Of a DNA stretch of 64,000 nt, positions 1 through 64,000 are shown piece after piece. The stretch covers positions 1 to 64,000 of the forward strand of contig JACQDV010000083.1 in the NCBI GenBank assembly GCA_016200915.1, given 5' to 3'. A program made the position numbers and the translations under genes. The first letter of the stretch is position 1. Every line of letters begins with the position of its first letter. Source of the DNA: Sphingobacteriales bacterium. GTDB taxonomy: Bacteria > Bacteroidota > Bacteroidia > Chitinophagales > Chitinophagaceae. A model generated the notes under the pieces. It was not told where the DNA came from. It saw only the letters and a list, made by a program, of their open reading frames with translations, and did no database searches.

Positions 1-1292
1 GACCACAGGTGTTCGGAAGATTATGAAGTATTTTGATAAAGCAATTGTTTTGCTTTTCTGGCATTCCCGCCGCATAAAATAACAACGTTGTAAATAATGT
101 CTCTTTCCATGTCCTGACAAAACTTCTTTTTCGCAATTTTATAACCTTTTAGTTGTTTTTCTTTTTTATATGCCTCTAGCAATATGGCTGCCGTTAATAT
201 TACATACACTACCACACGAACCCCATTTTCACTCCTGTTCAGCAAATGTGCAAAATTCAGGTGTTGTTTTAAAAATTTAAAAAATACTTCAATCTGCCAT
301 CTGGAACGATAAATCTCTGTTAGCTCTGCAGCTTTCAAAGTTTTATTGTTAGTGATAAAAGAAAGTGGTTTGCCATCCTCTTTTCGAAGAGCTTTTATAA
401 TACGAACAGGGTAGATTGTTTTCTTCTTATTACTGCTATATAAATAAGCCCACCTGTCTTCTGTTATTATTAAGGTAGCTGTCTGTATATTTTTATGAAC
501 GGTGTTTGCGGAGATGAACGTGCATTTAGCCTGCAGGTCTATTCTGGATATAAACAACATCCCCCTGCCGGTGAGTTCATCATAATTAGCCCTGGAAGTG
601 ATTCCCCTGTCAAACAAATGAAGACTATTATCTTCCTCACAGTAATGGTCAAGCATACTTTCCTGAAGCGCAGCATTTTCACTGGTATATTTTTGATCAC
701 TGTAGAAATAAACACAATCAGGGATGTCCCTGTAACCAATTGTAAATTTCAACATCCGGTACTCTTCGGCATCTCCTCCTTTTAAATGATACTCAATGTG
801 TAATAACTTACTGCTTAATGCAATGATGGTGGAATCAAACCGGATAACAGATAGTTGCTGTTTGGTAAGCAGCGACTGATATGCTTCTACGCAATACTTA
901 AACACTTTCTCAAAATAAGCCGGTTTTATGTGGCTAAGGCGTTCACTGATTGAACTGTGTGCAACATGAACCGATTTAGTATTCTGAATAAGTGAACAAA
1001 ATACGGAAGACTCTAAAGCTGACTGCATACCCCGTAAGCTATTCTCCTTATCGGTCAGGATACAATAAAACAAAAGTTTAAATAGCAATGTCCCCTGAAG
1101 TTTTTTGGAATATTTGTTCACTTGGGTATGTAAAGCAAATCGCTGCAGTTCTCTTTCCGGAAGAAAAGAAAGAAGCCGGCTTACATAGTCCATTGGATTG
1201 TTTTCACAAAAAACTCAAATTTTACGCATAGCACTATCATACTTTTTTCAACAAGCCTTAATAACTAGAATTTCTTCCGAACACCTGTGGTC
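1..1292 (-). mobile_element. Complete IS4-family insertion sequence
   Basis: Perfect 20-bp inverted repeats form the ends: bases 1-20 (beginning GACCACAGGTG) and 1273-1292 (ending CACCTGTGGTC). They enclose one transposase gene on the minus strand whose stop codon directly follows the left repeat. Intact ends and an unbroken transposase suggest a recent, possibly active copy. Any target duplication on the left lies outside the window, so it cannot be checked. The right end abuts a short word, AGGCGACCAACAA, that recurs at 2037-2049, so the element may have landed in or beside a repeat. Confidence 0.9.
21..1193 (-). CDS. IS4-family DDE transposase
   Basis: This 390-residue protein is the transposase of the surrounding insertion sequence and should cut and rejoin its ends. 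The RNase H-like DDE triad can be placed: Asp120 in RFDST, Asp195 in LFDRG, and Glu302 in YRSRWQIE. The last belongs to a perfect Y-x2-R-x3-E-x6-K signature (Tyr295 to Lys309), which is diagnostic of the IS4 family. Length fits full-length members. The start at 1193 leaves about 80 bases to the right inverted repeat, enough for a promoter. No frameshift or internal stop is seen. Family-level assignment is confident; the IS name is not known. Confidence 0.93.
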   Translation of the reverse strand: MDYVSRLLSFLPERELQRFALHTQVNKYSKKLQGTLLFKLLFYCILTDKENSLRGMQSALESSVFCSLIQNTKSVHVAHSSISERLSHIKPAYFEKVFKYCVEAYQSLLTKQQLSVIRFDSTIIALSSKLLHIEYHLKGGDAEEYRMLKFTIGYRDIPDCVYFYSDQKYTSENAALQESMLDHYCEEDNSLHLFDRGITSRANYDELTGRGMLFISRIDLQAKCTFISANTVHKNIQTATLIITEDRWAYLYSSNKKKTIYPVRIIKALRKEDGKPLSFITNNKTLKAAELTEIYRSRWQIEVFFKFLKQHLNFAHLLNRSENGVRVVVYVILTAAILLEAYKKEKQLKGYKIAKKKFCQDMERDIIYNVVILCGGNARKAKQLLYQNTS

Positions 1293-1327
1293 AGGCGACC
1301 AACAACGGCGGAGAATTACTTTATTTG

Positions 1328-1801
1328 TCAGCCTCTGTAATCTTTTGCACTTAATTGAAACCTGATATTGTCAGGATCATGGAGGTATACCTGGTTTCCA
1401 TACTCCATGGTGGGATTTGCAGAAGGGAATTCTTTTTTCAACTTTTCAAATACAGCTTCTGCATTAAAAGATTCTATGCCAATACAGAAATGATCTATTC
1501 CGGATGGACCCTCGTCTTTATTAATACTTAAGAAACTATTGCCAAGATCAAGATTGCAATAATCTTTATCCTCGTCTCTCACTTTTAGGCCCAGGAGGTT
1601 TTGATAAAAAGCTTTTGATTTTGCTACATCAGCAACATGGATCGTAGCATGATTCAGCATTGTTCCCTGGAAAGTAGTTTGAGCAGTTTGTGTTAACAAG
1701 GATGGGGTAGCAGCAATAACTGCTAATGACTGAACAAAATCCCGCCTGCTGATGCCACCTTTTTCGTAGGAATCAAGCATTTTGTCAATAACATTTTTCA
1801 T
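1328..1801 (-). CDS. VOC (glyoxalase/bleomycin-resistance fold) protein with Tat-like leader
   Basis: From the ATG at 1801 the protein has 157 residues. The N-terminus carries SRRDFVQ followed by a hydrophobic stretch, which resembles a twin-arginine export signal. From about residue 48 it reads as one VOC module (MLNHATIHVADVAKSKAFYQ, then LLGLKVRDE, DHFCIGI and HDPDNIRFQL). Such domains usually use His/Glu residues for a metal and act as lyases, dioxygenases or binding proteins; no substrate can be named. An upstream in-frame ATG at 1852 would add 17 residues before the leader, so the internal start is preferred. The gene sits alone between the IS element and a hairpin repeat. Confidence 0.8.
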   Translation of the reverse strand: MKNVIDKMLDSYEKGGISRRDFVQSLAVIAATPSLLTQTAQTTFQGTMLNHATIHVADVAKSKAFYQNLLGLKVRDEDKDYCNLDLGNSFLSINKDEGPSGIDHFCIGIESFNAEAVFEKLKKEFPSANPTMEYGNQVYLHDPDNIRFQLSAKDYRG

Positions 1802-1888
1802 TGTTTCTTTTTTAGTATTAATAGTGTGTTGTAATAGCAGTACAGCTAACAAATAAATTTACGAAAGTTTAAAGTTGAACTTCTTTCT

Positions 1889-2019
1889 ATCTCCGCAGAG
1901 TCTCTCTACAGGTTTGTGCATAGCCGAGGACTCTGCGGCATCAGGGAACAATAGCACAAATCTTCAGCTACCGTATTTCAAATGCCGCAGGGTCGGCTTG
2001 GGTCAGACCCTGTGGAGAT
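1889..2019. repeat. MITE-like composite hairpin element, CCGCAGAG type
   Basis: The outer arms are ATCTCCGCAG (1889-1898) and CTGTGGAGAT (2010-2019), complementary with one G-T pair. Inside are two hairpins: CCGCAGAGTC/GACTCTGCGG (1893-1902 with 1929-1938) and CCGCAGGGTC/GACCCTGTGG (1985-1994 with 2006-2015, one G-T pair). There is no coding potential. The layout of nested palindromes about 130 bp long fits a non-autonomous mobile or REP-type repeat. It could also act as a terminator for the unknown gene at 2071-2805, which is transcribed toward it. Confidence 0.55.
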
Positions 2020-2070
2020 AAAAAATGTTATTAATCAGGCGACCAACAAGGGCTGGAGAGCTATAGTCAT

Positions 2071-2805
2071 TTATCGTTTTGGAGGTTCATAAATATTTTC
2101 AGGATGTTTTATTTTCTCTTCCTCAAATTCCTTCTTTTTTATTTTATCATCTTCTATTTTTTGCCATTCACTACTTGTCCAAAAGCGAACATCGTTAAAG
2201 TTGTATTTATGTGCATACTTTTCTGTTGTGTCTTTAGAAACAAAGATTCTAAAACAAGCGTTTCTAATGTACTTTGATTGCTCTTGTTTATCAGAAGAGT
2301 TTGTAAAACCCGGTCCAAGATAACTTAAACTTATACTGTCTCCTTGTCTTATGCCTAAATAACTTGTTGCATCATAATACCACTTTTCATTTTTAATTGG
2401 CATTAATTGTCTTGTCGTTGGGTTTTTAGTTAGAATTAAAACTCCTAGTTTACTAAAGTCAGGGCTATATACAATTGTATCAATTATAATTTCTGTCCCT
2501 TCAAAATATTCTTTGCTGTAAAAGAAATCTTCACTTTCGTGTCTTAATAAGAGCTCTTTCAATTCAACTGATATTTTTAAGCTGTCTTTGCTATAATCTT
2601 CCTTTTTATTTATCGTTGTGTTTAAAAATTGGGCTGGTGTGTCAGTGTTTTTTCGAAATTCCATCCACCCATAGATGTACTTAAAATAAAAAAATGTCAA
2701 CCCAAGAATAACAAATAAAATAATTGTAAAAAATGTCTTTTTCAAAGTATTACTTGATGATTTATTTGTGATAATGTTTAAGAATTGATAATTATCCTGA
2801 CACAA
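2071..2805 (-). CDS. Unknown protein with one N-terminal membrane segment
   Basis: I do not recognise this 244-residue protein. A hydrophobic helix at about residues 23-45 follows a short cytoplasmic start, so it is probably anchored with the rest outside the cytoplasm. The remainder is rich in Lys, Asp and Tyr and ends in a charged tail with several Lys/Glu runs and EPPKR. No enzyme motif is visible. The region is AT-rich, and the gene stands alone between repeat-containing spacers, which fits an accessory gene. The start is the first ATG and gives a sensible anchor. Confidence 0.65.
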   Translation of the reverse strand: MCQDNYQFLNIITNKSSSNTLKKTFFTIILFVILGLTFFYFKYIYGWMEFRKNTDTPAQFLNTTINKKEDYSKDSLKISVELKELLLRHESEDFFYSKEYFEGTEIIIDTIVYSPDFSKLGVLILTKNPTTRQLMPIKNEKWYYDATSYLGIRQGDSISLSYLGPGFTNSSDKQEQSKYIRNACFRIFVSKDTTEKYAHKYNFNDVRFWTSSEWQKIEDDKIKKKEFEEEKIKHPENIYEPPKR

Positions 2806-3149
2806 TAGTCAATCCATAAATATACAAAAAGAACATACTAAACGGTTTTGTAAATCCATCTTCATATTATAGTTTACAAAACTAATCCTGCCACCAAGTA
2901 TTCCCGAACCATTAATCGAGTGACACAACAGGCGATGCTATAAGATACTAAAGCCGGTATCAAAATATCGAACATTGAACAAGGAATATCGAATGATGAA
3001 GTAAAACATCCCTTCAACCAATAACCAGCAACCAGTAACCTGCAACTGGCAACCAGCATTTGGCACTTTTATTGACCCATATACCCTTCCCATCTAAACT
3101 ATAGTATTTTTGCGGTTTAGGTGTTATTTTGTCACAGATAAATATTGAT
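2806..3149. other. Repeat-containing spacer upstream of lon
   Basis: No gene is seen here. It holds a GAGTGACACAACA word at 2918-2930 that recurs at 38369-38381 and in shorter form at 49968-49978. It also holds short-period text (repeats of TATCGAA-like and AACCAGCAACCAG-like words, about 2965-3055). The last 80 bases carry the probable lon promoter. The tandem words resemble those in other spacers of this window. Confidence 0.5.
3105..3112 (+). promoter_or_regulatory. Probable -7 box for lon
   Basis: TATTTTTG matches the Bacteroidota -7 consensus TAnnTTTG. Transcription would begin near 3119-3122. That leaves about 30 bases of leader to the ATG at 3150 but under 10 to an upstream TTG at 3129, which favours the ATG. 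A TTG at the expected -33 spacing is not present, so the match is only partial. Confidence 0.4.
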
Positions 3150-5552
3150 ATGAACGATTTGAAATTTTTGATGAAGCCCGACGATGAGATGGAGTTTATG
3201 CCTATCATTCCCCTTAATGAATCGGATAGTGAAACCAGCGATGACGCTGTAATCCCCAATGAACTGCCGGTGCTGCCGCTGCGGAACACCGTGTTGTTTC
3301 CAGGTGTGGTGATACCCATTACGGTGGGCCGGGATAAGAGTATTAAGGCGGTAGGCGATGCTTACAAGGCTGACAAATTGATAGGTGTAGTAGCGCAAAA
3401 AGACAGTGCGGTGGAAGACCCTGTTGTTGCCGACCTGGAAGATATTGGTACGGTTGCAAAAATAATTAAGCAGATAAAAATGCCCGATGGCGGCACTACC
3501 ATCATTATACAGGGACGCCGCCGTTTTAAAATTGACAGCATCACCAGCGAAGAACCTTATTTTAAAGCGCAGATAAAATTACTGGAAGATGAGCCGGTGC
3601 AGGATGAAGAAAGTTATAAAGCAATGGCCAGCTCCATTAAAGATATGGCCGGACAAATCATTGCTCTTTCACCTAACATGCCGAGTGAAGCGGCCGTTAT
3701 TTTAAAGAATATTGAAAACCCTTCTTTCCTTATTCATTTTGTTAGCAGTAACCTGAGCAGTGATTTAGTGGAGAAACAAAATTTGCTCGAGATAAATCAT
3801 ATCAGTCACCGGGCAGAACGTTTGTTGCAGTTGCTGCAAAAAGAATTGCAATATGCTGAATTAAAAAACCAGGTTACTAATAAAACAAGAACGGAATTAG
3901 ATAAACAACAAAAAGAATATTTTCTTCAGCAACAACTTAAGAGTATTAAAGAAGAGTTGGGTGGTGACAGCAATGACCGTGAAGTAAAAGAAATGCAGAA
4001 AAAAGCAGAGACAAAGAAATGGAGTACTGCTGCAAAAGAAATGTTTCAGAAGGGAGTGGAGAAGCTGGAACGTATGCATCCAAGTACACCTGATTATTCT
4101 GTGGTGTATAATCATTTGGATTTATTGCTTGACTTGCCATGGGAAGATTATACAGAAGATAATTATGATTTAAAGAGAGCAAAGAAAGTACTGGATGAAG
4201 ATCATTATGGAATGAATAAGATTAAAGAAAGGATTTTAGAATACCTGGCCGTATTAAAGCTGAAAGGTGATTTAAAAAGTCCGATACTTTGTTTTGTTGG
4301 CCCTCCCGGTATTGGTAAAACATCATTGGGAAAAAGTATTGCCAATGCATTGAAAAGAAAATATGTGCGGCTGAGTTTAGGTGGCTTGCATGATGAAAGT
4401 GAAATTCGTGGACACCGTAAAACATATATAGGCGCTATGCCGGGAAGAATTTTGCAATCAATCCGTAAAATAAAATCATCCAATCCTGTAATGATATTAG
4501 ATGAGATTGATAAAGTAGGTAATGATTTTCGTGGCGACCCATCGAGTGCATTGCTGGAAGTATTAGACCCTGAACAGAATAATAATTTCTACGATAATTA
4601 TTTAGAGCTGGAATACGATTTAAGTAAAGTATTGTTTATTGCTACAGCTAATGATATCAATACGATTCAACCAGCCTTGCGTGACCGTTTAGAAATTATT
4701 GACCTGAGTGGTTATGCAGTGGAAGAAAAGATTCAGATTGCCAAGCGTCACTTAGTGCCAAAGCAAAAAGAAATGCATGGGTTGGATAAGATCAATCTAA
4801 AATTTTCGGATAATGTATTGCAGAAGGTGATTGAAGATTATACAAGAGAAAGTGGTGTTCGTGAACTGGATCGTATGCTGGCATCTATTATGAGAGCCGA
4901 GGCGAAGGAATATGCGATGAAAGGAAAGATAAAAACAAATTTGGCTGAAAAGGATATTGAAAAGATATTAGGCAAACCGAAATACAGTAATGATCTGTAT
5001 AAAACAGCTAATATGCCCGGTGTGGCAGTTGGTTTAGCCTGGACTTATGTAGGTGGCGACATTTTATTTATTGAAACATCGCTGAGTGAAGGTAAAGGTG
5101 AATTAAGATTGACCGGTAATCTTGGTAATGTGATGAAAGAAAGTGCCAGCACAGCATTAACTTATTTGCAGGCCAATGCAAAGAAAGTGGGAATTGATTC
5201 AACTCTGTTTGATAAAAGAAATATTCATATCCACGTTCCTGAGGGAGCTGTGCCTAAAGATGGACCAAGTGCAGGTATCACCATGATGACAGCATTATGC
5301 AGTGCATTCACCGGAAGAAAGATAAAACCTTACCTCGCCATGACTGGTGAAATAACTTTACGTGGACAAGTGTTGCCGGTAGGAGGAATTAAAGAAAAAG
5401 TGCTGGCAGCAAAGAGGGCAGGAATTAAAGAGATTATTCTTTGTCAGCAGAATGAAAAAGATATTGATGAGATCAATGCAGAATATATTAAAGGCATGAA
5501 GTTTCATTTTGTGAAAACAATGCAGCAGGTGCTGGAACTGGCGTTAATGTAA
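3150..5552 (+). CDS. lon: ATP-dependent protease Lon
   Basis: Lon degrades misfolded and regulatory proteins in the cytoplasm as a hexameric AAA+ ring. This 800-residue protein has the standard order. The N-terminal substrate-binding LON domain begins around [17 protein letters not shown] coiled-coil region follows (about residues 230-310). The AAA+ ATPase has Walker A GPPGIGKT at 384-391 and Walker B MILDEID. The protease domain has catalytic Ser707 in DGPSAG and Lys750 in GGIKEK. I chose the ATG at 3150 over a TTG at 3129 because of the -7 box position and because the LKFLMK start resembles related proteins. A strong terminator follows the gene. Confidence 0.97.
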
Positions 5553-5575
5553 AACTGGTTGTATAAATAAAGAAT

Positions 5576-5604
5576 GCAGGCGAAAATATTCGTCTGCGTT
5601 TTTT
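5576..5604 (+). terminator. Intrinsic terminator after lon
   Basis: A 9-bp stem (GCAGGCGAA at 5576-5584 with TTCGTCTGC at 5589-5597, one G-T pair) and a 4-base loop are followed by GTTTTTTG. Confidence 0.8.
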
Positions 5605-5616
5605 GTTTTGAAAATG

Positions 5617-5771
5617 TCACGCAAAGGCGCTATGGACGCAAAGGAGATGCTTGGTAGAGCATCAGGTTCAAAGCTTGCTTGATGTATTGGTTAATATCAC
5701 GCAAAGGCACAAAGAAAATAAGCCGCAAGAAAAAATCCTGGCGTCTTTGCTCCTTATAATTCTTTGCGTGA
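5617..5771. repeat. CACGCAAAG intergenic repeat with inverted end
   Basis: TCACGCAAAG occurs at 5617-5626 and 5697-5706, and its exact complement CTTTGCGTGA lies at 5762-5771. The two inner copies make a 10-bp inverted repeat around a 55-base interior that contains further GCAAAG-like words. Related words occur in the spacer after the glutaryl-CoA dehydrogenase gene (about 51330-51375). No gene is seen in 5553-5862. Confidence 0.5.
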
Positions 5772-5862
5772 AAAATTCAAACTGATGCACTGGCAGATGT
5801 CTGGTTAGCTTTAGCACTTTTTTATTTTTCCTTATCTTCATCCGCAAATTGGACAGAAACAG

Positions 5863-6930
5863 ATGCGGAGATACTGGTTATTAAGCACCTTTTTATTGAT
5901 GATGGTTGTTGCCAAATCCCAAACCCTTGGTGGCAATGCTGTATTTAATTTTTTAAAACTTCCCAATTCACCACAGCTTACAGCTTTGGGTGGTGTTAAT
6001 ATCACTAACCAGAATAATGATATTAGCCTGGCATTTAATAATCCTGCTTTGCTGCGGGATTCAATGCATACACAGATGGTTGCTGTATTCAACTCTATGC
6101 CAGCGAATATTAAAAACCTCCACTGGATGCTGGGTTATCATCATGCCAAACTCAAAACGAATTTTGCCTTAGGCATCAATTACTTTACTTACGGAAATAT
6201 TACACAGACAGATAATATTGGCAACGTACAGGGGCAATTTAAGCCTACTGATTTTGTGGTGCAGTTTATGGCGAGCCGGCAGTATATGGAAAAATGGTTT
6301 TATGGCATGTCGTTTAAATTCATCAATTCCAATTATGGTGTGTATCGCAGTAATGGAATTGCATTTGACGTTGGGGTGAATTATCATGATAAAGAAAAAT
6401 TATTCCAGGCAGGTGTGGTGGCTAAGAATATGGGAACACAGTTACAACGTTATACCAGCACCGTTAAAGAGGAATTGCCTTTTGATCTGGAAATTGGTAT
6501 TTCAAAGAAGCTGGCCCGTTCTCCTTTTCAGTTCTCTGCTACGCTGCATCATGTTCACCAGTTTGATATTCGTTATAACGATACTACTTTCCTCAATGAA
6601 AATCCTTTTGGCGGGAGTGTGAGTGAAGGGAAGAATACAGGTGATAAAATATTCCGTCATTTTGTGCTGGCTTCTCAAATTTCTATCGGGAAATATTTAG
6701 AGATCACGGTTGCTTATAATCATTTGCGCAGAAGTGAACTGAAGATAGCCAATGCAGGTAATGGATTGAATGGTTTTTCATTGGGAGTAGGAGCTTTGTT
6801 GCCAAAGCTGAACATCCGATATGCAAGAGCTTATTATCAAAACAATACTGCCTATAATCAGTTGGGCATTAATATGCCGCTGAATCAATATTTCAGTTTG
6901 GGTAAGTTTGGGGAAAGGATACATTGGTGA
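5863..6930 (+). CDS. porQ: Type IX secretion system protein PorQ
   Basis: PorQ is an outer-membrane beta-barrel of the type IX secretion attachment complex, which anchors cargo whose C-terminal signal has been cleaved. The 355-residue sequence has a signal peptide (about residues 1-19, ending AKSQ), then the conserved opening with GGNAVFNFL and NSPQLTALGG, and alternating beta-strands through to the C-terminus, as in the PorV/PorQ group. The ATG at 5863 is the only start that keeps the signal peptide. The gene stands alone between the lon spacer and a bidirectional terminator. It agrees with the sorting-domain cargo genes elsewhere in the window. Confidence 0.88.
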   Translation: MRRYWLLSTFLLMMVVAKSQTLGGNAVFNFLKLPNSPQLTALGGVNITNQNNDISLAFNNPALLRDSMHTQMVAVFNSMPANIKNLHWMLGYHHAKLKTNFALGINYFTYGNITQTDNIGNVQGQFKPTDFVVQFMASRQYMEKWFYGMSFKFINSNYGVYRSNGIAFDVGVNYHDKEKLFQAGVVAKNMGTQLQRYTSTVKEELPFDLEIGISKKLARSPFQFSATLHHVHQFDIRYNDTTFLNENPFGGSVSEGKNTGDKIFRHFVLASQISIGKYLEITVAYNHLRRSELKIANAGNGLNGFSLGVGALLPKLNIRYARAYYQNNTAYNQLGINMPLNQYFSLGKFGERIHW

Positions 6931-6953
6931 GGTTGAATGCTGAAGGCTCAAGG

Positions 6954-7057
6954 CTTAACGCTGAAAGCACAATGCTCAATAAGATTTTATATCACAGAAA
7001 TAACAAAAGAGTTCCGTATCAGACGGAACTCTTTTGCTTATAGCTTTCAGCGTTAAG
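6954..7057. terminator. Bidirectional terminator within a nested inverted repeat
   Basis: The core is a perfect 14-bp stem (7004-7017 with 7023-7036) around a 5-base loop, with A and T tracts on either side, so it can end transcription from porQ on the plus strand and the S9 peptidase on the minus strand. It lies inside a second inverted repeat: CTTAACGCTGAAAGC at 6954-6968 is exactly complementary to 7043-7057. Confidence 0.85.
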
Positions 7058-7081
7058 CATTGTGCATTAAGTTTGCAGCTT

Positions 7082-9127
7082 TTACTGCAAATATTTTTTC
7101 AGCCATGCCTGTACTTCACTATACCAAAAGCGGCTGTTCTCTGCTCTTAATATCCAGTGGTTTTCTTCGGGGAATACTAATAGTTTGGATGGAACTTTCA
7201 TGCGTTGCAAGGCCGCCCAGTTTTCTAATGAGTTGTTGAGTGGCACACGAAAATCCTGTTCACCAACTGTAACTAATATTGGCGTTTTAAATTTTGCTGC
7301 ATAACGGATAGGGTTCTGTTCTTTCCATACTTTGTTTTGTGTCCACGGAGCACCACCATTCATTACTTCTCTTCCCCACATAACATCACTGGTGCCATAT
7401 TGTGCTTCGCTGTTTACCAAACCTGCATGTGCAATCAGGCATTTATAATGTGTAGTAGTTGCCTGCATCCAGTTAGCTAAGTGACCACCATAACTGGCGC
7501 CACCACCGGCTTGTTTTGTTCCATCAATAAATGAATAACGCTTGATCACATCAGCCGCAGCTTCATTAATTTCATTAGCTGGTCCTTTGAAGGGATCGTA
7601 TTGAATGTCCTGTGCAAACTTATCTCCATATCCTGTTGAACCGGTGTAATCAGTCAACACTAAAACATAACCCGGTGAGGCGAGTAAATGATAGTTCCAA
7701 CGATAACTCCAGTTGTCTTTCCATGATCCGGCAGGTCCGCCATGAAATACTACAAACAAAGGATATTTTTTATTAGCATCAAAACCTGCTGGTCTTACTA
7801 ATAAGCTGCGGATTTTTTTACCACGACTGCTGGTCATCCAAACTACTTCTGCTTGTGGTAAGTCTAATGTTTTTAATTTCTCTTCATTAAAGCTGGAAAT
7901 AAAAACATGATTGTTATTGCTGATCTTAACTACTTCAGGCGGCATAGAAGCATTATCGTAATTACATAAAATAGTTTGACCGTCTGACGAAACACTGGCA
8001 GCATTATAGCAACCAACAGGATTATTGCTTAATAATTGCAATGTGCCACCAGCAACCGGTAAAGAAAATAATTTATCATTTCCCTGGTCTTCCACACTCA
8101 TTATAATTTTCCCATTGGTTTCTGTATAACTATTAACGGGACGGTCTAATGCAGGGGTGAGATAAGTTTTGTTTTGCATGGATGGCCAGTCAAAACGAAC
8201 CAGTTTGTTGATGTTATAAACTTTATAGTTGTTGTTGGCAGAAGTGTAGCATAATAAATATTTACCATCGCTGCTCATTTGTGCATTGCCATAATCATTG
8301 CCATCGCTGGTGAGCTGAGTGGCATCACCGCCTTTCGCCGATACTTTATAAAGATTGGTAGTTGGTTCCTGGTAAGCAGCGGTATTCAAATCAGTAGTGG
8401 CGCTAAAGATGATTTCATTTCCATCATGACTCCATGTTGCGCTGCCAAAGCTGAATCCTTCTTTGCTTACGATGGATACATTGGTAAAAATATCTTTTGC
8501 AGTTGCATTCGCTTCGGTTGATTGAATAAAGATGTGAGTTTGTTTATCTTCTCTCCAATGATCCCAATCCCGAATAGGAAAACTGGTATAGACTCTTGCT
8601 TTGTATTTTATTTTCTTTCTGTCATCCGCAATTTTTTTATTGGCACTATCGGTAAAGGCGCCGGGATAAACACTGCTGTTGAATAAAATAGATTTACCAT
8701 CAGGGCTCCATTGCGGAGAAGAAGCACCGGTTGATAAATTGGTGAACCGTTGTGCTTCGCCACCATCTTTAATATTTAATAAATAAATCTGTCCTGCATC
8801 ATCTCCTTCTCTTTTGGTGGAGAAAGCTAAATACTTACCATCAGGGCTCCACTGATAACCACCTTCACCTCCTTTACCTGTAGTGAGCCTTCTTGGTTTG
8901 GTATTTCCATCCGTTGAAGCAATCCATAGATCAGATACCTGTTCACTTTCAGTATAAGATGGATCTGTTACATTAAATACCACCCATTTCCCATCGGGAC
9001 TAACTTGAGGTGCACCTACTCTTTTCATCAGCCACATTGATTCGTGGGTGATGGTTTGTTTGGTTTGTGCAAATGAAATAGTAATAAATAATACCGCTGT
9101 AGTTACGGTCAGCAAACGTTTTATCAT
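7082..9127 (-). CDS. S9-family (prolyl oligopeptidase type) secreted peptidase
   Basis: This 681-residue protein is an alpha/beta-hydrolase peptidase of the dipeptidyl/acylaminoacyl-peptidase kind, which trims short peptides. It starts with a signal peptide (MIKRLLTVTTAVLFITISFAQ, abutting AQ-type cleavage). An N-terminal beta-propeller follows with several PD40-like blades (SPDGKW, SPDGKY, SPDGKS, SHDGNE, SSDGKY). The catalytic domain has Ser545 in GASYGG, Asp625 in GEQDFRVP and His657 in ENHW. The ATG at 9127 is chosen because the longer reading from 9181 would put 18 charged residues before the signal peptide. The product is probably periplasmic. Confidence 0.92.
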   Translation of the reverse strand: MIKRLLTVTTAVLFITISFAQTKQTITHESMWLMKRVGAPQVSPDGKWVVFNVTDPSYTESEQVSDLWIASTDGNTKPRRLTTGKGGEGGYQWSPDGKYLAFSTKREGDDAGQIYLLNIKDGGEAQRFTNLSTGASSPQWSPDGKSILFNSSVYPGAFTDSANKKIADDRKKIKYKARVYTSFPIRDWDHWREDKQTHIFIQSTEANATAKDIFTNVSIVSKEGFSFGSATWSHDGNEIIFSATTDLNTAAYQEPTTNLYKVSAKGGDATQLTSDGNDYGNAQMSSDGKYLLCYTSANNNYKVYNINKLVRFDWPSMQNKTYLTPALDRPVNSYTETNGKIIMSVEDQGNDKLFSLPVAGGTLQLLSNNPVGCYNAASVSSDGQTILCNYDNASMPPEVVKISNNNHVFISSFNEEKLKTLDLPQAEVVWMTSSRGKKIRSLLVRPAGFDANKKYPLFVVFHGGPAGSWKDNWSYRWNYHLLASPGYVLVLTDYTGSTGYGDKFAQDIQYDPFKGPANEINEAAADVIKRYSFIDGTKQAGGGASYGGHLANWMQATTTHYKCLIAHAGLVNSEAQYGTSDVMWGREVMNGGAPWTQNKVWKEQNPIRYAAKFKTPILVTVGEQDFRVPLNNSLENWAALQRMKVPSKLLVFPEENHWILRAENSRFWYSEVQAWLKKYLQ

Positions 9128-9189
9128 ATCAGTATAATTTGAAGCAATAAAATTAAGGGAAATGATTTTTCTTTCATTCATGTAATAAC

Positions 9190-9240
9190 CGCCGTCAGGG
9201 TTTGCAACCGCTGACGGGGTTACAACCTATAACGGGGTTT
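9190..9240. repeat. Short intergenic repeat with small hairpin
   Basis: CGTCAG...CTGACG forms a 6-bp hairpin, and ACGGGGTT-type words occur twice (around 9215-9240). It follows the stop codon of the acyl-CoA ligase gene on the minus strand and may act as its terminator. Confidence 0.35.
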
Positions 9241-10884
9241 TTATTCCCAAATCACTTTATCTTTTGTATTAAACCATTGAGGATAGAATGATTGATGAAT
9301 CTTTTCTACCTGGTTACGTTTTACTTTTAATGATGGGGTGAGCAAACCATTGGCTATGCTCCAGTTTTCTTTCATCACTACCGCTTTTTCTAAGCGTTCA
9401 TAATTTTCTAAAGCTGGATTGACGGCGGCTAATGAAGCAGATAAGCTGCTTATAATTTCTTCTTTTGATTTTTGTTTGGCTGTTTCTGATAAAGTAATTA
9501 ATGCAATGGGCTGAGGAATTCCCATTCCTACCACGCATACATTTTCAATATCTGTATTGGAAGAAAGATGCAATTCAATGGGAGTGGGAGCAATGTATTT
9601 TCCTTTATCTGTTTTAAAAAGATCTTTTACTCTTCCGGTGATGAATAAATAACCATCATGATCATACTCCGCCATATCACCTGTTTTTAAATAGCCTTCT
9701 TCATCAAATGCTTCAGCAGTTAATGCAGGTTCTTTATAATAACCTTTCATATTGCCGGCACTTTTTTCTCTCAGCTCACCTTCTTCTGATATTTTAGTTT
9801 GCAATCCCTGCAACGGTTTTCCTACAGAGCCATAGCGCCGATCATGAGGTCTTTCAAAATGACTGTAAACACCATCTTCAGTCATGCCATAAGCTTGTGT
9901 AATTATTATATCTAATTTATGAAACCATCGCTGTAATTCTGCTGCAATAGGAGCTGCGCCGCTTAATACCGTTGTTGCACGGGTTAATCCCAATTTCTTT
10001 TTAATGGATTTTTTTATAATGCTATTAATGATTGGTATTGACAGAAGAAGACTAAGTTTCTTCTGTGGAATTTTGTTTAGAATACCTTCCCTGAATTTTG
10101 CCCATATGCGGGGTACTGCTAAAAAACAATGAGGTTGAGTATTTTGAAGATCATGTGGAAATGTTTCTAATGATTCTGCAAATGAAATGGTACTGCCCCG
10201 GTAAAGACCGTTCATTTCAACAGCCCATCGTTCGGCAATATGACTGAGTGGTAAATAAGAAAACAAATCACCATTTTTTTTCACCTGCAGAAATTCTAAA
10301 ACTTCCTGTAATACACAATCAACAGAATTGATAGTATGCATTACTCCTTTGGGATGACCTGTAGTGCCGGATGTATAAATGATAGTAAACACTTGTTCAC
10401 CATTCCAGTTATAAACTTCATTAATTGGTTGTGATTGATTGACCAATTGTTCCCATGTTTGTTCTTCATTAATTCCATATGCTTTAATACTGATCTTTTT
10501 TATATTGGAGGGAATTCCTTTTTGCTGTTCGTTATAATCATCAAGTTTACCAACAATGATAGCAACCGAATCACTATGTTCTAATATAGGTTGAATGGAA
10601 TGAGAGCTGAGTGAAGGATAAACAGGAACAGATACACAGCCTGCCATCATAATAGCAATATCTGCCATTATCCAGTGTGCACAGTTTTTTGAAAGAATAG
10701 CAATCTGACTTCCTTCCTTTATGTTCATTGATCTTAATGCTGCAGCCATTCGCCTGCATTCATCTCCGGCTTGCGCCCATGTCCATGTTTTCCATTGACC
10801 GTTGAAAGGTTGACGGAGAAAAATAGTGTTGGGAATTTCTTTTTCCCATTTCAAAAATTGTTTCAGTGGTGATGATTGTTCCAT
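9241..10884 (-). CDS. AMP-binding long-chain acyl-CoA ligase
   Basis: This enzyme activates a carboxylic acid with ATP and joins it to CoA through an acyl-AMP intermediate. The 547 residues contain the P-loop-like YTSGTTGHPKG (170-180), the adenine-binding YGMTEDG motif, and TGDMAEYDHDGYLFITGR with KGKYIAPTPIE near the C-terminal hinge. All match the long-chain fatty acid CoA ligase branch of the ANL superfamily. It is probably cytoplasmic or loosely membrane-bound and feeds beta-oxidation or lipid synthesis. The stop lies at 9241. The small membrane-protein gene is 40 bases upstream on the same strand, so they may be co-transcribed. Chain length is inferred from family resemblance only. Confidence 0.9.
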   Translation of the reverse strand: MEQSSPLKQFLKWEKEIPNTIFLRQPFNGQWKTWTWAQAGDECRRMAAALRSMNIKEGSQIAILSKNCAHWIMADIAIMMAGCVSVPVYPSLSSHSIQPILEHSDSVAIIVGKLDDYNEQQKGIPSNIKKISIKAYGINEEQTWEQLVNQSQPINEVYNWNGEQVFTIIYTSGTTGHPKGVMHTINSVDCVLQEVLEFLQVKKNGDLFSYLPLSHIAERWAVEMNGLYRGSTISFAESLETFPHDLQNTQPHCFLAVPRIWAKFREGILNKIPQKKLSLLLSIPIINSIIKKSIKKKLGLTRATTVLSGAAPIAAELQRWFHKLDIIITQAYGMTEDGVYSHFERPHDRRYGSVGKPLQGLQTKISEEGELREKSAGNMKGYYKEPALTAEAFDEEGYLKTGDMAEYDHDGYLFITGRVKDLFKTDKGKYIAPTPIELHLSSNTDIENVCVVGMGIPQPIALITLSETAKQKSKEEIISSLSASLAAVNPALENYERLEKAVVMKENWSIANGLLTPSLKVKRNQVEKIHQSFYPQWFNTKDKVIWE

Positions 10885-10924
10885 GATTTTTAAAAGGTAC
10901 TGGTTAATATGAAAAGATGATTGT

Positions 10925-11281
10925 TTATTTCTCTTTTTTCAAAGCCATATAAGTCCAGGCGGCACCTAACAGATCAACAACACCAAAACCTGCCAGCATG
11001 GGAGAGGCGAATTTTAAAGCGACAAAACAAAGAAAAGCGAGGAAGACAACTGATCGGGCAATTACCGTAAGCATGTAAAAACTTTTAAAGTTAGCTATAC
11101 CCATATGATGATAGTAAAAGCCTATTAAAAAAGCTAATATGCCAACCACCCGTATCCATACTTCATTCGTTTCGGGTAATTGAAAAGTTGATAAGAATAA
11201 GTTAGGGATGAAAATAAGTCCGAGTCCTATGGCGTAGAGATAAAAGCCGAAATAATAAACTGATTTTGCAGCAGCTGACAT
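10925..11281 (-). CDS. Small membrane protein with about four helices, function unknown
   Basis: The 118-residue protein is nearly all hydrophobic, with likely helices at about residues 8-28, 43-61, 68-89 and 93-112, short loops and a basic C-terminus (KKEK). I do not recognise a named family. It lies 40 bases upstream of the acyl-CoA ligase gene on the same strand and would be first in that two-gene unit. No catalytic or metal-binding motif is evident beyond a YYHH pair near residue 56 to 59. Confidence 0.7.
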   Translation of the reverse strand: MSAAAKSVYYFGFYLYAIGLGLIFIPNLFLSTFQLPETNEVWIRVVGILAFLIGFYYHHMGIANFKSFYMLTVIARSVVFLAFLCFVALKFASPMLAGFGVVDLLGAAWTYMALKKEK

Positions 11282-11370
11282 GGTAATCGGTTTTGGTTAA
11301 ATGATAGTTATCACAACGGGTTAATATCCCTAAGATAAGGATTTGAAAATTTAATTCGATAATTTTAATT

Positions 11371-11847
11371 ATGCGTATAGTAGTATTGTTGACAGTAAGT
11401 GCATATCTATTTGTTGCCTGTAACAACGCCACTACACATTCTGCAATTGTTGACAGCACAAAGACGCTTCCGGCATATAAGCCAGGGTTTGGCGAGTTTA
11501 TGTCGGGCATACAGGTACATCACGCCAAGCTATGGTTTGCAGGTATCAATCAAAACTGGCCATTGGCCGATTTTGAGATCAATGAGATGAAAGAATCGAT
11601 TGATAATTTAAAATTATATCAGCAGGCGAGGGTCGAGACAAAGCATTTGGGAATGATAGATGGGCCATTAGATAGTGTTGCTCATTCCATCAGCAATAAA
11701 GATGAAGCAGGGTTCAGAAAGAATTTTTTATTGCTTACTAATACCTGTAACAATTGCCATCATGAAGTGAATTTTGAATTCAATAAAGTGAAGATACCTG
11801 ATACACCACCTTTCTCCAACCAGGAATTTTCTCCGGCAAAACAGTAA
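11371..11847 (+). CDS. Lipoprotein with a single c-type heme motif
   Basis: The 158-residue protein has a lipoprotein signal with probable lipid-bearing Cys17 (LFVACNN). After a mostly helical region there is one CNNCH motif (Cys126, Cys129, His130), the covalent heme c attachment site, placed near the C-terminus as in class II (cytochrome c-prime-like) proteins. That suggests a periplasmic membrane-tethered one-heme protein, perhaps an electron carrier or sensor. Part of the helical region (GEFMSGIQVHHAKLWFAG) has histidines that might supply a second ligand, but this is a guess. It is encoded alone, converging on the trans-sulfuration gene 6 bases away. Confidence 0.7.
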   Translation: MRIVVLLTVSAYLFVACNNATTHSAIVDSTKTLPAYKPGFGEFMSGIQVHHAKLWFAGINQNWPLADFEINEMKESIDNLKLYQQARVETKHLGMIDGPLDSVAHSISNKDEAGFRKNFLLLTNTCNNCHHEVNFEFNKVKIPDTPPFSNQEFSPAKQ

Positions 11848-11853
11848 TGTTTT

Positions 11854-12987
11854 TTAGCCAAGAGCTTGTTTCCAGTCATTGATGAGATCGTCAATATGCT
11901 CCACACCAACAGATACCCTAAGCAAATTATCAGGAGTAACCGAATAAGGTCCTTCCACTGAGCGACGATGTTCAACCAAACTTTCTACTCCTCCTAAGCT
12001 GGTAGCCGTTGTAAATAATTTTAATCGTCCGGTAAGTTCCATGGCAACTTTTGCGTTCCCCTTTATTTGTACTGAAAGCATGGCGCCAAATCCACCTTTC
12101 ATTTGTTTTGCTGCAACGGAGTGTTGCGGATGAGATTTTAATCCGGGGTAATTTACTTTTTCAATTTTAGGATGAGTTGATAGATACTCTGCCAGTTTAC
12201 CGGCACTTTCCGTTTGTGCTTTTACACGAAGTGATAATGTTTTTATTCCACGACTGATCATCCAGCAATCGAAAGGAGAAGGAACAGCTCCGCCTTTTGT
12301 TTGAACGGAAGAAATCTTATCAATAAGCTCGTTATTGTTTTTAATGATGAGTACTCCGCCGAGTACATCACAATGTCCGCCATAATATTTGGTAGTGGAA
12401 TGCATTACTGCATCAGCACCCAGGTCCAATGGCAATTGCAATACCGGTGTTGCCCAGGTATTGTCAACCACACATATAGCTCCTGCTTTATGTGCAATGG
12501 CAGCGATGCTTTCAATATCACTCACCTTTAATAATGGATTGGAAGGAGTTTCTGCCCAAATCATTTTGGTATTTGATTGAACTGCTTTTTGTACCGCCTC
12601 ATTATTACTCATATCCACTTTTGTCATTTGCAGCCCCCATCTTTGATACACATCTCTCAATAAAATTTCAGTAGCATAATAAGCATCATCTGGAATAATT
12701 ACATGATCACCGGTTTTAAGCGTTTGATACATAGTGTTGATGGATGCCATGCCGGATGCAAAAGCAAATGCTCTATCACCATTTTCTAACAACGCAACAC
12801 TTGCTTCTAATTGTTTGCGGTTAGGGTTGTCTAATCTTGAATAAACAAATCCGTGTGCATACGATCCATCCGTTTCTCTTTCAAAAGTGGTAGTCAGGTA
12901 GATCGGTTGTGTTACTGAGGAAGCTTGTGCATCCTTTACTAATGTGGATTGAATGGCCTGTGTTTCAAAATGTAATTTTTCATTCAT
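11854..12987 (-). CDS. Cys/Met-metabolism PLP enzyme (cystathionine gamma-synthase/lyase family)
   Basis: This is a trans-sulfuration enzyme that uses pyridoxal phosphate to make or split cystathionine or a related thioether. In the 377 residues, the PLP lysine is Lys200 in HSTTKY, preceded by the cofactor-binding DNTWATP. The phosphate-cup sequence is FASGMAS, and the SLGGVESL and R-x-SVG motifs close the active site. Length and motif order fit full-length members. Family resemblance cannot separate synthase (metB), lyase (metC/mccB) and sulfhydrylase, so no symbol is given. It is monocistronic and convergent with the heme lipoprotein. Confidence 0.9.
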   Translation of the reverse strand: MNEKLHFETQAIQSTLVKDAQASSVTQPIYLTTTFERETDGSYAHGFVYSRLDNPNRKQLEASVALLENGDRAFAFASGMASINTMYQTLKTGDHVIIPDDAYYATEILLRDVYQRWGLQMTKVDMSNNEAVQKAVQSNTKMIWAETPSNPLLKVSDIESIAAIAHKAGAICVVDNTWATPVLQLPLDLGADAVMHSTTKYYGGHCDVLGGVLIIKNNNELIDKISSVQTKGGAVPSPFDCWMISRGIKTLSLRVKAQTESAGKLAEYLSTHPKIEKVNYPGLKSHPQHSVAAKQMKGGFGAMLSVQIKGNAKVAMELTGRLKLFTTATSLGGVESLVEHRRSVEGPYSVTPDNLLRVSVGVEHIDDLINDWKQALG

Positions 12988-13249
12988 GCTTTAAAGTTAT
13001 CGGATTCCTGTAAAGAAATCATTTTTTTGCTTCCATTGCTTTTCAAATGAAGAAGCAAGAAAGCAGCCACTCACTCCGGTAACTTGTAACATGGAACTTA
13101 TTCGGTTGTTTTCATGTCTTTTATAACAGGTTCAAAATAAGTGTTGGCACAGTTTTCTATAGTAGAAATCCTATAAAATCAGGTACTAATTCTTTGCACT
13201 GCCAAAACATATTACATACATTTATAACAGTTTAAAATCCAAGTACCCT

Positions 13250-16200
13250 ATGACCAGAAAGCTACTTCTGCTCACTGCTGCCGCAGTGCTGTTTGCTGCT
13301 AAAACTTTCGCTCAATTTACTGATGTATTATCTCTTACTGAAAGACGTGATTTGACTATCACCCAAATCGAAAATCTTGCGAATGCATGGTTTAAAAAAG
13401 TTGGTACGGCAAGGGGAACCAGTTACAAACAATTTCAACGCTGGTTATATGAAGCAAAATTTCATGTTGATGCTAATGGATACCTTATTTCTCCGGATGC
13501 AGAATGGAATAATTATCGTATTGCAAAGCAATCGATGAGAACTGTTGGAACTAATACAACAAACAGTTCATTAAGAGCAGCGGGAACAACCTGGACTGAA
13601 ATGGGGCCTAAAGGATGGAACAGAACAACGGGTTGGAATCCCGGTGTGGGTCGTGTTACTTCTATTGCTGTTCATCCTTCTGATACAACAAAAATTTATA
13701 TCAGTTCACCGGGTGGTGGTATTTGGAAGAGTACTAACAGCGGTGTTAGTTGGTCGCCTTTAATGGATAATACTTCATCAGGCTGGATGAATATTTTTAA
13801 TATCGCTATTGATCCTTCTAATCAAAATACTATTTATGCTGCCGTTTCTGGCGGTGGTGTTATCAAATCAACTGATGCTGGTGTAACATGGGCAGCAACA
13901 GGTAGTGGCCCGGCCAGTGCGAAGAAAGTAGTTATTCATCCAACCAACTCAAGTATTGTTTTTGCAACAGCAGCCAATGGAATTTATCGTTCTACTAATG
14001 GCGGTACGAGCTGGACACAGGTACACAATCAATCAAAAGAAGATATTGAATTTAAGCCGAACGATCCAAACATTATGTATGCATCCGGTAGTGGTAACAG
14101 TACTACACCGGTTAGTACATGCTGGCGTTCTGCTGATAATGGTGTTACCTGGACATCCGTGGATCCTGCTGCAGGAGTGGATGCTTATGGGAGAACATTA
14201 ATTGGTGTTACTGATGCTGATCCAAATGTGGTGTATTTAGTGCAGGCAAGCGGAAGCATCTTTGGTAAGTTATATAAATCAACAGATGCCGGTGTAAGCT
14301 TTACTACAATGGTAACCGGTAATGCTGCTAATGGTACTAATTACTTTGGTTATAATACAGATGGCACCGGTACAACAGGACAGGCTACTTATGATATGGT
14401 TATTGCTGTAAATCCATTGAATGTAAACGAGGTACACATCGGCGGTATTACATTATTTAAATCAGTAAATGGTGGTTCTTCTTTTGTGGCAGAAACTGCA
14501 TGGAGTTATCCTAATTCAATTGGTTATACTCATCCGGATATGCATGCGTTACAATGGGTGAATAAATCAATATATAGTGGCAGTGATGGCGGTATTTATA
14601 AAAGTGTGGATTATGGTGATAACTGGAACGATTTGTCGGCTGGTTTGGGGACAAGGCAGTTTTATAGAATAGCAAATTCAAAAACAAATGGTACTTTATT
14701 TATGGGAGGCGCCCAGGATAATGGAACCAGTATTTATAAAAGTACGGGATGGATTGATTGGTTAGGCGCTGATGGTATGGATTGTTTAATAAGTCCGCTG
14801 GATGAAAATTTAATTTGGGGTACTTCACAAAACGGATCTATTTATAAAAGTACCAATGGAGGTAGTTCTTATTCAAATTTAACACAGCCTTCATCCGGTC
14901 AATGGGTAACACCATTAGCAATTGAATCGAATACAAACACAATTTATGGTGGATGGACAGGAGTATATAAGTCAACAGATAATGGAAGCACCTGGACGAG
15001 TATTTCCGGATCAACAATTACTACTACATTAGCTTGTTTAGCTGTTGCTCCATCTAATCCCCAATATATTTATGCATCTAATTCCACCAGTTTGTATGTA
15101 ACTACTAACGGTGGTACCACATGGTCAACTTATGCATTAGCATCTTCTATTACATCCATAGCAGTGAGTCCAACTAATCCTGCTAAAGTATGGTTAACCT
15201 GTAACAGCAGTACCAATCGTGTATTTGTATCAACAGATGCAGGGGCTACTTTCACTAATATGTCAGGTAATTTACCGGCGTTAAGTGCCCGTAGTATTGC
15301 TTTAGATAGTGATGCCAATGAAACACCTTATGTTGGGATGAACGTGGGTGTATATTATTACGATAATACTACCTCCAGTTGGGTAAATATGTCAGATAAT
15401 CTTCCCTTAGTTGCTATAAACGATTTGAAGATTCAGAAGAGTGCAGGTAAATTGAGAGTAGCAACTTATGGCCGGGGTGTATGGGAAGCCGCTTTAATTA
15501 GCGGATCAGCACCAGCATGTAATACACCAACAGGTATAACTTCATCTTCAGTTACTAATAATAGCGCTGTTATTAGCTGGACAGCAGTAACCGGCGCCAG
15601 CAGTTACACATTGCAATACAAAACATCAGCAGCCACAACATGGACAACAGTATCTAATATTGCTGCTACATCAACTACATTAAGTGGATTAACAGCGGGT
15701 ACAACTTATAATTATCAAGTGATGACGAATTGTTCATCGGGAGGAAGTATCTATAGTACGGTAGCAAACTTTACTACTGCAGCTAACCCATGCAGTACTC
15801 CAACAGGTATTATTGTTTCATCGGTAACTAATAACGGTGCTGTTATTAGCTGGACGGCAGTAAGCGGAGCAGTGAGTTATACATTCCAATATAAAACAGC
15901 TGCAGCCACTGCATGGACAAGTGTACCAGGTATCACCAGCACATCAACAACATTAAGTAGTTTAACCGGCAACACCACCTATAATTACCAGGTGATGACG
16001 AATTGCAGTGCAAATGGAAGTGCATACAGTACTGCGGCCAGCTTTACTACATTAGTTGATCCGTGTAACACACCAACGAATGTAACAGCATCTGCCATTA
16101 CGAATACGGGTGCAACTATTAGCTGGACGGCGGTGAGTGGTGCAGTGAGTTATACATTGCAGTACAAAACATCAGCAGCTACAACATGGACAAGTGTACC

Positions 16201-17713
16201 AGGTATCACCAGCACATCAACAACATTAAGTAGTTTAACCGGCAACACCACCTATAATTACCAGGTGATGACGAATTGCAGTGCAAATGGAAGTGCATAT
16301 AGTACTTCAGCAAACTTCACTACATTAGTTAATCCATGTAACATACCAACGAATGTATCGACTAGTTTAATTACTAATACATCTGCAACCATTAGCTGGA
16401 CAGCGGTGAGTGGAACAGTGAGCTACGATCTGCAATACAAAACTTCTTCGGCAACTACATGGACTACCATAGCAGCAATTACAACCACATCCTATAATTT
16501 AAGTGGCTTAACAGGTAATACAACTTATAATTGCCAGGTTAAAACAAATTGCAGTGCGAATGGAAGTGCATACAGTACTTCAGCCAGCTTCACTACATTA
16601 GTTGATCCGTGTAATACACCAACAAATGTTACCGCTTCATCTATAACTGATGTTTCAGCAACTATTACCTGGGGAGCAGTAGCAAATGCTGCCAGCTACG
16701 ACCTTCAATATAAAGTATCAACTGCTGCAACCTGGACTACAATACCGGGTATTTCAACTAATACTTATACAATAACCGGGTTAACGTCAGGAAATAGTTA
16801 TAATTACCAGGTCAGAACTAATTGTGCAAGCAATGGTAGTGGGTATAGTGTTGCACAAAGTTTTACTATACTTTCAACTTCTTGTAATGCACCAGGAAGT
16901 CCTGCAGCAACTAATATAACTATGACTTCAGCCAATATTAGCTGGACAGCGGTAAGCAATGCAGTTTCATATGATTTGTTGTACAAGAAAAATGGAACAA
17001 CAACCTGGACAACAATTTCGAACTTAAAGACTACTTCATATAGTGTTACAGGGTTGTCTTCCGGCACTAAATATGATTACCAGGTTAAGAGTACCTGCTC
17101 AAGCCTGCTTACTAACGGAACAGCTACTCAAAACTTTGTAACAACCAGTTGTACGGCACCAGCAAATATTGTTGTAACTAATACCAATACACCAAATGTA
17201 ACAGTTACATGGGATGCATTATCCGGAGCAACCAGCTATTACATTAAATACAAAACACAAAAAGTAAAAACGTGGGCTGTAACTTCAACCTTTGCAACAA
17301 ATAGTTACATTATAACAGGATTATTGCCAAAGACCAGTTATGATATCCAGGTTTGGGTTAATTGTTCGTCAGGATCTGCGTTTTCAACGCAAAGCAGTTT
17401 TAAAACAGTAACCTTTACTGCCACTACAAATTCAACAGGTACAACAGGAAGTAATGTTACAGACAGTACTGCATTTGCAACTGTAATAGGCCCTAATCCG
17501 GCGGGAAGTTATATAGATGTAACAGTAACAACTCCTGATAAATTGCAGGATGCAAAATTAATAATGGTAGATATGTATGGACGAATATTGAAGTTGGTGA
17601 ATCTTTCTGATCACACCACACGATTAGAAGTAGCAGGTTTGGCTAAAGGGGTTTACCAGATTAAAATTATTACCAATTACGGAGTAGCTGTAAAGAGTTT
17701 CATAAAACAATAA
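13250..17713 (+). CDS. Secreted propeller protein with seven fibronectin III modules and type IX sorting domain
   Basis: This 1487-residue protein should be exported by Sec, then moved to the surface by type IX secretion. A signal peptide (ending KTFAQ) precedes about 90 residues of leader. BNR/sortilin-like propeller blades follow to about residue 750, with many STDAGVTW, STNGGTSW and STDNGSTW Asp-box-like motifs. Seven fibronectin III modules of about 91 residues come next (about 755-1400), each with ISWTAV and Y-x-YQV cores and a closing Cys. The last 75 residues form a type A sorting domain (PNPAGSYIDV, GVYQIKI, final KSFIKQ). No catalytic residues are seen in the propeller, so binding or adhesion is likelier than hydrolysis. 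Confidence 0.9.
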   Translation: MTRKLLLLTAAAVLFAAKTFAQFTDVLSLTERRDLTITQIENLANAWFKKVGTARGTSYKQFQRWLYEAKFHVDANGYLISPDAEWNNYRIAKQSMRTVGTNTTNSSLRAAGTTWTEMGPKGWNRTTGWNPGVGRVTSIAVHPSDTTKIYISSPGGGIWKSTNSGVSWSPLMDNTSSGWMNIFNIAIDPSNQNTIYAAVSGGGVIKSTDAGVTWAATGSGPASAKKVVIHPTNSSIVFATAANGIYRSTNGGTSWTQVHNQSKEDIEFKPNDPNIMYASGSGNSTTPVSTCWRSADNGVTWTSVDPAAGVDAYGRTLIGVTDADPNVVYLVQASGSIFGKLYKSTDAGVSFTTMVTGNAANGTNYFGYNTDGTGTTGQATYDMVIAVNPLNVNEVHIGGITLFKSVNGGSSFVAETAWSYPNSIGYTHPDMHALQWVNKSIYSGSDGGIYKSVDYGDNWNDLSAGLGTRQFYRIANSKTNGTLFMGGAQDNGTSIYKSTGWIDWLGADGMDCLISPLDENLIWGTSQNGSIYKSTNGGSSYSNLTQPSSGQWVTPLAIESNTNTIYGGWTGVYKSTDNGSTWTSISGSTITTTLACLAVAPSNPQYIYASNSTSLYVTTNGGTTWSTYALASSITSIAVSPTNPAKVWLTCNSSTNRVFVSTDAGATFTNMSGNLPALSARSIALDSDANETPYVGMNVGVYYYDNTTSSWVNMSDNLPLVAINDLKIQKSAGKLRVATYGRGVWEAALISGSAPACNTPTGITSSSVTNNSAVISWTAVTGASSYTLQYKTSAATTWTTVSNIAATSTTLSGLTAGTTYNYQVMTNCSSGGSIYSTVANFTTAANPCSTPTGIIVSSVTNNGAVISWTAVSGAVSYTFQYKTAAATAWTSVPGITSTSTTLSSLTGNTTYNYQVMTNCSANGSAYSTAASFTTLVDPCNTPTNVTASAITNTGATISWTAVSGAVSYTLQYKTSAATTWTSVPGITSTSTTLSSLTGNTTYNYQVMTNCSANGSAYSTSANFTTLVNPCNIPTNVSTSLITNTSATISWTAVSGTVSYDLQYKTSSATTWTTIAAITTTSYNLSGLTGNTTYNCQVKTNCSANGSAYSTSASFTTLVDPCNTPTNVTASSITDVSATITWGAVANAASYDLQYKVSTAATWTTIPGISTNTYTITGLTSGNSYNYQVRTNCASNGSGYSVAQSFTILSTSCNAPGSPAATNITMTSANISWTAVSNAVSYDLLYKKNGTTTWTTISNLKTTSYSVTGLSSGTKYDYQVKSTCSSLLTNGTATQNFVTTSCTAPANIVVTNTNTPNVTVTWDALSGATSYYIKYKTQKVKTWAVTSTFATNSYIITGLLPKTSYDIQVWVNCSSGSAFSTQSSFKTVTFTATTNSTGTTGSNVTDSTAFATVIGPNPAGSYIDVTVTTPDKLQDAKLIMVDMYGRILKLVNLSDHTTRLEVAGLAKGVYQIKIITNYGVAVKSFIKQ
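15912..16299. repeat. Exact 115-bp direct repeat within fibronectin modules 2 and 3
   Basis: Bases 15912-16026 and 16185-16299 are identical, 273 bp apart, which is one 91-codon module. The rest of the two modules differs at scattered sites. The identity at silent positions points to a recent duplication or gene conversion. Confidence 0.9.
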
Positions 17714-17730
17714 TCCTGTAAACTAATAGT

Positions 17731-17770
17731 AAAAGAAGAAAACCCCCATATCAGGAGGTCTTCTTCTTTT
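17731..17770. terminator. Bidirectional terminator between convergent genes
   Basis: AAAAGAAGAA (17731-17740) pairs fully with TTCTTCTTTT (17761-17770), enclosing a CC..GG-rich inner stem. It separates the secreted protein gene and the gamma-glutamyltransferase gene, which converge. Confidence 0.75.
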
Positions 17771-17783
17771 GAATAATATAAAA

Positions 17784-19625
17784 TTACCATCCAATGCCAT
17801 AATCATCACCATGATTACTACTCCCGCCCCAAAAGCTTCCATGTTTCCAGTCGAAATAGATGGCATTGATCGGTCCGCTGCTTCGGTCTTCAAAACTTAA
17901 TGTATAACCCATTTGCCTTAATTCTTTTTTTACCCAATCAGGAGTAGCACTGTTGACCATGATGCTGCCGGGTTTTGGTTTGCGGTCATCAATTTTTGTT
18001 CCGCCTAATGATAGCCATAATTGATTCGTGTTAACGTTGGCCGCTTCTGTTGCTTCCTGAACATTCATTCCAAACTCTACTACATTCAAAAAGAATTGTA
18101 ATAAGTTTTGATCCTGTGTATCTCCGCCCTGCACGGCGAACGATAAAAATGGTTTGCCATCTTTTAATGCTAATGTTGGCGTTAATGTTACTCTTGGTCT
18201 TTTACCTGGCTCTACAACATTGAATGGATTTAAAGATGCATCCAGCACAAAACTCTGCATACGCTGACTCATACCAACACCTGTATGACCTGCAATGCAA
18301 GCCGGTAACCAACCACCGCTTGGTGTTACTGAAACAACCCAACCATCTTTATCGGCAGCTTCCACACTGGTGGTTCCTCTCCACAAACGATCTTTATATT
18401 GTTCATCTATTGGTGTTGTTGAAAAAGCACTCAATCCTCTTTGTTTCATTAAATCCAGATAAGGATTTGTTTTTCCTTCGTATGGATAAGGATCGCCTGG
18501 GCCGGGATTAGGATTGTTTTTATCAAATGTGATGAGCTTTGCTCTATCTTTTGCATACTCTTTACTCAATAAACCTTTAATCGGTTCTTCCGGGGGAAAA
18601 TAAGGATCGCCATAATAAAAATCCCTGTCGGCAAAACTCAATTGCATCGCCTGGGAAATGGTATGAATATATCTTGAGCTGTTATATCCCATTCCTTTCA
18701 AATCAAAATTCTCCAGTATGTTAAGCGATTGTAACATCATTGGCCCTTGCGTCCATTGCTGTAATTTATAAACATCAATACCTTTATAATTTACATGCAT
18801 GGGTTCTTCTTCAATAGGTTTCCATTTAGCAAGATCTTCCATAGTGATTAATCCGCCCTGTTCCTGGCAACCTCGTACAAACTCTTTTGCAATATCACCT
18901 TTATAAAAACGATCATAAGCAGCATAGATCGCTTCCTTTCTTGTTTTCTTTTTCTTTAATGCTTCCTGCTCTGCCTCTACCATTTTGGTTAATGTTTCCA
19001 GCAAATCTTTCTGAACAAAAATTTCACCAGCCTCGGGAGCTTCTCTTTTTTCTCCGGCATGTGGTAGAAAAACTGCTTTGCTGTATGGCCATTCTTTTAA
19101 CCGTTGTTTATTTCTTTCCATACTGTTAGCCGTTTCACTTTCTATTGGATAACCGCCTGCTAATTGCATAGCAGGAGCCAGCACCTCTTTCAAACTCATT
19201 GTTCCATATTCAGCCAGCATATAACACAACCCACCGGGAGTACCGGGAGTTACTGCTGCTAATGGGCCGTATTCAGGGGGGAAAGCATAACCTTTGCCTT
19301 TGAAGAAATCAACTGTTGCTCCTGTTGGCGCCACACCTAACGCATTAATAGCAATTACTTTTCCTGTTTTAGGATTATAAATAAGCACCTGTGTTTCTCC
19401 GCCCCAGCTTAATACATCCCACATAGTACAAGTGGCTGCTAACATAGCACAGGCAGCATCTATGGCATTGCCTCCTTTTTGAAAAGTCATAGCGCCTGCT
19501 TCTGCCGCCAATGGCTTACCAGTAATGGCCATCCAGTTTTTACCATGTATAACTGGTTTTTGAGAACGCTGTGCAGTAGTAATAAGAAATGAAAAAAGAA
19601 AAATGAAGAGCAGTAGTTTTTTCAT
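17784..19625 (-). CDS. ggt: Gamma-glutamyltransferase family protein
   Basis: Gamma-glutamyltransferases cleave the gamma-glutamyl bond of glutathione and related compounds, usually in the periplasm. The 613-residue precursor has a signal peptide (ending ITTAQ). It also has the opening KPLAAEAGAMTFQKGGNAIDAA and a cleavage/nucleophile site at about Thr418 in RGTTSVEAADKDG, which corresponds to the conserved threonine that starts the small subunit. The usual TTH is TTS here, and other small-subunit signatures are looser than in the classical enzyme (SGGWLP, PGKRPRVTLTP). It may therefore be a divergent member such as an acylase, so the symbol is tentative. Confidence 0.82.
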   Translation of the reverse strand: MKKLLLFIFLFSFLITTAQRSQKPVIHGKNWMAITGKPLAAEAGAMTFQKGGNAIDAACAMLAATCTMWDVLSWGGETQVLIYNPKTGKVIAINALGVAPTGATVDFFKGKGYAFPPEYGPLAAVTPGTPGGLCYMLAEYGTMSLKEVLAPAMQLAGGYPIESETANSMERNKQRLKEWPYSKAVFLPHAGEKREAPEAGEIFVQKDLLETLTKMVEAEQEALKKKKTRKEAIYAAYDRFYKGDIAKEFVRGCQEQGGLITMEDLAKWKPIEEEPMHVNYKGIDVYKLQQWTQGPMMLQSLNILENFDLKGMGYNSSRYIHTISQAMQLSFADRDFYYGDPYFPPEEPIKGLLSKEYAKDRAKLITFDKNNPNPGPGDPYPYEGKTNPYLDLMKQRGLSAFSTTPIDEQYKDRLWRGTTSVEAADKDGWVVSVTPSGGWLPACIAGHTGVGMSQRMQSFVLDASLNPFNVVEPGKRPRVTLTPTLALKDGKPFLSFAVQGGDTQDQNLLQFFLNVVEFGMNVQEATEAANVNTNQLWLSLGGTKIDDRKPKPGSIMVNSATPDWVKKELRQMGYTLSFEDRSSGPINAIYFDWKHGSFWGGSSNHGDDYGIGW

Positions 19626-19689
19626 GCCAGAAGATTTTTATCATTAAAGATAGGAAGAAGCAATTATGTAAAAGGTTAACCGCTTTTCT

Positions 19690-19965
19690 CTTTCCCATTC
19701 AGTAGCAAGATATTCCTGTTCAGTCAAAACCTTAAGGAAACTGGTTGTTGCCAGTGTATCTTTTCAAAGTTCAATTGGGCTAATGCTGATCTGGAAACGC
19801 ACCTATCCTTTTCCTGTAAAAAATGAATCAATGCCCTAAAAACCTGTAATGAAGATTACGGATGTATGCTACCTGTAAGACATAAGATCGGCCTTTACCT
19901 ATTATAAAATAGTCGTTAAGGGTGAATCAATCAAGGTTAGGTCCCGCTTCTGCGGGGCTTTTTCA
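19690..19965 (+). ncRNA. Candidate structured small RNA ending in an intrinsic terminator
   Basis: This 413-base spacer has no gene of credible length, yet a Rho-independent terminator at its right end follows no coding sequence on its strand. Upstream of it are three clean hairpins: 19740-19744 with 19751-19755; GTAAT/ATTAC at 19846-19850 with 19855-19859, extended by CC/GG; and CTATT/AATAG at 19899-19903 with 19908-19912, extended by CCTT/AAGG. TGAATCAAT occurs twice (19824-19832, 19923-19931). The 5' end is not known, and I could not match the sequence to tmRNA, RNase P or SRP RNA signatures; 6S RNA could be neither confirmed nor excluded. An 18-codon reading frame at 19783-19839 looks accidental. 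Confidence 0.35.
19939..19965 (+). terminator. Intrinsic terminator with no gene before it
   Basis: AGGTCCCGC pairs with GCGGGGCT across a TTCT loop, followed by TTTTTC. It lies 73 bases before the fructosamine kinase start and ends whatever is transcribed across 19.7-19.9 kb. Confidence 0.75.
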
Positions 19966-20038
19966 TTTTATAGTTATAGTGGGTTGATTTAATAATTGAT
20001 GATCTCTAAAAGAAAGCATGATTTCATAATTTTATTCC

Positions 20039-20908
20039 ATGCTTTCAGTAAACGATTTTATAAAACAACTGTCAGTTGAATCAAAAATCAATTGTCATCA
20101 TTATAAACAGGTGCATGGTGGCGATATTAATGAAGCATTTTGTTTAATAGGTGATGATCAAAAATACTTTCTCAAAGTAAATGATGCTGATCGTTATCCA
20201 GGTATGTTTAAGAAAGAGGCAGAAGGATTAACAGCATTAAGTAATCATTCATCTTTTGTAATTCCCAAAGTGATTCATTATGGTGTTATTGGTTATAAAC
20301 AATATCTCCTGCTGGAATGGATAGAAGCAGGAACAGCGTCAAATAATTTTTGGGAAGAGTTTGGAAGAACATTAGCCATGATGCATCAGCAACCACAATC
20401 ATACTTTGGATGGTCATCTGATAACTATATTGGAAGTTTAGATCAAATCAATCAGCAGCATAATAACTGGGCATCTTTTTATGCTGAATGCAGGATAATG
20501 CCATTGGTAAAACAGGGTTTTGCACAGGGGAATTTTAATAAAAAAGATGTTCATCAGGCAGCATTACTTTGTAATAAATTAGATGATTTCTTGCCGAAAG
20601 AACCAGCTTCGCTATTGCATGGCGACCTGTGGAGTGGAAATTTTATGGTTTCTTCCATTGGGAAATCCACATTATTTGACCCCGCTGTGTATAACGGTCA
20701 CAGGGAAATGGACATAGGAATGACGATGTTATTCGGTGGTTTTTCATCCCGTTTTTATGGTGCGTACAATGAATACTATCCGCTTGAAATGCAGTGGCAG
20801 CAACGGTTACAGCTTACGCAGTTATACCCTTTATTAGTACATGCGTTGTTGTTTAATGGTAACTATATTAACCGCTGCAGGGACATATGGAAGCAGTTTT
20901 CCCAATGA
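20039..20908 (+). CDS. Fructosamine/ketosamine kinase family protein
   Basis: Fructosamine kinases phosphorylate sugar adducts on protein lysines so that they fall off, a protein-repair step. The 289-residue length is typical. The aminoglycoside-phosphotransferase-like fold is shown by GGDINEAFCL near the N-terminus, the nucleotide lysine in YFLKVN, the catalytic HGDLWSGN (His194, Asp196), and FDPAVYNGHREMDIGMT, whose Asp binds metal and which is diagnostic for this family. The product is cytoplasmic. The ATG at 20039 follows the orphan terminator at once, so the gene needs its own promoter in 19966-20038; no convincing box was found there. Confidence 0.9.
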   Translation: MLSVNDFIKQLSVESKINCHHYKQVHGGDINEAFCLIGDDQKYFLKVNDADRYPGMFKKEAEGLTALSNHSSFVIPKVIHYGVIGYKQYLLLEWIEAGTASNNFWEEFGRTLAMMHQQPQSYFGWSSDNYIGSLDQINQQHNNWASFYAECRIMPLVKQGFAQGNFNKKDVHQAALLCNKLDDFLPKEPASLLHGDLWSGNFMVSSIGKSTLFDPAVYNGHREMDIGMTMLFGGFSSRFYGAYNEYYPLEMQWQQRLQLTQLYPLLVHALLFNGNYINRCRDIWKQFSQ

Positions 20909-20948
20909 AAAAAGAATAAAAATTGTGAATTCCCATTGAGAAAATATT

Positions 20949-20977
20949 TTGTGCATTGTGAAAAAATACCATCTTTG
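20949..20977 (+). promoter_or_regulatory. Probable promoter for the SWIB gene
   Basis: TTG at 20949-20951, an 18-base spacer and CATCTTTG at 20970-20977 are one mismatch from the Bacteroidota TTG/TAnnTTTG pattern. Transcription would start about 65 bases before the ATG. Confidence 0.5.
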
Positions 20978-21047
20978 CCATTGGGAAATATAATCTATAT
21001 TACATCCCGTATTAAAAAACTGAAAACCTAAATTAAATTCTAACAAA

Positions 21048-21413
21048 ATGGCAACAAAAAAGAAAGCTGCTAAAAAAGCAGCAAAGAAAGCCGCTCCAAA
21101 GAAAAAAGCAGCCCCTAAGAAAAAAGCAGCAAAGAAAGCCGCTCCAAAGAAAAAAGTTAAGCGTACTCCTAATGCTGCATTCATGAAAGCATTAACTCCA
21201 AGTGCTGATTTAGCTGCAGTAATTGGAAGCAAGCCAGTACCACGTACTGAAGCGGTTAAAAAAATCTGGGTTTATATTAAAGCCAACAAATTACAGGACA
21301 GTAAAAACAGACGCATGATCAATGCTGATGCTAAACTGAAACCAGTGTTTGGTGGTAAAGGCCAGGTATCAATGTTTGATATGGCTAAGCACATGAGCAA
21401 ACATTTGAAATAA
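21048..21413 (+). CDS. Lysine-rich tail plus SWIB domain, likely DNA-binding
   Basis: The 121-residue protein has two parts. Residues 1-42 are a histone H1-like tail of AAKKAAPKKK repeats. From about residue 43 (NAAFMKALTPSADLAAVIG, then PRTEAVKKIWVYIK, NRRMINAD, FGGKGQVSMFDMAKHMSKHL) it is a SWIB/MDM2-type domain. Such proteins are thought to pack or bind DNA, with the tail giving charge-based contact, but the bacterial role is not settled. The gene has a good upstream promoter and a strong terminator, so it is a single-gene unit that may be well expressed. Confidence 0.9.
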   Translation: MATKKKAAKKAAKKAAPKKKAAPKKKAAKKAAPKKKVKRTPNAAFMKALTPSADLAAVIGSKPVPRTEAVKKIWVYIKANKLQDSKNRRMINADAKLKPVFGGKGQVSMFDMAKHMSKHLK

Positions 21414-21432
21414 TCAAATCAGTTTTTAATAG

Positions 21433-21466
21433 AAAGTCCTCCCCAACTTGTTAGGGAGGATTTTTT
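21433..21466 (+). terminator. Intrinsic terminator after the SWIB gene
   Basis: TCCTCCC (21437-21443) pairs with GGGAGGA (21454-21460), extended by A-T pairs and followed by TTTTTTA. Confidence 0.85.
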
Positions 21467-21514
21467 ATTTGTGGTTGTTTGATTCTTCTTAACTTTCTGT
21501 ACAAACTATACGAC

Positions 21515-22801
21515 ATGAATTCCCGCCGCAAATTTTTACAGGGTATTGCATCAACAGCAGGTGCATTTAGTTTTTTATCCATCGCTAACAATAGTTTCGC
21601 TAATGATGCATTGAAAAAGTTTGACCGCTTTCATGCATTACAGCCCAACGATGCATTGAACGATGAAGATTTTTGGAACTGGGTTAAAGAATCTTATACG
21701 GTTTCGCCCAATTTGCTCAATTTGAATAATGGTGGAGTAAGTCCTCAACCTAAAGTAGTACAGGATGCACATATCCGTTACTATCAATACTGCAATGAAG
21801 CCCCGTCGTATTACATGTGGCAGATATTAGACCAGGGAAGAGAAGCATTACGAAATAAACTGGCAGATTTAGCTGGTTGCAGTGCGGAAGAAATTGCTAT
21901 TAACCGTAATGCAACCGAAGGTTTAAATACAGTGATCTTTGGGTTGAATTTAAAAGCCGGTGATGAAGTAGTGCTGACGAAGCAGGATTATCCAAACATG
22001 ATGAATGCTTGGAAGCAAAGAGAAAAAAGAGATGGTGTAAAATTAGTTTGGCTTGATTTGCCATTGCCAATGGAAAATGAAGAAGAAATCGTAAGAAAAT
22101 ATGTAAATGCATTTACAAACAAAACAAAAATTGTTCATGTAACACATTTGATCAACTGGACAGGACAAATAATGCCGGTAAAAAAGATTGCACAGGAAGC
22201 ACACAAAAGAGGAATTGAAGTAATTGCAGATGGGGCACATACTTTTGGTCACTTTGATTTTACTATTCCGGATTTGGAGTGCGATTACTTTGCTACCTCT
22301 TTACATAAATGGTTAAGTGCACCATTCGGCAGCGGAATGATGTATGTAAAAAAAGATAAAATCAGAAATGTGTGGGCATTATTAAGTAATGGAGAACCGG
22401 ATGGACCAGATATAAAAAAGTTTGAAAGTTTAGGCACCCGTTCATTTGCCAGCGAAATGGCTATTGGAGCTGCGGTAGATTTTCATAATGGTATTGGCAG
22501 CAAACGCAAGGAAGAAAGATTACGGTTCTTAAAAGATTATTGGGTGGATAAAGTAAAAAGTATGCCCAAAGTTTCCTTTATGCAGCCAAAAACCACGCAC
22601 ATGAGTTGTGCTATTGCCACCATTGCCATTGAAGGGAAAAAACCTGGTGAAGTATCTTCTGCTTTATTTGATAAATATAAAATTCATACCGTAGGTATTG
22701 AATGGGAAAATATACATGTGGTACGTGTTACACCACATGTATATACTTCACCAAAAGATATTGACCGCTTAGTTACGGCAATAAAAGAAATTGCTAAATA
22801 A
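21515..22801 (+). CDS. Class V aminotransferase-fold PLP protein with Tat signal
   Basis: From the ATG at 21515 the protein has 428 residues. It begins MNSRRKFLQGIAS, a clear twin-arginine leader, followed by a hydrophobic segment ending near NNSFA, so it should fold with its cofactor before export. The rest is a fold-type I PLP enzyme of the cysteine desulfurase/isopenicillin-N epimerase group. The cofactor aspartate is in DGAHTFGHFD and the Schiff-base lysine is Lys265 in SLHKW. The reaction is not predictable. An ATG at 21479 would hide the Tat signal behind 12 hydrophobic residues. It overlaps the converging DinB-like gene by 8 bases. Confidence 0.88.
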   Translation: MNSRRKFLQGIASTAGAFSFLSIANNSFANDALKKFDRFHALQPNDALNDEDFWNWVKESYTVSPNLLNLNNGGVSPQPKVVQDAHIRYYQYCNEAPSYYMWQILDQGREALRNKLADLAGCSAEEIAINRNATEGLNTVIFGLNLKAGDEVVLTKQDYPNMMNAWKQREKRDGVKLVWLDLPLPMENEEEIVRKYVNAFTNKTKIVHVTHLINWTGQIMPVKKIAQEAHKRGIEVIADGAHTFGHFDFTIPDLECDYFATSLHKWLSAPFGSGMMYVKKDKIRNVWALLSNGEPDGPDIKKFESLGTRSFASEMAIGAAVDFHNGIGSKRKEERLRFLKDYWVDKVKSMPKVSFMQPKTTHMSCAIATIAIEGKKPGEVSSALFDKYKIHTVGIEWENIHVVRVTPHVYTSPKDIDRLVTAIKEIAK

Positions 22802-23234
22802 GCCTGCGGTGATAATTTACCTGCCCTAAATGATAATTAAGATGACCTGCTAAATGCAGCAGGAAATATTGTGTATTGATAGGTTCACCAAACACATGCA
22901 GAGGATATTCTTTCTCTAATTCCTTTTTGCTTGCCTGTTCCAGTGTGTCAGTTACCACAGCAATGGTTGCTTCTATTTCTTCAATCAATTTAGTACGGGC
23001 AATATTTTTTAATTTGAATTCGGCTTCCCGGTTACGTATATAAGCTGATTCGCCCATAACCGCACCAATAAAATGCTGCAGGTTGCCACATAGATGGAGA
23101 CAAAGATTTCCGGCACTATTGCTGATGCCTTCTTTTACTGCCCATATTTTTTCTTCGTCTGTGTAAAGATTGATTTCTTCTTTCAGTTTGTTCAAATCCC
23201 TTGTAAAGAGTTGTATTAATTGTTGTGTTATCAT
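22794..23234 (-). CDS. DinB-like/DUF1572 four-helix protein
   Basis: This 146-residue, mostly helical protein resembles the DinB/DUF1572 superfamily, whose members often hold a divalent metal between three histidines and include thiol-dependent transferases. Histidines occur in LCLHLCGNLQHFIG and in LLHLAGHLNYHLGQV, the two usual places. The start at 23234 (MITQQLIQLF) is preferred over one six codons upstream because the extra residues are unlike the family. Substrate unknown, presumably cytoplasmic. It is convergent with the aminotransferase gene and shares its last 8 bases. Confidence 0.8.
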   Translation of the reverse strand: MITQQLIQLFTRDLNKLKEEINLYTDEEKIWAVKEGISNSAGNLCLHLCGNLQHFIGAVMGESAYIRNREAEFKLKNIARTKLIEEIEATIAVVTDTLEQASKKELEKEYPLHVFGEPINTQYFLLHLAGHLNYHLGQVNYHRRLI

Positions 23235-23252
23235 GGTGCAAAGTTTATGCAA

Positions 23253-23521
23253 TGGCGTGAGTTGAAAAAATATTTATCATGATAAAAGGTGAAAAAACGG
23301 TATTAAATAAGGGGAAAAGACGGTTGGTAGTTATTGGAGGCTATGTTAAGTTTACATTACAGAATGAATTAGTGATGTAAAGAATTTTTTATTATTAAAG
23401 ATATTAGTATATTAGTTAACAGAGTCTCCCTTCCTTATTTAAACTCATTCCATTTCCTTAAAACTATTTAATCGTTAGACCAAAGATAACCAGTATGAAA
23501 TTTAAAATGGATATTCCTTTT
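23253..23521. other. AT-rich spacer without a gene
   Basis: No open frame with credible codon content was found. The stretch between the DinB-like gene and the hairpin element at 23522 is AT-rich and shows no clear promoter or terminator. It marks the left edge of the accessory-looking region. Confidence 0.4.
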
Positions 23522-23665
23522 AGAGGCTGTCTAAAAATAAAATTTTGATTCACCATGCAAGCCATTCGTGGGGACACGAATGGCTGCACACTGTAGTGGG
23601 CTGTGTCCCCACAGCCCACTTTAAGTTCAATAAGAAATTAAAGCAATCATTTTTAGACAGCTTCT
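23522..23665. mobile_element. MITE-like element with GAGGCTGTC-type ends and two internal hairpins
   Basis: The ends are 17-base inverted repeats with one G-T pair (23522-23538 with 23649-23665, core GCTGTCTAAAAAT). Inside are two perfect hairpins: GCCATTCGTG (23561-23570) with 23575-23584, loop GGGA, and AGTGGGCTGTG (23595-23605) with 23610-23620, loop TCCC. The two loops are complementary, and GGGGACAC/GTGTCCCC could pair instead of the hairpins. No coding content. AGAGGCTGTC-type ends are common on insertion sequences, and an element at 59846-59955 shares them, which suggests a non-autonomous relative. Confidence 0.6.
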
Positions 23666-23824
23666 TCAACATCGGAAAAATTAATGTTTTCAAATTCTTT
23701 CTTTAAAGTCAATTCAACATAATGAATTAACGGGTTCTTTCGCCTGTACCTTAATGATTGCCACATAATTTATTAAAGCCGGGAAGCCGAAAACGGATTT
23801 AGAGTAGGCGTTAAATAATTTACG

Positions 23825-25129
23825 ATGCTTAATAATGTAGTTCTTGATGTAGTGATAGGTCTTGTGTTTATATACCTCTTATATAGCTTACTCGCAACTA
23901 TTGTACAGGAAATGATTGCGTCCAGGTTTGCATTGAGGGCAAGAATGCTGCAAAAGGCTTTGCGCAGGATGCTTGAAGATGATGCGGGTAAGGGAGCGAA
24001 CGAACCTAATACTTATTCTGCCGCTAATTATTTACGTGAAGCAAGGGATAACACTAAATGGTTTTTTAAACCATTTTCTTCAGCGGATTCGTTGTTATAC
24101 AAATTTTATTCTCATCCATCAATAAAATACCTTGGTGAAGGTAAATTGTATAAGAAACCTTCATACCTGCATGGGCACAATTTTTCCCAAACACTTATTC
24201 ATTTATTAAGGGGAGAAGATTATGATGGACGTAGCCAGAATGAATCTGAATTAATACGGCAAGCACTCGAAAAAAACACATTAGATATTAATAACGAAAC
24301 ATTAAAGCAGTTGAAATTGCTTTTTGCAGATTCCCGCCAGGATTCCTATTTATTTAAACATAAGCTTGAAGACTGGTTTGAAGAAACTATGCAAAGAACT
24401 ACCGGCTGGTATAAAAAACAATCACAGGTAATACTTATTATTATTGGATTTGTATTTGCTGTAGCTTTTAATGTTGACTCCATTGCTATTGCCAAAATTT
24501 TAATGAAAGATAAAAAGGCACGGGAGCAACTGGTACAATTAGCTGTTTCCAGGCAAAAGGAATACGGGGCAATAGTTGATTCAGTTAAAAAGATTACTGT
24601 TATAAGAACTGAAACAAAAACAGACAGCAGTACAGTAACTAAAATTGATTCTATAATTCAATCTAATCCTTCAGATAAGTATCTTGATTCTGCATATAAT
24701 ATGCTCAGGGGGGATGCTGAGACCGTACAGGGCATACTTGGGTTAAGAGGGATAGCTTCTAAAAAGGATTCCGGGGTTTGTAAAGAATTGCTGGCGGGTT
24801 TTGATTCAGCTATTAAAAAAACAACCGATTCGGAAAAAAGGAATCAATTAATTGATGCAAGAAAAAAGGCATCAGAATGCTGCCTCACAAGTGTTCAGTC
24901 TTCTTCTCCTTATCAAACTAACAGCTTTATTGTTTTTATAGGCTGGTTAATTACAGCTTTTGCCATTTCATTGGGCGCCCCTTTTTGGTTTGATCTCCTT
25001 AATAAACTGGTAAAATTAAGAGAGTCTGGCCCACAGGCTAAGAACACATCAGTGATAGATAATGCTGTCGTAACTGATAGCGGAAGCAATCCGGTTAAAG
25101 ACAATAACAATCTTGATATAAAAGGATAA
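23825..25129 (+). CDS. Unknown membrane protein with three predicted helices, first gene of six-gene operon
   Basis: The 434-residue protein has hydrophobic helices at about residues 5-26, 200-222 and 366-386. Between the first and second lies a helical, charged domain of about 170 residues. Between the second and third lies a loop with many Lys, Asp and Ser. The ends of the membrane parts carry the striking motifs TGWYKK (before helix 2) and SLGAPFWFDLLNKL (382-395, after helix 3). I recall similar sequences in unrelated bacterial genomes but know no function. It starts an operon in which the next gene follows after 6 bases. It could be a membrane scaffold or channel for the linked hydrolases; that is inference. 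Confidence 0.75.
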   Translation: MLNNVVLDVVIGLVFIYLLYSLLATIVQEMIASRFALRARMLQKALRRMLEDDAGKGANEPNTYSAANYLREARDNTKWFFKPFSSADSLLYKFYSHPSIKYLGEGKLYKKPSYLHGHNFSQTLIHLLRGEDYDGRSQNESELIRQALEKNTLDINNETLKQLKLLFADSRQDSYLFKHKLEDWFEETMQRTTGWYKKQSQVILIIIGFVFAVAFNVDSIAIAKILMKDKKAREQLVQLAVSRQKEYGAIVDSVKKITVIRTETKTDSSTVTKIDSIIQSNPSDKYLDSAYNMLRGDAETVQGILGLRGIASKKDSGVCKELLAGFDSAIKKTTDSEKRNQLIDARKKASECCLTSVQSSSPYQTNSFIVFIGWLITAFAISLGAPFWFDLLNKLVKLRESGPQAKNTSVIDNAVVTDSGSNPVKDNNNLDIKG

Positions 25130-25135
25130 AATATT

Positions 25136-26308
25136 TTGAAAGCAATACTTAAATACCCGTTATACAGGAGACCTCAGCCTACTAATGAGGTGGACGCAAA
25201 TGGTTATTTGCCTAAGGGTTCTGTAATAGAAGTAGAAAGGATATACTCAGGAAAATATCTTGATGGAATTAGTATTTGGTTTTATTCAAATGACGGATTT
25301 TATTACTGGGGTGGAGGATTAAAAGTGCCAGAAGGAGAAGCAATGTTAGATTGGGAATCATTGAATGAAGAAACAAAATCAGCGATATTATCAAGTATAA
25401 TAAATGATGAAGCATACAGAATAGAGAAAAAAGTAATTGGCTTACTCGGTTATGGAATGGGATATAAAAATGATAATAAAAACGAAGGGTTGGCATTAAC
25501 CATTTTTGTGGATGCCAAAATCCCGAAGGAAAATTTTGATAAAACTATTTCATATACTGGTATTAAAAACATTCCCGTGGATATAAAGCCGGTTCGAAAA
25601 ATTGAGCATCAACAGTATGTAACAAATGGAATTAAAGACCTGCAACCTGATAAAGGCTCACCAATGCAAATGGGGGGGAGCATATCAGTAACTGATAGTA
25701 ATGATTATGGCACAAGAAGTTTTATCGTAAGAGACAAAAATAAAAAAGCCTATTTGATGACATGTTTTCATGTTTTATTAGATCGATTTCGAAGTAAAGG
25801 ACAATATCCCTTTCCAGGAAATATTGCCACTATTGAGGCGAATTACCCTTGCAAGCTGATGAATAACGCAGGGGTAACACTACGAAAAGAAGTGGTAGTG
25901 ATAGGTAAATATAATAATAACTATGATTTTGCATTGATTACTCTTACTGACGACACAGACCTTATTAATGCTTTTGATAACCGCTCGTTTAACGGTTTTT
26001 ATATAAGTGATAATATACAAACATTATTAGGAAAAGAGTTAGTTATGGGGGGAGCTACCTCCAAATTGCAAATGGGAAAAGTATTAGAGACTAAATCAAC
26101 AATTTTTGTAGGGAGAGAGAATAAACAATTTGATAATGTAATTGTAACAGAGAAAATTTCCATGCCTGGAGACTCGGGAGCTCCTGTAATAGATGATCAG
26201 GGCATGGTAGTCGGGATTATTATAGCCGGTAGTGTGGAAGAGAAAAGGTCATATATACTGCCAATACATAATATAGTATTTCAACAAGGATATACCATCA
26301 CTAATTAA
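25136..26308 (+). CDS. Trypsin-like serine protease with N-terminal SH3-like region
   Basis: The 390-residue protein begins at TTG (25136), preceded by AAGGAT about 10 bases upstream. No ATG occurs before codon 70, and the N-terminal domain would otherwise be lost. Residues 1-65 look like a small SH3-type beta domain. Residues 95-155 form a pro-region-like domain (GLALTIFVDAKIP, NIPVDI) of the kind seen before bacterial trypsin-fold proteases. The catalytic triad is complete: His212 in TCFHVL, Asp264 in NYDFALI and Ser347 in PGDSGAP. There is no signal peptide, so it probably acts in the cytoplasm. Its target is not known. Confidence 0.85.
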   Translation: MKAILKYPLYRRPQPTNEVDANGYLPKGSVIEVERIYSGKYLDGISIWFYSNDGFYYWGGGLKVPEGEAMLDWESLNEETKSAILSSIINDEAYRIEKKVIGLLGYGMGYKNDNKNEGLALTIFVDAKIPKENFDKTISYTGIKNIPVDIKPVRKIEHQQYVTNGIKDLQPDKGSPMQMGGSISVTDSNDYGTRSFIVRDKNKKAYLMTCFHVLLDRFRSKGQYPFPGNIATIEANYPCKLMNNAGVTLRKEVVVIGKYNNNYDFALITLTDDTDLINAFDNRSFNGFYISDNIQTLLGKELVMGGATSKLQMGKVLETKSTIFVGRENKQFDNVIVTEKISMPGDSGAPVIDDQGMVVGIIIAGSVEEKRSYILPIHNIVFQQGYTITN

Positions 26309-26319
26309 ACTATAGGAAT

Positions 26320-28185
26320 ATGAAACTATTTACTTTAACTATTCTAATTTTTCTCACTTGTACTACCTCATTTAGCCAGATTTTTCAAATTAATTGTAAA
26401 GCTATAAAAGGAAAATCGGGGCCGCAAAATTTTGAAAGAGGGAAAGACTCTTTGCATATAAAATTGGAAGGAAAAGATACTGTTGAGATTAATAAATTAT
26501 TAAAAAATTCCAAGTTAGGTGGAGAAAACCTTTATGATATTGGAAATGTATTTGCAAAAGCAAAAAATAAAAATTTTAGTGTTGACAGTATAATAAAAAT
26601 TCGTAAGCCGTCTGACTCAGCAGAAGTGACCCTTCTTTTGACAAGTAAGATTCCTGATGATACATCTATTAAGTCAGTTAAATTAATTTTCAGTTGCGAT
26701 GGTAAGAAGGGTGATACAACGATTTTGAATTTAGTCGCTGAAAAAATGGATGATGAAAAAAGAGATAATCATATAACTAATTGGCCTGCCAGTAAACTTT
26801 GTAGCGCTATACCTTCCTATGCTTTTATTAATAAAGATATGTTTGACGAGAGCATTGATGATTTTGCTTTAAAAAGCCAAAATTGTTATGTCAGTAAATA
26901 CAAACGAAAGCTGCCAGGTGAGTATATACTTTTATATGATTTTAGAAAAGGAGATTATTCCCCATTAAAAAAGATTGCCAGAAAGGCATCAAAAATTAAG
27001 CCGAAGAATCCGTGTGTTGGAGAAGACGGTAAAACCCCAATCGAAAATGCGAGAGTTGAATTTTACAGATTAAAAAAATCTCCATTTTTTTCTCCTTCTG
27101 TTGGTAGTCAAGTGAAGATTGAGTTAATGAATTATTTAGATACTGTACCGTTAAATCTGGATGTTACATACAGGGATAATTTTCTTGAAGAAGAATCCCG
27201 ATTTAGTTCCTTGCTCAATACATTTGGTGTCAACGAAGCTAAAGCGGGTAAAAAACAAGATACAACATCGGAAAAAGAACCTAAGACTGAACAAGAGAGT
27301 GCGAAATCAATAACTGATGAACAAAAAAATCGTTTGATACAATTAAATCAAGAGTTGTGTTATTATTTAAATCACTTTAAGTATAACTCTTTTACTGCGT
27401 CTTTTCACGAAGAAAACCTTAAAACAATTGAGGCAAACATCAGAAGTGCCTTCCATATTGGTGATAGCATTTCAATTAATGATGGGTTATCTGAAATTTT
27501 TGGCAACGATGAAACAGGAAAAATGTATTTGAAGAGCGTTCAGAACAGGTTTGATCGAATAAGTGGCCTTCAGTCTATTTTATTTACTGCTTTTAAAGTA
27601 AAAGACCGTGACAATATTATTATCAGATTTAAAGACAATAAAAACCAAGTAAGGAAAGAAGAAGAATTGAGAATTTCAAACGGATTTAAGGTTGATTTTA
27701 GTTCCGGGATTTTTCTTACTGGTTTAAAGGACGAAACATACATTTTTAAAGACACATCAGTTAGTTATACGCCATCAGGGGGGGATCCAAGAGATACATC
27801 TGGAAAATATATAATCAGAGAAAATACAAGCCCAAGAAAACTTGGTTTTGGTATATTAGTTCATGGTTATCCAAGGTTGAGTTCAAATTATAATCTTGGT
27901 ATTACAACCGGTTTGTCAATAAATACTAATACAGAGGTTAATTTAATGGCAGGCTTGAGTTTAATGTTAGGATCAGTAAGAAGAATTGTTTTCTCTGGAG
28001 GATTTATTTGGGGTAAAGCCAATCGATTAAGCAACTCAGTAAAAGAAGGATTTTTTAGAAAGGAAAATACAAATACCAGTGCTCCCGTTTTTTACTCAAC
28101 GCCCAATAATGAGGTTCCTGTTGTAAGCGATTGGTATCGTAGTTGGTTTATAGGGTTGAGCTATAATTTCACTTCTAATCGTTAA
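26320..28185 (+). CDS. Secreted protein with predicted C-terminal outer-membrane barrel, unknown function
   Basis: The 621-residue protein starts with a signal peptide (ends SFSQ). The middle is a long, lysine-rich region without recognised motifs, including a charged linker around residues 310-340 (KKQDTTSEKEPK). The last 115 or so residues alternate hydrophobic and polar residues in short strands (LGFGILVHGY, YNLGITTGLS, EVNLMAGLSL, RIVFSGGFIWG) and end WFIGLSYNFTSNR, as in small outer-membrane barrels. It thus may link the outer membrane to the periplasm. The gene looks more AT-rich than its surroundings. It follows the protease gene by 11 bases. Confidence 0.7.
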   Translation: MKLFTLTILIFLTCTTSFSQIFQINCKAIKGKSGPQNFERGKDSLHIKLEGKDTVEINKLLKNSKLGGENLYDIGNVFAKAKNKNFSVDSIIKIRKPSDSAEVTLLLTSKIPDDTSIKSVKLIFSCDGKKGDTTILNLVAEKMDDEKRDNHITNWPASKLCSAIPSYAFINKDMFDESIDDFALKSQNCYVSKYKRKLPGEYILLYDFRKGDYSPLKKIARKASKIKPKNPCVGEDGKTPIENARVEFYRLKKSPFFSPSVGSQVKIELMNYLDTVPLNLDVTYRDNFLEEESRFSSLLNTFGVNEAKAGKKQDTTSEKEPKTEQESAKSITDEQKNRLIQLNQELCYYLNHFKYNSFTASFHEENLKTIEANIRSAFHIGDSISINDGLSEIFGNDETGKMYLKSVQNRFDRISGLQSILFTAFKVKDRDNIIIRFKDNKNQVRKEEELRISNGFKVDFSSGIFLTGLKDETYIFKDTSVSYTPSGGDPRDTSGKYIIRENTSPRKLGFGILVHGYPRLSSNYNLGITTGLSINTNTEVNLMAGLSLMLGSVRRIVFSGGFIWGKANRLSNSVKEGFFRKENTNTSAPVFYSTPNNEVPVVSDWYRSWFIGLSYNFTSNR

Positions 28186-28207
28186 CATGTAACTAAAAAA
28201 TATTTTT

Positions 28208-28702
28208 ATGACCGAACCTCAACGCCAACAACGCAACGCCGACAGGCTGTTGGAACTCTTTCCAACCTTCCACCAGCGGATAGCTAAAGTAATTGCCGAT
28301 TTGGAAGCAATAAATGTTCGTCCAAGAATTCAGGATGCCTATCGCAGCCCGGCCGATCAATTAAAGGCCTTTAACTCGGGTCACTCCAAATTAAAATTCG
28401 GATTCCATAATGTTACTGGTGCTAATGGGCAAAAAGAAAGCCTTGCGGTGGACATGCTTGATGATGACAGTCCTTTAAAAACATCCACAGCCTATGTATT
28501 AAAATTAGCATGGGCTGCTGAAAAAAATGGGTTAATGACTGGCATCCGGTGGGGTGTGCCGGTACGTTTAATTGTGGCAATAGATAAAGCCATCACTGAA
28601 AAAGACTGGAATGCACCGGTAAAAATAGGATGGGACCCCACCCATATTCAACCGGTTGGTATAACTGCTGCCGATGCAAAAGCAGGCAAAAGACCTTTAT
28701 GA
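28208..28702 (+). CDS. M15-family (D-Ala-D-Ala/L-Ala-D-Glu type) peptidase
   Basis: The 164-residue protein has the M15 metallopeptidase layout: a substrate arginine region (DAYRSPADQLKAF) and the zinc ligands His67 (FGFHNVT), Asp82 (LAVDML) and His146 (DPTHIQ). Relatives cut peptide cross-links in cell walls and include phage endolysins and VanY-type enzymes. There is no signal peptide, so export would need another route, or the enzyme acts inside the cell as phage lysins do before release. It lies 22 bases after the barrel protein gene and 21 before the SGNH gene, in the same operon. Confidence 0.82.
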   Translation: MTEPQRQQRNADRLLELFPTFHQRIAKVIADLEAINVRPRIQDAYRSPADQLKAFNSGHSKLKFGFHNVTGANGQKESLAVDMLDDDSPLKTSTAYVLKLAWAAEKNGLMTGIRWGVPVRLIVAIDKAITEKDWNAPVKIGWDPTHIQPVGITAADAKAGKRPL

Positions 28703-28723
28703 ATTTAATGATAATATTTATTT

Positions 28724-29989
28724 ATGTCAGATAACAGCAAACAAGAATTTATACAGGATAAAAAAATACTCATTGATGCTTTATTGGCCAATACCATTTC
28801 GCATAAAGATTTATTGGTATTGTGTAACACAGCGGTGGCCAATGATTTAAGGGAAATTGTAGTGAGGGTGTTTGATATGGATGAAAAATCGTTACTAAAA
28901 AAAGCGGCCGTTACAGGGTTTACTGCTTATGTAAATAAATTAAAAAATAACCAGCGGTCATCAAGGTATAAATCAAAAATAAAAAGCGATAGTGAAAAAT
29001 TCCGTACCAACCCCTTGTACAAAATTGTTTTGGCCGAAGGAGATTCCTGGTTTAACTACCCGCTTATATTGAGTGATGTGCTCGACTTTGTATCAATGGA
29101 ACCTAATATCGCCCTGTACAGTGTTGCCGAAGGGGCCGATTGGTTTTTGAATATGATAAATAAAAGAGAATATGTGGAAGGTCTCGGCATCCATAATCCG
29201 CATTTTTTTCTGTTGAGCGGTGGGGGAAATGATATTGTTGGTTTAAGCCGTGTGGCTGTAATTGTAAACAGGAGCGAAGATGATACCCCATTTGCGTCAA
29301 ATGAATGGGTAAGGTTGTTGGTTAAAAGATATTTTGATGATGATGATATAGAAAATAAGATGGAACTGCCTCAAACAGCTTCATTCAGCAAAGAACGTTT
29401 ATTAAGAGGTGTAAAGCATCTCAATAAAGATTACTTCGCACTGCTGATGCTTTTTAAAGTGCAATACCATTATGTTATAGGCAAACTGCTTATTGGTGAA
29501 AAGGATAACGATGGTAAGTTTAAAAATTCAAAATATCGCAATCTTAAAATTATTACACAGGGCTACGATTATCCCATACCTGACAGCAACGATGGATTAG
29601 GTATTGATTTATCAAAATGGTATGTGCCTTTACTCAGAAAAGTGAATCATGGTAATTGGTTACGAATGCCATTGTTAATAAAGGGGGTGCCTGAAAAAAA
29701 TCATAAAGATGTAATGTATGCAATGATTTTTCTTTTTAATGAAATGATGATAGATGTGGCTAAAGATTTTTGTGAAATTATAAAAGAACATTATCCGGAA
29801 AATCCGGCGCCAAGAGTTTTTCATGTAGATAACCGGGGGATAGTGCCTGAAAGCGGATGGACAGATGAGTTACACCCCACCCCAAAATATTTTCAAAAAG
29901 TAGCCCGGTTGTTTATAAAATGTATTAATGAAATTAAACCTGTTGATAAAAAATGCCAGTTTGTTTATTCTGTTAATGATTTAATTTAA
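28724..29989 (+). CDS. SGNH-fold hydrolase with helical N-terminal extension
   Basis: The 421-residue protein is an SGNH (GDSL-type) esterase or lipase. The nucleophile is Ser108 in AEGDSWFNYP, the oxyanion residues are in SGGGND (165-170) and the catalytic pair is Asp381/His384 in DELHP. The N-terminal 100 residues (LIDALLANTISHKDLLVLC, then LREIVVRVFDMD) are predicted helical and unlike ordinary SGNH enzymes. They might be a docking domain for a partner in the operon. No signal peptide, so probably cytoplasmic. It may act on lipid or acyl esters; the substrate cannot be read from the sequence. Confidence 0.82.
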   Translation: MSDNSKQEFIQDKKILIDALLANTISHKDLLVLCNTAVANDLREIVVRVFDMDEKSLLKKAAVTGFTAYVNKLKNNQRSSRYKSKIKSDSEKFRTNPLYKIVLAEGDSWFNYPLILSDVLDFVSMEPNIALYSVAEGADWFLNMINKREYVEGLGIHNPHFFLLSGGGNDIVGLSRVAVIVNRSEDDTPFASNEWVRLLVKRYFDDDDIENKMELPQTASFSKERLLRGVKHLNKDYFALLMLFKVQYHYVIGKLLIGEKDNDGKFKNSKYRNLKIITQGYDYPIPDSNDGLGIDLSKWYVPLLRKVNHGNWLRMPLLIKGVPEKNHKDVMYAMIFLFNEMMIDVAKDFCEIIKEHYPENPAPRVFHVDNRGIVPESGWTDELHPTPKYFQKVARLFIKCINEIKPVDKKCQFVYSVNDLI

Positions 29990-29993
29990 AGCT

Positions 29994-30494
29994 ATGAAAA
30001 TATTAAATATATTTTTTTTGCTGGTTATACTTGGAGCCATAGTTGCTAAATTAGTAACATTTAACGAGCTGTCCTCAAATGGTGTAACAGGCTATAGTTA
30101 CTGGTGCTTTAACTGGACGTTTAATGTTACAAAGGCTAATAGCATTATTGTGTTCTGGAAGGAAAATTCAACTACCGCATATGTCAATAAGCTACTGTTT
30201 TTCGATTTTATTTTTATCATTGCCTATACACTATTCCTTTGCAACCTTTCTTATAACATGCTTCAGCAGCAAAACCGGCTTTATCTTAATATTTGGCTCC
30301 GCATGGGTATAGGCTGCATACTGCTGGCTGCTTTGTTAAACCTGGTGCAGGATTATTTTATTCACATGGCGCTGGATTTAAAACATACCTGGGGTTTTAT
30401 GCCATTTATTGTTTGTACTAAATGGTTTTTGGTTTTTTTGGGCGTTGTACCCATCATCGTTTCAGGCTTTTTAAAACCCCGTCAAACGGTTTAA
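29994..30494 (+). CDS. Small four-helix membrane protein, last gene of the operon
   Basis: The 166-residue protein has hydrophobic helices at about 3-22, 70-87, 102-120 and 136-157, with a loop between the first two that holds aromatic residues (GYSYWCFNWTFN). I do not recognise a family. It begins 4 bases after the SGNH hydrolase stop and is almost certainly translated with it. As with the first gene, its role is presumably to hold or serve the enzymes at the membrane, but this is inferred from position alone. The next 186 bases carry the rpsA promoter. Confidence 0.68.
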   Translation: MKILNIFFLLVILGAIVAKLVTFNELSSNGVTGYSYWCFNWTFNVTKANSIIVFWKENSTTAYVNKLLFFDFIFIIAYTLFLCNLSYNMLQQQNRLYLNIWLRMGIGCILLAALLNLVQDYFIHMALDLKHTWGFMPFIVCTKWFLVFLGVVPIIVSGFLKPRQTV

Positions 30495-30613
30495 AAATTA
30501 AATTTGTATTTAACCAAAGCAATGCGGTTTAAGCAGGTTAAATACATATCTGTCATGCTTTTTATTTATCCCTAACCCCTTCAAACCCACCCCCAAAAAA
30601 CACCTTCAATTCT

Positions 30614-30644
30614 TTGCCCGTCCGGCATGATAGCCCTATCTTTG
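30614..30644 (+). promoter_or_regulatory. Promoter of rpsA
   Basis: TTG at 30614-30616 and the perfect -7 box TATCTTTG at 30637-30644 are 20 bases apart, the Bacteroidota housekeeping layout. Transcription would start near 30651, about 30 bases before the ATG. Confidence 0.8.
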
Positions 30645-30680
30645 CACCCCCGAAAATAAAAACCCTTTCGGGAACTTTTT

Positions 30681-32588
30681 ATGTCAGAAAACGAAATTCT
30701 TAACTCAAACGCTGAAGGACAGGAGTCTGCAGTGGTGGCTGAGCCAACGCTTGCAGCTACAGCGTCAACAAATGTACCTGTTCAAACCGCTCACGACGAT
30801 TTCGACTGGAGCGTTGACAAACGCAATGTTACTTCTTACAGCAAAGAAGAAAAAGCAAAGTATGATACTGTTTACGAAGGAACTTTCAAACAAGTTACCG
30901 ATGGTGAAATGGTAGAAGGCATTGTAGTAGGTGTTACTAAAACAGATGTGGTGATCAACATCGGTTTTAAAAGCGATGGTTTAATCAGCGCTAACGAATT
31001 CCGTGACCTTGTTGGTTTAAAAACCGGCGATGTAGTGGAAGTAATGGTAGTAGAAAAAGAAGACAGGGAAGGTAATCTTCACCTCAGCCGCAGACAGGCC
31101 CGCATTACCCGTGCATGGCAGCGTATTGTTGAAGTGCACAAAACCGGCGAAGTGGTTACCGGTATTGTTACCAGCAAAACTAAAGGTGGTTTAATTGTGG
31201 AAGTATTTGGTATGGAAACATTCTTACCAGGTTCTCAAATTGACGTTAAGCCGGTAACAGATTACGATCAGTTTGTTGGTAAAACGATGGAGTTTAAAGT
31301 AGTTAAGATCAACGAAACCATTAAGAACGCTGTAGTATCTCACAAAGCACTTATCGAAAGCGATATCGAAGCACAACGTGCAGAGATCATGGGCAAACTC
31401 GAAAGAGGTCAGGTGCTGGAAGGTACTATCAAGAATATTACCGACTTCGGTGCTTTCATGGACTTAGGCGGATTAGATGGCTTATTATACATAACTGATA
31501 TCAGCTGGGGACGTATCTCTCATCCTTCTGAAGTATTGAAGATGGATCAGAAACTGAAAGTGGTTGTATTAGACTTTGATGATGATAAAAAACGCATTAG
31601 TCTTGGTCTGAAACAATTAACTCCTCATCCATGGGATACTTTACCGGAAACAATCAAAGAAGGTGAAGTAGTAAAAGGCAAAGTGGTAAATATCGAAGAC
31701 TACGGTGCATTCTTAGAAATTATGCCTGGTGTGGAAGGTTTAGTTCACGTAAGCGAAATTACATGGGCTAACACTCCAATCAACGCTAAAGAGTTCTTCA
31801 AACTGAACGATGAACACGAAGCGAAGATTGTAACGCTGGATAAAGAAGCCCGTAAGATGAGCTTATCTATCAAGCAAATGACACAAGACCCATGGAGCAA
31901 TATTGAAACTAAATTTGCTGTTGAAAGCCGTCATAAAGGACTGGTGAAAAACATTACTCCTTATGGTGTGTTTGTTGAATTATCAACTGGCATTGGTGGT
32001 ATGATCCACATCAGCGACCTTAGCTGGTTAAAACGTTTCAACCACCCAAGTGAATACACTAAGGTTGGACAGGAAATTGAAGTGATCATCCTCGGTATTG
32101 ATAAAGAAAACCGCAAACTTCAGTTAGGTCATAAACAATTAGAAGAAGATCCCTGGAATGCTTTACAGGATACATTCGCTATCGGAACTATTCACGAAGG
32201 CACTGTAACCCGTAAAGATGAAAAAGGTGCTATCGTTTCATTGCCTTACGGTTTAGAAGGATTTGCTCCTAACCGTCACTTAGGTAAAGAAGATGGTAAA
32301 ACTGTAGTGGCTGATGAAACAGCACAGTTTGTGGTGATTGAATTCGATCGTAACGAAAAACGTATCGTATTAAGTCACACCCGCATATGGGAGCAGGTAA
32401 AAGCTGATGAGAAAGAAGCCGAGAAGAAAGAAAAAACAGCTGAAGTTGCCCGTACTAAGAAAGCGGTGAAAGACATTCAGGGCAAAGTTGAAAAAACAAC
32501 TTTAGGTGACCTGGGTGTACTGGCTGAACTGAAGAAGAAAATGGAAGGTGATGCAGCTGGTTCTAGTGACGAAGCTAAAAGTGAGTAA
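30681..32588 (+). CDS. rpsA: 30S ribosomal protein S1
   Basis: S1 binds mRNA and helps it onto the 30S subunit. In Bacteroidota, which mostly lack strong Shine-Dalgarno sequences, this is probably important. The 635-residue protein starts with an acidic, alanine-rich stretch, then has six S1 (OB-fold) repeats from about residue 55 to 580. The clearest are TIKNITDFGAFMDLGGLDGLL, VVNIEDYGAFLEIMPGVEGL and VKNITPYGVFVELSTGIGGM. A lysine/glutamate-rich tail follows. Length and repeat number fit the family. The gene has a consensus promoter and a terminator of its own. Confidence 0.96.
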   Translation: MSENEILNSNAEGQESAVVAEPTLAATASTNVPVQTAHDDFDWSVDKRNVTSYSKEEKAKYDTVYEGTFKQVTDGEMVEGIVVGVTKTDVVINIGFKSDGLISANEFRDLVGLKTGDVVEVMVVEKEDREGNLHLSRRQARITRAWQRIVEVHKTGEVVTGIVTSKTKGGLIVEVFGMETFLPGSQIDVKPVTDYDQFVGKTMEFKVVKINETIKNAVVSHKALIESDIEAQRAEIMGKLERGQVLEGTIKNITDFGAFMDLGGLDGLLYITDISWGRISHPSEVLKMDQKLKVVVLDFDDDKKRISLGLKQLTPHPWDTLPETIKEGEVVKGKVVNIEDYGAFLEIMPGVEGLVHVSEITWANTPINAKEFFKLNDEHEAKIVTLDKEARKMSLSIKQMTQDPWSNIETKFAVESRHKGLVKNITPYGVFVELSTGIGGMIHISDLSWLKRFNHPSEYTKVGQEIEVIILGIDKENRKLQLGHKQLEEDPWNALQDTFAIGTIHEGTVTRKDEKGAIVSLPYGLEGFAPNRHLGKEDGKTVVADETAQFVVIEFDRNEKRIVLSHTRIWEQVKADEKEAEKKEKTAEVARTKKAVKDIQGKVEKTTLGDLGVLAELKKKMEGDAAGSSDEAKSE

Positions 32589-32610
32589 TCTTTACAGATG
32601 AATAAAATTA

Positions 32611-32643
32611 AAATCCCATCGTTACAACGGTGGAATTTTTTTA
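32611..32643 (+). terminator. Intrinsic terminator after rpsA
   Basis: CCATCGT (32616-32622) pairs with ACGGTGG (32627-32633, one G-T pair) around a TACA loop, flanked by A-rich and T-rich sides ending ATTTTTTT. Confidence 0.75.
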
Positions 32644-32673
32644 TTTGTGTAACCAGCATTAGTTTTACTATTA

Positions 32674-32698
32674 TACTTTTGTTCCGCCGTCTGGCGGA
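32674..32698 (+). promoter_or_regulatory. Probable -7 box and leader hairpin of aroK
   Basis: TACTTTTG at 32674-32681 fits TAnnTTTG. Just after it is a 6-bp hairpin, TCCGCC/GGCGGA with a GTCT loop (32683-32698), in what would be the first bases of the transcript. Whether the hairpin regulates is not known. Confidence 0.4.
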
Positions 32699-32732
32699 CA
32701 CTTGTACGGCTCTGCTTAACTGAACATTTAAT

Positions 32733-33239
32733 ATGAGATATTTTTTAATGGGCTTTATGGGAACGGGTAAAAGCTATTGGGGAAAACAATGGGCAGAAGT
32801 GCATGGTTTGGCTTTTTATGATTTAGATGAAGAGATTGAAAAGATAGAAGGATTAAAAGTGTCTCAAATCTTCGATTCAAAAGGTGAAGCATACTTTCGT
32901 AAGAAAGAGAAGGAAGTATTACATTCCTTTTTTCAAAAAAATAATTTCATTTTATCCTGCGGTGGGGGCACCCCTTGTTTCTTCAATAACATGAGTAAGA
33001 TGAATGAAAATGGTGTGACCATTTATTTGAAAACAGCTGTAGATGAATTAGTAAACCGACTCAGTCTGGAAAAAGAAACAAGACCTTTGATTAAAGGATT
33101 AACTAACGAAACACTGAAAGATTATATTTCAGAAAAACTGAATGACAGGGAACCTTTTTACACTAAAGCAGTATATCATTTTAATACAGCTTATTTAAAC
33201 AATGATAACTTTCAAAAAATAATCCGGCAATATGCATAA
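32733..33239 (+). CDS. aroK: Shikimate kinase
   Basis: Shikimate kinase adds phosphate to shikimate, the fifth step to chorismate and the aromatic amino acids. The 168 residues have Walker A GFMGTGKS (7-14), the substrate-binding aspartates in FYDLDEEIE, the arginine in YFRKKE and the glycine motif SCGGGTP. Length is normal. The last 8 bases overlap the next gene, so they are translated together. Cytoplasmic. Confidence 0.95.
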   Translation: MRYFLMGFMGTGKSYWGKQWAEVHGLAFYDLDEEIEKIEGLKVSQIFDSKGEAYFRKKEKEVLHSFFQKNNFILSCGGGTPCFFNNMSKMNENGVTIYLKTAVDELVNRLSLEKETRPLIKGLTNETLKDYISEKLNDREPFYTKAVYHFNTAYLNNDNFQKIIRQYA

Positions 33240-33618
33240 AACATATTTGAAACTGGCAGCCATTATCGGAGCATTATCAGTTGCATTGGGAGCATTTGGT
33301 GCACATGCATTAAAAGAAAAACTTCCCGTTGATGCATTAGCTGTTTATGAAACAGCAATACGTTACCAGTTTTATCATGTGTTTGCATTGTTAACAGTAG
33401 GTGTGCTGTATAAAGGCTTTCCCAACAAATGGATAAACAATGCCGGGAAATTGTTTATTACCGGTATCATTCTCTTCTGTGGTAGTTTATACCTGCTTAC
33501 TGCTCTCAAAGGAATGGGTAAAGAAAACTTGAACTGGATAGGAGCTATTACTCCGTTTGGAGGATTAAGTTTTATTCTTGGCTGGGTAAGTTTGGTAATC
33601 GGAATTTCAAAAAACTAA
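33232..33618 (+). CDS. DUF423 small integral membrane protein
   Basis: The 128-residue protein has four predicted helices and the DUF423 signature near the N-terminus (LGAFGAHALK), followed by YETAIRYQFYHVFALL. Its function is not established in the family. It overlaps aroK by 8 bases, giving a two-gene unit, and its stop overlaps the stop of the converging gene by 4 bases. No sign of truncation. Confidence 0.9.
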   Translation: MHKTYLKLAAIIGALSVALGAFGAHALKEKLPVDALAVYETAIRYQFYHVFALLTVGVLYKGFPNKWINNAGKLFITGIILFCGSLYLLTALKGMGKENLNWIGAITPFGGLSFILGWVSLVIGISKN

Positions 33619-34769
33619 TTATTCACTTCGTCCTGCATAGCCCTGTCAATTTTATCTTCCCAGGCAACCTGTTCTTTTTTCTTTCTTGAAAAACCCGTTT
33701 GATTGTCATAATCTTTAAGTTCAGCCATTAATGCCTTATAAATTTCATTATAAGCTTTTGAAATTTCCTGCCTCGCATTTTCAGTGGTAAGTGTTAATGC
33801 TTTAAACTTTTTGGCCAAACGCAATGTATAAACATGGGCTAATTTAAACCGGTAAAACTCGTGGTTAAGGATTGTGGCTGTCCTGGTATTACGGCCGGCA
33901 TAGGATTCAGATGGAACAAAAGCAGTAGCAATGGTGATATTAAAAATTAAGTACTGATTTTTATAGTCTGCCTCCATCTCATAAGGAATCATAATTCCGG
34001 AATTAAGTTGGTTGTCTTCATCGCCGCTGCCTCTGTAATCTTTCCAGTCAAGCATCCGGGAATCCCGGAAATAAATGGTATCCTCAGATTGATTATTATC
34101 GGCGATGGTTACATTAATTTTAGTTCCCTTTGCAAAGTCTGGTATTTCATCAATAGCTTTTCCCATTTGTTCATCCACATGTTCCAGGTATTCTGATTCA
34201 CGGTAAGCAAATAACGAATCATACGATTTCTTTTTCCCTAAAAGAGTATTGAGATAGCCGCCGCCTGAATAACTGCTTGCAGGCATTCTTTTGCCTTTAT
34301 AGTTACTGATAAACTCAATAGCATATTCAATATTGCCCTTGTCATAAAAATCTTCTCTTTGCTCGGTGATGAGGAATTTTTTGATAGAGACGATCATAGG
34401 ATATAAAGTAGTATCACGTTTTACAGCTGAGTTATAATACTGCTTAAAGCCTTCTGCAATGCCGCCTTCAAAAATTAATTTTTGCGGTTTGCCGCTTTTA
34501 GGCTGTAGCACGAAGCCGATAGAGTCCTTAAGACCAGTATTGTCTTCAACAGACTGTATATAAAAGTTCTTTGGTATGAATATTACCGAATCTGTTTTTA
34601 ATTGCAGTTTCTTTGCCGGAGAAGGATCATCCTTAAGCTTTAATTCTTTTGAAAAAAAGTTAATCGGAATTTTTGTTGAAAGGGCTTTTGGTTTCGGTTT
34701 GGGTGATTGAGCAAATAAAGATGTTGTGCATACAACGATGCTGCTGATAAGAGATAAAAACTTTTTCAT
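33615..34769 (-). CDS. Secreted DUF922-like protein with a degraded zinc-protease motif
   Basis: The 384-residue protein has a signal peptide (ends TSLFAQ). The C-terminal half follows the order seen in DUF922-type predicted zinc proteases: LDWKDYRG, then an HE motif in a helix (His303-Glu304), then YDNQTGF and QVAWEDKI near the end. The usual HExxH is HEFYR here (Arg307 replaces the second His), so metal catalysis is probably lost. The N-terminal 200 residues are not recognised. Resemblance is by eye and tentative. It would act in the periplasm or outside the cell. It converges on DUF423 and stands alone. Confidence 0.6.
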   Translation of the reverse strand: MKKFLSLISSIVVCTTSLFAQSPKPKPKALSTKIPINFFSKELKLKDDPSPAKKLQLKTDSVIFIPKNFYIQSVEDNTGLKDSIGFVLQPKSGKPQKLIFEGGIAEGFKQYYNSAVKRDTTLYPMIVSIKKFLITEQREDFYDKGNIEYAIEFISNYKGKRMPASSYSGGGYLNTLLGKKKSYDSLFAYRESEYLEHVDEQMGKAIDEIPDFAKGTKINVTIADNNQSEDTIYFRDSRMLDWKDYRGSGDEDNQLNSGIMIPYEMEADYKNQYLIFNITIATAFVPSESYAGRNTRTATILNHEFYRFKLAHVYTLRLAKKFKALTLTTENARQEISKAYNEIYKALMAELKDYDNQTGFSRKKKEQVAWEDKIDRAMQDEVNN

Positions 34770-34832
34770 CTAAGGTCGATTTTGGTACAGCGAATATAAT
34801 GATTCGTTTATTATACAGGAACGATTATATTC

Positions 34833-34991
34833 ATGGGGTGCATTTCAAATTTTCACAACGCATGATTCAATTGAATGAATTTAGATTAGCAGCCTTTTTA
34901 TCCCCTCCCCGGAGAGGCACAGTAGTGTTTTAAAATAAAAGATTATTTCATAGGGGTGGGTCAGGGTGCGAAAATTTGAAATGCACCCTAT
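34833..34991. repeat. MITE-like element with 19-bp perfect inverted arms
   Basis: GGGTGCATTTCAAATTTTC at 34836-34854 is exactly complementary to 34970-34988; one wobble and two more pairs extend the arms to 34833 and 34991. The 115-base interior has a CCTCCCCGGAGAGG palindrome (about 34904-34917) and no gene. The right end stops 6 bases short of the acylase stop codon. Confidence 0.6.
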
Positions 34992-34997
34992 TTATTC

Positions 34998-37046
34998 CTA
35001 TTCTCCCGGATGATAAACCCGTTCCGCATGTTTCATTACTTCTTCTTTATCCAAACTCATATGTTTTGTTTTTTGCTGCAGGTATAAAAGTGTTTGATCT
35101 TTGTAATGCGGCGAGTCAGGGTGGTTGGATGCTCCAAAAGCATTTATTGATTCAATGATAGGTAATCCATCTTTTGGGAAACGAACCAGCTCAATATACG
35201 CATCACCATAATCATTCTTCACCATACCATTTTTATAAGGCACATTGGCCATTGCTGCTAACACATCAGGTATTCCTCCCAATGGGAACTCATTATTTCC
35301 CCTAACTAATTTTTGATAATCGCCCAATACAATTCCAATTTTGCCAAAGTATTTAAGCTGATAATTTTTTATGTATTGAAATGCATCCAGTAATTCTGCT
35401 TTTGTTAATGCTCTTGCTTGCTGACCCTTTAATTTTTCAGCAACATAATTGTATAACATTAAAAAAAAAGCAGCACCTTTATTATCTGCTTCTGAACTTT
35501 TATTCCATTGCTGGAGTGTAGTAATAATTTCTTCCACTTCTTTATAATCTGCTGCATTCATCAAATACAGTGAATCAATTTTATAGGGATAATGTAAGGT
35601 GGCGGGTAACTGGCGGTTGAATTTTATTTTTTTGAAGGTTTCAAAATCTAATTTTTCATTCTTTGGTATCAATTCATAAAACCTTGCACTGCGGTTATTG
35701 TCATACAATTCCCATCCAACATTTTTGTCGTAGTTAGCAGGATTAAGATTATCAGTTTTTTCTGTCGCCAAAAAAGGAGAGTGGTTGGTGTTATATAAAA
35801 ATCCTGAAGGTGGATTTACATACTGAGGTAAATAACTGAACGGATAATAAGTGGTCCATAAAGTCTTAGAAGTATTGCCCGGCAATGTACTCTTCCAGTT
35901 GTATTCAGGCGATGGATTTCTAATGGGCATTTTTCCATTGCTTACATAAAAGATAGTATCATGTTTGTCAGCATACATAATATTGAACATAGGTATGCCT
36001 GTCATGTTCAATGCTGATTTAAATTCGGTAAAGTTTTTCGCTTTGTCCATTTGATACCATTGCTGTAATGCTTTAATATCCTGGTTGGCCGTAAGGCGGA
36101 TGGCAAAAACGCCATTGGATGTTTTAATGGTAGCGCCGTATTTACTCCAGTAAACTTTTTTCTTAATGGTGATGGGAACTCCTTTTACTTTGAGTTTTAC
36201 TTTTTTTACTTCCAGATCAACCCAGTTGTCATCAAACTTATATTGGTTGTTGTTATTGGGATTCATCTGCAGTTGATAGACATCTGTTTTGTCAAAATAA
36301 TTTACGGTATGTGCCCAGCCAAGGTTTTCATTAACACCATGCAGTACACAAAGTGCTCCCGGAAATAATCCACCCAAAATATTTAATCCTTCTTCACTCA
36401 TCAAATGCGCTTCATAAAAGGCAACCGGGCCTTCTAATGGCTGATGTGCATTGATGGCAAGAAAAGCTTCGCCTGTTGTTGTTTTTGATGGATGAATAGC
36501 AAACGCATTGGAACCTCCGGAAGCGAATCCGGGAATGGTTGGGACTTTGCCACCAAACACATTTGCAATAACATTGTCAACACCTGTGATTAAACAAACA
36601 GAAAAAGTAGCAGCAGTCAAATATTCTTTTTCATTAACAGGGAAAGATTTTTTTACCATTATTTCTGAAGGATGTTTCCTGGCATAATCATTCAGCCCGG
36701 CAATATAACCCTGCACCATCTTTACAAATTCAGGAGAAAGGGTATTGTATTTTTCTTCTACTATTTCCCTGCATCTTAATAAGGCAACTATATAATCAGC
36801 CTGTGCTCCTTTCTTTCCAAAGGCTTTGCCCAGCAAACCTTTGCCAGAAAGAGCGATGATCTGTACCGTTTTAAAATCATCTTCTGCATGTGCCCAGGCT
36901 AAGCCATAAGCAACTTCTGCATCTGTTTTAGCAAAGATGTGTGGCACGCCAAAACTGTCCCTCGCAATAGTAATGTTTTGACAATTGATTTGAGTTAAAC
37001 CAGTGAGCGATACAAAAAGGCTGATGAATAAAATTGAAATTTTCAT
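34998..37046 (-). CDS. Penicillin acylase family N-terminal nucleophile hydrolase
   Basis: This 682-residue protein belongs to the penicillin G acylase/AHL acylase group, which splits amide bonds after cutting itself into two chains. A signal peptide (about residues 1-22) leads to the small-subunit start ITIARDSFGVPHIFAKTDAE. The self-cleavage site is at GGSNAFAI, making Ser179 the new N-terminal nucleophile. Active-site Asn and Arg motifs follow (for example GVNENLGWAHT). It is periplasmic. Natural substrates in this clade vary (N-acyl amino acids, homoserine lactones, antibiotics), so none is claimed. Confidence 0.9.
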   Translation of the reverse strand: MKISILFISLFVSLTGLTQINCQNITIARDSFGVPHIFAKTDAEVAYGLAWAHAEDDFKTVQIIALSGKGLLGKAFGKKGAQADYIVALLRCREIVEEKYNTLSPEFVKMVQGYIAGLNDYARKHPSEIMVKKSFPVNEKEYLTAATFSVCLITGVDNVIANVFGGKVPTIPGFASGGSNAFAIHPSKTTTGEAFLAINAHQPLEGPVAFYEAHLMSEEGLNILGGLFPGALCVLHGVNENLGWAHTVNYFDKTDVYQLQMNPNNNNQYKFDDNWVDLEVKKVKLKVKGVPITIKKKVYWSKYGATIKTSNGVFAIRLTANQDIKALQQWYQMDKAKNFTEFKSALNMTGIPMFNIMYADKHDTIFYVSNGKMPIRNPSPEYNWKSTLPGNTSKTLWTTYYPFSYLPQYVNPPSGFLYNTNHSPFLATEKTDNLNPANYDKNVGWELYDNNRSARFYELIPKNEKLDFETFKKIKFNRQLPATLHYPYKIDSLYLMNAADYKEVEEIITTLQQWNKSSEADNKGAAFFLMLYNYVAEKLKGQQARALTKAELLDAFQYIKNYQLKYFGKIGIVLGDYQKLVRGNNEFPLGGIPDVLAAMANVPYKNGMVKNDYGDAYIELVRFPKDGLPIIESINAFGASNHPDSPHYKDQTLLYLQQKTKHMSLDKEEVMKHAERVYHPGE

Positions 37047-37283
37047 ATGGTAATTTACTTAAAAAGCAGGAAAGATTCTTGTGCCGTTCTTATTGTTATG
37101 ATAAATCTCTGTTTTTTAAATGAGAAAAATCAGTGGTAAACCTTATTAAGTGAAATAGCTTAGTAGTGTAAAATGTTGTGTTATGAAATGAGCCATAAAA
37201 AATATTCATTATTATAACAATTATACGAATATTTTTTTGGCGAATAACATGTGGCAATAATGTAAAAATTTAAAAAGAATCAC

Positions 37284-38105
37284 ATGAAAACCATTTTAGT
37301 TCCTGTTGATTTTTCTGAAACCTCTATAAATGCTGTTCGCTATGCAGCGCAATTAGCTGTACAAATTAATGGAAAAGTAATGATGCTTCATGCTTACCAG
37401 TATCCTGTTATTCACCCAATGGATAAGGGTATGGAACTGACAGACGAAGGTGTAAAAGAAATTAATTTAAAAGAACTGGCACGGATAAAGAAAATAATTG
37501 AAACAGAAATACCATGGGTGAAGCTGGAATATCTGGTTATCAATGGAATCCTGAGTGGTGTGATCAATGTTTTTGCAGAAAATTTCCGGACGGATTTAAT
37601 TGTAATGGGATTATCCGGCGCCGGTAAAGTGAAGGAAGTACTGATAGGAAGTAATACACTGGATGTTGCCAGTAATACAAGAATCCCTGTAATTATTGTA
37701 CCGGATAAATGTAAGTTTGGGGTTGTTGAGAAAATTGCTTTAGCCACTGATTTCAGGGATGTGGTAGAGAATATTCCGGATACACAGGTAAAACGTTTTT
37801 TAGCAGCATCGGGAGCGAGACTGCATATAGTTAATGTGGATTATCATCATGAATATGCTACGGTTGATACTCCTTTCCAGTCAAGTTTGCTGGAAGCGAT
37901 GTTCCAGTCATGGTCACCTGAATATCATTTTGTGGAAGACTATAATGTGCAGGAAGGGTTAAGCCGTTATATAGAAGAAAATAATATCAATATATTAATT
38001 GCTGTTCCGCATAAACATAATTTGCTGCATAAGTTGTTTATGCCAAGTCATACAAGGCAATTAGTATTTCACAGTAAGGTGCCTGTAATGGTGGTACATG
38101 AATAA
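37284..38105 (+). CDS. Two-domain universal stress protein
   Basis: The 273-residue protein carries two UspA domains in tandem (about 1-140 and 147-273). The first starts MKTILVPVDFSETSINAVRYA and has the ATP-binding glycine motif in MGLSGAGKVKEVLIGSNT. The second ends SHTRQLVFHSKVPVMVVHE, where that motif is weaker. Universal stress proteins bind nucleotides and help during starvation or stress; the partner here is unknown. The upstream 237 bases are AT-rich with no clear -7 box. A heptamer tandem repeat begins 2 bases after the stop codon. Confidence 0.92.
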   Translation: MKTILVPVDFSETSINAVRYAAQLAVQINGKVMMLHAYQYPVIHPMDKGMELTDEGVKEINLKELARIKKIIETEIPWVKLEYLVINGILSGVINVFAENFRTDLIVMGLSGAGKVKEVLIGSNTLDVASNTRIPVIIVPDKCKFGVVEKIALATDFRDVVENIPDTQVKRFLAASGARLHIVNVDYHHEYATVDTPFQSSLLEAMFQSWSPEYHFVEDYNVQEGLSRYIEENNINILIAVPHKHNLLHKLFMPSHTRQLVFHSKVPVMVVHE

Positions 38106-38107
38106 AG

Positions 38108-38177
38108 TTTCTGGTTTCTGGTTTCTGGTTTCTGGTTTCTGGTTTCTGGTTTCTGGTTTCTGGTTTCTGGTTTTTGG
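38108..38177. repeat. TTTCTGG heptamer tandem repeat
   Basis: Nine perfect TTTCTGG units run from 38108 to 38170, with a tenth (TTTTTGG) at 38171-38177. A minus-strand reading frame across it encodes a QKPETRN repeat, a by-product of the 7-base period. Copy number is likely to vary between strains. Confidence 0.9.
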
Positions 38178-38207
38178 TTGAGAAAGAATAACTGTGTAAG
38201 ATAGAAA

Positions 38208-38271
38208 ATGTTCCGTAGGAACATCTCGTGGGTAGAAAAAATAAATGATTTTATGTCGTTCCGTAGGAACG
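38208..38271. repeat. Pair of GTTCC-GTA-GGAAC palindromes
   Basis: The same 13-base palindrome occurs in 38208-38224 (7-bp arms) and 38257-38271 (6-bp arms), 48 bases apart. It lies in the 316-base gap after the stress-protein gene, which holds no gene. It might be a protein-binding pair or part of a dispersed repeat. Confidence 0.45.
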
Positions 38272-38421
38272 TTTGGTGTTTATAGAGAGTAATGATTGTT
38301 GAATGATTAAAAAAATATATTGGTAATAACAATTAAGACTGATAAATGGTATTACTGAAAGGTGAAGTGAGTGACACAACAGAAGTTTAATAGTAGCATT
38401 AGAGCTAAGTAAAAAATAAAA

Positions 38422-39060
38422 TTACTTCTTCTTAAAATCTCCCCGTTTCCATGCTTTAATAAACTCATTCCATGCAGCAGGATTCAGCAGATTGATTGGA
38501 GGTTGCTGACCGGCATAATATAATTTGGCAGATTGTGCCCGCAATTGTTTATTTACTGCTTCTCTTCCATCAGCAGGTAATACGGCTGCTAATGCTCTTA
38601 ACGTAGCGGCATCATTATTTTTTCGGGCAATAGAAATATCATCATCCGGTACAGGAGTATTAACAAAATCTCTTTCAAATTGTTCCCGGGTAGGTTTGGC
38701 CTTAATAATGGTGGCGGGTAAATAAACCGTATCAGTGATCAGCAATTGAATAATGCTATACTGGTTGCCTTCAATGTTTTTTGGAATTTTTACTGTAACT
38801 GGTTTATAGCTCACATGGGTAAACTCTACAATATCACCTTTTAAAACTACAATGGAGAATACACCCTGGTTATTGGAGATAGTACCGCGGTTCTGTCCTT
38901 TTACCATGATGGTGACACCGGGCACGGCTTTCAAACTATCGCTGGTCATTACCACACCATACAACTGCACCACAGAATCTTTCATGGTTTCGAACTGTGC
39001 GAAAGCTGATTTGGGTACAAAGAAGAGCAATAAAAAGGTGTATCGTAAAATTTTCTTCAT
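38422..39060 (-). CDS. Secreted protein with carboxypeptidase-regulatory-like domain
   Basis: From the ATG at 39060 the protein has 212 residues: a signal peptide (ends AFAQ), then a beta-sandwich of about 80 residues like the carboxypeptidase D regulatory domain that often precedes TonB-dependent receptors (LYGVVMTSDSLKAVPGVTIMVKG, then GTISNNQGVFSIVV and VEFTHVSYKPV). The rest is helical and charged. Here it stands without a receptor barrel. A longer start at 39171 would bury the signal and overlap the Mrp gene. A TATTTTTG box on the minus strand lies just upstream, so the leader may be only a few bases. Confidence 0.8.
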   Translation of the reverse strand: MKKILRYTFLLLFFVPKSAFAQFETMKDSVVQLYGVVMTSDSLKAVPGVTIMVKGQNRGTISNNQGVFSIVVLKGDIVEFTHVSYKPVTVKIPKNIEGNQYSIIQLLITDTVYLPATIIKAKPTREQFERDFVNTPVPDDDISIARKNNDAATLRALAAVLPADGREAVNKQLRAQSAKLYYAGQQPPINLLNPAAWNEFIKAWKRGDFKKK

Positions 39061-39066
39061 CCGGCC

Positions 39067-39074
39067 CAAAAATA
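39067..39074 (-). promoter_or_regulatory. -7 box very close to a start codon
   Basis: On the minus strand TATTTTTG fits TAnnTTTG, with a TTG 23 bases upstream (39098-39100). It ends 6 bases before the ATG at 39060, which would give a nearly leaderless message. Confidence 0.4.
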
Positions 39075-39159
39075 ATGGTATTACCCGAATGCGTAAACAA
39101 TTACAGCTGTTAATGGTTAAATTTGCAGCCACAATTTTCTTTTTTAACAAATCATTGAA

Positions 39160-40254
39160 ATGACTGAACAAAAAATACTGGAAGCCCTGAGTAATGTACA
39201 GGAACCTGATCTTGGCAAAGATCTCGTTACGCTTAACATGGTAAAAGATATAGTGATCAATGGGAATGCCGTTTCGTTTACTGTGGTACTCACTACTCCT
39301 GCCTGCCCGTTGAAAGATATGATCCGTAATGCCTGTATCAATGCCGTAAAATTGCTGGTGAATAAAGAAGCCGATGTTACGGTAAACTTTACCGCTAATA
39401 CCAGCAGCAACCGTAAAGACGCAGCTACTATATTGCCTAAAGTAAAAAACATTATTGCAGTAGTGAGTGGTAAAGGTGGAGTAGGTAAATCAACGGTATC
39501 AGCAAACCTTGCATTAGCATTGGCACAGGGTGGCGCAAAAGTTGGTTTGATGGATGCTGATATTTATGGACCAAGTGTTCCTATTATGTTTGGTATCCGT
39601 GGAGAAAGACCGATGATGATGGAGATTGACGGAAAAGGAATGATTGTGCCAATTGAAAAGTTTGGAATAAAATTAATGAGTATCGGTTTATTGGTTGATG
39701 ATAAGAATGCAGTAGTATGGCGTGGCCCGATGGCGAGCAGTGCTATTCGCCAATTTGTTACCGAAGTTTTGTGGGATGAGTTGGATTACCTGGTAATTGA
39801 TATGCCGCCGGGAACTGGTGATATACATTTGACATTAGTACAAACAGTTCCTGTAACAGGAGCAATCATTGTTACTACACCGCAGGATGTTGCTTTGGCA
39901 GATGCAAAAAGAGCCGTAGCTATGTTTGGGCAAGCTCAGATAAAAGTTCCTATTGTTGGATTGGTAGAGAACATGAGTTATTTTACTCCTGAAGAATTAC
40001 CCAATAATAAATATTACATCTTTGGCAAAGACGGTGGTAAGCGTTTGGCCGAAGAATATGATATAGCATTCCTCGGGCAAATTCCATTGGTGCAAAGCAT
40101 TCGTGAAGGTGGTGATAGTGGATTACCGATTATGATGAGTGATGATAAAATTAGCCGTAAAGCATTTGAAGATTTTGCCGGCTTAGCAGCAAGAAGTATT
40201 GCCATGCGGAATGCACAATACCCAAGTACAAAACCATTGGAAATAGTAAGCTAA
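39160..40254 (+). CDS. apbC: Mrp/ApbC/NBP35-type iron-sulfur carrier ATPase
   Basis: Mrp-type proteins move iron-sulfur clusters to target enzymes. The 364-residue protein has an N-terminal DUF59/MIP18 domain (about 1-90), then a deviant Walker A VVSGKGGVGKST, DADIYGPS and MPPGTGDIHLTLVQ. The region after ENMSYF that carries a CxxC in many homologues has no cysteines here (PEELPNNKYYIFG). I believe this is usual in Bacteroidota, so cluster binding may differ. Cytoplasmic. Gene start follows the divergent carboxypeptidase-regulatory-like gene by 99 bases. Confidence 0.92.
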   Translation: MTEQKILEALSNVQEPDLGKDLVTLNMVKDIVINGNAVSFTVVLTTPACPLKDMIRNACINAVKLLVNKEADVTVNFTANTSSNRKDAATILPKVKNIIAVVSGKGGVGKSTVSANLALALAQGGAKVGLMDADIYGPSVPIMFGIRGERPMMMEIDGKGMIVPIEKFGIKLMSIGLLVDDKNAVVWRGPMASSAIRQFVTEVLWDELDYLVIDMPPGTGDIHLTLVQTVPVTGAIIVTTPQDVALADAKRAVAMFGQAQIKVPIVGLVENMSYFTPEELPNNKYYIFGKDGGKRLAEEYDIAFLGQIPLVQSIREGGDSGLPIMMSDDKISRKAFEDFAGLAARSIAMRNAQYPSTKPLEIVS

Positions 40255-40325
40255 GAGGTTAAAAGAGTGAAAGAGGAAAGGAGATGTTTACTCTTTTTAT
40301 CTTCTTTTCTCTTTTAAACTCTTAG
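40251..40325. terminator. Bidirectional terminator overlapping the apbC stop codon
   Basis: A 17-bp stem with one mismatch (40251-40267 with 40309-40325) spans the gap between the two converging genes. The interior is purine-rich on one side and pyrimidine-rich on the other, extending the hairpin. Confidence 0.7.
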
Positions 40326-40326
40326 C

Positions 40327-42309
40327 TCAATAATAATACTTCCACCCGTAAGCTGCATAAATTTTTTTAGGCGAATAAACCTTTCCTTCTTTAATGGTAA
40401 GATAAATGTTGCGGATGTCCTTGATATTTTTTTTCGGGTCACCATCAATTAAAATGAGGTTGGCAATTTTGCCTGCTTCTATAGTTCCATATTTATCCAA
40501 TAGCCCATGTTGTTTTGCCGGGAAATAAGTTGCCATTCTTAACACATCATAATTAGGAATTCCAATCTCACTATATATTTCTAATTCATGTTGCAGAATG
40601 CCGCCATCAGTGCCGGAAAGAACCGTGATGCCATTATCATACAAAGCTTTTAATAACTTTTTCATTACTTCATACGATTGTGCATAGGTTTTAGCGTAAG
40701 CTTCATCATCAATAAAACCTCCTGTCATTGCATTTCTTTTATCATTGGCAGCCATATATTTTGCGATGGGTGCAAATGCTTTGGCAATTTTGCCCGGCAT
40801 ATCGGTAAACATGTTTTCAAAGATGTTGATGGTAGGGTCAACAGATATATTTTTATCCTTCATTTTCTGAATAAAATTTTTTACCACATCACTGTTAACG
40901 TCAATCGTATTTCCTTTTTTGCCCACCAGTTTAAAGCGGGTCATGTTTCTGGTATCCACTGTATCGCCAAAAAAGTTTAGCATCAGCATATTCAAATGTG
41001 TTACCTCATTGTAACCGGCATCAATTGCCTGCGAGGCCGTCATAAATGCTGGTATATGTCCGCATACACGCATGCCCAAACTATGTGCTTTATCTGCTAA
41101 TGGCTTTACCCATTCAGGATTAATAGAGCTGTACAATTTTATTTGCTGGCATCCTTTGTCGTGATATTTCTGCACCCACTGCAACCCTTCATCCAATGAA
41201 TTGATCAGTGCACCGGTAGGTGCTGCAAATTCCCCGGCTTTATCAATAAAACCGGAAACAACATTTATCTCCGGACCAAGTATGCTGTCTTTCTCAATCC
41301 GGGCTTTAAGATTCCATAGTTCATCACCATTGCCCATGTCTCTTAAATTGGTTACACCCTGTGCAATCATTTGCGGACCAGCTTCCATAAAAAAGTGTCC
41401 ATGCATTTCCCACAAGCCCGGCATTAAAAATTTATTGGTGCCATCAATTACTTTATATCCTGCAGGAATTTTGATAAAAGAAGAGCCTCCTACTTTTTCA
41501 ATCAAATTATTTTTTATTAATACTGTTCCATTAATGAATGTACTTCCTTCAGCAGCATTAAAAACCGTTACATTTTTTATGGCAATTCCCTGAGGATATT
41601 TTTCTGTGGCAGCAGCCGATAAGTCGGTAAAGAATTTTTTCTCATATATTTTTTGTGTTGCCAGTAGTTCTTCAATATTTTTTTCGAAGCTTTTTTTTAT
41701 GATTGACATCCAATCACTCAAACTTCCAAAGAAATTACCGTTAACATCATACCATGTATAAAATGGAGGTCCACCTAATCCGGAAAACCCAATTAACTGA
41801 ATAGAGAGCTTATTGTTGTTATCATCTGTTACCGTAGTTTCTTTTACTACTTTAAATTCAAGATTGCCTGATGGTAGAATACTGACTTTTTTAGTAGGAG
41901 ATTGCTTAAGCAGTTTTAATATTAATTCGTTCTCAGCAGGTGTTCCGTTAATGTTTGAATAAACTTCTCCTTTATAAGGAACTGTTTTATTTTCAAATTT
42001 ATTTTTCCAGGATGCTTTACCATTCTTTACTTCAAATTTTTCATCTACTTTAGTTTTATAATAATCTACACCAGTAATGTACTGCCCAATAATATTTCCT
42101 TTATCATTGGTGGTGATATGCGAGGTGATAGACGGGCCACGGCCACGGTCATTAAACTCATAATAATAATAGAATTCAGTATTTCCTTTTTTCCAGGAAA
42201 GCTGTTTGCCAACAGGTTTACCAAATCTTACCGCATTATAATAAGCGGTATCCTGTGCAAAGCAAAAATTAAAGATGACCAGTGTAATAAGAGAGAGGAG
42301 CAGTTTCAT
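40327..42309 (-). CDS. Amidohydrolase-family metal-dependent hydrolase with N-terminal extension
   Basis: The 660-residue protein has a signal peptide (ends FCFAQ) and about 220 residues of beta-rich N-terminal region without a named fold. The amidohydrolase domain has metal ligands in MHGHF (His303, His305), a probable lysine in QIKLYSS, further histidines in VCGHIPA and EVTHLNM, and the last Asp in LSGTDGG. Relatives open cyclic amides or cleave dipeptides (imidazolonepropionase/prolidase-like). The catalytic set seems complete; substrate unknown. Probably periplasmic. Single gene, divergent from paiB. Confidence 0.88.
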   Translation of the reverse strand: MKLLLSLITLVIFNFCFAQDTAYYNAVRFGKPVGKQLSWKKGNTEFYYYYEFNDRGRGPSITSHITTNDKGNIIGQYITGVDYYKTKVDEKFEVKNGKASWKNKFENKTVPYKGEVYSNINGTPAENELILKLLKQSPTKKVSILPSGNLEFKVVKETTVTDDNNNKLSIQLIGFSGLGGPPFYTWYDVNGNFFGSLSDWMSIIKKSFEKNIEELLATQKIYEKKFFTDLSAAATEKYPQGIAIKNVTVFNAAEGSTFINGTVLIKNNLIEKVGGSSFIKIPAGYKVIDGTNKFLMPGLWEMHGHFFMEAGPQMIAQGVTNLRDMGNGDELWNLKARIEKDSILGPEINVVSGFIDKAGEFAAPTGALINSLDEGLQWVQKYHDKGCQQIKLYSSINPEWVKPLADKAHSLGMRVCGHIPAFMTASQAIDAGYNEVTHLNMLMLNFFGDTVDTRNMTRFKLVGKKGNTIDVNSDVVKNFIQKMKDKNISVDPTINIFENMFTDMPGKIAKAFAPIAKYMAANDKRNAMTGGFIDDEAYAKTYAQSYEVMKKLLKALYDNGITVLSGTDGGILQHELEIYSEIGIPNYDVLRMATYFPAKQHGLLDKYGTIEAGKIANLILIDGDPKKNIKDIRNIYLTIKEGKVYSPKKIYAAYGWKYYY

Positions 42310-42415
42310 GTCAGTTGGTTTATGTGCAAAAGATAGGAAGTTTTTCAGTAACTGCTCCTGTTTTCTTTCATACCTTTTCTGTTTTCATTTCTGGGCTATT
42401 AATTAACTTCGCAGC

Positions 42416-43042
42416 ATGTATAGTTTGCCTTACTTCAAAGAAAAAGATGCGGAGGTGGTGCTGCAGTTTATGAAGAATAATCCTTTTGTTTTTTTATGTG
42501 GTGTGGATAAGGATAATAAACCGGTTGCTTCGCAGATACCCGTTTTTATTGATGAGAGAGACGGAAAATTATTTCTCACCGGTCATATAATGCGGAACAC
42601 TGATCATCAAAAAGCATTTGAACAAAACCCTAACGCACTGGCTGTATTTACCGGGGCACATACTTACATAAGTGCAAGCTGGTATGCTGAGCCTAAGCAG
42701 GCAAGTACCTGGAATTATATGAGTGTGCATGTAAAAGGGGTACTTAAATTTTTAGATGAAGCACAATTGATTGAGGTATTAAAACGTACTACCAATCATT
42801 TTGAAAACAATGCTCATTCTCCGGCTAATTTTGAACAATTGCCTGAAGATTATGTTCAGCGGTTGATCAAAGCAATTGTGGCTATTGAAATTGAAATGAC
42901 AGAAATTGAAAATGTATTTAAGCTGAGCCAGAACAGGGATGAAAAAAGTTATCACAACATTATGCATAAATTAAAGGAGCAGCAAGGAGATGGAGAAGCG
43001 ATTGCAGAGGAGATGAAAAAAAGATTCAATAAACTTTTTTAG
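42416..43042 (+). CDS. PaiB-type FMN-binding protein
   Basis: The 208-residue protein matches the PaiB/FMN-binding-2 family, with a split-barrel flavin fold: MYSLPYFKEKDAEVV, ASQIPVFIDE, LTGHIMRNTDHQK, ALAVFTGAHTYISASWY and the terminal region IEIEMTEIENVFKLSQNR. PaiB was described as a negative regulator of sporulation and degradative enzyme genes in Bacillus; in other bacteria it may be a flavin-linked reductase. Cytoplasmic. A weak -7 box (TAACTTCG, 42404-42411) ends 4 bases before the ATG. Confidence 0.9.
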   Translation: MYSLPYFKEKDAEVVLQFMKNNPFVFLCGVDKDNKPVASQIPVFIDERDGKLFLTGHIMRNTDHQKAFEQNPNALAVFTGAHTYISASWYAEPKQASTWNYMSVHVKGVLKFLDEAQLIEVLKRTTNHFENNAHSPANFEQLPEDYVQRLIKAIVAIEIEMTEIENVFKLSQNRDEKSYHNIMHKLKEQQGDGEAIAEEMKKRFNKLF

Positions 43043-43089
43043 GTAGCGGCTTAAAACTTTATTTTGTAACTTTAAAGAAACCATTTTAT

Positions 43090-43467
43090 ATGTCTGTTAT
43101 AAAATTGCCATTACTTTTTGCAGGCTCACAGGGCGAAAAGAATTTATACACCCTATTTGACAGTGGTGCAAATCTTTCCTGTATTGATGAAAAGCATTTA
43201 GATAAACTGGAGAAAGCTGTACATCTTGGCCGGGTTAGAAAATTAGCGACTGCGAGTGAAGGCCACTTTATTGAAATTACAGAAGCTGTGCGGCTTGATT
43301 TTTATATTAACGATATTTTACTTTCAGATGAATTTTTAGTGGTTCCTAACTTAAGTGAGGAAGCAATAATAGGAGCTGCTACTCTTCAAAAATGGCGGAT
43401 AAAACTAAATTTTGAAGATGATAAAGTAGAAGTAGATCCTAAAGTAGCCAAGCTCCAGCTTATTTAA
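43090..43467 (+). CDS. Retropepsin-like aspartic protease
   Basis: The 125-residue protein has FDSGANLS (catalytic Asp24) and the second conserved part ILLSDEFLVVPNLSEEAIIGAATLQKWRIKLNF, which is the order of single-domain retropepsin-like proteases that work as dimers. Length suits a free-standing domain. No signal peptide or anchor is visible, so it is likely cytoplasmic. It is the second of three same-strand genes (paiB, this, kynU) with small gaps of 47 and 9 bases, and may be co-transcribed. Its target is unknown. Confidence 0.82.
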   Translation: MSVIKLPLLFAGSQGEKNLYTLFDSGANLSCIDEKHLDKLEKAVHLGRVRKLATASEGHFIEITEAVRLDFYINDILLSDEFLVVPNLSEEAIIGAATLQKWRIKLNFEDDKVEVDPKVAKLQLI

Positions 43468-43476
43468 TACTTCAGC

Positions 43477-44757
43477 ATGCATTTTGAAAACTCTCTTGTC
43501 TTTGCCCGTTTGTTAGATGCAAATGATAAATTAAAAAATTTCAGGAAAGAATTTATTATTCCTGTTGAAAATGGAAGAGAGCAAATTTATTTTTTAGGAA
43601 ATTCTCTTGGGCTGCAACCCAAACAAACAGCTGCTTATATACAACGAATTTTAGATGGCTGGTCAAAGCATGGTGTAGAATCATTTTTTATGGGTGATGA
43701 CCCGTGGATGGATTATCATTCACATCTTACTAAAACATTCTCTGCTATTGTTGGTGCTAAATCATCAGAGATTACGATAATGAATAATCTTACTGTGAAT
43801 TTGCATTTGATGATGGTAAGTTTTTATCGTACGCAGGGAAAAAGAAATAAAATTATTTGTGAGGGCAAAGCATTTCCCAGCGACCAGTATATGTTTGAAT
43901 CACATATCAAACATCATGGACTAAATCCGGATGATGTGCTGATTGAAATCAATCCACGGGAAGGAGAACATTGTTTGTGTACAGAAGATATTTTGAAAAC
44001 CATCGAACAGCATAAAGATGAACTGGCATTAATCTTATTCGGTGGCATCAACTACTATACCGGCCAGGTGATGGATATGAAAGCAATCACAGCTGCAGGA
44101 CATAAGGCGGGAGCAAGAGTTGGTTTTGATTTAGCTCACTGTGCCGGTAATATTCCATTGCAATTACACGATTGGGATGTTGATTTTGCCTGCTGGTGCA
44201 ATTATAAATATTTGAATTCGGGCCCCGGGGCTGTGGGTGGTGCTTATGTGCATGAACGATTTCATGCGGATGAATCAATTAATCGTTTTGCCGGTTGGTG
44301 GGGCTATAAAAAAGAAACCCGTTTTAAAATGGAGAAAGGTTTTCAGCCAATAACATCAGCAGAGGGATGGCAGTTAAGTACACCACATATGATGCTATGG
44401 GCGGCGGTACATTCATCAATGGATATTATTGAAAGAGCTGGTTGGGATAATATGCAGCAGAAAAGAAAATTGTTGAATGCTTATTTATGGTTTGTGCTCG
44501 ATGAAATCAATGCTTCACAAAAAGAAAGGCAAATTGAATTTATTACACCAGGAGAAGAGGAGCAGCATGGTTGCCAGGTATCGATGCTGATGCTGCAGAA
44601 AGGAAAAGAAGTGTATGATAAACTGATGAGTAATGGAATTTATGTTGACTGGCGGGAGCCGAATGTAATTCGTTTAGCACCCGTTCCATTGTACAATACA
44701 TTTGAGGAAGTTTGGAAATTTGGGCAGGAATTAAAAACAATATTAGCTTCCAACTAA
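43477..44757 (+). CDS. kynU: Kynureninase
   Basis: Kynureninase splits kynurenine (or 3-hydroxykynurenine) to anthranilate (or its hydroxy form) and alanine, using PLP, in tryptophan breakdown. The 426 residues show the family sequence throughout: FLGNSLGLQPK near the start, FDLAHCAGN around the cofactor aspartate, Lys244 in CNYKYLNSGPG, RFAGWWGY, and the end region DWREPNVIRLAPVPLYNTFEEV. Cytoplasmic. No other tryptophan-degradation gene is adjacent, though a glutaryl-CoA dehydrogenase is 5.3 kb away. Confidence 0.95.
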   Translation: MHFENSLVFARLLDANDKLKNFRKEFIIPVENGREQIYFLGNSLGLQPKQTAAYIQRILDGWSKHGVESFFMGDDPWMDYHSHLTKTFSAIVGAKSSEITIMNNLTVNLHLMMVSFYRTQGKRNKIICEGKAFPSDQYMFESHIKHHGLNPDDVLIEINPREGEHCLCTEDILKTIEQHKDELALILFGGINYYTGQVMDMKAITAAGHKAGARVGFDLAHCAGNIPLQLHDWDVDFACWCNYKYLNSGPGAVGGAYVHERFHADESINRFAGWWGYKKETRFKMEKGFQPITSAEGWQLSTPHMMLWAAVHSSMDIIERAGWDNMQQKRKLLNAYLWFVLDEINASQKERQIEFITPGEEEQHGCQVSMLMLQKGKEVYDKLMSNGIYVDWREPNVIRLAPVPLYNTFEEVWKFGQELKTILASN

Positions 44758-44783
44758 TTTGTAATTTTATAAAAAGTGGATTT

Positions 44784-44993
44784 ATGAAAATTACCGATAA
44801 TAAGAAAGATATAATTCTTGGGGTGCTGAATACAGAGGATGAATGGATATTAAAAGCGATCCGGAAATTGCTGGACATTGAAGATATTCCTGAAGCACAT
44901 AAGTTAATTTTAGAAGAAAGGCAGGAAGAGTATTACAGCAATCCCAACAAACTTATTGATTGGGACGATTTACAAAAAGAAATAATGGGGTAG
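44784..44993 (+). CDS. Probable antitoxin of a ParE-type pair
   Basis: The 69-residue acidic protein (MKITDNKKDIILGVLNTEDEW, then IRKLLDIEDIPEAHKLILEER, ending DWDDLQKEI) looks like the short antitoxins that sit before RelE/ParE toxins. The toxin gene starts 1 base after its stop. The ATG at 44784 is chosen because an earlier in-frame start overlaps kynU by 46 bases. It would bind the toxin and, as a complex, the promoter of the pair. No operator is evident in the 26-base gap after kynU, so expression may partly depend on kynU. Confidence 0.75.
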   Translation: MKITDNKKDIILGVLNTEDEWILKAIRKLLDIEDIPEAHKLILEERQEEYYSNPNKLIDWDDLQKEIMG

Positions 44994-44994
44994 T

Positions 44995-45294
44995 ATGTAT
45001 GATTATAAATTACTCCCCTCCGCAAAACAAGATGTTGTCGGCGCTTTTAAATGGTATGAAAAAGAATCAAAAGGTTTGGGTTACCTGTTTATGCAGGAGC
45101 TAAGTTCTGAAATAAAAAAATTAGATAATCCTTTGATTAAAGAAAGAAGAGTTTTCCTTGATTTTCAAAAACACATCTGTAAAAAATTCCCCTATTATAT
45201 TTATTATAAGAAAGATGGTGACAAAAAATTAATCATCATCTTTGCGGTGCTGCATAAAAAGCAGGATTCATCGCAATTTTACAACCGGATTTAA
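44995..45294 (+). CDS. RelE/ParE-superfamily toxin
   Basis: The 99-residue protein fits the ParE branch: YKLLPSAKQDVVGAFKWYEKES near the N-terminus, then LGYLFMQELSSEI, FPYYIYYKKDGDK and the ending IFAVLHKKQDSSQF. ParE proteins poison DNA gyrase, and RelE relatives cut mRNA at the ribosome. The short basic form without a clear RelE catalytic set suggests ParE. Paired with the upstream antitoxin gene. It lies just ahead of pyrF (9 bases), an odd place for a toxin gene. Confidence 0.85.
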   Translation: MYDYKLLPSAKQDVVGAFKWYEKESKGLGYLFMQELSSEIKKLDNPLIKERRVFLDFQKHICKKFPYYIYYKKDGDKKLIIIFAVLHKKQDSSQFYNRI

Positions 45295-45303
45295 ACTTCA
45301 ATA

Positions 45304-46140
45304 ATGACCCGTCTGCAACTCATAGAACAAATCTTTAAAAAACAATCTTACCTCTGCGTTGGATTAGATACAGACATTGCTAAAATCCCCAATCATTTAT
45401 TAACTCAGCCCGACCCTATATTTGAATTCAATAAAAAAATTATTGATGCCACAAGAGATTTATGTGTGAGTTATAAAATCAATACTGCCTTTTATGAAGC
45501 ATTAGGTTTGAAAGGGTGGGAGGCGATGGAGAAGACGGTTAATTATATCGGGAACGAACATTTTAAAATTGCTGATGCTAAAAGAGGCGATATCGGCAAC
45601 ACCTCTTCACAATATGCCAAAGCTTTTTTGGAAACGCTTCCGTTTGATTCCATCACTGTAGCTCCTTATATGGGTGAGGACAGTGTAAAACCATTTCTGC
45701 AATATGAAGGTAAATGGGCTATTGTATTGGGGTTAACTTCCAATAAAGGCGCTAATGATTTTGAATTGAAACAACTCATTACTGAAAATGGCGAAGAACA
45801 TTTAAGAGCGGAATATTTGTATGAAAGAGTGTTGAGAACAGTTTCGCAATGGGGTTCGCCAGATAATTTAATGTTTGTAGTAGGTGCTACACAAGCAGAT
45901 GAGTTTGTAAATATTCGTTCCATTACACCCAATCATTTTTATTTAGTTCCAGGCGTTGGTGCACAGGGTGGAAGTTTGAAAGATATTTCTGAGAAAGCGA
46001 TGAAAAAAGATTGTGGCATACTGGTAAATGCGAGCCGTGCCATCATTTATGCATCAGAGAAAGAAGATTTTGCTGATGAAGCAAGAGCCATTGCTCAGCA
46101 ATATCAATTTGAAATGGCACAGTATTTAAAAACTATTTAA
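45304..46140 (+). CDS. pyrF: Orotidine 5'-phosphate decarboxylase
   Basis: PyrF removes CO2 from OMP to make UMP, the last step of pyrimidine synthesis. The 278-residue protein is of the longer (type 2) form. The catalytic Asp91-x-Lys93...Asp96 cluster is in [10 protein letters not shown], and the phosphate loop lies near VPGVGAQGG. Length is right for this subclass. Its last 8 bases overlap the converging GDSL esterase gene. Only 9 bases separate it from the toxin gene, so it might share transcripts from the toxin-antitoxin side. Confidence 0.95.
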
Positions 46141-46735
46141 GCTGAGTTTTAATAATTGCATTTACCTGTTCGGCCCACTTAGTATATTCCTTAGCGGAAG
46201 GATGAAGTTTATCACTCGCTAGAAATTCTTCTTTATTTCCATCTTCTCTTTGTGATGCGGTGATGTTGATGAAGTGACTTCCGGAATTTAAAGCCGCAGA
46301 TTCGCAGATTTGATTGTATGCGTCTATTTCATTGGTGATTTGTTGCTGATTGCTGCCGGAAGCAAACGGAGTTACTCCCCAATCGGGAATGGATATCACA
46401 ATTACTCTTGCCGGATTTTCACCAGATAAGTGAATAGCTTTCTTCAATAAAAAATCAAAATCATTTTTAAAATCATCAATGGATAAACCACGATATTGAT
46501 TATTGACACCAATTAACAAAGTGATAAAATCATATTGTCTCTCAAGTTGTGTATGAATTAAATGCTCTGCTAATTCAAAGGTCGTCCAGCCAGTCTTAGC
46601 AATGCTTTCAGGGGCATGAAAATTAAAACCTGCTTTGCGCAGTAATTGTATGGTTTGATAAGGGAAACTTTCATGCAATGGAACTAATTCCCCAATGGTG
46701 TAACTATCTCCCAAGCAAAGCAATGTTAGTGTCAT
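46133..46735 (-). CDS. GDSL-family esterase or lipase
   Basis: The 200-residue protein is an SGNH/GDSL hydrolase: Ser11 in LGDSYT, the oxyanion part in LLIGVNNQ, and the closing pair in [11 protein letters not shown]. It has no signal peptide. Related enzymes act on small esters or acyl chains. Its family overlaps the SGNH hydrolase at 28.7 kb only in the general fold. Convergent with pyrF (8-base overlap). Confidence 0.88.
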
Positions 46736-46794
46736 CAGGTAAAGATAGGAAAGCCATAAGCTATTAGCTTCAGGCTACGAGTAAAAACAACCAC

Positions 46795-46860
46795 AAACAA
46801 CAAACAACAAACTACAAACCATAAACCATAAACCATAAACTATAAACCATAAACCATAAA
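46795..46860. repeat. AAACCAT heptamer tandem repeat
   Basis: Six 7-base units (AAACCAT, one AAACTAT) run from 46816 to 46857, preceded by AAACAAC-like words. It touches the stop codon of the YCII-domain gene. The 7-base period is the same as that at 38108, but the sequence differs. Confidence 0.85.
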
Positions 46861-46861
46861 C

Positions 46862-47284
46862 TCATTCCGGTTTTCCCGGTTTAAAACTTCCCATTGGTGC
46901 AGTGTACCAGGGATGAATTTCGTACGCCAATCTTCCTGCAGCTATCGCAGGATCGGTATCCAATAATTTTTTTACTTCTTCTTCAGTTTCGCAATCAAAA
47001 ATAAAAATGCCACGCCAGTTGCCATCATCACCAAAAGGTCCGGCTACTTTTAATTTTCCTTCTTTATACAATCGGCCGATATTGGCTAAATGGCCTTCCT
47101 GAATTTTTGCTGCTGTAACAGAATCCTGTGTTCTGTTGGCACCTTTAGTCAACATAACAAAATAATATTTCCTTATCTGGTCTTCCGGTTTCTTTTCTGT
47201 TTTAGCAGATGGTTGCTGTGCAGTAGCTACTATTACTGAAAGCAATGCGATCAATAGTAATTGAAGTTTGATTATTTTTTTCAT
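46862..47284 (-). CDS. YCII-domain protein with signal peptide
   Basis: The 140-residue protein has a signal peptide (ends IVATAQ) and a YCII-like ferredoxin-fold domain: YYFVMLTKGANRTQD, HLANIGRLYKEGKLKVAGPFG, and DPAIAAGRLAYEIHPWY. YCII proteins often have a conserved His/Asp pair and sometimes act as dehydrochlorinases or sensors; here the role is unknown and the signal suggests the periplasm. Single gene, separated from the sigma operon by 134 bases. Confidence 0.85.
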   Translation of the reverse strand: MKKIIKLQLLLIALLSVIVATAQQPSAKTEKKPEDQIRKYYFVMLTKGANRTQDSVTAAKIQEGHLANIGRLYKEGKLKVAGPFGDDGNWRGIFIFDCETEEEVKKLLDTDPAIAAGRLAYEIHPWYTAPMGSFKPGKPE

Positions 47285-47418
47285 AATTAAAATTTAATGA
47301 AAAAAATTGCAGTCAGAAAACAGAATAATGATGAAGTTGAAATAACGGAAGATGAATGAAAATAAAAAAGGGATCAACATCCCGTTGAACCCCTTGTTTA
47401 TGGCTTGTATTGTACTTG

Positions 47419-48441
47419 CTAACTTATTTTGGTAGTACCAAAGCTGGATTTGATTTTGATCTTCACATCGCCATTACCAATCTTACCGGAATATTTGTGA
47501 TCGAACTTCGGTCCATGTTCATCATCGTCATCTTTCTCTTCACTTATCTTAGCTCCTGAATGATTTTTAAAATCACCAAAGCTGGTCTTTATATCAAACT
47601 CAGCAGACATGTCTTTAGCTAATTCCAGTTCTACTGTTGAGTAAGAATTGTAGAGTTTTAATCCTTTTAAAGTATTATCAAGGTTAATAGTACTCCCTTT
47701 GCTGAATTCAAAAGTGGCTTTCACATCACCTGATAATTTATCAATATCCGCACTGGAAAATTTAATAGTTACTTCACCACCATTTACATGTTTAATATCT
47801 CCTTTGCCAAACTCTACACTTAGTTCTTTGTTATTGCTGATTTTACCGCATTTTAAGCTTCCAAACTTGCTGGCAATTTCCGCTTCACCTGTTAAATCAG
47901 GAACTATCATTGAACCAAATGAATTAATAGCTTCTATTGGATTGCCTGCGGGCATATACACCGTCATGTTTATTTCCATGCTGGTATTGTTATAGTTCTT
48001 GTGCTTTCCTTTATCATTTTTATCATCATCGTCGTCATCATCACCATCATCATTGTCGTTATTGTTCTTGTTTTTATTCTTCCAGTTACCTTTTTTATCA
48101 TTCATACTGGTTCTGAAATAAACACTGTTACCTTCCTTGCCATCCTCAAACTTGATGTTGTCTAAAATATCTTTCGCTCTTTCTTCGCTATTGGCTTTAA
48201 CGGTAACATCCACATCTACCTTTACTTCACTTTTATCCCAGGTAATGATTTTCATTTCACCAAAGGAATTTTCCAGTTCTACTTTTGTGCTGCCGGTTAC
48301 CGGGTAACTTTTTGTATAATTCTTTTTCTTTTCTACTTTATAGTCACCATCATCATGTGCTTTTACTAATGAGGGAGCAAATAATAAGGTTGAAAAAAGC
48401 AAGTACAAAGGGCCATTTTTAAATTGTTTTAGAGATTTCAT
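47419..48441 (-). CDS. DUF4097-like surface or periplasmic protein
   Basis: The 340-residue protein has a signal peptide (ends SLVKAHD) and repeated beta-strand segments of the DUF4097 kind (STKVELENSFGEMKIITWD, NSFGSMIVPDL, SKFGSLKCG, SFGDFKNHSG, SSFGTTKIS), which predict a right-handed beta-helix. An Asn/Asp/Lys-rich stretch at about residues 121-150 has nine aspartates in a ten-residue window and may bind cations. It is the last gene of the sigma/anti-sigma operon, overlapping the anti-sigma gene by 23 bases, and is presumably a target or sensor of that system. Confidence 0.78.
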   Translation of the reverse strand: MKSLKQFKNGPLYLLFSTLLFAPSLVKAHDDGDYKVEKKKNYTKSYPVTGSTKVELENSFGEMKIITWDKSEVKVDVDVTVKANSEERAKDILDNIKFEDGKEGNSVYFRTSMNDKKGNWKNKNKNNNDNDDGDDDDDDDKNDKGKHKNYNNTSMEINMTVYMPAGNPIEAINSFGSMIVPDLTGEAEIASKFGSLKCGKISNNKELSVEFGKGDIKHVNGGEVTIKFSSADIDKLSGDVKATFEFSKGSTINLDNTLKGLKLYNSYSTVELELAKDMSAEFDIKTSFGDFKNHSGAKISEEKDDDDEHGPKFDHKYSGKIGNGDVKIKIKSSFGTTKIS

Positions 48442-49168
48442 TTGCTTTATCTTTTTTAGTTTTATTTATTTCACGTACCACCTTTAATTGTTCGTTTAAC
48501 AAGTCAATTTGCAGCTGCAGATTAGCAATCATTTTTTCAAGTAGTACTTCCTTGTTAGGATTTGTCTTCATTTCATTTTTTAAATCATTGTAAGACTTAT
48601 CCAGTTTGGTGTAATCTGCTACAAAATGCTCGTACAATTCCGGGCTGTATTTTTTAATAGTGATTAGTTGCTTTTGTTTGCTGTGAATGATTTTGGTAAA
48701 ATGAACCAACGCACCCATCTCGTCATCTGCTTCTGTATTTTCATTCTTGCGGATATTATTGCTGGCAAGGCTTGTTGATTGTTGTTGTTGAGTTTCTGTG
48801 CTTTCAGTTGGTGTTTGCTTTGCTGTTGCCGGTTCTTCCTTTACAGCAGTATCATTTGTTTTAGGTTGATCTGCTTTTTTTGCTACTACTTCTTCTGTTG
48901 ACTTACCTGAATTGGTATTAATCATTTTAAATGTTATCAACCCAACGGCTGCTATCACCACTGCAGCGGCTGCCATTTTCACCCATCTCATTTCTATTAC
49001 GAGTGATTTCCCTCCTGTGCTTAAGCTGCGGCGGGCAGGTTTTTTCGGCTGTATCTTATCTTCTATTTTATTCCACAAACCGGCCGGTAAAGGCATATCG
49101 TCAAACTCATCCCGGTTTTGCTGAACAAATTTTTTCAGTTCGTTATTCATATCATCCATGTTGCTCAT
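48419..49168 (-). CDS. Anti-sigma factor-like membrane protein
   Basis: The 249-residue protein has a charged N-terminal cytoplasmic part (about 1-60), one membrane helix (about 64-82, KMAAAAVVIAAVGLITF), a low-complexity linker rich in Thr, Glu and Gln, and a C-terminal coiled region after residue 170. That is the layout of proteins that hold an ECF sigma factor at the membrane. The start overlaps the sigma gene by 4 bases, so the two are translationally coupled. No zinc-type HxxxCxxC motif is present, so it is not a ZAS-type anti-sigma factor. Confidence 0.72.
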   Translation of the reverse strand: MSNMDDMNNELKKFVQQNRDEFDDMPLPAGLWNKIEDKIQPKKPARRSLSTGGKSLVIEMRWVKMAAAAVVIAAVGLITFKMINTNSGKSTEEVVAKKADQPKTNDTAVKEEPATAKQTPTESTETQQQQSTSLASNNIRKNENTEADDEMGALVHFTKIIHSKQKQLITIKKYSPELYEHFVADYTKLDKSYNDLKNEMKTNPNKEVLLEKMIANLQLQIDLLNEQLKVVREINKTKKDKANEISKTI

Positions 49169-49719
49169 ACTTCAACTCTTGATTTTAATTGTTGTAACAA
49201 TTTTTGTTTTGCTCTCATGTATTGTGTGCGGGCCGTGCTGTGTGAGATGTTTAGCGTAGTAGCCACTTCTTCGTGACTGTAGTCCTCTAATAAATATAAA
49301 CTCAGCACTGTTCTGTATCCCGCCGGTAACTCATTGATCGCTTTCTTCACTTCATCCACTTTAAATTCAAACTCCATTTCATTAATCGGTTCATCATCGC
49401 TTAAATCTGTGTGAACCGTATCTATATCCAGTACATTTATCTTTTTCCTTTTAATACTGTTGATAGATTTGTTCACCACTATTCTTTTTAACCAGGCTCC
49501 GAAACTGCTTCTCCCTTCAAAATTTCCGATGTGTTTAAAAGCATCAATAAACGCTTCCTGTAATATGTCCTCTGCTTCGGCTGTATTGTTTACTATACGC
49601 AAACTGGTATTGTACATTGCCTTAGCATATTTGTTGTACAAATCCCGGTAGCTGCTGGTATCACCTTTTTTACACCTTTCTACCAATTCGTCGTAATAAA
49701 CTGTCTGTATAAGCTCCAA
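49165..49719 (-). CDS. ECF-type sigma-70 factor
   Basis: The 184-residue protein has the two ECF domains. Region 2 (about 10-80) includes YRDLYNKYAKAMYNTSLRIV, AEDILQEAFIDAFKHI and SFGAWLKRIVVNKSI. Region 4 (about 125-180) includes INELPAGYRTVLSLYLLEDYSHEEVA and the helix-turn-helix ISHSTARTQYMRAKQKL. The acidic linker between them is longer than average. It directs RNA polymerase to a small regulon, probably including this operon. The signal is unknown. Confidence 0.93.
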   Translation of the reverse strand: MELIQTVYYDELVERCKKGDTSSYRDLYNKYAKAMYNTSLRIVNNTAEAEDILQEAFIDAFKHIGNFEGRSSFGAWLKRIVVNKSINSIKRKKINVLDIDTVHTDLSDDEPINEMEFEFKVDEVKKAINELPAGYRTVLSLYLLEDYSHEEVATTLNISHSTARTQYMRAKQKLLQQLKSRVEV

Positions 49720-49845
49720 TCGCCTGGTTTTTATTCGGTTTACATTTTAAGGACATCCACTTACATGGACTGTTGCATAAAAGGTCCAACATTTTTTTCA
49801 GGATAAGAAATTTTTGCAGTGGAAGATGAGCGATGGAGAAGGTTC

Positions 49846-49931
49846 ACCGCAGAGAACAGGAGAGGCAGAGTTGACGCAGAGGTATTTTAAACTGCTCTGC
49901 GAAAACTCAATTGCCTCCTGGTCTCTGCGGT
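49846..49931. repeat. Long hairpin element, ACCGCAGAGA type
   Basis: ACCGCAGAGA (49846-49855) and TCTCTGCGGT (49922-49931) are perfectly complementary, and pairing continues with CAGGAG/CTCCTG and GGCA/TGCC with small mismatches. Inside, CGCAGAG and CTCTGCG form another 7-bp stem. It lies in the 380-base gap between the sigma and acyl-CoA dehydrogenase genes, which holds no gene. The gap also carries GAGTGACACAA at 49968-49978. Confidence 0.55.
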
Positions 49932-50043
49932 AAAAGAAAAGATACACAATGTTCAGAACGTACAAGTGAGTGACACAAGCGACGGCGCTATGGAAATATG
50001 TGGCTGGTATCAAAAAAACACACACACATAACATAAGAAATTT

Positions 50044-50076
50044 TTGAGTGGAAAGAGGGGCTTCTTGCTATCTTTG
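50044..50076 (+). promoter_or_regulatory. Promoter of the glutaryl-CoA dehydrogenase gene
   Basis: TTG at 50044-50046 and the perfect -7 box TATCTTTG at 50069-50076 are 22 bases apart. The leader to the ATG at 50100 would be about 17 bases. Confidence 0.7.
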
Positions 50077-50099
50077 CGCCACTTAAAACGATTTGCTTT

Positions 50100-51284
50100 A
50101 TGGCCGCCAGGACAGACTTATTTCAAAGCCCCGACTATTTTAATTTAGATGAATTACTTACTGAAGAACACAAACTTATACGTGAATCAGTAAGAGCTTA
50201 TGTAAAGAAAGAAATTTCTCCCATTATTGAAGATTACGCACAAAGAGCTGAGTTTCCAGAACAAATAGTAAAGCAACTTGGTGAGTTGGGTTGTTTTGGC
50301 CCAACTGTTCCCGTAGAGTACGGTGGTGGTGGTTTAGATTATATAAGTTATGGTTTGATGATGCAGGAATTAGAAAGGGGCGATAGCGGTGTTCGTTCCA
50401 CTGCATCAGTACAGGGATCATTAGTGATGTTTCCTATCAATGCTTATGGAAGTGAAGAGCAGAAAAGAAAATATTTACCCAAGTTGGCGAGTGGTGAGTG
50501 GTTAGGTTGTTTTGGTTTAACAGAACCCAATCATGGCAGCGATCCTTCTAATATGTTATCCAATTTTAAGAATGCAGGTGATTCTGTATTATTAAATGGT
50601 GCAAAGATGTGGATTAGTAATGCACCGTTTGCGCAAGTAGCAGTAGTATGGGCAAAAAATGAAGCAGGCGAAATACACGGTTTAATTGTGGAAAGAGGAA
50701 TGGAAGGTTTCAGTACGCCAACAACACATGGCAAATGGAGTTTAAGAGCCAGTGCAACAGGAGAACTGGTATTTGATAATGTAAAAGTTCCCAAAGAAAA
50801 TATTCTACCTAAGGTCAAAGGATTAAAAGGTCCGCTGAGTTGTTTAACCAAAGCCCGTTATGGTATTGCATGGGGTGCGGTAGGTGCCGCGATGGATTGT
50901 TATGATACAGCTCTTCGTTACAGCAAAGAAAGAGTGCAGTTTGATAAACCTATTGGTGGTTTTCAACTACAACAAAAGAAACTTGCCGAAATGGTAACAG
51001 AAATTACCAAAGCACAATTGCTCAACTGGCGATTAGGTGTATTGATGAATGAAGGAAAAGTAACACCGCAACAAGTGAGCATGGCCAAGCGTAACGCCTG
51101 TGAGATTGCAACTAATATTGCCCGTGATGCCAGACAGATGCTGGGTGGTATGGGTATTACCGGCGAATATCCTGTAATGCGCCACATGATGAACCTGGAA
51201 AGTGTGATTACCTATGAAGGCACACATGATATTCACCTGCTGATTACGGGTATGGATGTTACCGGGTTTAATGCGTTTAAGTAA
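50100..51284 (+). CDS. gcdH: Glutaryl-CoA dehydrogenase-like acyl-CoA dehydrogenase
   Basis: This FAD enzyme would oxidise and decarboxylate glutaryl-CoA to crotonyl-CoA in lysine and tryptophan breakdown. The 394 residues have the acyl-CoA dehydrogenase order: GCFGLTEPNHGSDPSNM in the middle domain, KMWISNAPFA, then SLRASATGEL, and the catalytic base Glu373 in YEGTHDIHLL. The segments LRASATGE and YEGTHD with IHLLITGMDVTG are close to those of known glutaryl-CoA dehydrogenases. Cytoplasmic, single gene with a strong promoter. Other short-chain substrates remain possible. Confidence 0.9.
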   Translation: MAARTDLFQSPDYFNLDELLTEEHKLIRESVRAYVKKEISPIIEDYAQRAEFPEQIVKQLGELGCFGPTVPVEYGGGGLDYISYGLMMQELERGDSGVRSTASVQGSLVMFPINAYGSEEQKRKYLPKLASGEWLGCFGLTEPNHGSDPSNMLSNFKNAGDSVLLNGAKMWISNAPFAQVAVVWAKNEAGEIHGLIVERGMEGFSTPTTHGKWSLRASATGELVFDNVKVPKENILPKVKGLKGPLSCLTKARYGIAWGAVGAAMDCYDTALRYSKERVQFDKPIGGFQLQQKKLAEMVTEITKAQLLNWRLGVLMNEGKVTPQQVSMAKRNACEIATNIARDARQMLGGMGITGEYPVMRHMMNLESVITYEGTHDIHLLITGMDVTGFNAFK

Positions 51285-51384
51285 GGTTTAAGGGTTTAAT
51301 AGTTTAATGGTTTAAAGTTGTTTTGCAGATAAACTCTTTGCGTAAACTTTGCGTTCTTCTTTTCTTTGCGGTTAAATAAAACAG
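51285..51384. repeat. GGTTTAA and CTTTGCG word-rich spacer
   Basis: The 100 bases after gcdH hold repeats of GGTTTAA-like words (51285-51315) and CTTTGCG words (51335-51370). The second kind matches the ends of the element at 5697-5771. No terminator hairpin is clear. Confidence 0.4.
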
Positions 51385-51864
51385 ATGGAGATAAAAGAAT
51401 TTACTCAACCTTACCAGCAACAGGTAATTGATTTAATACTTTCCATCCAGGTCGGCGAATTTTCTGTTGCTATTACCGCCGAGGCACAACCAGATTTACA
51501 AAACATTCCTGAATTTTACCAAAAAGGCAATGGCAATTTTTGGATTGCTATGGAGAACGATATGGTAGTTGGTACCATTGCGCTGATTGATATTGGTGAT
51601 AATATGGTGGCTTTACGCAAAATGTTTGTGCATAAAGACTGGCGGGGAAAAGAAAAAGCTGCCGGCCAAAAATTATTAGATATTGTTTTCAATTGGGGAA
51701 AAGAAAGAAACCTGCAACATATTTATTTAGGAACAATAGAACGTTTACATGCTGCCCGTCGTTTTTACCAGCGCAATGGTTTTGTAGAAGTGCCCAAGTC
51801 ATCTTTACCTCCGTCCTTTCCTGTAATGGCGGTAGATGATTATTTTTATCATTACCAGTTTTGA
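51385..51864 (+). CDS. GNAT-family N-acetyltransferase
   Basis: The 159-residue protein is one GNAT domain, which moves an acetyl group from acetyl-CoA to an amine. The acceptor strand MVVGTIALIDIGDNMVALRKMFVHKDWRGK leads into motif A, with AAGQKLLDIVFNWGKERN and then AARRFYQRNGFVEV near the end. The acetyl-CoA loop (DWRGKEKAAG) is slightly unusual compared with the standard RxxGxG/A. The substrate is unknown. Cytoplasmic. Confidence 0.9.
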   Translation: MEIKEFTQPYQQQVIDLILSIQVGEFSVAITAEAQPDLQNIPEFYQKGNGNFWIAMENDMVVGTIALIDIGDNMVALRKMFVHKDWRGKEKAAGQKLLDIVFNWGKERNLQHIYLGTIERLHAARRFYQRNGFVEVPKSSLPPSFPVMAVDDYFYHYQF

Positions 51865-51910
51865 TATGGAATTTAATTGAGTCGTCATCTCATAGCAAAT
51901 TATTTGTTTC

Positions 51911-52615
51911 ATGAGATGCTTAATACTTCTGCCGCTTATCATTTCCTGTCACTCCACACCAAAGCCATCAGTTAAAATTATTGCCGGTAAAAATAAAGAT
52001 AGTGTTGTCGTTGAGTTGGATGTTTCTAAATATCCTGAAACAAAAAAGAATATTGTACTGCTTGTTAAAAACCAACACTCTGAAAATTTTAATGAGGCCT
52101 ATTCAAAGCTTTTTGTGAATGCTGTTACCGATTCCATCATCCCATACTGGTATGGAACCAAATGGAATTTTTATGGCAATACGGAAACGCCACAACAAGG
52201 AACAATTGCCTGCGGCTATTTTGTAACCACTGTATTGAGAGATGCAGGTTGCCCGATTAACAGGGTAAAGCTGGCACAGTATCCATCAGAGAAAATAATC
52301 ACTTCACTGGTTAGTAAGAAAAGTATAAGACGTTACAGCAACGTTCCTCTAAATGAGTTTATTGATGATATAAAAAAGCAGGGAGAAGGTTTGTTTGTGA
52401 TTGGGCTGGATAATCATGTAGGTTTTTTACTGAATGATGATAAAGGAGTTTGGTTTATTCATTCCAGTTACATTAATCCCGGTTGTGTGGCCAAGCAAGA
52501 TGCTACAAATAACTCTATTTTGTACTACTCAAAGTACAGAATAACAGGAAAGATTAGTGCTGATGATAATTTTTTGCGGAGCTGGCAAAAGAATATGCAA
52601 TCAAAGCGATTGTAA
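51911..52615 (+). CDS. Lipoprotein with NlpC/P60-like cysteine hydrolase features
   Basis: The 234-residue protein has a short lipoprotein signal with probable lipid-bearing Cys13 (LIISCHS). The middle reads TIACGYFVTTVLRDAGCP, resembling the catalytic-cysteine helix of NlpC/P60-like enzymes, followed by GLDNHVGFLL, which may hold the catalytic His, and GVWFIHSSY. Such enzymes cut peptidoglycan peptides or amides. The match is by motif order only. It lies 46 bases after the GNAT gene, and its last 15 bases overlap the converging HAD gene. Confidence 0.6.
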   Translation: MRCLILLPLIISCHSTPKPSVKIIAGKNKDSVVVELDVSKYPETKKNIVLLVKNQHSENFNEAYSKLFVNAVTDSIIPYWYGTKWNFYGNTETPQQGTIACGYFVTTVLRDAGCPINRVKLAQYPSEKIITSLVSKKSIRRYSNVPLNEFIDDIKKQGEGLFVIGLDNHVGFLLNDDKGVWFIHSSYINPGCVAKQDATNNSILYYSKYRITGKISADDNFLRSWQKNMQSKRL

Positions 52616-53257
52616 AATTCGTTCATCAAATTCTTCCAGCGATTTTAATTGCAAATCAGCCGCTTTCCATTTATCCTGTTCCTGCTGGTGATGCACCGGT
52701 ATCACCACACATTTCATCCTTGCTGCTTTGGCGGCAATCATTCCATTAAAAGAATCTTCAAACACTAAACTTTGTAAGGGAGTTGTGTTTAATTCAGCAG
52801 CACAATTAATAAATACCTGTGGATGTGGTTTGCCAAAAGGCAGTTTCTCTGCTGATGTAATGGTTTGCAGGTAAGAGCGGATATTCAATTTATCTACCAC
52901 AGGGTTTGCTAATGACATAGGAGAGGAAGTAGCCAGCCCGATATTAAAATTTCTTTCTTTAAAGAAATCAAGAATATAATCTACTCCAGGCATTGACTTC
53001 CCGTTTGCAATTATTTTTTCAATAGCTTTTTGCACTACTACTTCTTCCGCTTCCGGAATATGTTTGCTATCAATATTAAAATGATGAAACCAGTGTTGCA
53101 GCCATTCTTCTGTACGCAAACCGGTGGAACTGGCATATTGCTCCGGTGTGAGTGCTACATTAAATTTCTCCAGCGTTTCTTTTCCAGCTTCTTCCCAAAA
53201 TGGCTCACTGTCTATCAGCAAACCATCCATATCAAAAATGACAGTATTTAGTTTCAT
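52601..53257 (-). CDS. HAD-superfamily sugar-phosphate phosphatase-like protein
   Basis: The 218-residue protein has the HAD nucleophile motif FDMDGLLIDSEP (Asp9, acid/base Asp11), a helical cap, motif II near ATSSP, the lysine in KPHPQVF and the metal aspartates in VFEDSFNG. It is closest to the beta-phosphoglucomutase/2-deoxyglucose-6-phosphatase group (YniC/HxpB type). It could remove phosphate from sugar phosphates. Cytoplasmic, single gene. The exact substrate is not decidable. Confidence 0.9.
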   Translation of the reverse strand: MKLNTVIFDMDGLLIDSEPFWEEAGKETLEKFNVALTPEQYASSTGLRTEEWLQHWFHHFNIDSKHIPEAEEVVVQKAIEKIIANGKSMPGVDYILDFFKERNFNIGLATSSPMSLANPVVDKLNIRSYLQTITSAEKLPFGKPHPQVFINCAAELNTTPLQSLVFEDSFNGMIAAKAARMKCVVIPVHHQQEQDKWKAADLQLKSLEEFDERILQSL

Positions 53258-53365
53258 GGCCGCAAATATAGTTTAGTCAGTTCTTTTATACATTAAACTA
53301 AGCCATATGAATTATTAACTATTCCCTATATTCGATGTCCGATTGCAATCAAAACCAACTTTGCC

Positions 53366-54136
53366 ATGTCATCACTCGTTGACAGACTAAAACATTTTCG
53401 CTTTGTAAGAGCCGTGGTATATACTGTGGTGGGAGCAATTACTTATCCCGGTCTGGCATTAATCAATCGCATAAAAATTACCGGCACAGAAAATTTAGAA
53501 AACCTTCCTAAACGAAATGTACTTTTTGTAAGCAATCATCAAACTTATTTTGCAGATGTAATTACTTTCATCCATATTTTTTGTGCCCTTAAATGGCGTA
53601 AGAAAAATAAATTAGGTATCCCATATTATTTGCTCAATCCCTTTACAAGAATTTATTATGTGGCGGCAGAAGAAACCATGAAGGGAAGTTTCATCAGCCG
53701 CTTATTTACATTAGCCGGTGCGCTAACAGTGAAGCGAACATGGAGAGCAGAAGGAAAAGAAGTAAGACGTGGGCTTGATCCATCTGATACAAGAAAGATT
53801 GAAAGGGCATTAAGAGATAATTGGGTCATAACTTTCCCGCAAGGAACTACAAAGCCTTTTGCTCCGGGACGAAAAGGAACTGCTCATATCATTAAACTAA
53901 ATCAGCCCATCGTTGTGCCGGTTGTTATAAACGGTTTCTGGAGGGCCTTCAATAAAAAAGGATTGAAGTTTAAAAAGAAAGGCTCTTTAATTTCTGTACA
54001 CTTTAAAAAGCCTTTAGATATTAACTACAACGATCCTGTTGATACTATTTTAGAACAGGTAATGGATGCTATTGAGCAGAGTAAAAAATTTATGATGAAG
54101 GGAAGGCACCATCTCATGAATGTAATAGACAAATAA
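53366..54136 (+). CDS. plsC: 1-acylglycerol-3-phosphate acyltransferase (PlsC type)
   Basis: PlsC adds the second acyl chain to lysophosphatidic acid. The 256-residue protein has the acceptor-site motif NHQTYFAD, an NHx5D spacing (His58, Asp64) rather than the usual NHx4D, a basic-rich middle, and FPQGTTKPFAPGRKGTAHI as the second motif. A hydrophobic N-terminal segment (about 14-34) would hold it at the membrane. The promoter-like CAACTTTG (53356-53363) ends 2 bases before the ATG. The symbol is tentative because other lysophospholipid acyltransferases look similar. Confidence 0.85.
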   Translation: MSSLVDRLKHFRFVRAVVYTVVGAITYPGLALINRIKITGTENLENLPKRNVLFVSNHQTYFADVITFIHIFCALKWRKKNKLGIPYYLLNPFTRIYYVAAEETMKGSFISRLFTLAGALTVKRTWRAEGKEVRRGLDPSDTRKIERALRDNWVITFPQGTTKPFAPGRKGTAHIIKLNQPIVVPVVINGFWRAFNKKGLKFKKKGSLISVHFKKPLDINYNDPVDTILEQVMDAIEQSKKFMMKGRHHLMNVIDK

Positions 54137-54144
54137 AGTAATGG

Positions 54145-54222
54145 ATAATTGAAAGTTGATAATGGATAATGAAAAGATAGTGTTGTATTAATTTTCCATT
54201 CTCAACTATCCATTGTCAATTA
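54145..54222. terminator. Bidirectional hairpin between plsC and the thioesterase gene
   Basis: TAATTGA at 54146-54152 pairs with TCAATTA at 54216-54222 over a roughly 30-base imperfect stem with many A-T pairs. It covers the space between the converging genes and includes the thioesterase stop codon. Confidence 0.5.
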
Positions 54223-54741
54223 TTTCACAAACAACGCTTTTAATTCCTGTGCATCTTCCGGTTTCATTTTTCCGCCGAGTATTAACCTTATTTGTCTTCT
54301 TCTTAAAGCGCCTTCAAATAATGTTTTCTCTTCTTCTGTTTCAGGAACTAAGCCAGGAACTGGTCTTGCTTTACCGTTGGGATCTAAAGAAACAAAAGTA
54401 TAATATGCTTCATTGCTTTTGTACTTGAATTGTTGCTGCGGATCTTCACCCCACACTTTCATATGTACTTCCATGGAAGAGTTAAAGGCACGGGTAACTT
54501 TTGCTTCAATATGTACAACATTCCCGAGTTTAATGGGGCTTTCAAAAGAAATATTATCAACTGAGGCAGTAACAACGGGTGTGGCACAATGTTTCATAGC
54601 AGCTAATGCAGCAGCAATGTCCATCCAGTACATTAATCGTCCACCCATTAGGTTGCCAAATGTATTTGTGTCATTGGGTAGTACCAGCTCGGTCATCGTT
54701 ACTTGCGAGTTGGCTGGTTTTTTTTCAATACGGTTTGTCAT
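54220..54741 (-). CDS. Hotdog-fold acyl-CoA thioesterase
   Basis: From the ATG at 54741 the protein has 173 residues. It has the acyl-CoA hydrolase (YciA-like) sequence: MTELVLPNDTNTFGNLMGGRLMYWMDIAAALAA with the catalytic Asn/Asp helix, then TASVDNISFESPIKLG and a beta-strand run ending in EAYYTFVSLD. It splits acyl-CoA to free acid and CoA. A longer in-frame start at 54819 would add residues derived from the queA end and terminator. Cytoplasmic. Confidence 0.9.
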   Translation of the reverse strand: MTNRIEKKPANSQVTMTELVLPNDTNTFGNLMGGRLMYWMDIAAALAAMKHCATPVVTASVDNISFESPIKLGNVVHIEAKVTRAFNSSMEVHMKVWGEDPQQQFKYKSNEAYYTFVSLDPNGKARPVPGLVPETEEEKTLFEGALRRRQIRLILGGKMKPEDAQELKALFVK

Positions 54742-54750
54742 ATTGTTATC

Positions 54751-54780
54751 ATTAAAAAAATGTCCCGCCAGCGGCGGGAC
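54751..54780 (-). terminator. Intrinsic terminator of queA
   Basis: GTCCCGCC and GGCGGGAC (54762-54769 with 54773-54780) form a perfect 8-bp stem with a 3-base loop. On the minus strand it is followed by ATTTTTTT. Confidence 0.88.
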
Positions 54781-54793
54781 TTGAATAAACTTT

Positions 54794-55843
54794 TTATAAT
54801 ACCAGCATCGCATCCCCATAACTAAAGAAACGATACTTGTCTTTAATAGCTTTTTTATATGCTTCCATTGCTAAATCATAACCGGCAAAGGCACAGGTCA
54901 TAATCAGTAAACTTGTTTTAGGCAGGTGGAAGTTAGTTACTAATGAGTCGGCAATATTAAAATCATAAGGCGGATGAATAAAAATATTCGTCCATCCCTC
55001 GCTTGGTTTTAAAAAGTGTTGTGCAGTAAATGATGATTCCATTGCTCTCATGGTGGTAGTACCGATAGAACAAATGCGGTTACCATTTTCTCTTGCTTTG
55101 TTTACAATTTTGCAGGCGAAATCATCAATCTTGTAATATTCAGCATCCATTTTATGTTTGCTCAAATCTTCCACTTCAATTGGGCGGAAAGTGCCAAGAC
55201 CTGTATGTAAAGTAACTTCTGCAAAACGTACTCCCTGAATTTCCAAACGCTTGATCAGTTCTTTGCTAAAGTGCAAACCAGCTGTTGGGGCTGCTACTGC
55301 ACCTTCATGTTTTGCATAAACCGTTTGGTAACGCTCTTTATCTTCTTCATCAGGCTTACGCTTAATGTATTTTGGTAAAGGTGTTTCACCTAATTTTTCT
55401 AAAATAGCACGGAACTCTTCATCCGTTCCATCAAACAAAAAACGAATAGTACGGCCACGGCTTGTAGTATTATCAATTACTTCAGCTACCAGATCATCCG
55501 TATCTCCAAAATAAAGTTTATTACCCACACGAATTTTACGGGCTGGGTCAACGATCACATCCCACAGACGATTAGGTTTGTTTAATTCACGGAGCAAAAA
55601 CACTTCAATTTTAGCACCTGTTTTTTCCTTGCGACCGTACATACGGGCAGGGAATACCTTGGTGTTATTAACGACAAATACATCCTTGTCGTTAAAGTAT
55701 TCCATAATGTCACGGAAAGTACGGTTTTCAATAAGCCCGGTTTTACGGTGAACCACCATCAGGCGGCTCTCGTCACGGTTTTTGGCTGGGTGCTGGGCAA
55801 TAAGGTTGAGGGGCAGATCGAACGTAAACTGTGATAATTTCAT
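54794..55843 (-). CDS. queA: S-adenosylmethionine:tRNA ribosyltransferase-isomerase
   Basis: QueA moves the ribosyl part of S-adenosylmethionine onto preQ1 in tRNA, giving epoxyqueuosine at wobble positions. The 349-residue length and sequence fit the family: [28 protein letters not shown] at the start, [50 protein letters not shown] and [11 protein letters not shown]. Cytoplasmic. The gene has its own promoter, a structured leader of about 130 bases and its own terminator. No other queuosine gene is in the window. Confidence 0.96.
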
Positions 55844-55975
55844 TTAAATACAGGGTTTTAAATTATGAGCCTCTTGTAACAAACCCTGTGCGAAGTGGAG
55901 TGGTTAATTTGGTAAACTTAACCAACCTGGTCTTACGGCACCAGGTTTGTCTCAATTCAAAAGGCCTTTTTGAAT
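55844..55975 (-). promoter_or_regulatory. Structured queA leader with four tandem hairpins
   Basis: The predicted queA 5' leader has four clean stems in a row: ATTCAAAA/TTTTGAAT (55955-55962 with 55968-55975) at the 5' end, ACCTGGT/ACCAGGT (55925-55931 with 55940-55946), TGGTTAA/TTAACCA (55901-55907 with 55918-55924), and CAGGGTTT/AAACCCTG (55851-55858 with 55881-55888), whose near arm ends 7 bases before the ATG. The last could hide or reveal the start. A riboswitch is possible, but the preQ1 classes I know are not matched by eye. Confidence 0.45.
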
Positions 55976-55980
55976 GGGCG

Positions 55981-56012
55981 CAAAGATAATGGATGCAGAC
56001 AGCACTTTCCAA
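55981..56012 (-). promoter_or_regulatory. Promoter of queA
   Basis: On the minus strand TATCTTTG (55981-55988) lies 21 bases after TTG (56010-56012). Transcription would start near 55975, at the edge of the first hairpin. Confidence 0.7.
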
Positions 56013-56213
56013 ATATCTTTTTGATACTCATCTATTCAAAACCAGCAACTTGTTTTATGGGATTTACTTTTCTCGTATGGTAGATTTACGGTTGTTACTC
56101 GTAAGAGCTGATGAAGATCAATGTTTATTCCCTATTTAAAGGTAAACACCCGCCATTCTAATTGCAAACCCGTTGTATATTTAATAATTTTGAATACGTT
56201 TAATTATAGTCCT

Positions 56214-59200
56214 ATGAAACTGCCAATAATACCATTGCTGCTTTTATTTTTTTTAGCACTACTGCTCAAAAAAAATTCCCTAAACTGCTGTCTTCATTTT
56301 CCTCACCCCAATCATCAGCACCCATTCTTGCAAAACCTGAGTTACGCAAAGGACTAAACGAAAATCTGAATACGATAAATTTTATTCCCAATAAAGGACA
56401 ATACAGTAAAGAGGTTTTATACAGCTTTAGTACACCGCAGGCGCAAATGATAATTTTTGAAAACAAAATAAGACTGATTAACGCAAAAACCTCACTTCAA
56501 AAAATTGAGTTTAAAAACAAGCACAGCTTTCCTGCAGTTACAGATAAACAGTATGTAGATATTGTTTTTACCGGTGCTAATAAATTAAATCCAACTGCAC
56601 AGTTTGATAAAGAAGCCGCCAGCTATAATTATTTTTCCAGTGATAAGAAAGTAACAAATGTGAAGGCTGCTTCCGAAATTTTCTTTCATGAAATTTATAA
56701 AGGAGTAACACTTCGTTTATACAGTAATAAAGGTGGTAGTCTTGAATTTGACTGGTTAGTATCCAGAGCAGAAGACTATTCACAAATCCGCATGCAGTTT
56801 TTGGGTCAGAACTATTTAAAAGTGGATAATAAAGGTAACCTGGAAATCGGTTTGCGTTTTAGGTCACTTAAACTAAAAATTCCAGAAACTTACCAGTTAG
56901 ATGCTAAAGGAAAGCGGTTACCATTGCAGGGAAAATTTGTGTTCTCATCCGTTAATGAAACTAAATATTACATAAAAGGAATTACGAATTCTAAATGGCC
57001 ATTAGTAATTGATCCTGTTTTGCAGTGGGGGTGCTTATATGGATGGGGATAATGCAAATTTTGATGCTTATTTGTTTGGTGGTGTTACTGATAGTAATGG
57101 TGATATTTATGTGGCAGGAGCTTCGCAACGTATCACCAATACTGATATTCAGTCTGTGGCTTATGGAAGTCCTGCTTCAGGGTTTCTTTCCACACCTCCC
57201 TCAGGTGTTGGCACAGGAGTAAGCGGTGTAAGTGGTAATGGGGTTGACTGGTTAATTATGAAAATAAAAAAAGATGGCTCCAAAGTATTAACCTATACTT
57301 TTTTTGGATTGAATTCAACCAGCATAGTAATGGAGCAGGCGCATTGCATTGCCATATCACCTAATGGAGGGTCTGTTTTTGTAGGAGGGATATGCAACAG
57401 TGGCGGAGGTATTAGAAGTCTGCCGGCTTTATCAGCCGGATACACCGCAAACACTGCATTTGGAGGAGTAACCCTTTCTGTTGCTTCATCAAATATACCC
57501 ACCATTGCTGTTTTTACTCCAGATCTTGCCAGCCTCAAATACCGCACTTTTATTGGCGATGGCACTATAAAAGGAGATGTTTGTTCTATAGAAGCATTAA
57601 ATGATAATGATTATGTGCTTGCTTCTTATGTCAATAACGACCTCGGTAATGGCGCTGGCTCCGTGTCATACGTTACTAATGGACCCGATAATACATTTTC
57701 CGGCAACAATGATATTTATATTGCCAAATTTACCAGCTTAACGACATTGTCGTGGGGTACTTATGTTGGTGGCGATGGTAGTGATAAGGTTTTTGATATG
57801 AGATTGCTAAGTAATAATGATATAGTTTTTTGTGGATCTGCTACCAGCACCAATTCTTCTATGACTACTTTGTCAAACGAAGTTGCCAGTACTGCAAACC
57901 GTAATAATAATACTACCACCTCAGATGCGTTAGTGGGGGTGCTGAAATCGAATGGTTCTGCATTTAATTTTTTAAGTAAAGTTGGTGGTAGTGGAAATGA
58001 TGAGTTTGATGGATTACAAGTTGGTCCGTGTGATACATTATTTTTAACGGGTACAACTGCTTCAACCAACTTTCCTAACATCGGATCCGGGGTACTTCAA
58101 ACTTCTAATGCAGGAGGAACATCAGACATGATCATTTTTAAATGTCCGGCTGCCGGAGGTAATACAGGTGTTGGTACTTATTATGGAGGAAGTGCTTTAG
58201 ATATAGGCAACAGTATAGTATATATTCCGGTAGGGTCAGGCAGGGTATCCATTTTTGGTACAACCCAATCAACATCGTCATCAATTGCTGTTAACAACAT
58301 AGCGGGAAATACATTTTATAAAAACACAAACGGAGGAAGTTATGATATGTTTTTGCTGGAATGTTCTACTGATTTTAAAACATTATACTTTGCAACGTAT
58401 GTAGGCGGATCAGATATGGATTACCTGGGCGATACTGGTGCGCAGATAACCGGTAAACAAATGGTAATGACCAGCGATTCAACCATTGGAGTATTTACCA
58501 CTACCCACTCTACCACCCTTACTCCAAATATTATTTCCCCGTCAGGTGTATTTGATAATACAAAATCGAATACAAATAACGATGCCTGCACAATCTTTAT
58601 CATCAATACAAGAGATAGTTATGGAAATATTGATGCAGGAGATGCACCAACCAGTTATGGAAAGGCCACAGCAGAAATTGCTAAAAGTGGAACGAACTCA
58701 TTAGTAACTCTTGGCAACAGGGTGGATGAAGATTCTTACTATCCAACTTCTCCCGGAACAAATGCCCTGTATGATGATAATGAAGGAAATTCTATTGCAA
58801 GAAAAACCGGCACTTCTATGTTTTACAATTCCGGGGCCAGTGGTTCTTCATCAGTTACAGATGAGGATGCTTTAACAGTTGGTTCCATTGCAGCAGTAGA
58901 TGCTACACAAACCACTTATTCTGTCACTATTCCGTATTACAATAATTCTGGTACTACCTGTACAATTTATGGATTAATAGATTTTAATATTGATGGTGAT
59001 TTTGATGATGCCAATGAAAAAGTTTCTGTTACCAGTTTGGCAAGTAATTCCAATGCAGCCGGTACGGCCGGAAGAACTGTTACGTTAACATGGACGTTGC
59101 CGGCAGGTGTTATAATGGGTAATTCATATTTGAGGTTGATTATAGTGGAAGGAACTGGCTCCGGTGTTTTATCCGGAACCTGTTCAAGTGGTACCAGAGC

Positions 59201-59819
59201 TGTGCAAAACCAGGGGCTGGGTATTGGTGAAGTGGAAGATTATCCAATCGTTATTACTTCTGCCTTGTTAAGCAAAGCACTTAAATTCAGGGTAGAACGT
59301 AATGTCAGTTTCAATACAAGTTACTGGCAAATGAATATGGATGGTAATGTATCTTTCTTTGAAGTAGAACGCAGTAAAGATGGATTTAACTTTAAAAAAA
59401 TTGGTAACATCCTGCCTCAAAATCAACAGGCAGGCTGGGGCTATTTATTTAACGATAATAATAAACTTGCTCAAACCGAAGATCAGTATTATCGTTTGAA
59501 AGTGGTTGGGAAAAATGGTTCTGTGTATTACAGTGAAATTGTGAAACTGCCCGGCTTAATTAATAACCTTAGCGTTCATGCTTTATCCAATCCGTTCAGG
59601 CAACAGCTTCAGGTTATAGTAAGTGCAGTCACTGACGGTTCCTATACAGTAACTCTTGCTGATCTGACCGGCAAAACTATTTCGACAGAAAAGAAGTTGC
59701 TGCAAAAGGGTAACAACCCGGTTACTATACAAGAATCTTCAAAATTATTGCCCGGAACTTATTTGCTCCGGGTAAATGATGGCACCAGCAGTATTATACT
59801 GAAGGTGTTAAAAGACTAA
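56214..59819 (+). pseudogene. Type IX cargo gene (SBBP propeller, GEVED, sorting domain) broken by two homopolymer frameshifts
   Basis: Read through, this would be one 1201-residue surface protein: signal peptide; a DUF7948-like N-terminus (IPNKGQYSKEVLYSF); SBBP-type beta-propeller repeats (GTYVGGDGSD, ATYVGGSDMD); a GEVED domain (about 58630-59260, ending GEVEDYPIVI); and a type A C-terminal sorting domain (SNPFRQQLQV, LPGTYLLRV). Two single-base shifts break it. The first is near the signal peptide, at T8 (56247-56254) or A8 (56268-56275), and needs one added base. The second is at G5 (57027-57031), and removing one G restores QWGAYMDG. The shifts cancel in frame. This could be sequencing error, phase variation or decay. 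The intact stretches are 56214-56357, 56447-57052 and 57009-59819. Confidence 0.85.
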
Positions 59820-59845
59820 CCATAGGGTCTTAAAATTTCAAAAAA

Positions 59846-59955
59846 AGAGGCTGTCCAAAAAGTTGGAGACGGTCTCTTTTTATTAGGTAAGGTGATGGAG
59901 AAAGTTTTCTTTTAAGCGATTCCCAAAGCCTTCATTTTACTTTTGGGACAGCCTC
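59846..59955. mobile_element. MITE-like element with GAGGCTGTCC ends, left end doubles as terminator
   Basis: GAGGCTGTCC (59847-59856) and GGACAGCCTC (59946-59955) are perfect inverted repeats with A/T-rich neighbours. At the left end AGAGGCTGTCCAA can also pair with TTGGAGACGGTCTCT (to 59878), followed by TTTTTATT, which would terminate the gene before it. The ends resemble those of the element at 23522-23665. No coding content. Confidence 0.55.
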
Positions 59956-60024
59956 ATCTTTTGTTTTACAGGTTTTATGAAAATTTAAAACCTTCTTTTA
60001 CTATCTTACAGGTTTATAATCTGT

Positions 60025-63000
60025 ATGAAAAAAATCATCGTTCTCCTGGCACTGCTTTCCTCAGTAAACCTCGTATCAGCACAAAAAAATAAGAATAAGA
60101 AATATCCTTCTTTGTTATGGGAAATAACAGGTAAGGGGCTTAAGAAACCATCCTATTTGTTCGGTACCATGCATGTTAGCAGTAAAATGGCCTTTCATTT
60201 GAGCGACTCATTTTACCATGCTATTAAAAGTGTGGATGTGGTGGCGCTGGAAACTAATCCTGAAAACTGGCAGGATGATTTTACCAATTCCAAATACACT
60301 AATCTCAATCCTGATCAGTTAAGACTGAGAAGGTATATGGATAATAACAGTGGTTTTGATATTCCAAGCGATTACTTGTCCATTAATACTTTCGCTGTTC
60401 ATAAATATGAAAAAAGTATTGCAAGGGCATTATCTGCAAAGCCTGAGATCATCAATAGTTTATTATATAGAAATTTTGCCGGAGCTGAAGATTTTGAAGA
60501 AGATACTTTCCTGGATATGTATATATTTCAAACAGGAAAAAAATTAGGAAAGAAAGTAACGGGTGTTGAAAATTTTGAAGAAAGTCAGAAACTGGTGATG
60601 GAAGCATACCGTGATGCGGCCAAAGATAAAAACACCAAGCGGCGCAGTTACGATTACAATGATAATTATGCTGATCCAAATAAATTACAGGAAGCATACC
60701 GGAAAGGTGATCTTGATTTACTTGATTCAATAAATAAACTCAATGTTTTCTCCGATGCTTTCCAGGAAAAGTTTTTATACAGGCGTAATGATATACAAGC
60801 TTCATCCATCGATTCCATTATTAAATCCGGTTCTTCTTTATTTGTGGGTGTGGGGGCAGCACATTTGCCGGGTACAAGAGGAGTGATTGAATGGTTGCGT
60901 AAACATGGTTATACTTTGCGACCAGTTACCATGGGTGAAAGAGACAGCAATCAAAAAGATGCCATTGATAAAGTGAGAATCCCTTTGTCTTTTAATACCA
61001 GATGGGCCGATGATAGTTCTTTCAGTGTTGAATTGCCGGGCAAGCTTTACCGTTTTATGCCAATGCAGTATTTAAACCAGGTGCAGTTTGCTGATATGAC
61101 CAATGGTGCCTATTACATGGTTACCCGGTTGAAGACAAACAGTACCATGCTTGGTCAGAATTTAAATACTGTTTACCAGAAAGTGGATAGTATGCTGTAT
61201 GAAAATGTGCCCGGTAAAATCATCAGCAGAAAAGATATTACAGTAAATGGGTATAAAGGTTTTGATATTACCAATAAAACACGACGGGGAGATTACCAGC
61301 GTTACAATATCATCATTACACCGTTTGAAATTTTCTTTTTTAAAATGAGTGGCAATAATGAATATGTTATTAATGGCGACGAAGCAAATAAATTCTTTGC
61401 ATCAATAAAGATCAAAGAATACCAATCGGATAAATGGGTTAATTATACACCACCTTATGGAGGGTTTACAGTAAAGATGCCAACCACGCCTGTAATGAAT
61501 AAAGTGTTCAGCGGTGGCCCGGATCGTTTGGAGTTTGAATCAGTGGATGAAAAAGATGGCAGCGATTATCTTATTATGAAATCAGATGTACAGAATATTA
61601 ATTTTATTGAGGAAGATACATTTGATCTGAATTTGATAGATGAAAGTTTTGCCAGCAGTATTATAATTGATAAAACACTCAGCCGTAAGCTGGGTACTTA
61701 TAAAAGATATCCTTCGCTGGATGTTAAATATAAACACAAAGACGGTTCAATAACACAGGCAAGATATTTAATACAGGGACCGCATTATTATGCATTGTTT
61801 GCACATGCTAAAACTGAGCAGCCAACTCATCAGACATTTTTTAACTCCTTTTCCATCACTCCATTTATATACCCGGAAGTAAAAGACAGAACAGATACAT
61901 CCTTATACTTTACAGTTAAATCACCGGTATATCCCGAACAAAATAATGAAGCTAAGGCATGGATGGAAAATTTACTAAGGGATTACCAGGAAAGCAATGA
62001 TAGTTATAATGATATTCTTTCCTCAACCAAAACAATTACTATTGGTAATGATACAGCAGGAGAGAAAGTAATGGTGATGTATTATAAGTTACCCAAGTAC
62101 ACTTACATGAAAGATTCTTCTTTGTTCTGGGACAAAGGAACATTGGCTGTGCACGACAGCGATTTTATTTATCGTAAACTGGAAAAGAAGAATCTGCCAA
62201 ATGGATTTGTCAATTATAATCTTCAAATGCTGGATACGAATAGCAGCCGTATGATCAATGCCCGCCTGTTTTACAAAGAAGGTGTATTGCATATGATTGC
62301 AACGTTAACGGATACATTGACACCCCCGAGTAGTTTGCTCACTAACTTTTTTGAAACATTTAAGCCGGCTGATACCATCAAAGGGTATTCTCCATTTGTA
62401 AGAAAGTCAAATCTTTTCTTTACGGATTATTATAGTGCTGATTCCGCTACTAAAAAGAAAGCATTAAGAAATCTGAGTACGATGTATTTTGATTCAACAG
62501 ATGTACCGCAGATTAAAAAAGCTATAAGTCAGCTTACCTGGAAGGATAAAGATTATCTCAATGTAAAAAAACAATGGATTGAACATTTGGGTAATATGGG
62601 CGATACCTCAGTGAGCTATTACCTGGAAGATTTATACAAAACAGCCGGTGATACCGTTGAATTACAAAACATAGTTTTGGAGTCGTTGATGAAGCAACGT
62701 ACAAAAACTTCTTACCGGTTATTTAAAGATATTATGCTGGAAGAACCACCCGTTATTGAAAAAGGAGAGTATGAAAGGAATGAACTCAGTTTTGATCATA
62801 TAACTTTTGGGGTTCCTTCCCGGGAAGATTTTTACAGGAACAGGGATATGTTTGTGAGCCTGTATGATTCTGTTGAACTGACTAAAACATTATTCCCCGA
62901 AATGCTGGCATTAGTTACGCTGGATGATTATAAACCCATGATCATGCAACTGCTGGCCAATATGGTTGACAGTGGTTATGTTAAAGCATCCGGTTACCAG

Positions 63001-63816
63001 GAATACTATAATAAATTCTGGTTAGAAGCAAAACAGTTGCAACGCAAACAAAGTATTGCTGAAAAATCAAAAGCTATTGAAAAGAAACAGGATGAGCTGG
63101 ACGAAACTAAATCTGTTTCTGTAAGAAGAAATGATGATGAAGGTGATTCTAAAGGTAATGAAGCACTTGATTTGTATGCAGTATTGCTGATGCCTTTTTG
63201 GGATAAGAATGAAAACGTACCAGCATTTTATGACAAATTATTACAGTCTGGCGATAAGAAGTTAAAGTATAATACGGCTTTATTATTATTACGCAACAAA
63301 AAACCTGTGCCCGATACTATGTGGAAGTATTTTGCGGCTATGGATGAGTACCGCAGCGGGTTATATAATGACCTTGAAGAGATTAATCAATTGAATAAAT
63401 TCCCTGCACAATACAAGAGCCAGGCTGATATGGCTAAGGCAGTATTAATTGAATCCCGTGATTATAATAAAGCAGATACTATTGTTTACCTGGATAAAAT
63501 TTCTGCTGCTTATAAAAAGGATAAAGGATGGATTTATTTTTATAAGTATAAGGACAAGAAAGATGATGCAGTGTGGGAGTTCGCCAGTTCAGGATTACAA
63601 CCTGAAAACGTAAAAGAAATTTCTACTGATGATGATTTTACTTCGTTTATGCAGGATAATGTGGATGAAGACAAGCCGGTTAAAGAACAAATACAGAAAC
63701 TGGTAAAGCAAATGCTGAATTCAAGACGGAAAAGTGCCAGGAATTTTTACAGTAGTGGTTATGGATACAATAGTTTGTTCGGGGGAGATGTTTCAGCTTC
63801 CACTGACGAAGAATGA
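60025..63816 (+). CDS. Large secreted protein with N-terminal TraB/GumN domain
   Basis: The 1263-residue protein has a signal peptide (ends LVSAQ). It carries a TraB/GumN domain at about 25-310: LWEITGKGLKKPSYLFGTMHV with GTMH at 47-50, ALETNPENW, and VGVGAAHLPG close to its end. This domain is related to metal-dependent proteases (Tiki-like), with conserved Glu and His residues visible. The remaining 950 residues are not recognised. They include a charged coiled segment (about 1010-1040) and helical, possibly HEAT-like stretches. The domain alone is about 290 residues in most relatives, so the long tail is unusual. Single gene, probably periplasmic or surface. Confidence 0.82.
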   Translation: MKKIIVLLALLSSVNLVSAQKNKNKKYPSLLWEITGKGLKKPSYLFGTMHVSSKMAFHLSDSFYHAIKSVDVVALETNPENWQDDFTNSKYTNLNPDQLRLRRYMDNNSGFDIPSDYLSINTFAVHKYEKSIARALSAKPEIINSLLYRNFAGAEDFEEDTFLDMYIFQTGKKLGKKVTGVENFEESQKLVMEAYRDAAKDKNTKRRSYDYNDNYADPNKLQEAYRKGDLDLLDSINKLNVFSDAFQEKFLYRRNDIQASSIDSIIKSGSSLFVGVGAAHLPGTRGVIEWLRKHGYTLRPVTMGERDSNQKDAIDKVRIPLSFNTRWADDSSFSVELPGKLYRFMPMQYLNQVQFADMTNGAYYMVTRLKTNSTMLGQNLNTVYQKVDSMLYENVPGKIISRKDITVNGYKGFDITNKTRRGDYQRYNIIITPFEIFFFKMSGNNEYVINGDEANKFFASIKIKEYQSDKWVNYTPPYGGFTVKMPTTPVMNKVFSGGPDRLEFESVDEKDGSDYLIMKSDVQNINFIEEDTFDLNLIDESFASSIIIDKTLSRKLGTYKRYPSLDVKYKHKDGSITQARYLIQGPHYYALFAHAKTEQPTHQTFFNSFSITPFIYPEVKDRTDTSLYFTVKSPVYPEQNNEAKAWMENLLRDYQESNDSYNDILSSTKTITIGNDTAGEKVMVMYYKLPKYTYMKDSSLFWDKGTLAVHDSDFIYRKLEKKNLPNGFVNYNLQMLDTNSSRMINARLFYKEGVLHMIATLTDTLTPPSSLLTNFFETFKPADTIKGYSPFVRKSNLFFTDYYSADSATKKKALRNLSTMYFDSTDVPQIKKAISQLTWKDKDYLNVKKQWIEHLGNMGDTSVSYYLEDLYKTAGDTVELQNIVLESLMKQRTKTSYRLFKDIMLEEPPVIEKGEYERNELSFDHITFGVPSREDFYRNRDMFVSLYDSVELTKTLFPEMLALVTLDDYKPMIMQLLANMVDSGYVKASGYQEYYNKFWLEAKQLQRKQSIAEKSKAIEKKQDELDETKSVSVRRNDDEGDSKGNEALDLYAVLLMPFWDKNENVPAFYDKLLQSGDKKLKYNTALLLLRNKKPVPDTMWKYFAAMDEYRSGLYNDLEEINQLNKFPAQYKSQADMAKAVLIESRDYNKADTIVYLDKISAAYKKDKGWIYFYKYKDKKDDAVWEFASSGLQPENVKEISTDDDFTSFMQDNVDEDKPVKEQIQKLVKQMLNSRRKSARNFYSSGYGYNSLFGGDVSASTDEE

Positions 63817-64000
63817 TTAGCCGGCTATTATTCCTTTGGGAACTGAATGGATCAATTGCTTTGTATATTCTTTTTGCGGATGATTATAAATGTCATCCGC
63901 ATTCCCTTCTTCTTCAATCACTCCTTTGTTCATTACGATGATTCGATCACTGATATAACGAACAACTGAAAGATCATGAGAAATGAAGATAGAAGTAAAA
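63817..64000 (-). CDS. ABC transporter ATP-binding protein, C-terminal end only
   Basis: The last 61 codons of a gene that runs out of the window on the right. They read FISHDLSVVRYISDRIIVMN, then KGVIEEEGNADDIYNHPQKEY and TKQLIHSVP. This is the H-loop histidine and C-terminus of an oligopeptide/dipeptide-type transporter ATPase (DppD/DppF, or a duplicated form such as GsiA). The stop codon directly abuts the stop of the TraB gene. Length and the Walker motifs cannot be checked. Confidence 0.85.
   Translation of the reverse strand, partial: FTSIFISHDLSVVRYISDRIIVMNKGVIEEEGNADDIYNHPQKEYTKQLIHSVPKGIIAG

Follow-up and report, generated by a model that had tools for sequence, protein, structure and literature searches.

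The window analysed here, a stretch of 64,000 nucleotides from the genome of a Sphingobacteriales bacterium, contains a compact group of six open reading frames, all on the plus strand and separated from one another by 6, 11, 22, 21 and 4 bp, which are denoted A to F below. A (23825..25129) is a protein of 434 aa with three predicted transmembrane (TM) segments and a C-terminal GAPFWFDLLNK motif. B (25136..26308), which begins with a TTG codon, combines an SH3-like domain (approximately residues 1-75) with a trypsin-like protease domain. C (26320..28185) has a hydrophobic, signal-peptide-like N-terminus, which suggests secretion, and a C-terminal β-barrel predicted from its sequence pattern. 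D (28208..28702) is an endolysin-like peptidase of the M15 type, E (28724..29989) is an SGNH hydrolase of the EGDSWF family, and F (29994..30494), the partner of E, is a protein of 166 aa with about four predicted TM segments. B, D and E lack signal peptides, their N-termini not being strongly hydrophobic. In these respects the preliminary description of the locus, which had reported a tight six-gene operon of two membrane proteins, a secreted protein and three hydrolases without signal peptides, is confirmed. The catalytic residues that it listed are likewise present in B (H212/D264/S347), D (H67/D82/H146) and E (S108/D381/H384), with one reservation: across the E family, S108, the GGGND block, E382 and H384 are invariant, while position 381 is either Asp or Asn, so that the role of D381 as the third catalytic residue is doubtful. 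B is recognized by Trypsin_2 (Pfam, E 2.4e-8) and RT-Protease_XI (PADLOC, E 1e-9), and A, C, D, E and F have no above-threshold match in Pfam, NCBIfam or PADLOC. Sequence searches of the PDB with A, D, F and the barrel proteins that occupy the position of C at other loci yielded nothing useful.

The six genes lie between a DinB-like gene on the minus strand (22794..23252) and rpsA on the plus strand (30681..32588), which encodes ribosomal protein S1; both flanks are conserved and outside the system. Left of the island, and also outside the system, is a MITE-like element of 146 bp whose terminal inverted repeats are 17 nt long (23521..23666, no strand assigned), described as such earlier and represented in the same genome by a 94% identical copy (L121:4895-5038). 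The earlier impression that the island was inserted between housekeeping genes holds as well: two genomes of the same genus, G396 and G395, retain both flanks at the same site (85-88% identity for the DinB-like gene, 91-96% for rpsA) and differ in what lies between them. G396 carries a calcineurin-like phosphoesterase and D, and G395 a 91-aa beta protein, a secreted barrel protein and a short GH19 protein, the first two of which resemble, by inspection, the genes that follow A at three other loci (L030, L026 and L041). Immediately before the A gene is a leader element (23768..23826, plus strand; core CCGGGAAGCCGAAAACGGATTYAGAGTAGGC). Each of the three species has such a segment, about 50 bp long, just upstream of its first cassette gene, and G396 has another before D; the copies in the two sister species are at L106 13529-13582 and 14777-14836 and at L107 6874-6839. 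As no other strong match was detected in the 724 kb scanned, the leader appears to be specific to this locus. The site between the DinB-like gene and rpsA is thus a hotspot that gathers modules.

Relatives of A were detected in 28 of the 395 sampled Bacteroidota genomes and in 16 of 61 genomes of close relatives, with none in the two genomes of the same genus. Hydrolases encoded directly 3' of A share the module of approximately 75 aa that forms the N-terminus of B; there are 14 such proteins at 12 loci, the window's own among them. At the 11 other loci the trypsin-like domain is exchanged for a subtilisin-like (S8), GH25, GH19, GH46 or amidase domain, such that six catalytic domains in all (trypsin, S8, GH25, GH19, GH46 and Amidase_2) are fused to the same SH3 module. 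The closest relative, L076, illustrates this pattern: identity to the window is 62% for A and 59% for the SH3 module, the catalytic domain is S8 rather than trypsin, and the barrel protein is unrelated, which indicates that both the catalytic domain and the barrel partner are exchangeable. A profile search with the SH3 module yielded eight matches in 7 of the 395 genomes, and seven of the eight adjoin A. The profile was built from A-adjacent proteins, so that this figure shows the module to be uncommon elsewhere and is not an independent measure of the association. The AlphaFold2 model of the module (pLDDT 76) has as its three best PDB matches the SH3-like wall-binding domains of fungal muramidases (probability 1.00, E 0.006-0.035).

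Other neighbours of A include patatins, caspases, amidohydrolases, M19-like proteins and peptidoglycan-binding proteins. Degradative enzymes account for 21 of 75 neighbours, compared with 1 of 75 control ORFs taken from those loci (Fisher p=2.5e-6), a comparison whose queries were drawn in part from the neighbour set and so favour that set. Independent Pfam scans agree: among the 25 families listed for each set, S8 (9), Amidase_2 (6) and PG_binding_1 (4) appear for the neighbours of A and none of these for the controls. On this evidence, the neighbourhood of A is not a matter of chance. On a Hymenobacter plasmid (L067:994-13768), a homologue of A is accompanied by a DNA/RNA non-specific endonuclease, an amidase and a protein combining trypsin and S8 domains, an arrangement that links the loci of A to the NucA-trypsin systems. 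At L082:5606-8358, the genes after A encode an amidohydrolase and an M19-like protein that has no signal peptide; an M19-like gene is also located upstream of the E-F pair in Pedobacter (L012, L019-L021).

A itself has three predicted TM segments, is large (434 aa) and matches no holin family. Its AlphaFold model (pLDDT 59) is too poor for a structure search. A role as an immunity protein was considered and rejected: the match to Imm30 is below threshold (E 0.049), and a single family would have to guard against unrelated enzymes. For the barrel protein C, the C-terminal part is common to five other Bacteroidota proteins, some barrels of this type occurring alone; it has no detectable homology to the barrel proteins that hold the same position at other loci.

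D has no Pfam match, and its assignment to M15 is based on the motif, weak matches to endolysin PHROGs (E 0.018) and a phage-like relative. The latter (L105:5001-5486), the only relative of D found in viral contigs, is 50% identical and retains the motif residues; on its phage-like contig it sits between tail genes and a gene for a small protein, where a lysis gene is normally found. The motif, this relative and the missing signal peptide together identify D as a signal-less peptidoglycan hydrolase, its activity being predicted. The ortholog at the same site in G396 is 84% identical, with a dN/dS of about 0.06 at saturated dS, which indicates that D is an older resident of the site, maintained by purifying selection.

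A scan with E retrieved 27 loci. Of the 19 Bacteroidota loci at which the contig continues beyond E, 18 have a homologue of F immediately 3' of it, commonly with a 4-bp overlap, and such pairs also occur alone. The E profile has only weak matches in the PDB, all to esterases. In several relatives the SGNH domain is fused to other enzymes, namely to Amidase_3 and M15 (L071, L075), to Amidase_3, M74 and S8 (L074), to Amidase_2 and a caspase (L060, L062) and to trypsin (L058, L072). Thus, the combination of SGNH, M15 and trypsin-like domains recurs in other phyla, either fused or in neighbouring proteins, and this recurrence supports a joint function of D, E and B. The Amidase_2-caspase-SGNH proteins (L060:9232-13140, L062:9585-13436) are approximately 1300 aa long, and that of L062 adjoins a gene for a STAND-like NTPase. 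On a Geminocystis plasmid (L072:1468-9989), genes for a trypsin-SGNH protein, GH19, TPR, an amidase, a murein endopeptidase and a di-haem peroxidase stand in a row. EAD1-trypsin (L061) and SLATT_2 (L057) are found beside relatives of E. A and E are nearly missing from viral contigs, with one relative of A and three of E in IMG/VR. This scarcity, along with the chromosomal flanks on both sides, rules out a prophage or phage lysis cassette as the identity of the whole island.

Do the six genes form a system that recurs, as had been surmised? In part they do: A is found with hydrolases, E with F, and A and E share an operon, as in the window, in Runella (L003) and in a member of the Chlorobiota (L026). 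A fixed block of all six was not found, and a single conserved system is ruled out by the separate recurrence of its modules. The island comprises at least three modules, A-B-C, D and E-F, and we infer that it was built from the resident D plus the modules A-B-C and E-F. The gene composition and the swapping of modules are well supported, and the hotspot, the missing signal peptides and the association with degradative enzymes are likewise observed directly.

We infer function, from storage and triggering to passage with the help of A and lysis as the outcome, along the following lines. The reading that we favour, with a probability of roughly 0.45, is that of a modular, polymorphic island of lytic effectors encoded on the chromosome. 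Its signal-less hydrolases would be made and stored in the cytoplasm; once triggered, for instance when a phage infects or the envelope is damaged, they would be directed at the envelope, which they would reach with the help of the 3-TM protein A. There B would attack protein, positioned on peptidoglycan by its SH3 domain of the wall-binding type; D would attack peptidoglycan, as GH25, GH19, GH46 and amidase would in the relatives; and E would probably act on lipids or envelope esters. B may, in addition, process partner proteins. The combined attack would lyse the cell, resulting in altruistic defence or lytic release of its contents, and the outer-membrane barrel proteins (C or its analogues) and F might anchor, gate or protect. 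Exchange of modules at the hotspot, behind the common leader, would provide sister species with different payloads.

Several lines of evidence argue for a lytic island: the six exchangeable catalytic domains after A, the tie between the SH3 module and A, and the swap of payload in sister species; the match of the SH3 model to wall-binding domains of muramidases, the endolysin-type domains and the relative of D at a phage lysis position; the relatives of E that are fused to amidase, M15, caspase or trypsin or lie beside EAD1-trypsin, SLATT, YLATT or a STAND-like NTPase; and the lack of any match to TssC or a sheath in the present genome (see below). GH25, GH19, amidase and M15 are common endolysin domains. 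The idea of a stored set of lytic enzymes, advanced in the preliminary description, accordingly survives in part, in that the signal-less set matches the gene content of the relatives and the island between housekeeping genes is variable. Proteolytic triggering, the other element of that idea, is unsupported as it was formulated: with GH25, GH19, GH46 or amidase in the place of B in the relatives, a protease is not obligatory beside A. Against a lytic island stand the size of A, which exceeds known holins, and the quality of its model, which leave a role as pore or conduit putative; the presence in some relatives of enzymes with no obvious lytic role (phosphoesterase, amidohydrolase, M19-like proteins, peroxidases); and the many homologues of A that lack a hydrolase neighbour. 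The six-gene island is also without a spanin, a sensor NTPase, an EAD or a nucleotide-signalling gene. A further proposal, which we offer tentatively as a possibility, is that of a hitherto undescribed, polymorphic, cell-encoded lysis system, in which a generic 3-TM protein A would serve swappable SH3-hydrolases (protease, muramidase, chitosanase, amidase) together with outer-membrane barrels, with payloads swapped at one hotspot behind a common leader, and would, when called for, kill the cell itself or those around it.

Lytic release in the manner of the type 10 secretion system (T10SS) accounts for part of the same evidence. Under this scenario, A would be holin-like, D or the SH3-hydrolase endolysin-like, and C would act in place of spanins, with B and E as cargo that is set free when part of the population lyses and that digests or poisons neighbouring cells. 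A generic membrane protein with exchangeable endolysin-type enzymes, the resemblance of D to a gene at the phage lysis position and the signal-less GH19, GH46, S8 and SGNH partners are compatible with it; but A is far larger than a holin and poorly modelled, no spanin is present, and A is nearly missing from viral contigs, so we consider this scenario unlikely. Similarly doubtful is protease-gated immunity of the EAD/STAND/caspase kind, in which B would cleave zymogens (D, E or A) on infection. Activation of nucleases by proteases is established for other defence systems (PMC12799240), relatives of E are accompanied by EAD1-trypsin (L061), caspase and amidase near a STAND-like NTPase (L062), SLATT (L057) or YLATT with trypsin and caspase (L070, where the SGNH match is inside the caspase-family protein), and L067 combines A with the trypsin-S8 protein, the amidase and the upstream endonuclease gene; the island in the window, however, has no NTPase, EAD or nuclease, and wall hydrolases fill the protease position in several relatives.

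Delivery of antibacterial effectors by a contractile injection system (CIS) is quite improbable. Signal-less amidases, muramidases, lipases and proteases are typical of T6SS effectors, and the repertoire described here resembles them. In two related genomes (L043 and L056) a homologue of A lies upstream of an eCIS operon (DUF4255-like, sheath, two tube genes and spike), and at L058:2222-7310 a gene for an SGNH-trypsin fusion precedes genes for a CIS tube and a VgrG-like spike, so that injection may operate in other genomes; these three are the only loci near CIS genes among those examined. The 96 contigs of the present genome contain no match to TssC (PF17541) or to an eCIS or phage sheath, and the presence of either does not track A (sheath in 10 of 19 A-carrying and 9 of 19 A-less genomes, TssC in 7 of 19 and 4 of 19). 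The contact-dependent killing envisaged earlier is therefore unlikely in this genome if it is to proceed via T6SSiii or eCIS, and cargo of either system finds no support there. Finally, a routine role in envelope maintenance, or an operon in which unrelated enzymes came together by chance, is very improbable in spite of the A-like genes, C-type barrels and E-F pairs that occur alone, given the patchy distribution of A and its absence from same-genus genomes, the swap of payload at one site, the tie of SH3 modules to A and the enrichment in degradative enzymes.

If the lytic-island reading is correct, a modular lysis or immune apparatus would be present in many members of the Bacteroidota and in some of the Pseudomonadota, Cyanobacteriota and Chlorobiota. 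Its core protein, A, belongs to no above-threshold family of Pfam, NCBIfam or PADLOC. The apparatus would draw endolysin-type enzymes, SGNH hydrolases, caspases and trypsin-like proteases together into a single network. The hotspot of the sister species, where site and leader are alike and the payload differs, would be a ready experimental system. In the literature searched, which consisted largely of open-access papers, neither A nor the SH3-hydrolases were found to be described, nor were SGNH enzymes in systems of this kind.

The island does not present the full defining set of any of four known kinds of system, namely System 3, type 10 secretion, polymorphic toxins and protease-gated nucleases. 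In System 3 (NucA-trypsin-S8 with EAD1; Kaur et al. 2020, eLife e52696, PMC7159879), trypsin-like or S8 peptidases are coupled to degradative effectors, lysozyme- and papain-like domains are proposed to act against peptidoglycan, and TM segments are present in several cases; neither SGNH/GDSL nor M15 appears in the main text of that paper. The island resembles System 3 in its trypsin-like peptidase (B, Trypsin_2), with S8 in the same position in its relatives, and differs from it in having no NucA nuclease, EAD1 or STAND (none of the six proteins matches a nuclease family in Pfam, NCBIfam or PADLOC, or an EAD in Pfam) and in possessing A, the SH3-like module, the barrel protein C and the SGNH-4TM pair. 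Nuclease-protease pairs (Tuck et al. 2025, PMC12799240) have in common with it a trypsin-like protease beside a potential effector, B matching the RT-Protease_XI models of PADLOC; unlike them, the island contains neither an MBL-fold nuclease nor a protein fused to a defence enzyme. The T10SS, a phage-derived cassette of holin, peptidoglycan hydrolase and spanin that releases exoproteins (PMC10101115), is similar in that a membrane protein stands beside a peptidoglycan hydrolase without a signal peptide, and other signal-less enzymes could serve as cargo. It is dissimilar in that the island has no recognisable holin or spanin, A has 434 aa, the SH3 module is on a protease and the families are unrelated by sequence; none of the six proteins matches a spanin family, C and F being the only candidates for that role. 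As for polymorphic toxins (Zhang et al. 2012, Biol Direct 7:18, PMC3482391), the island has no trafficking domain or signal peptide and no recognised cognate, variable immunity gene, A being conserved while the catalytic domains vary. What it shares with them is the diversity of the island and a constant N-terminal domain followed by swapped C-terminal catalytic domains, as seen in the window and L076, where the SH3 modules, 59% identical, precede trypsin in the one and S8 in the other.
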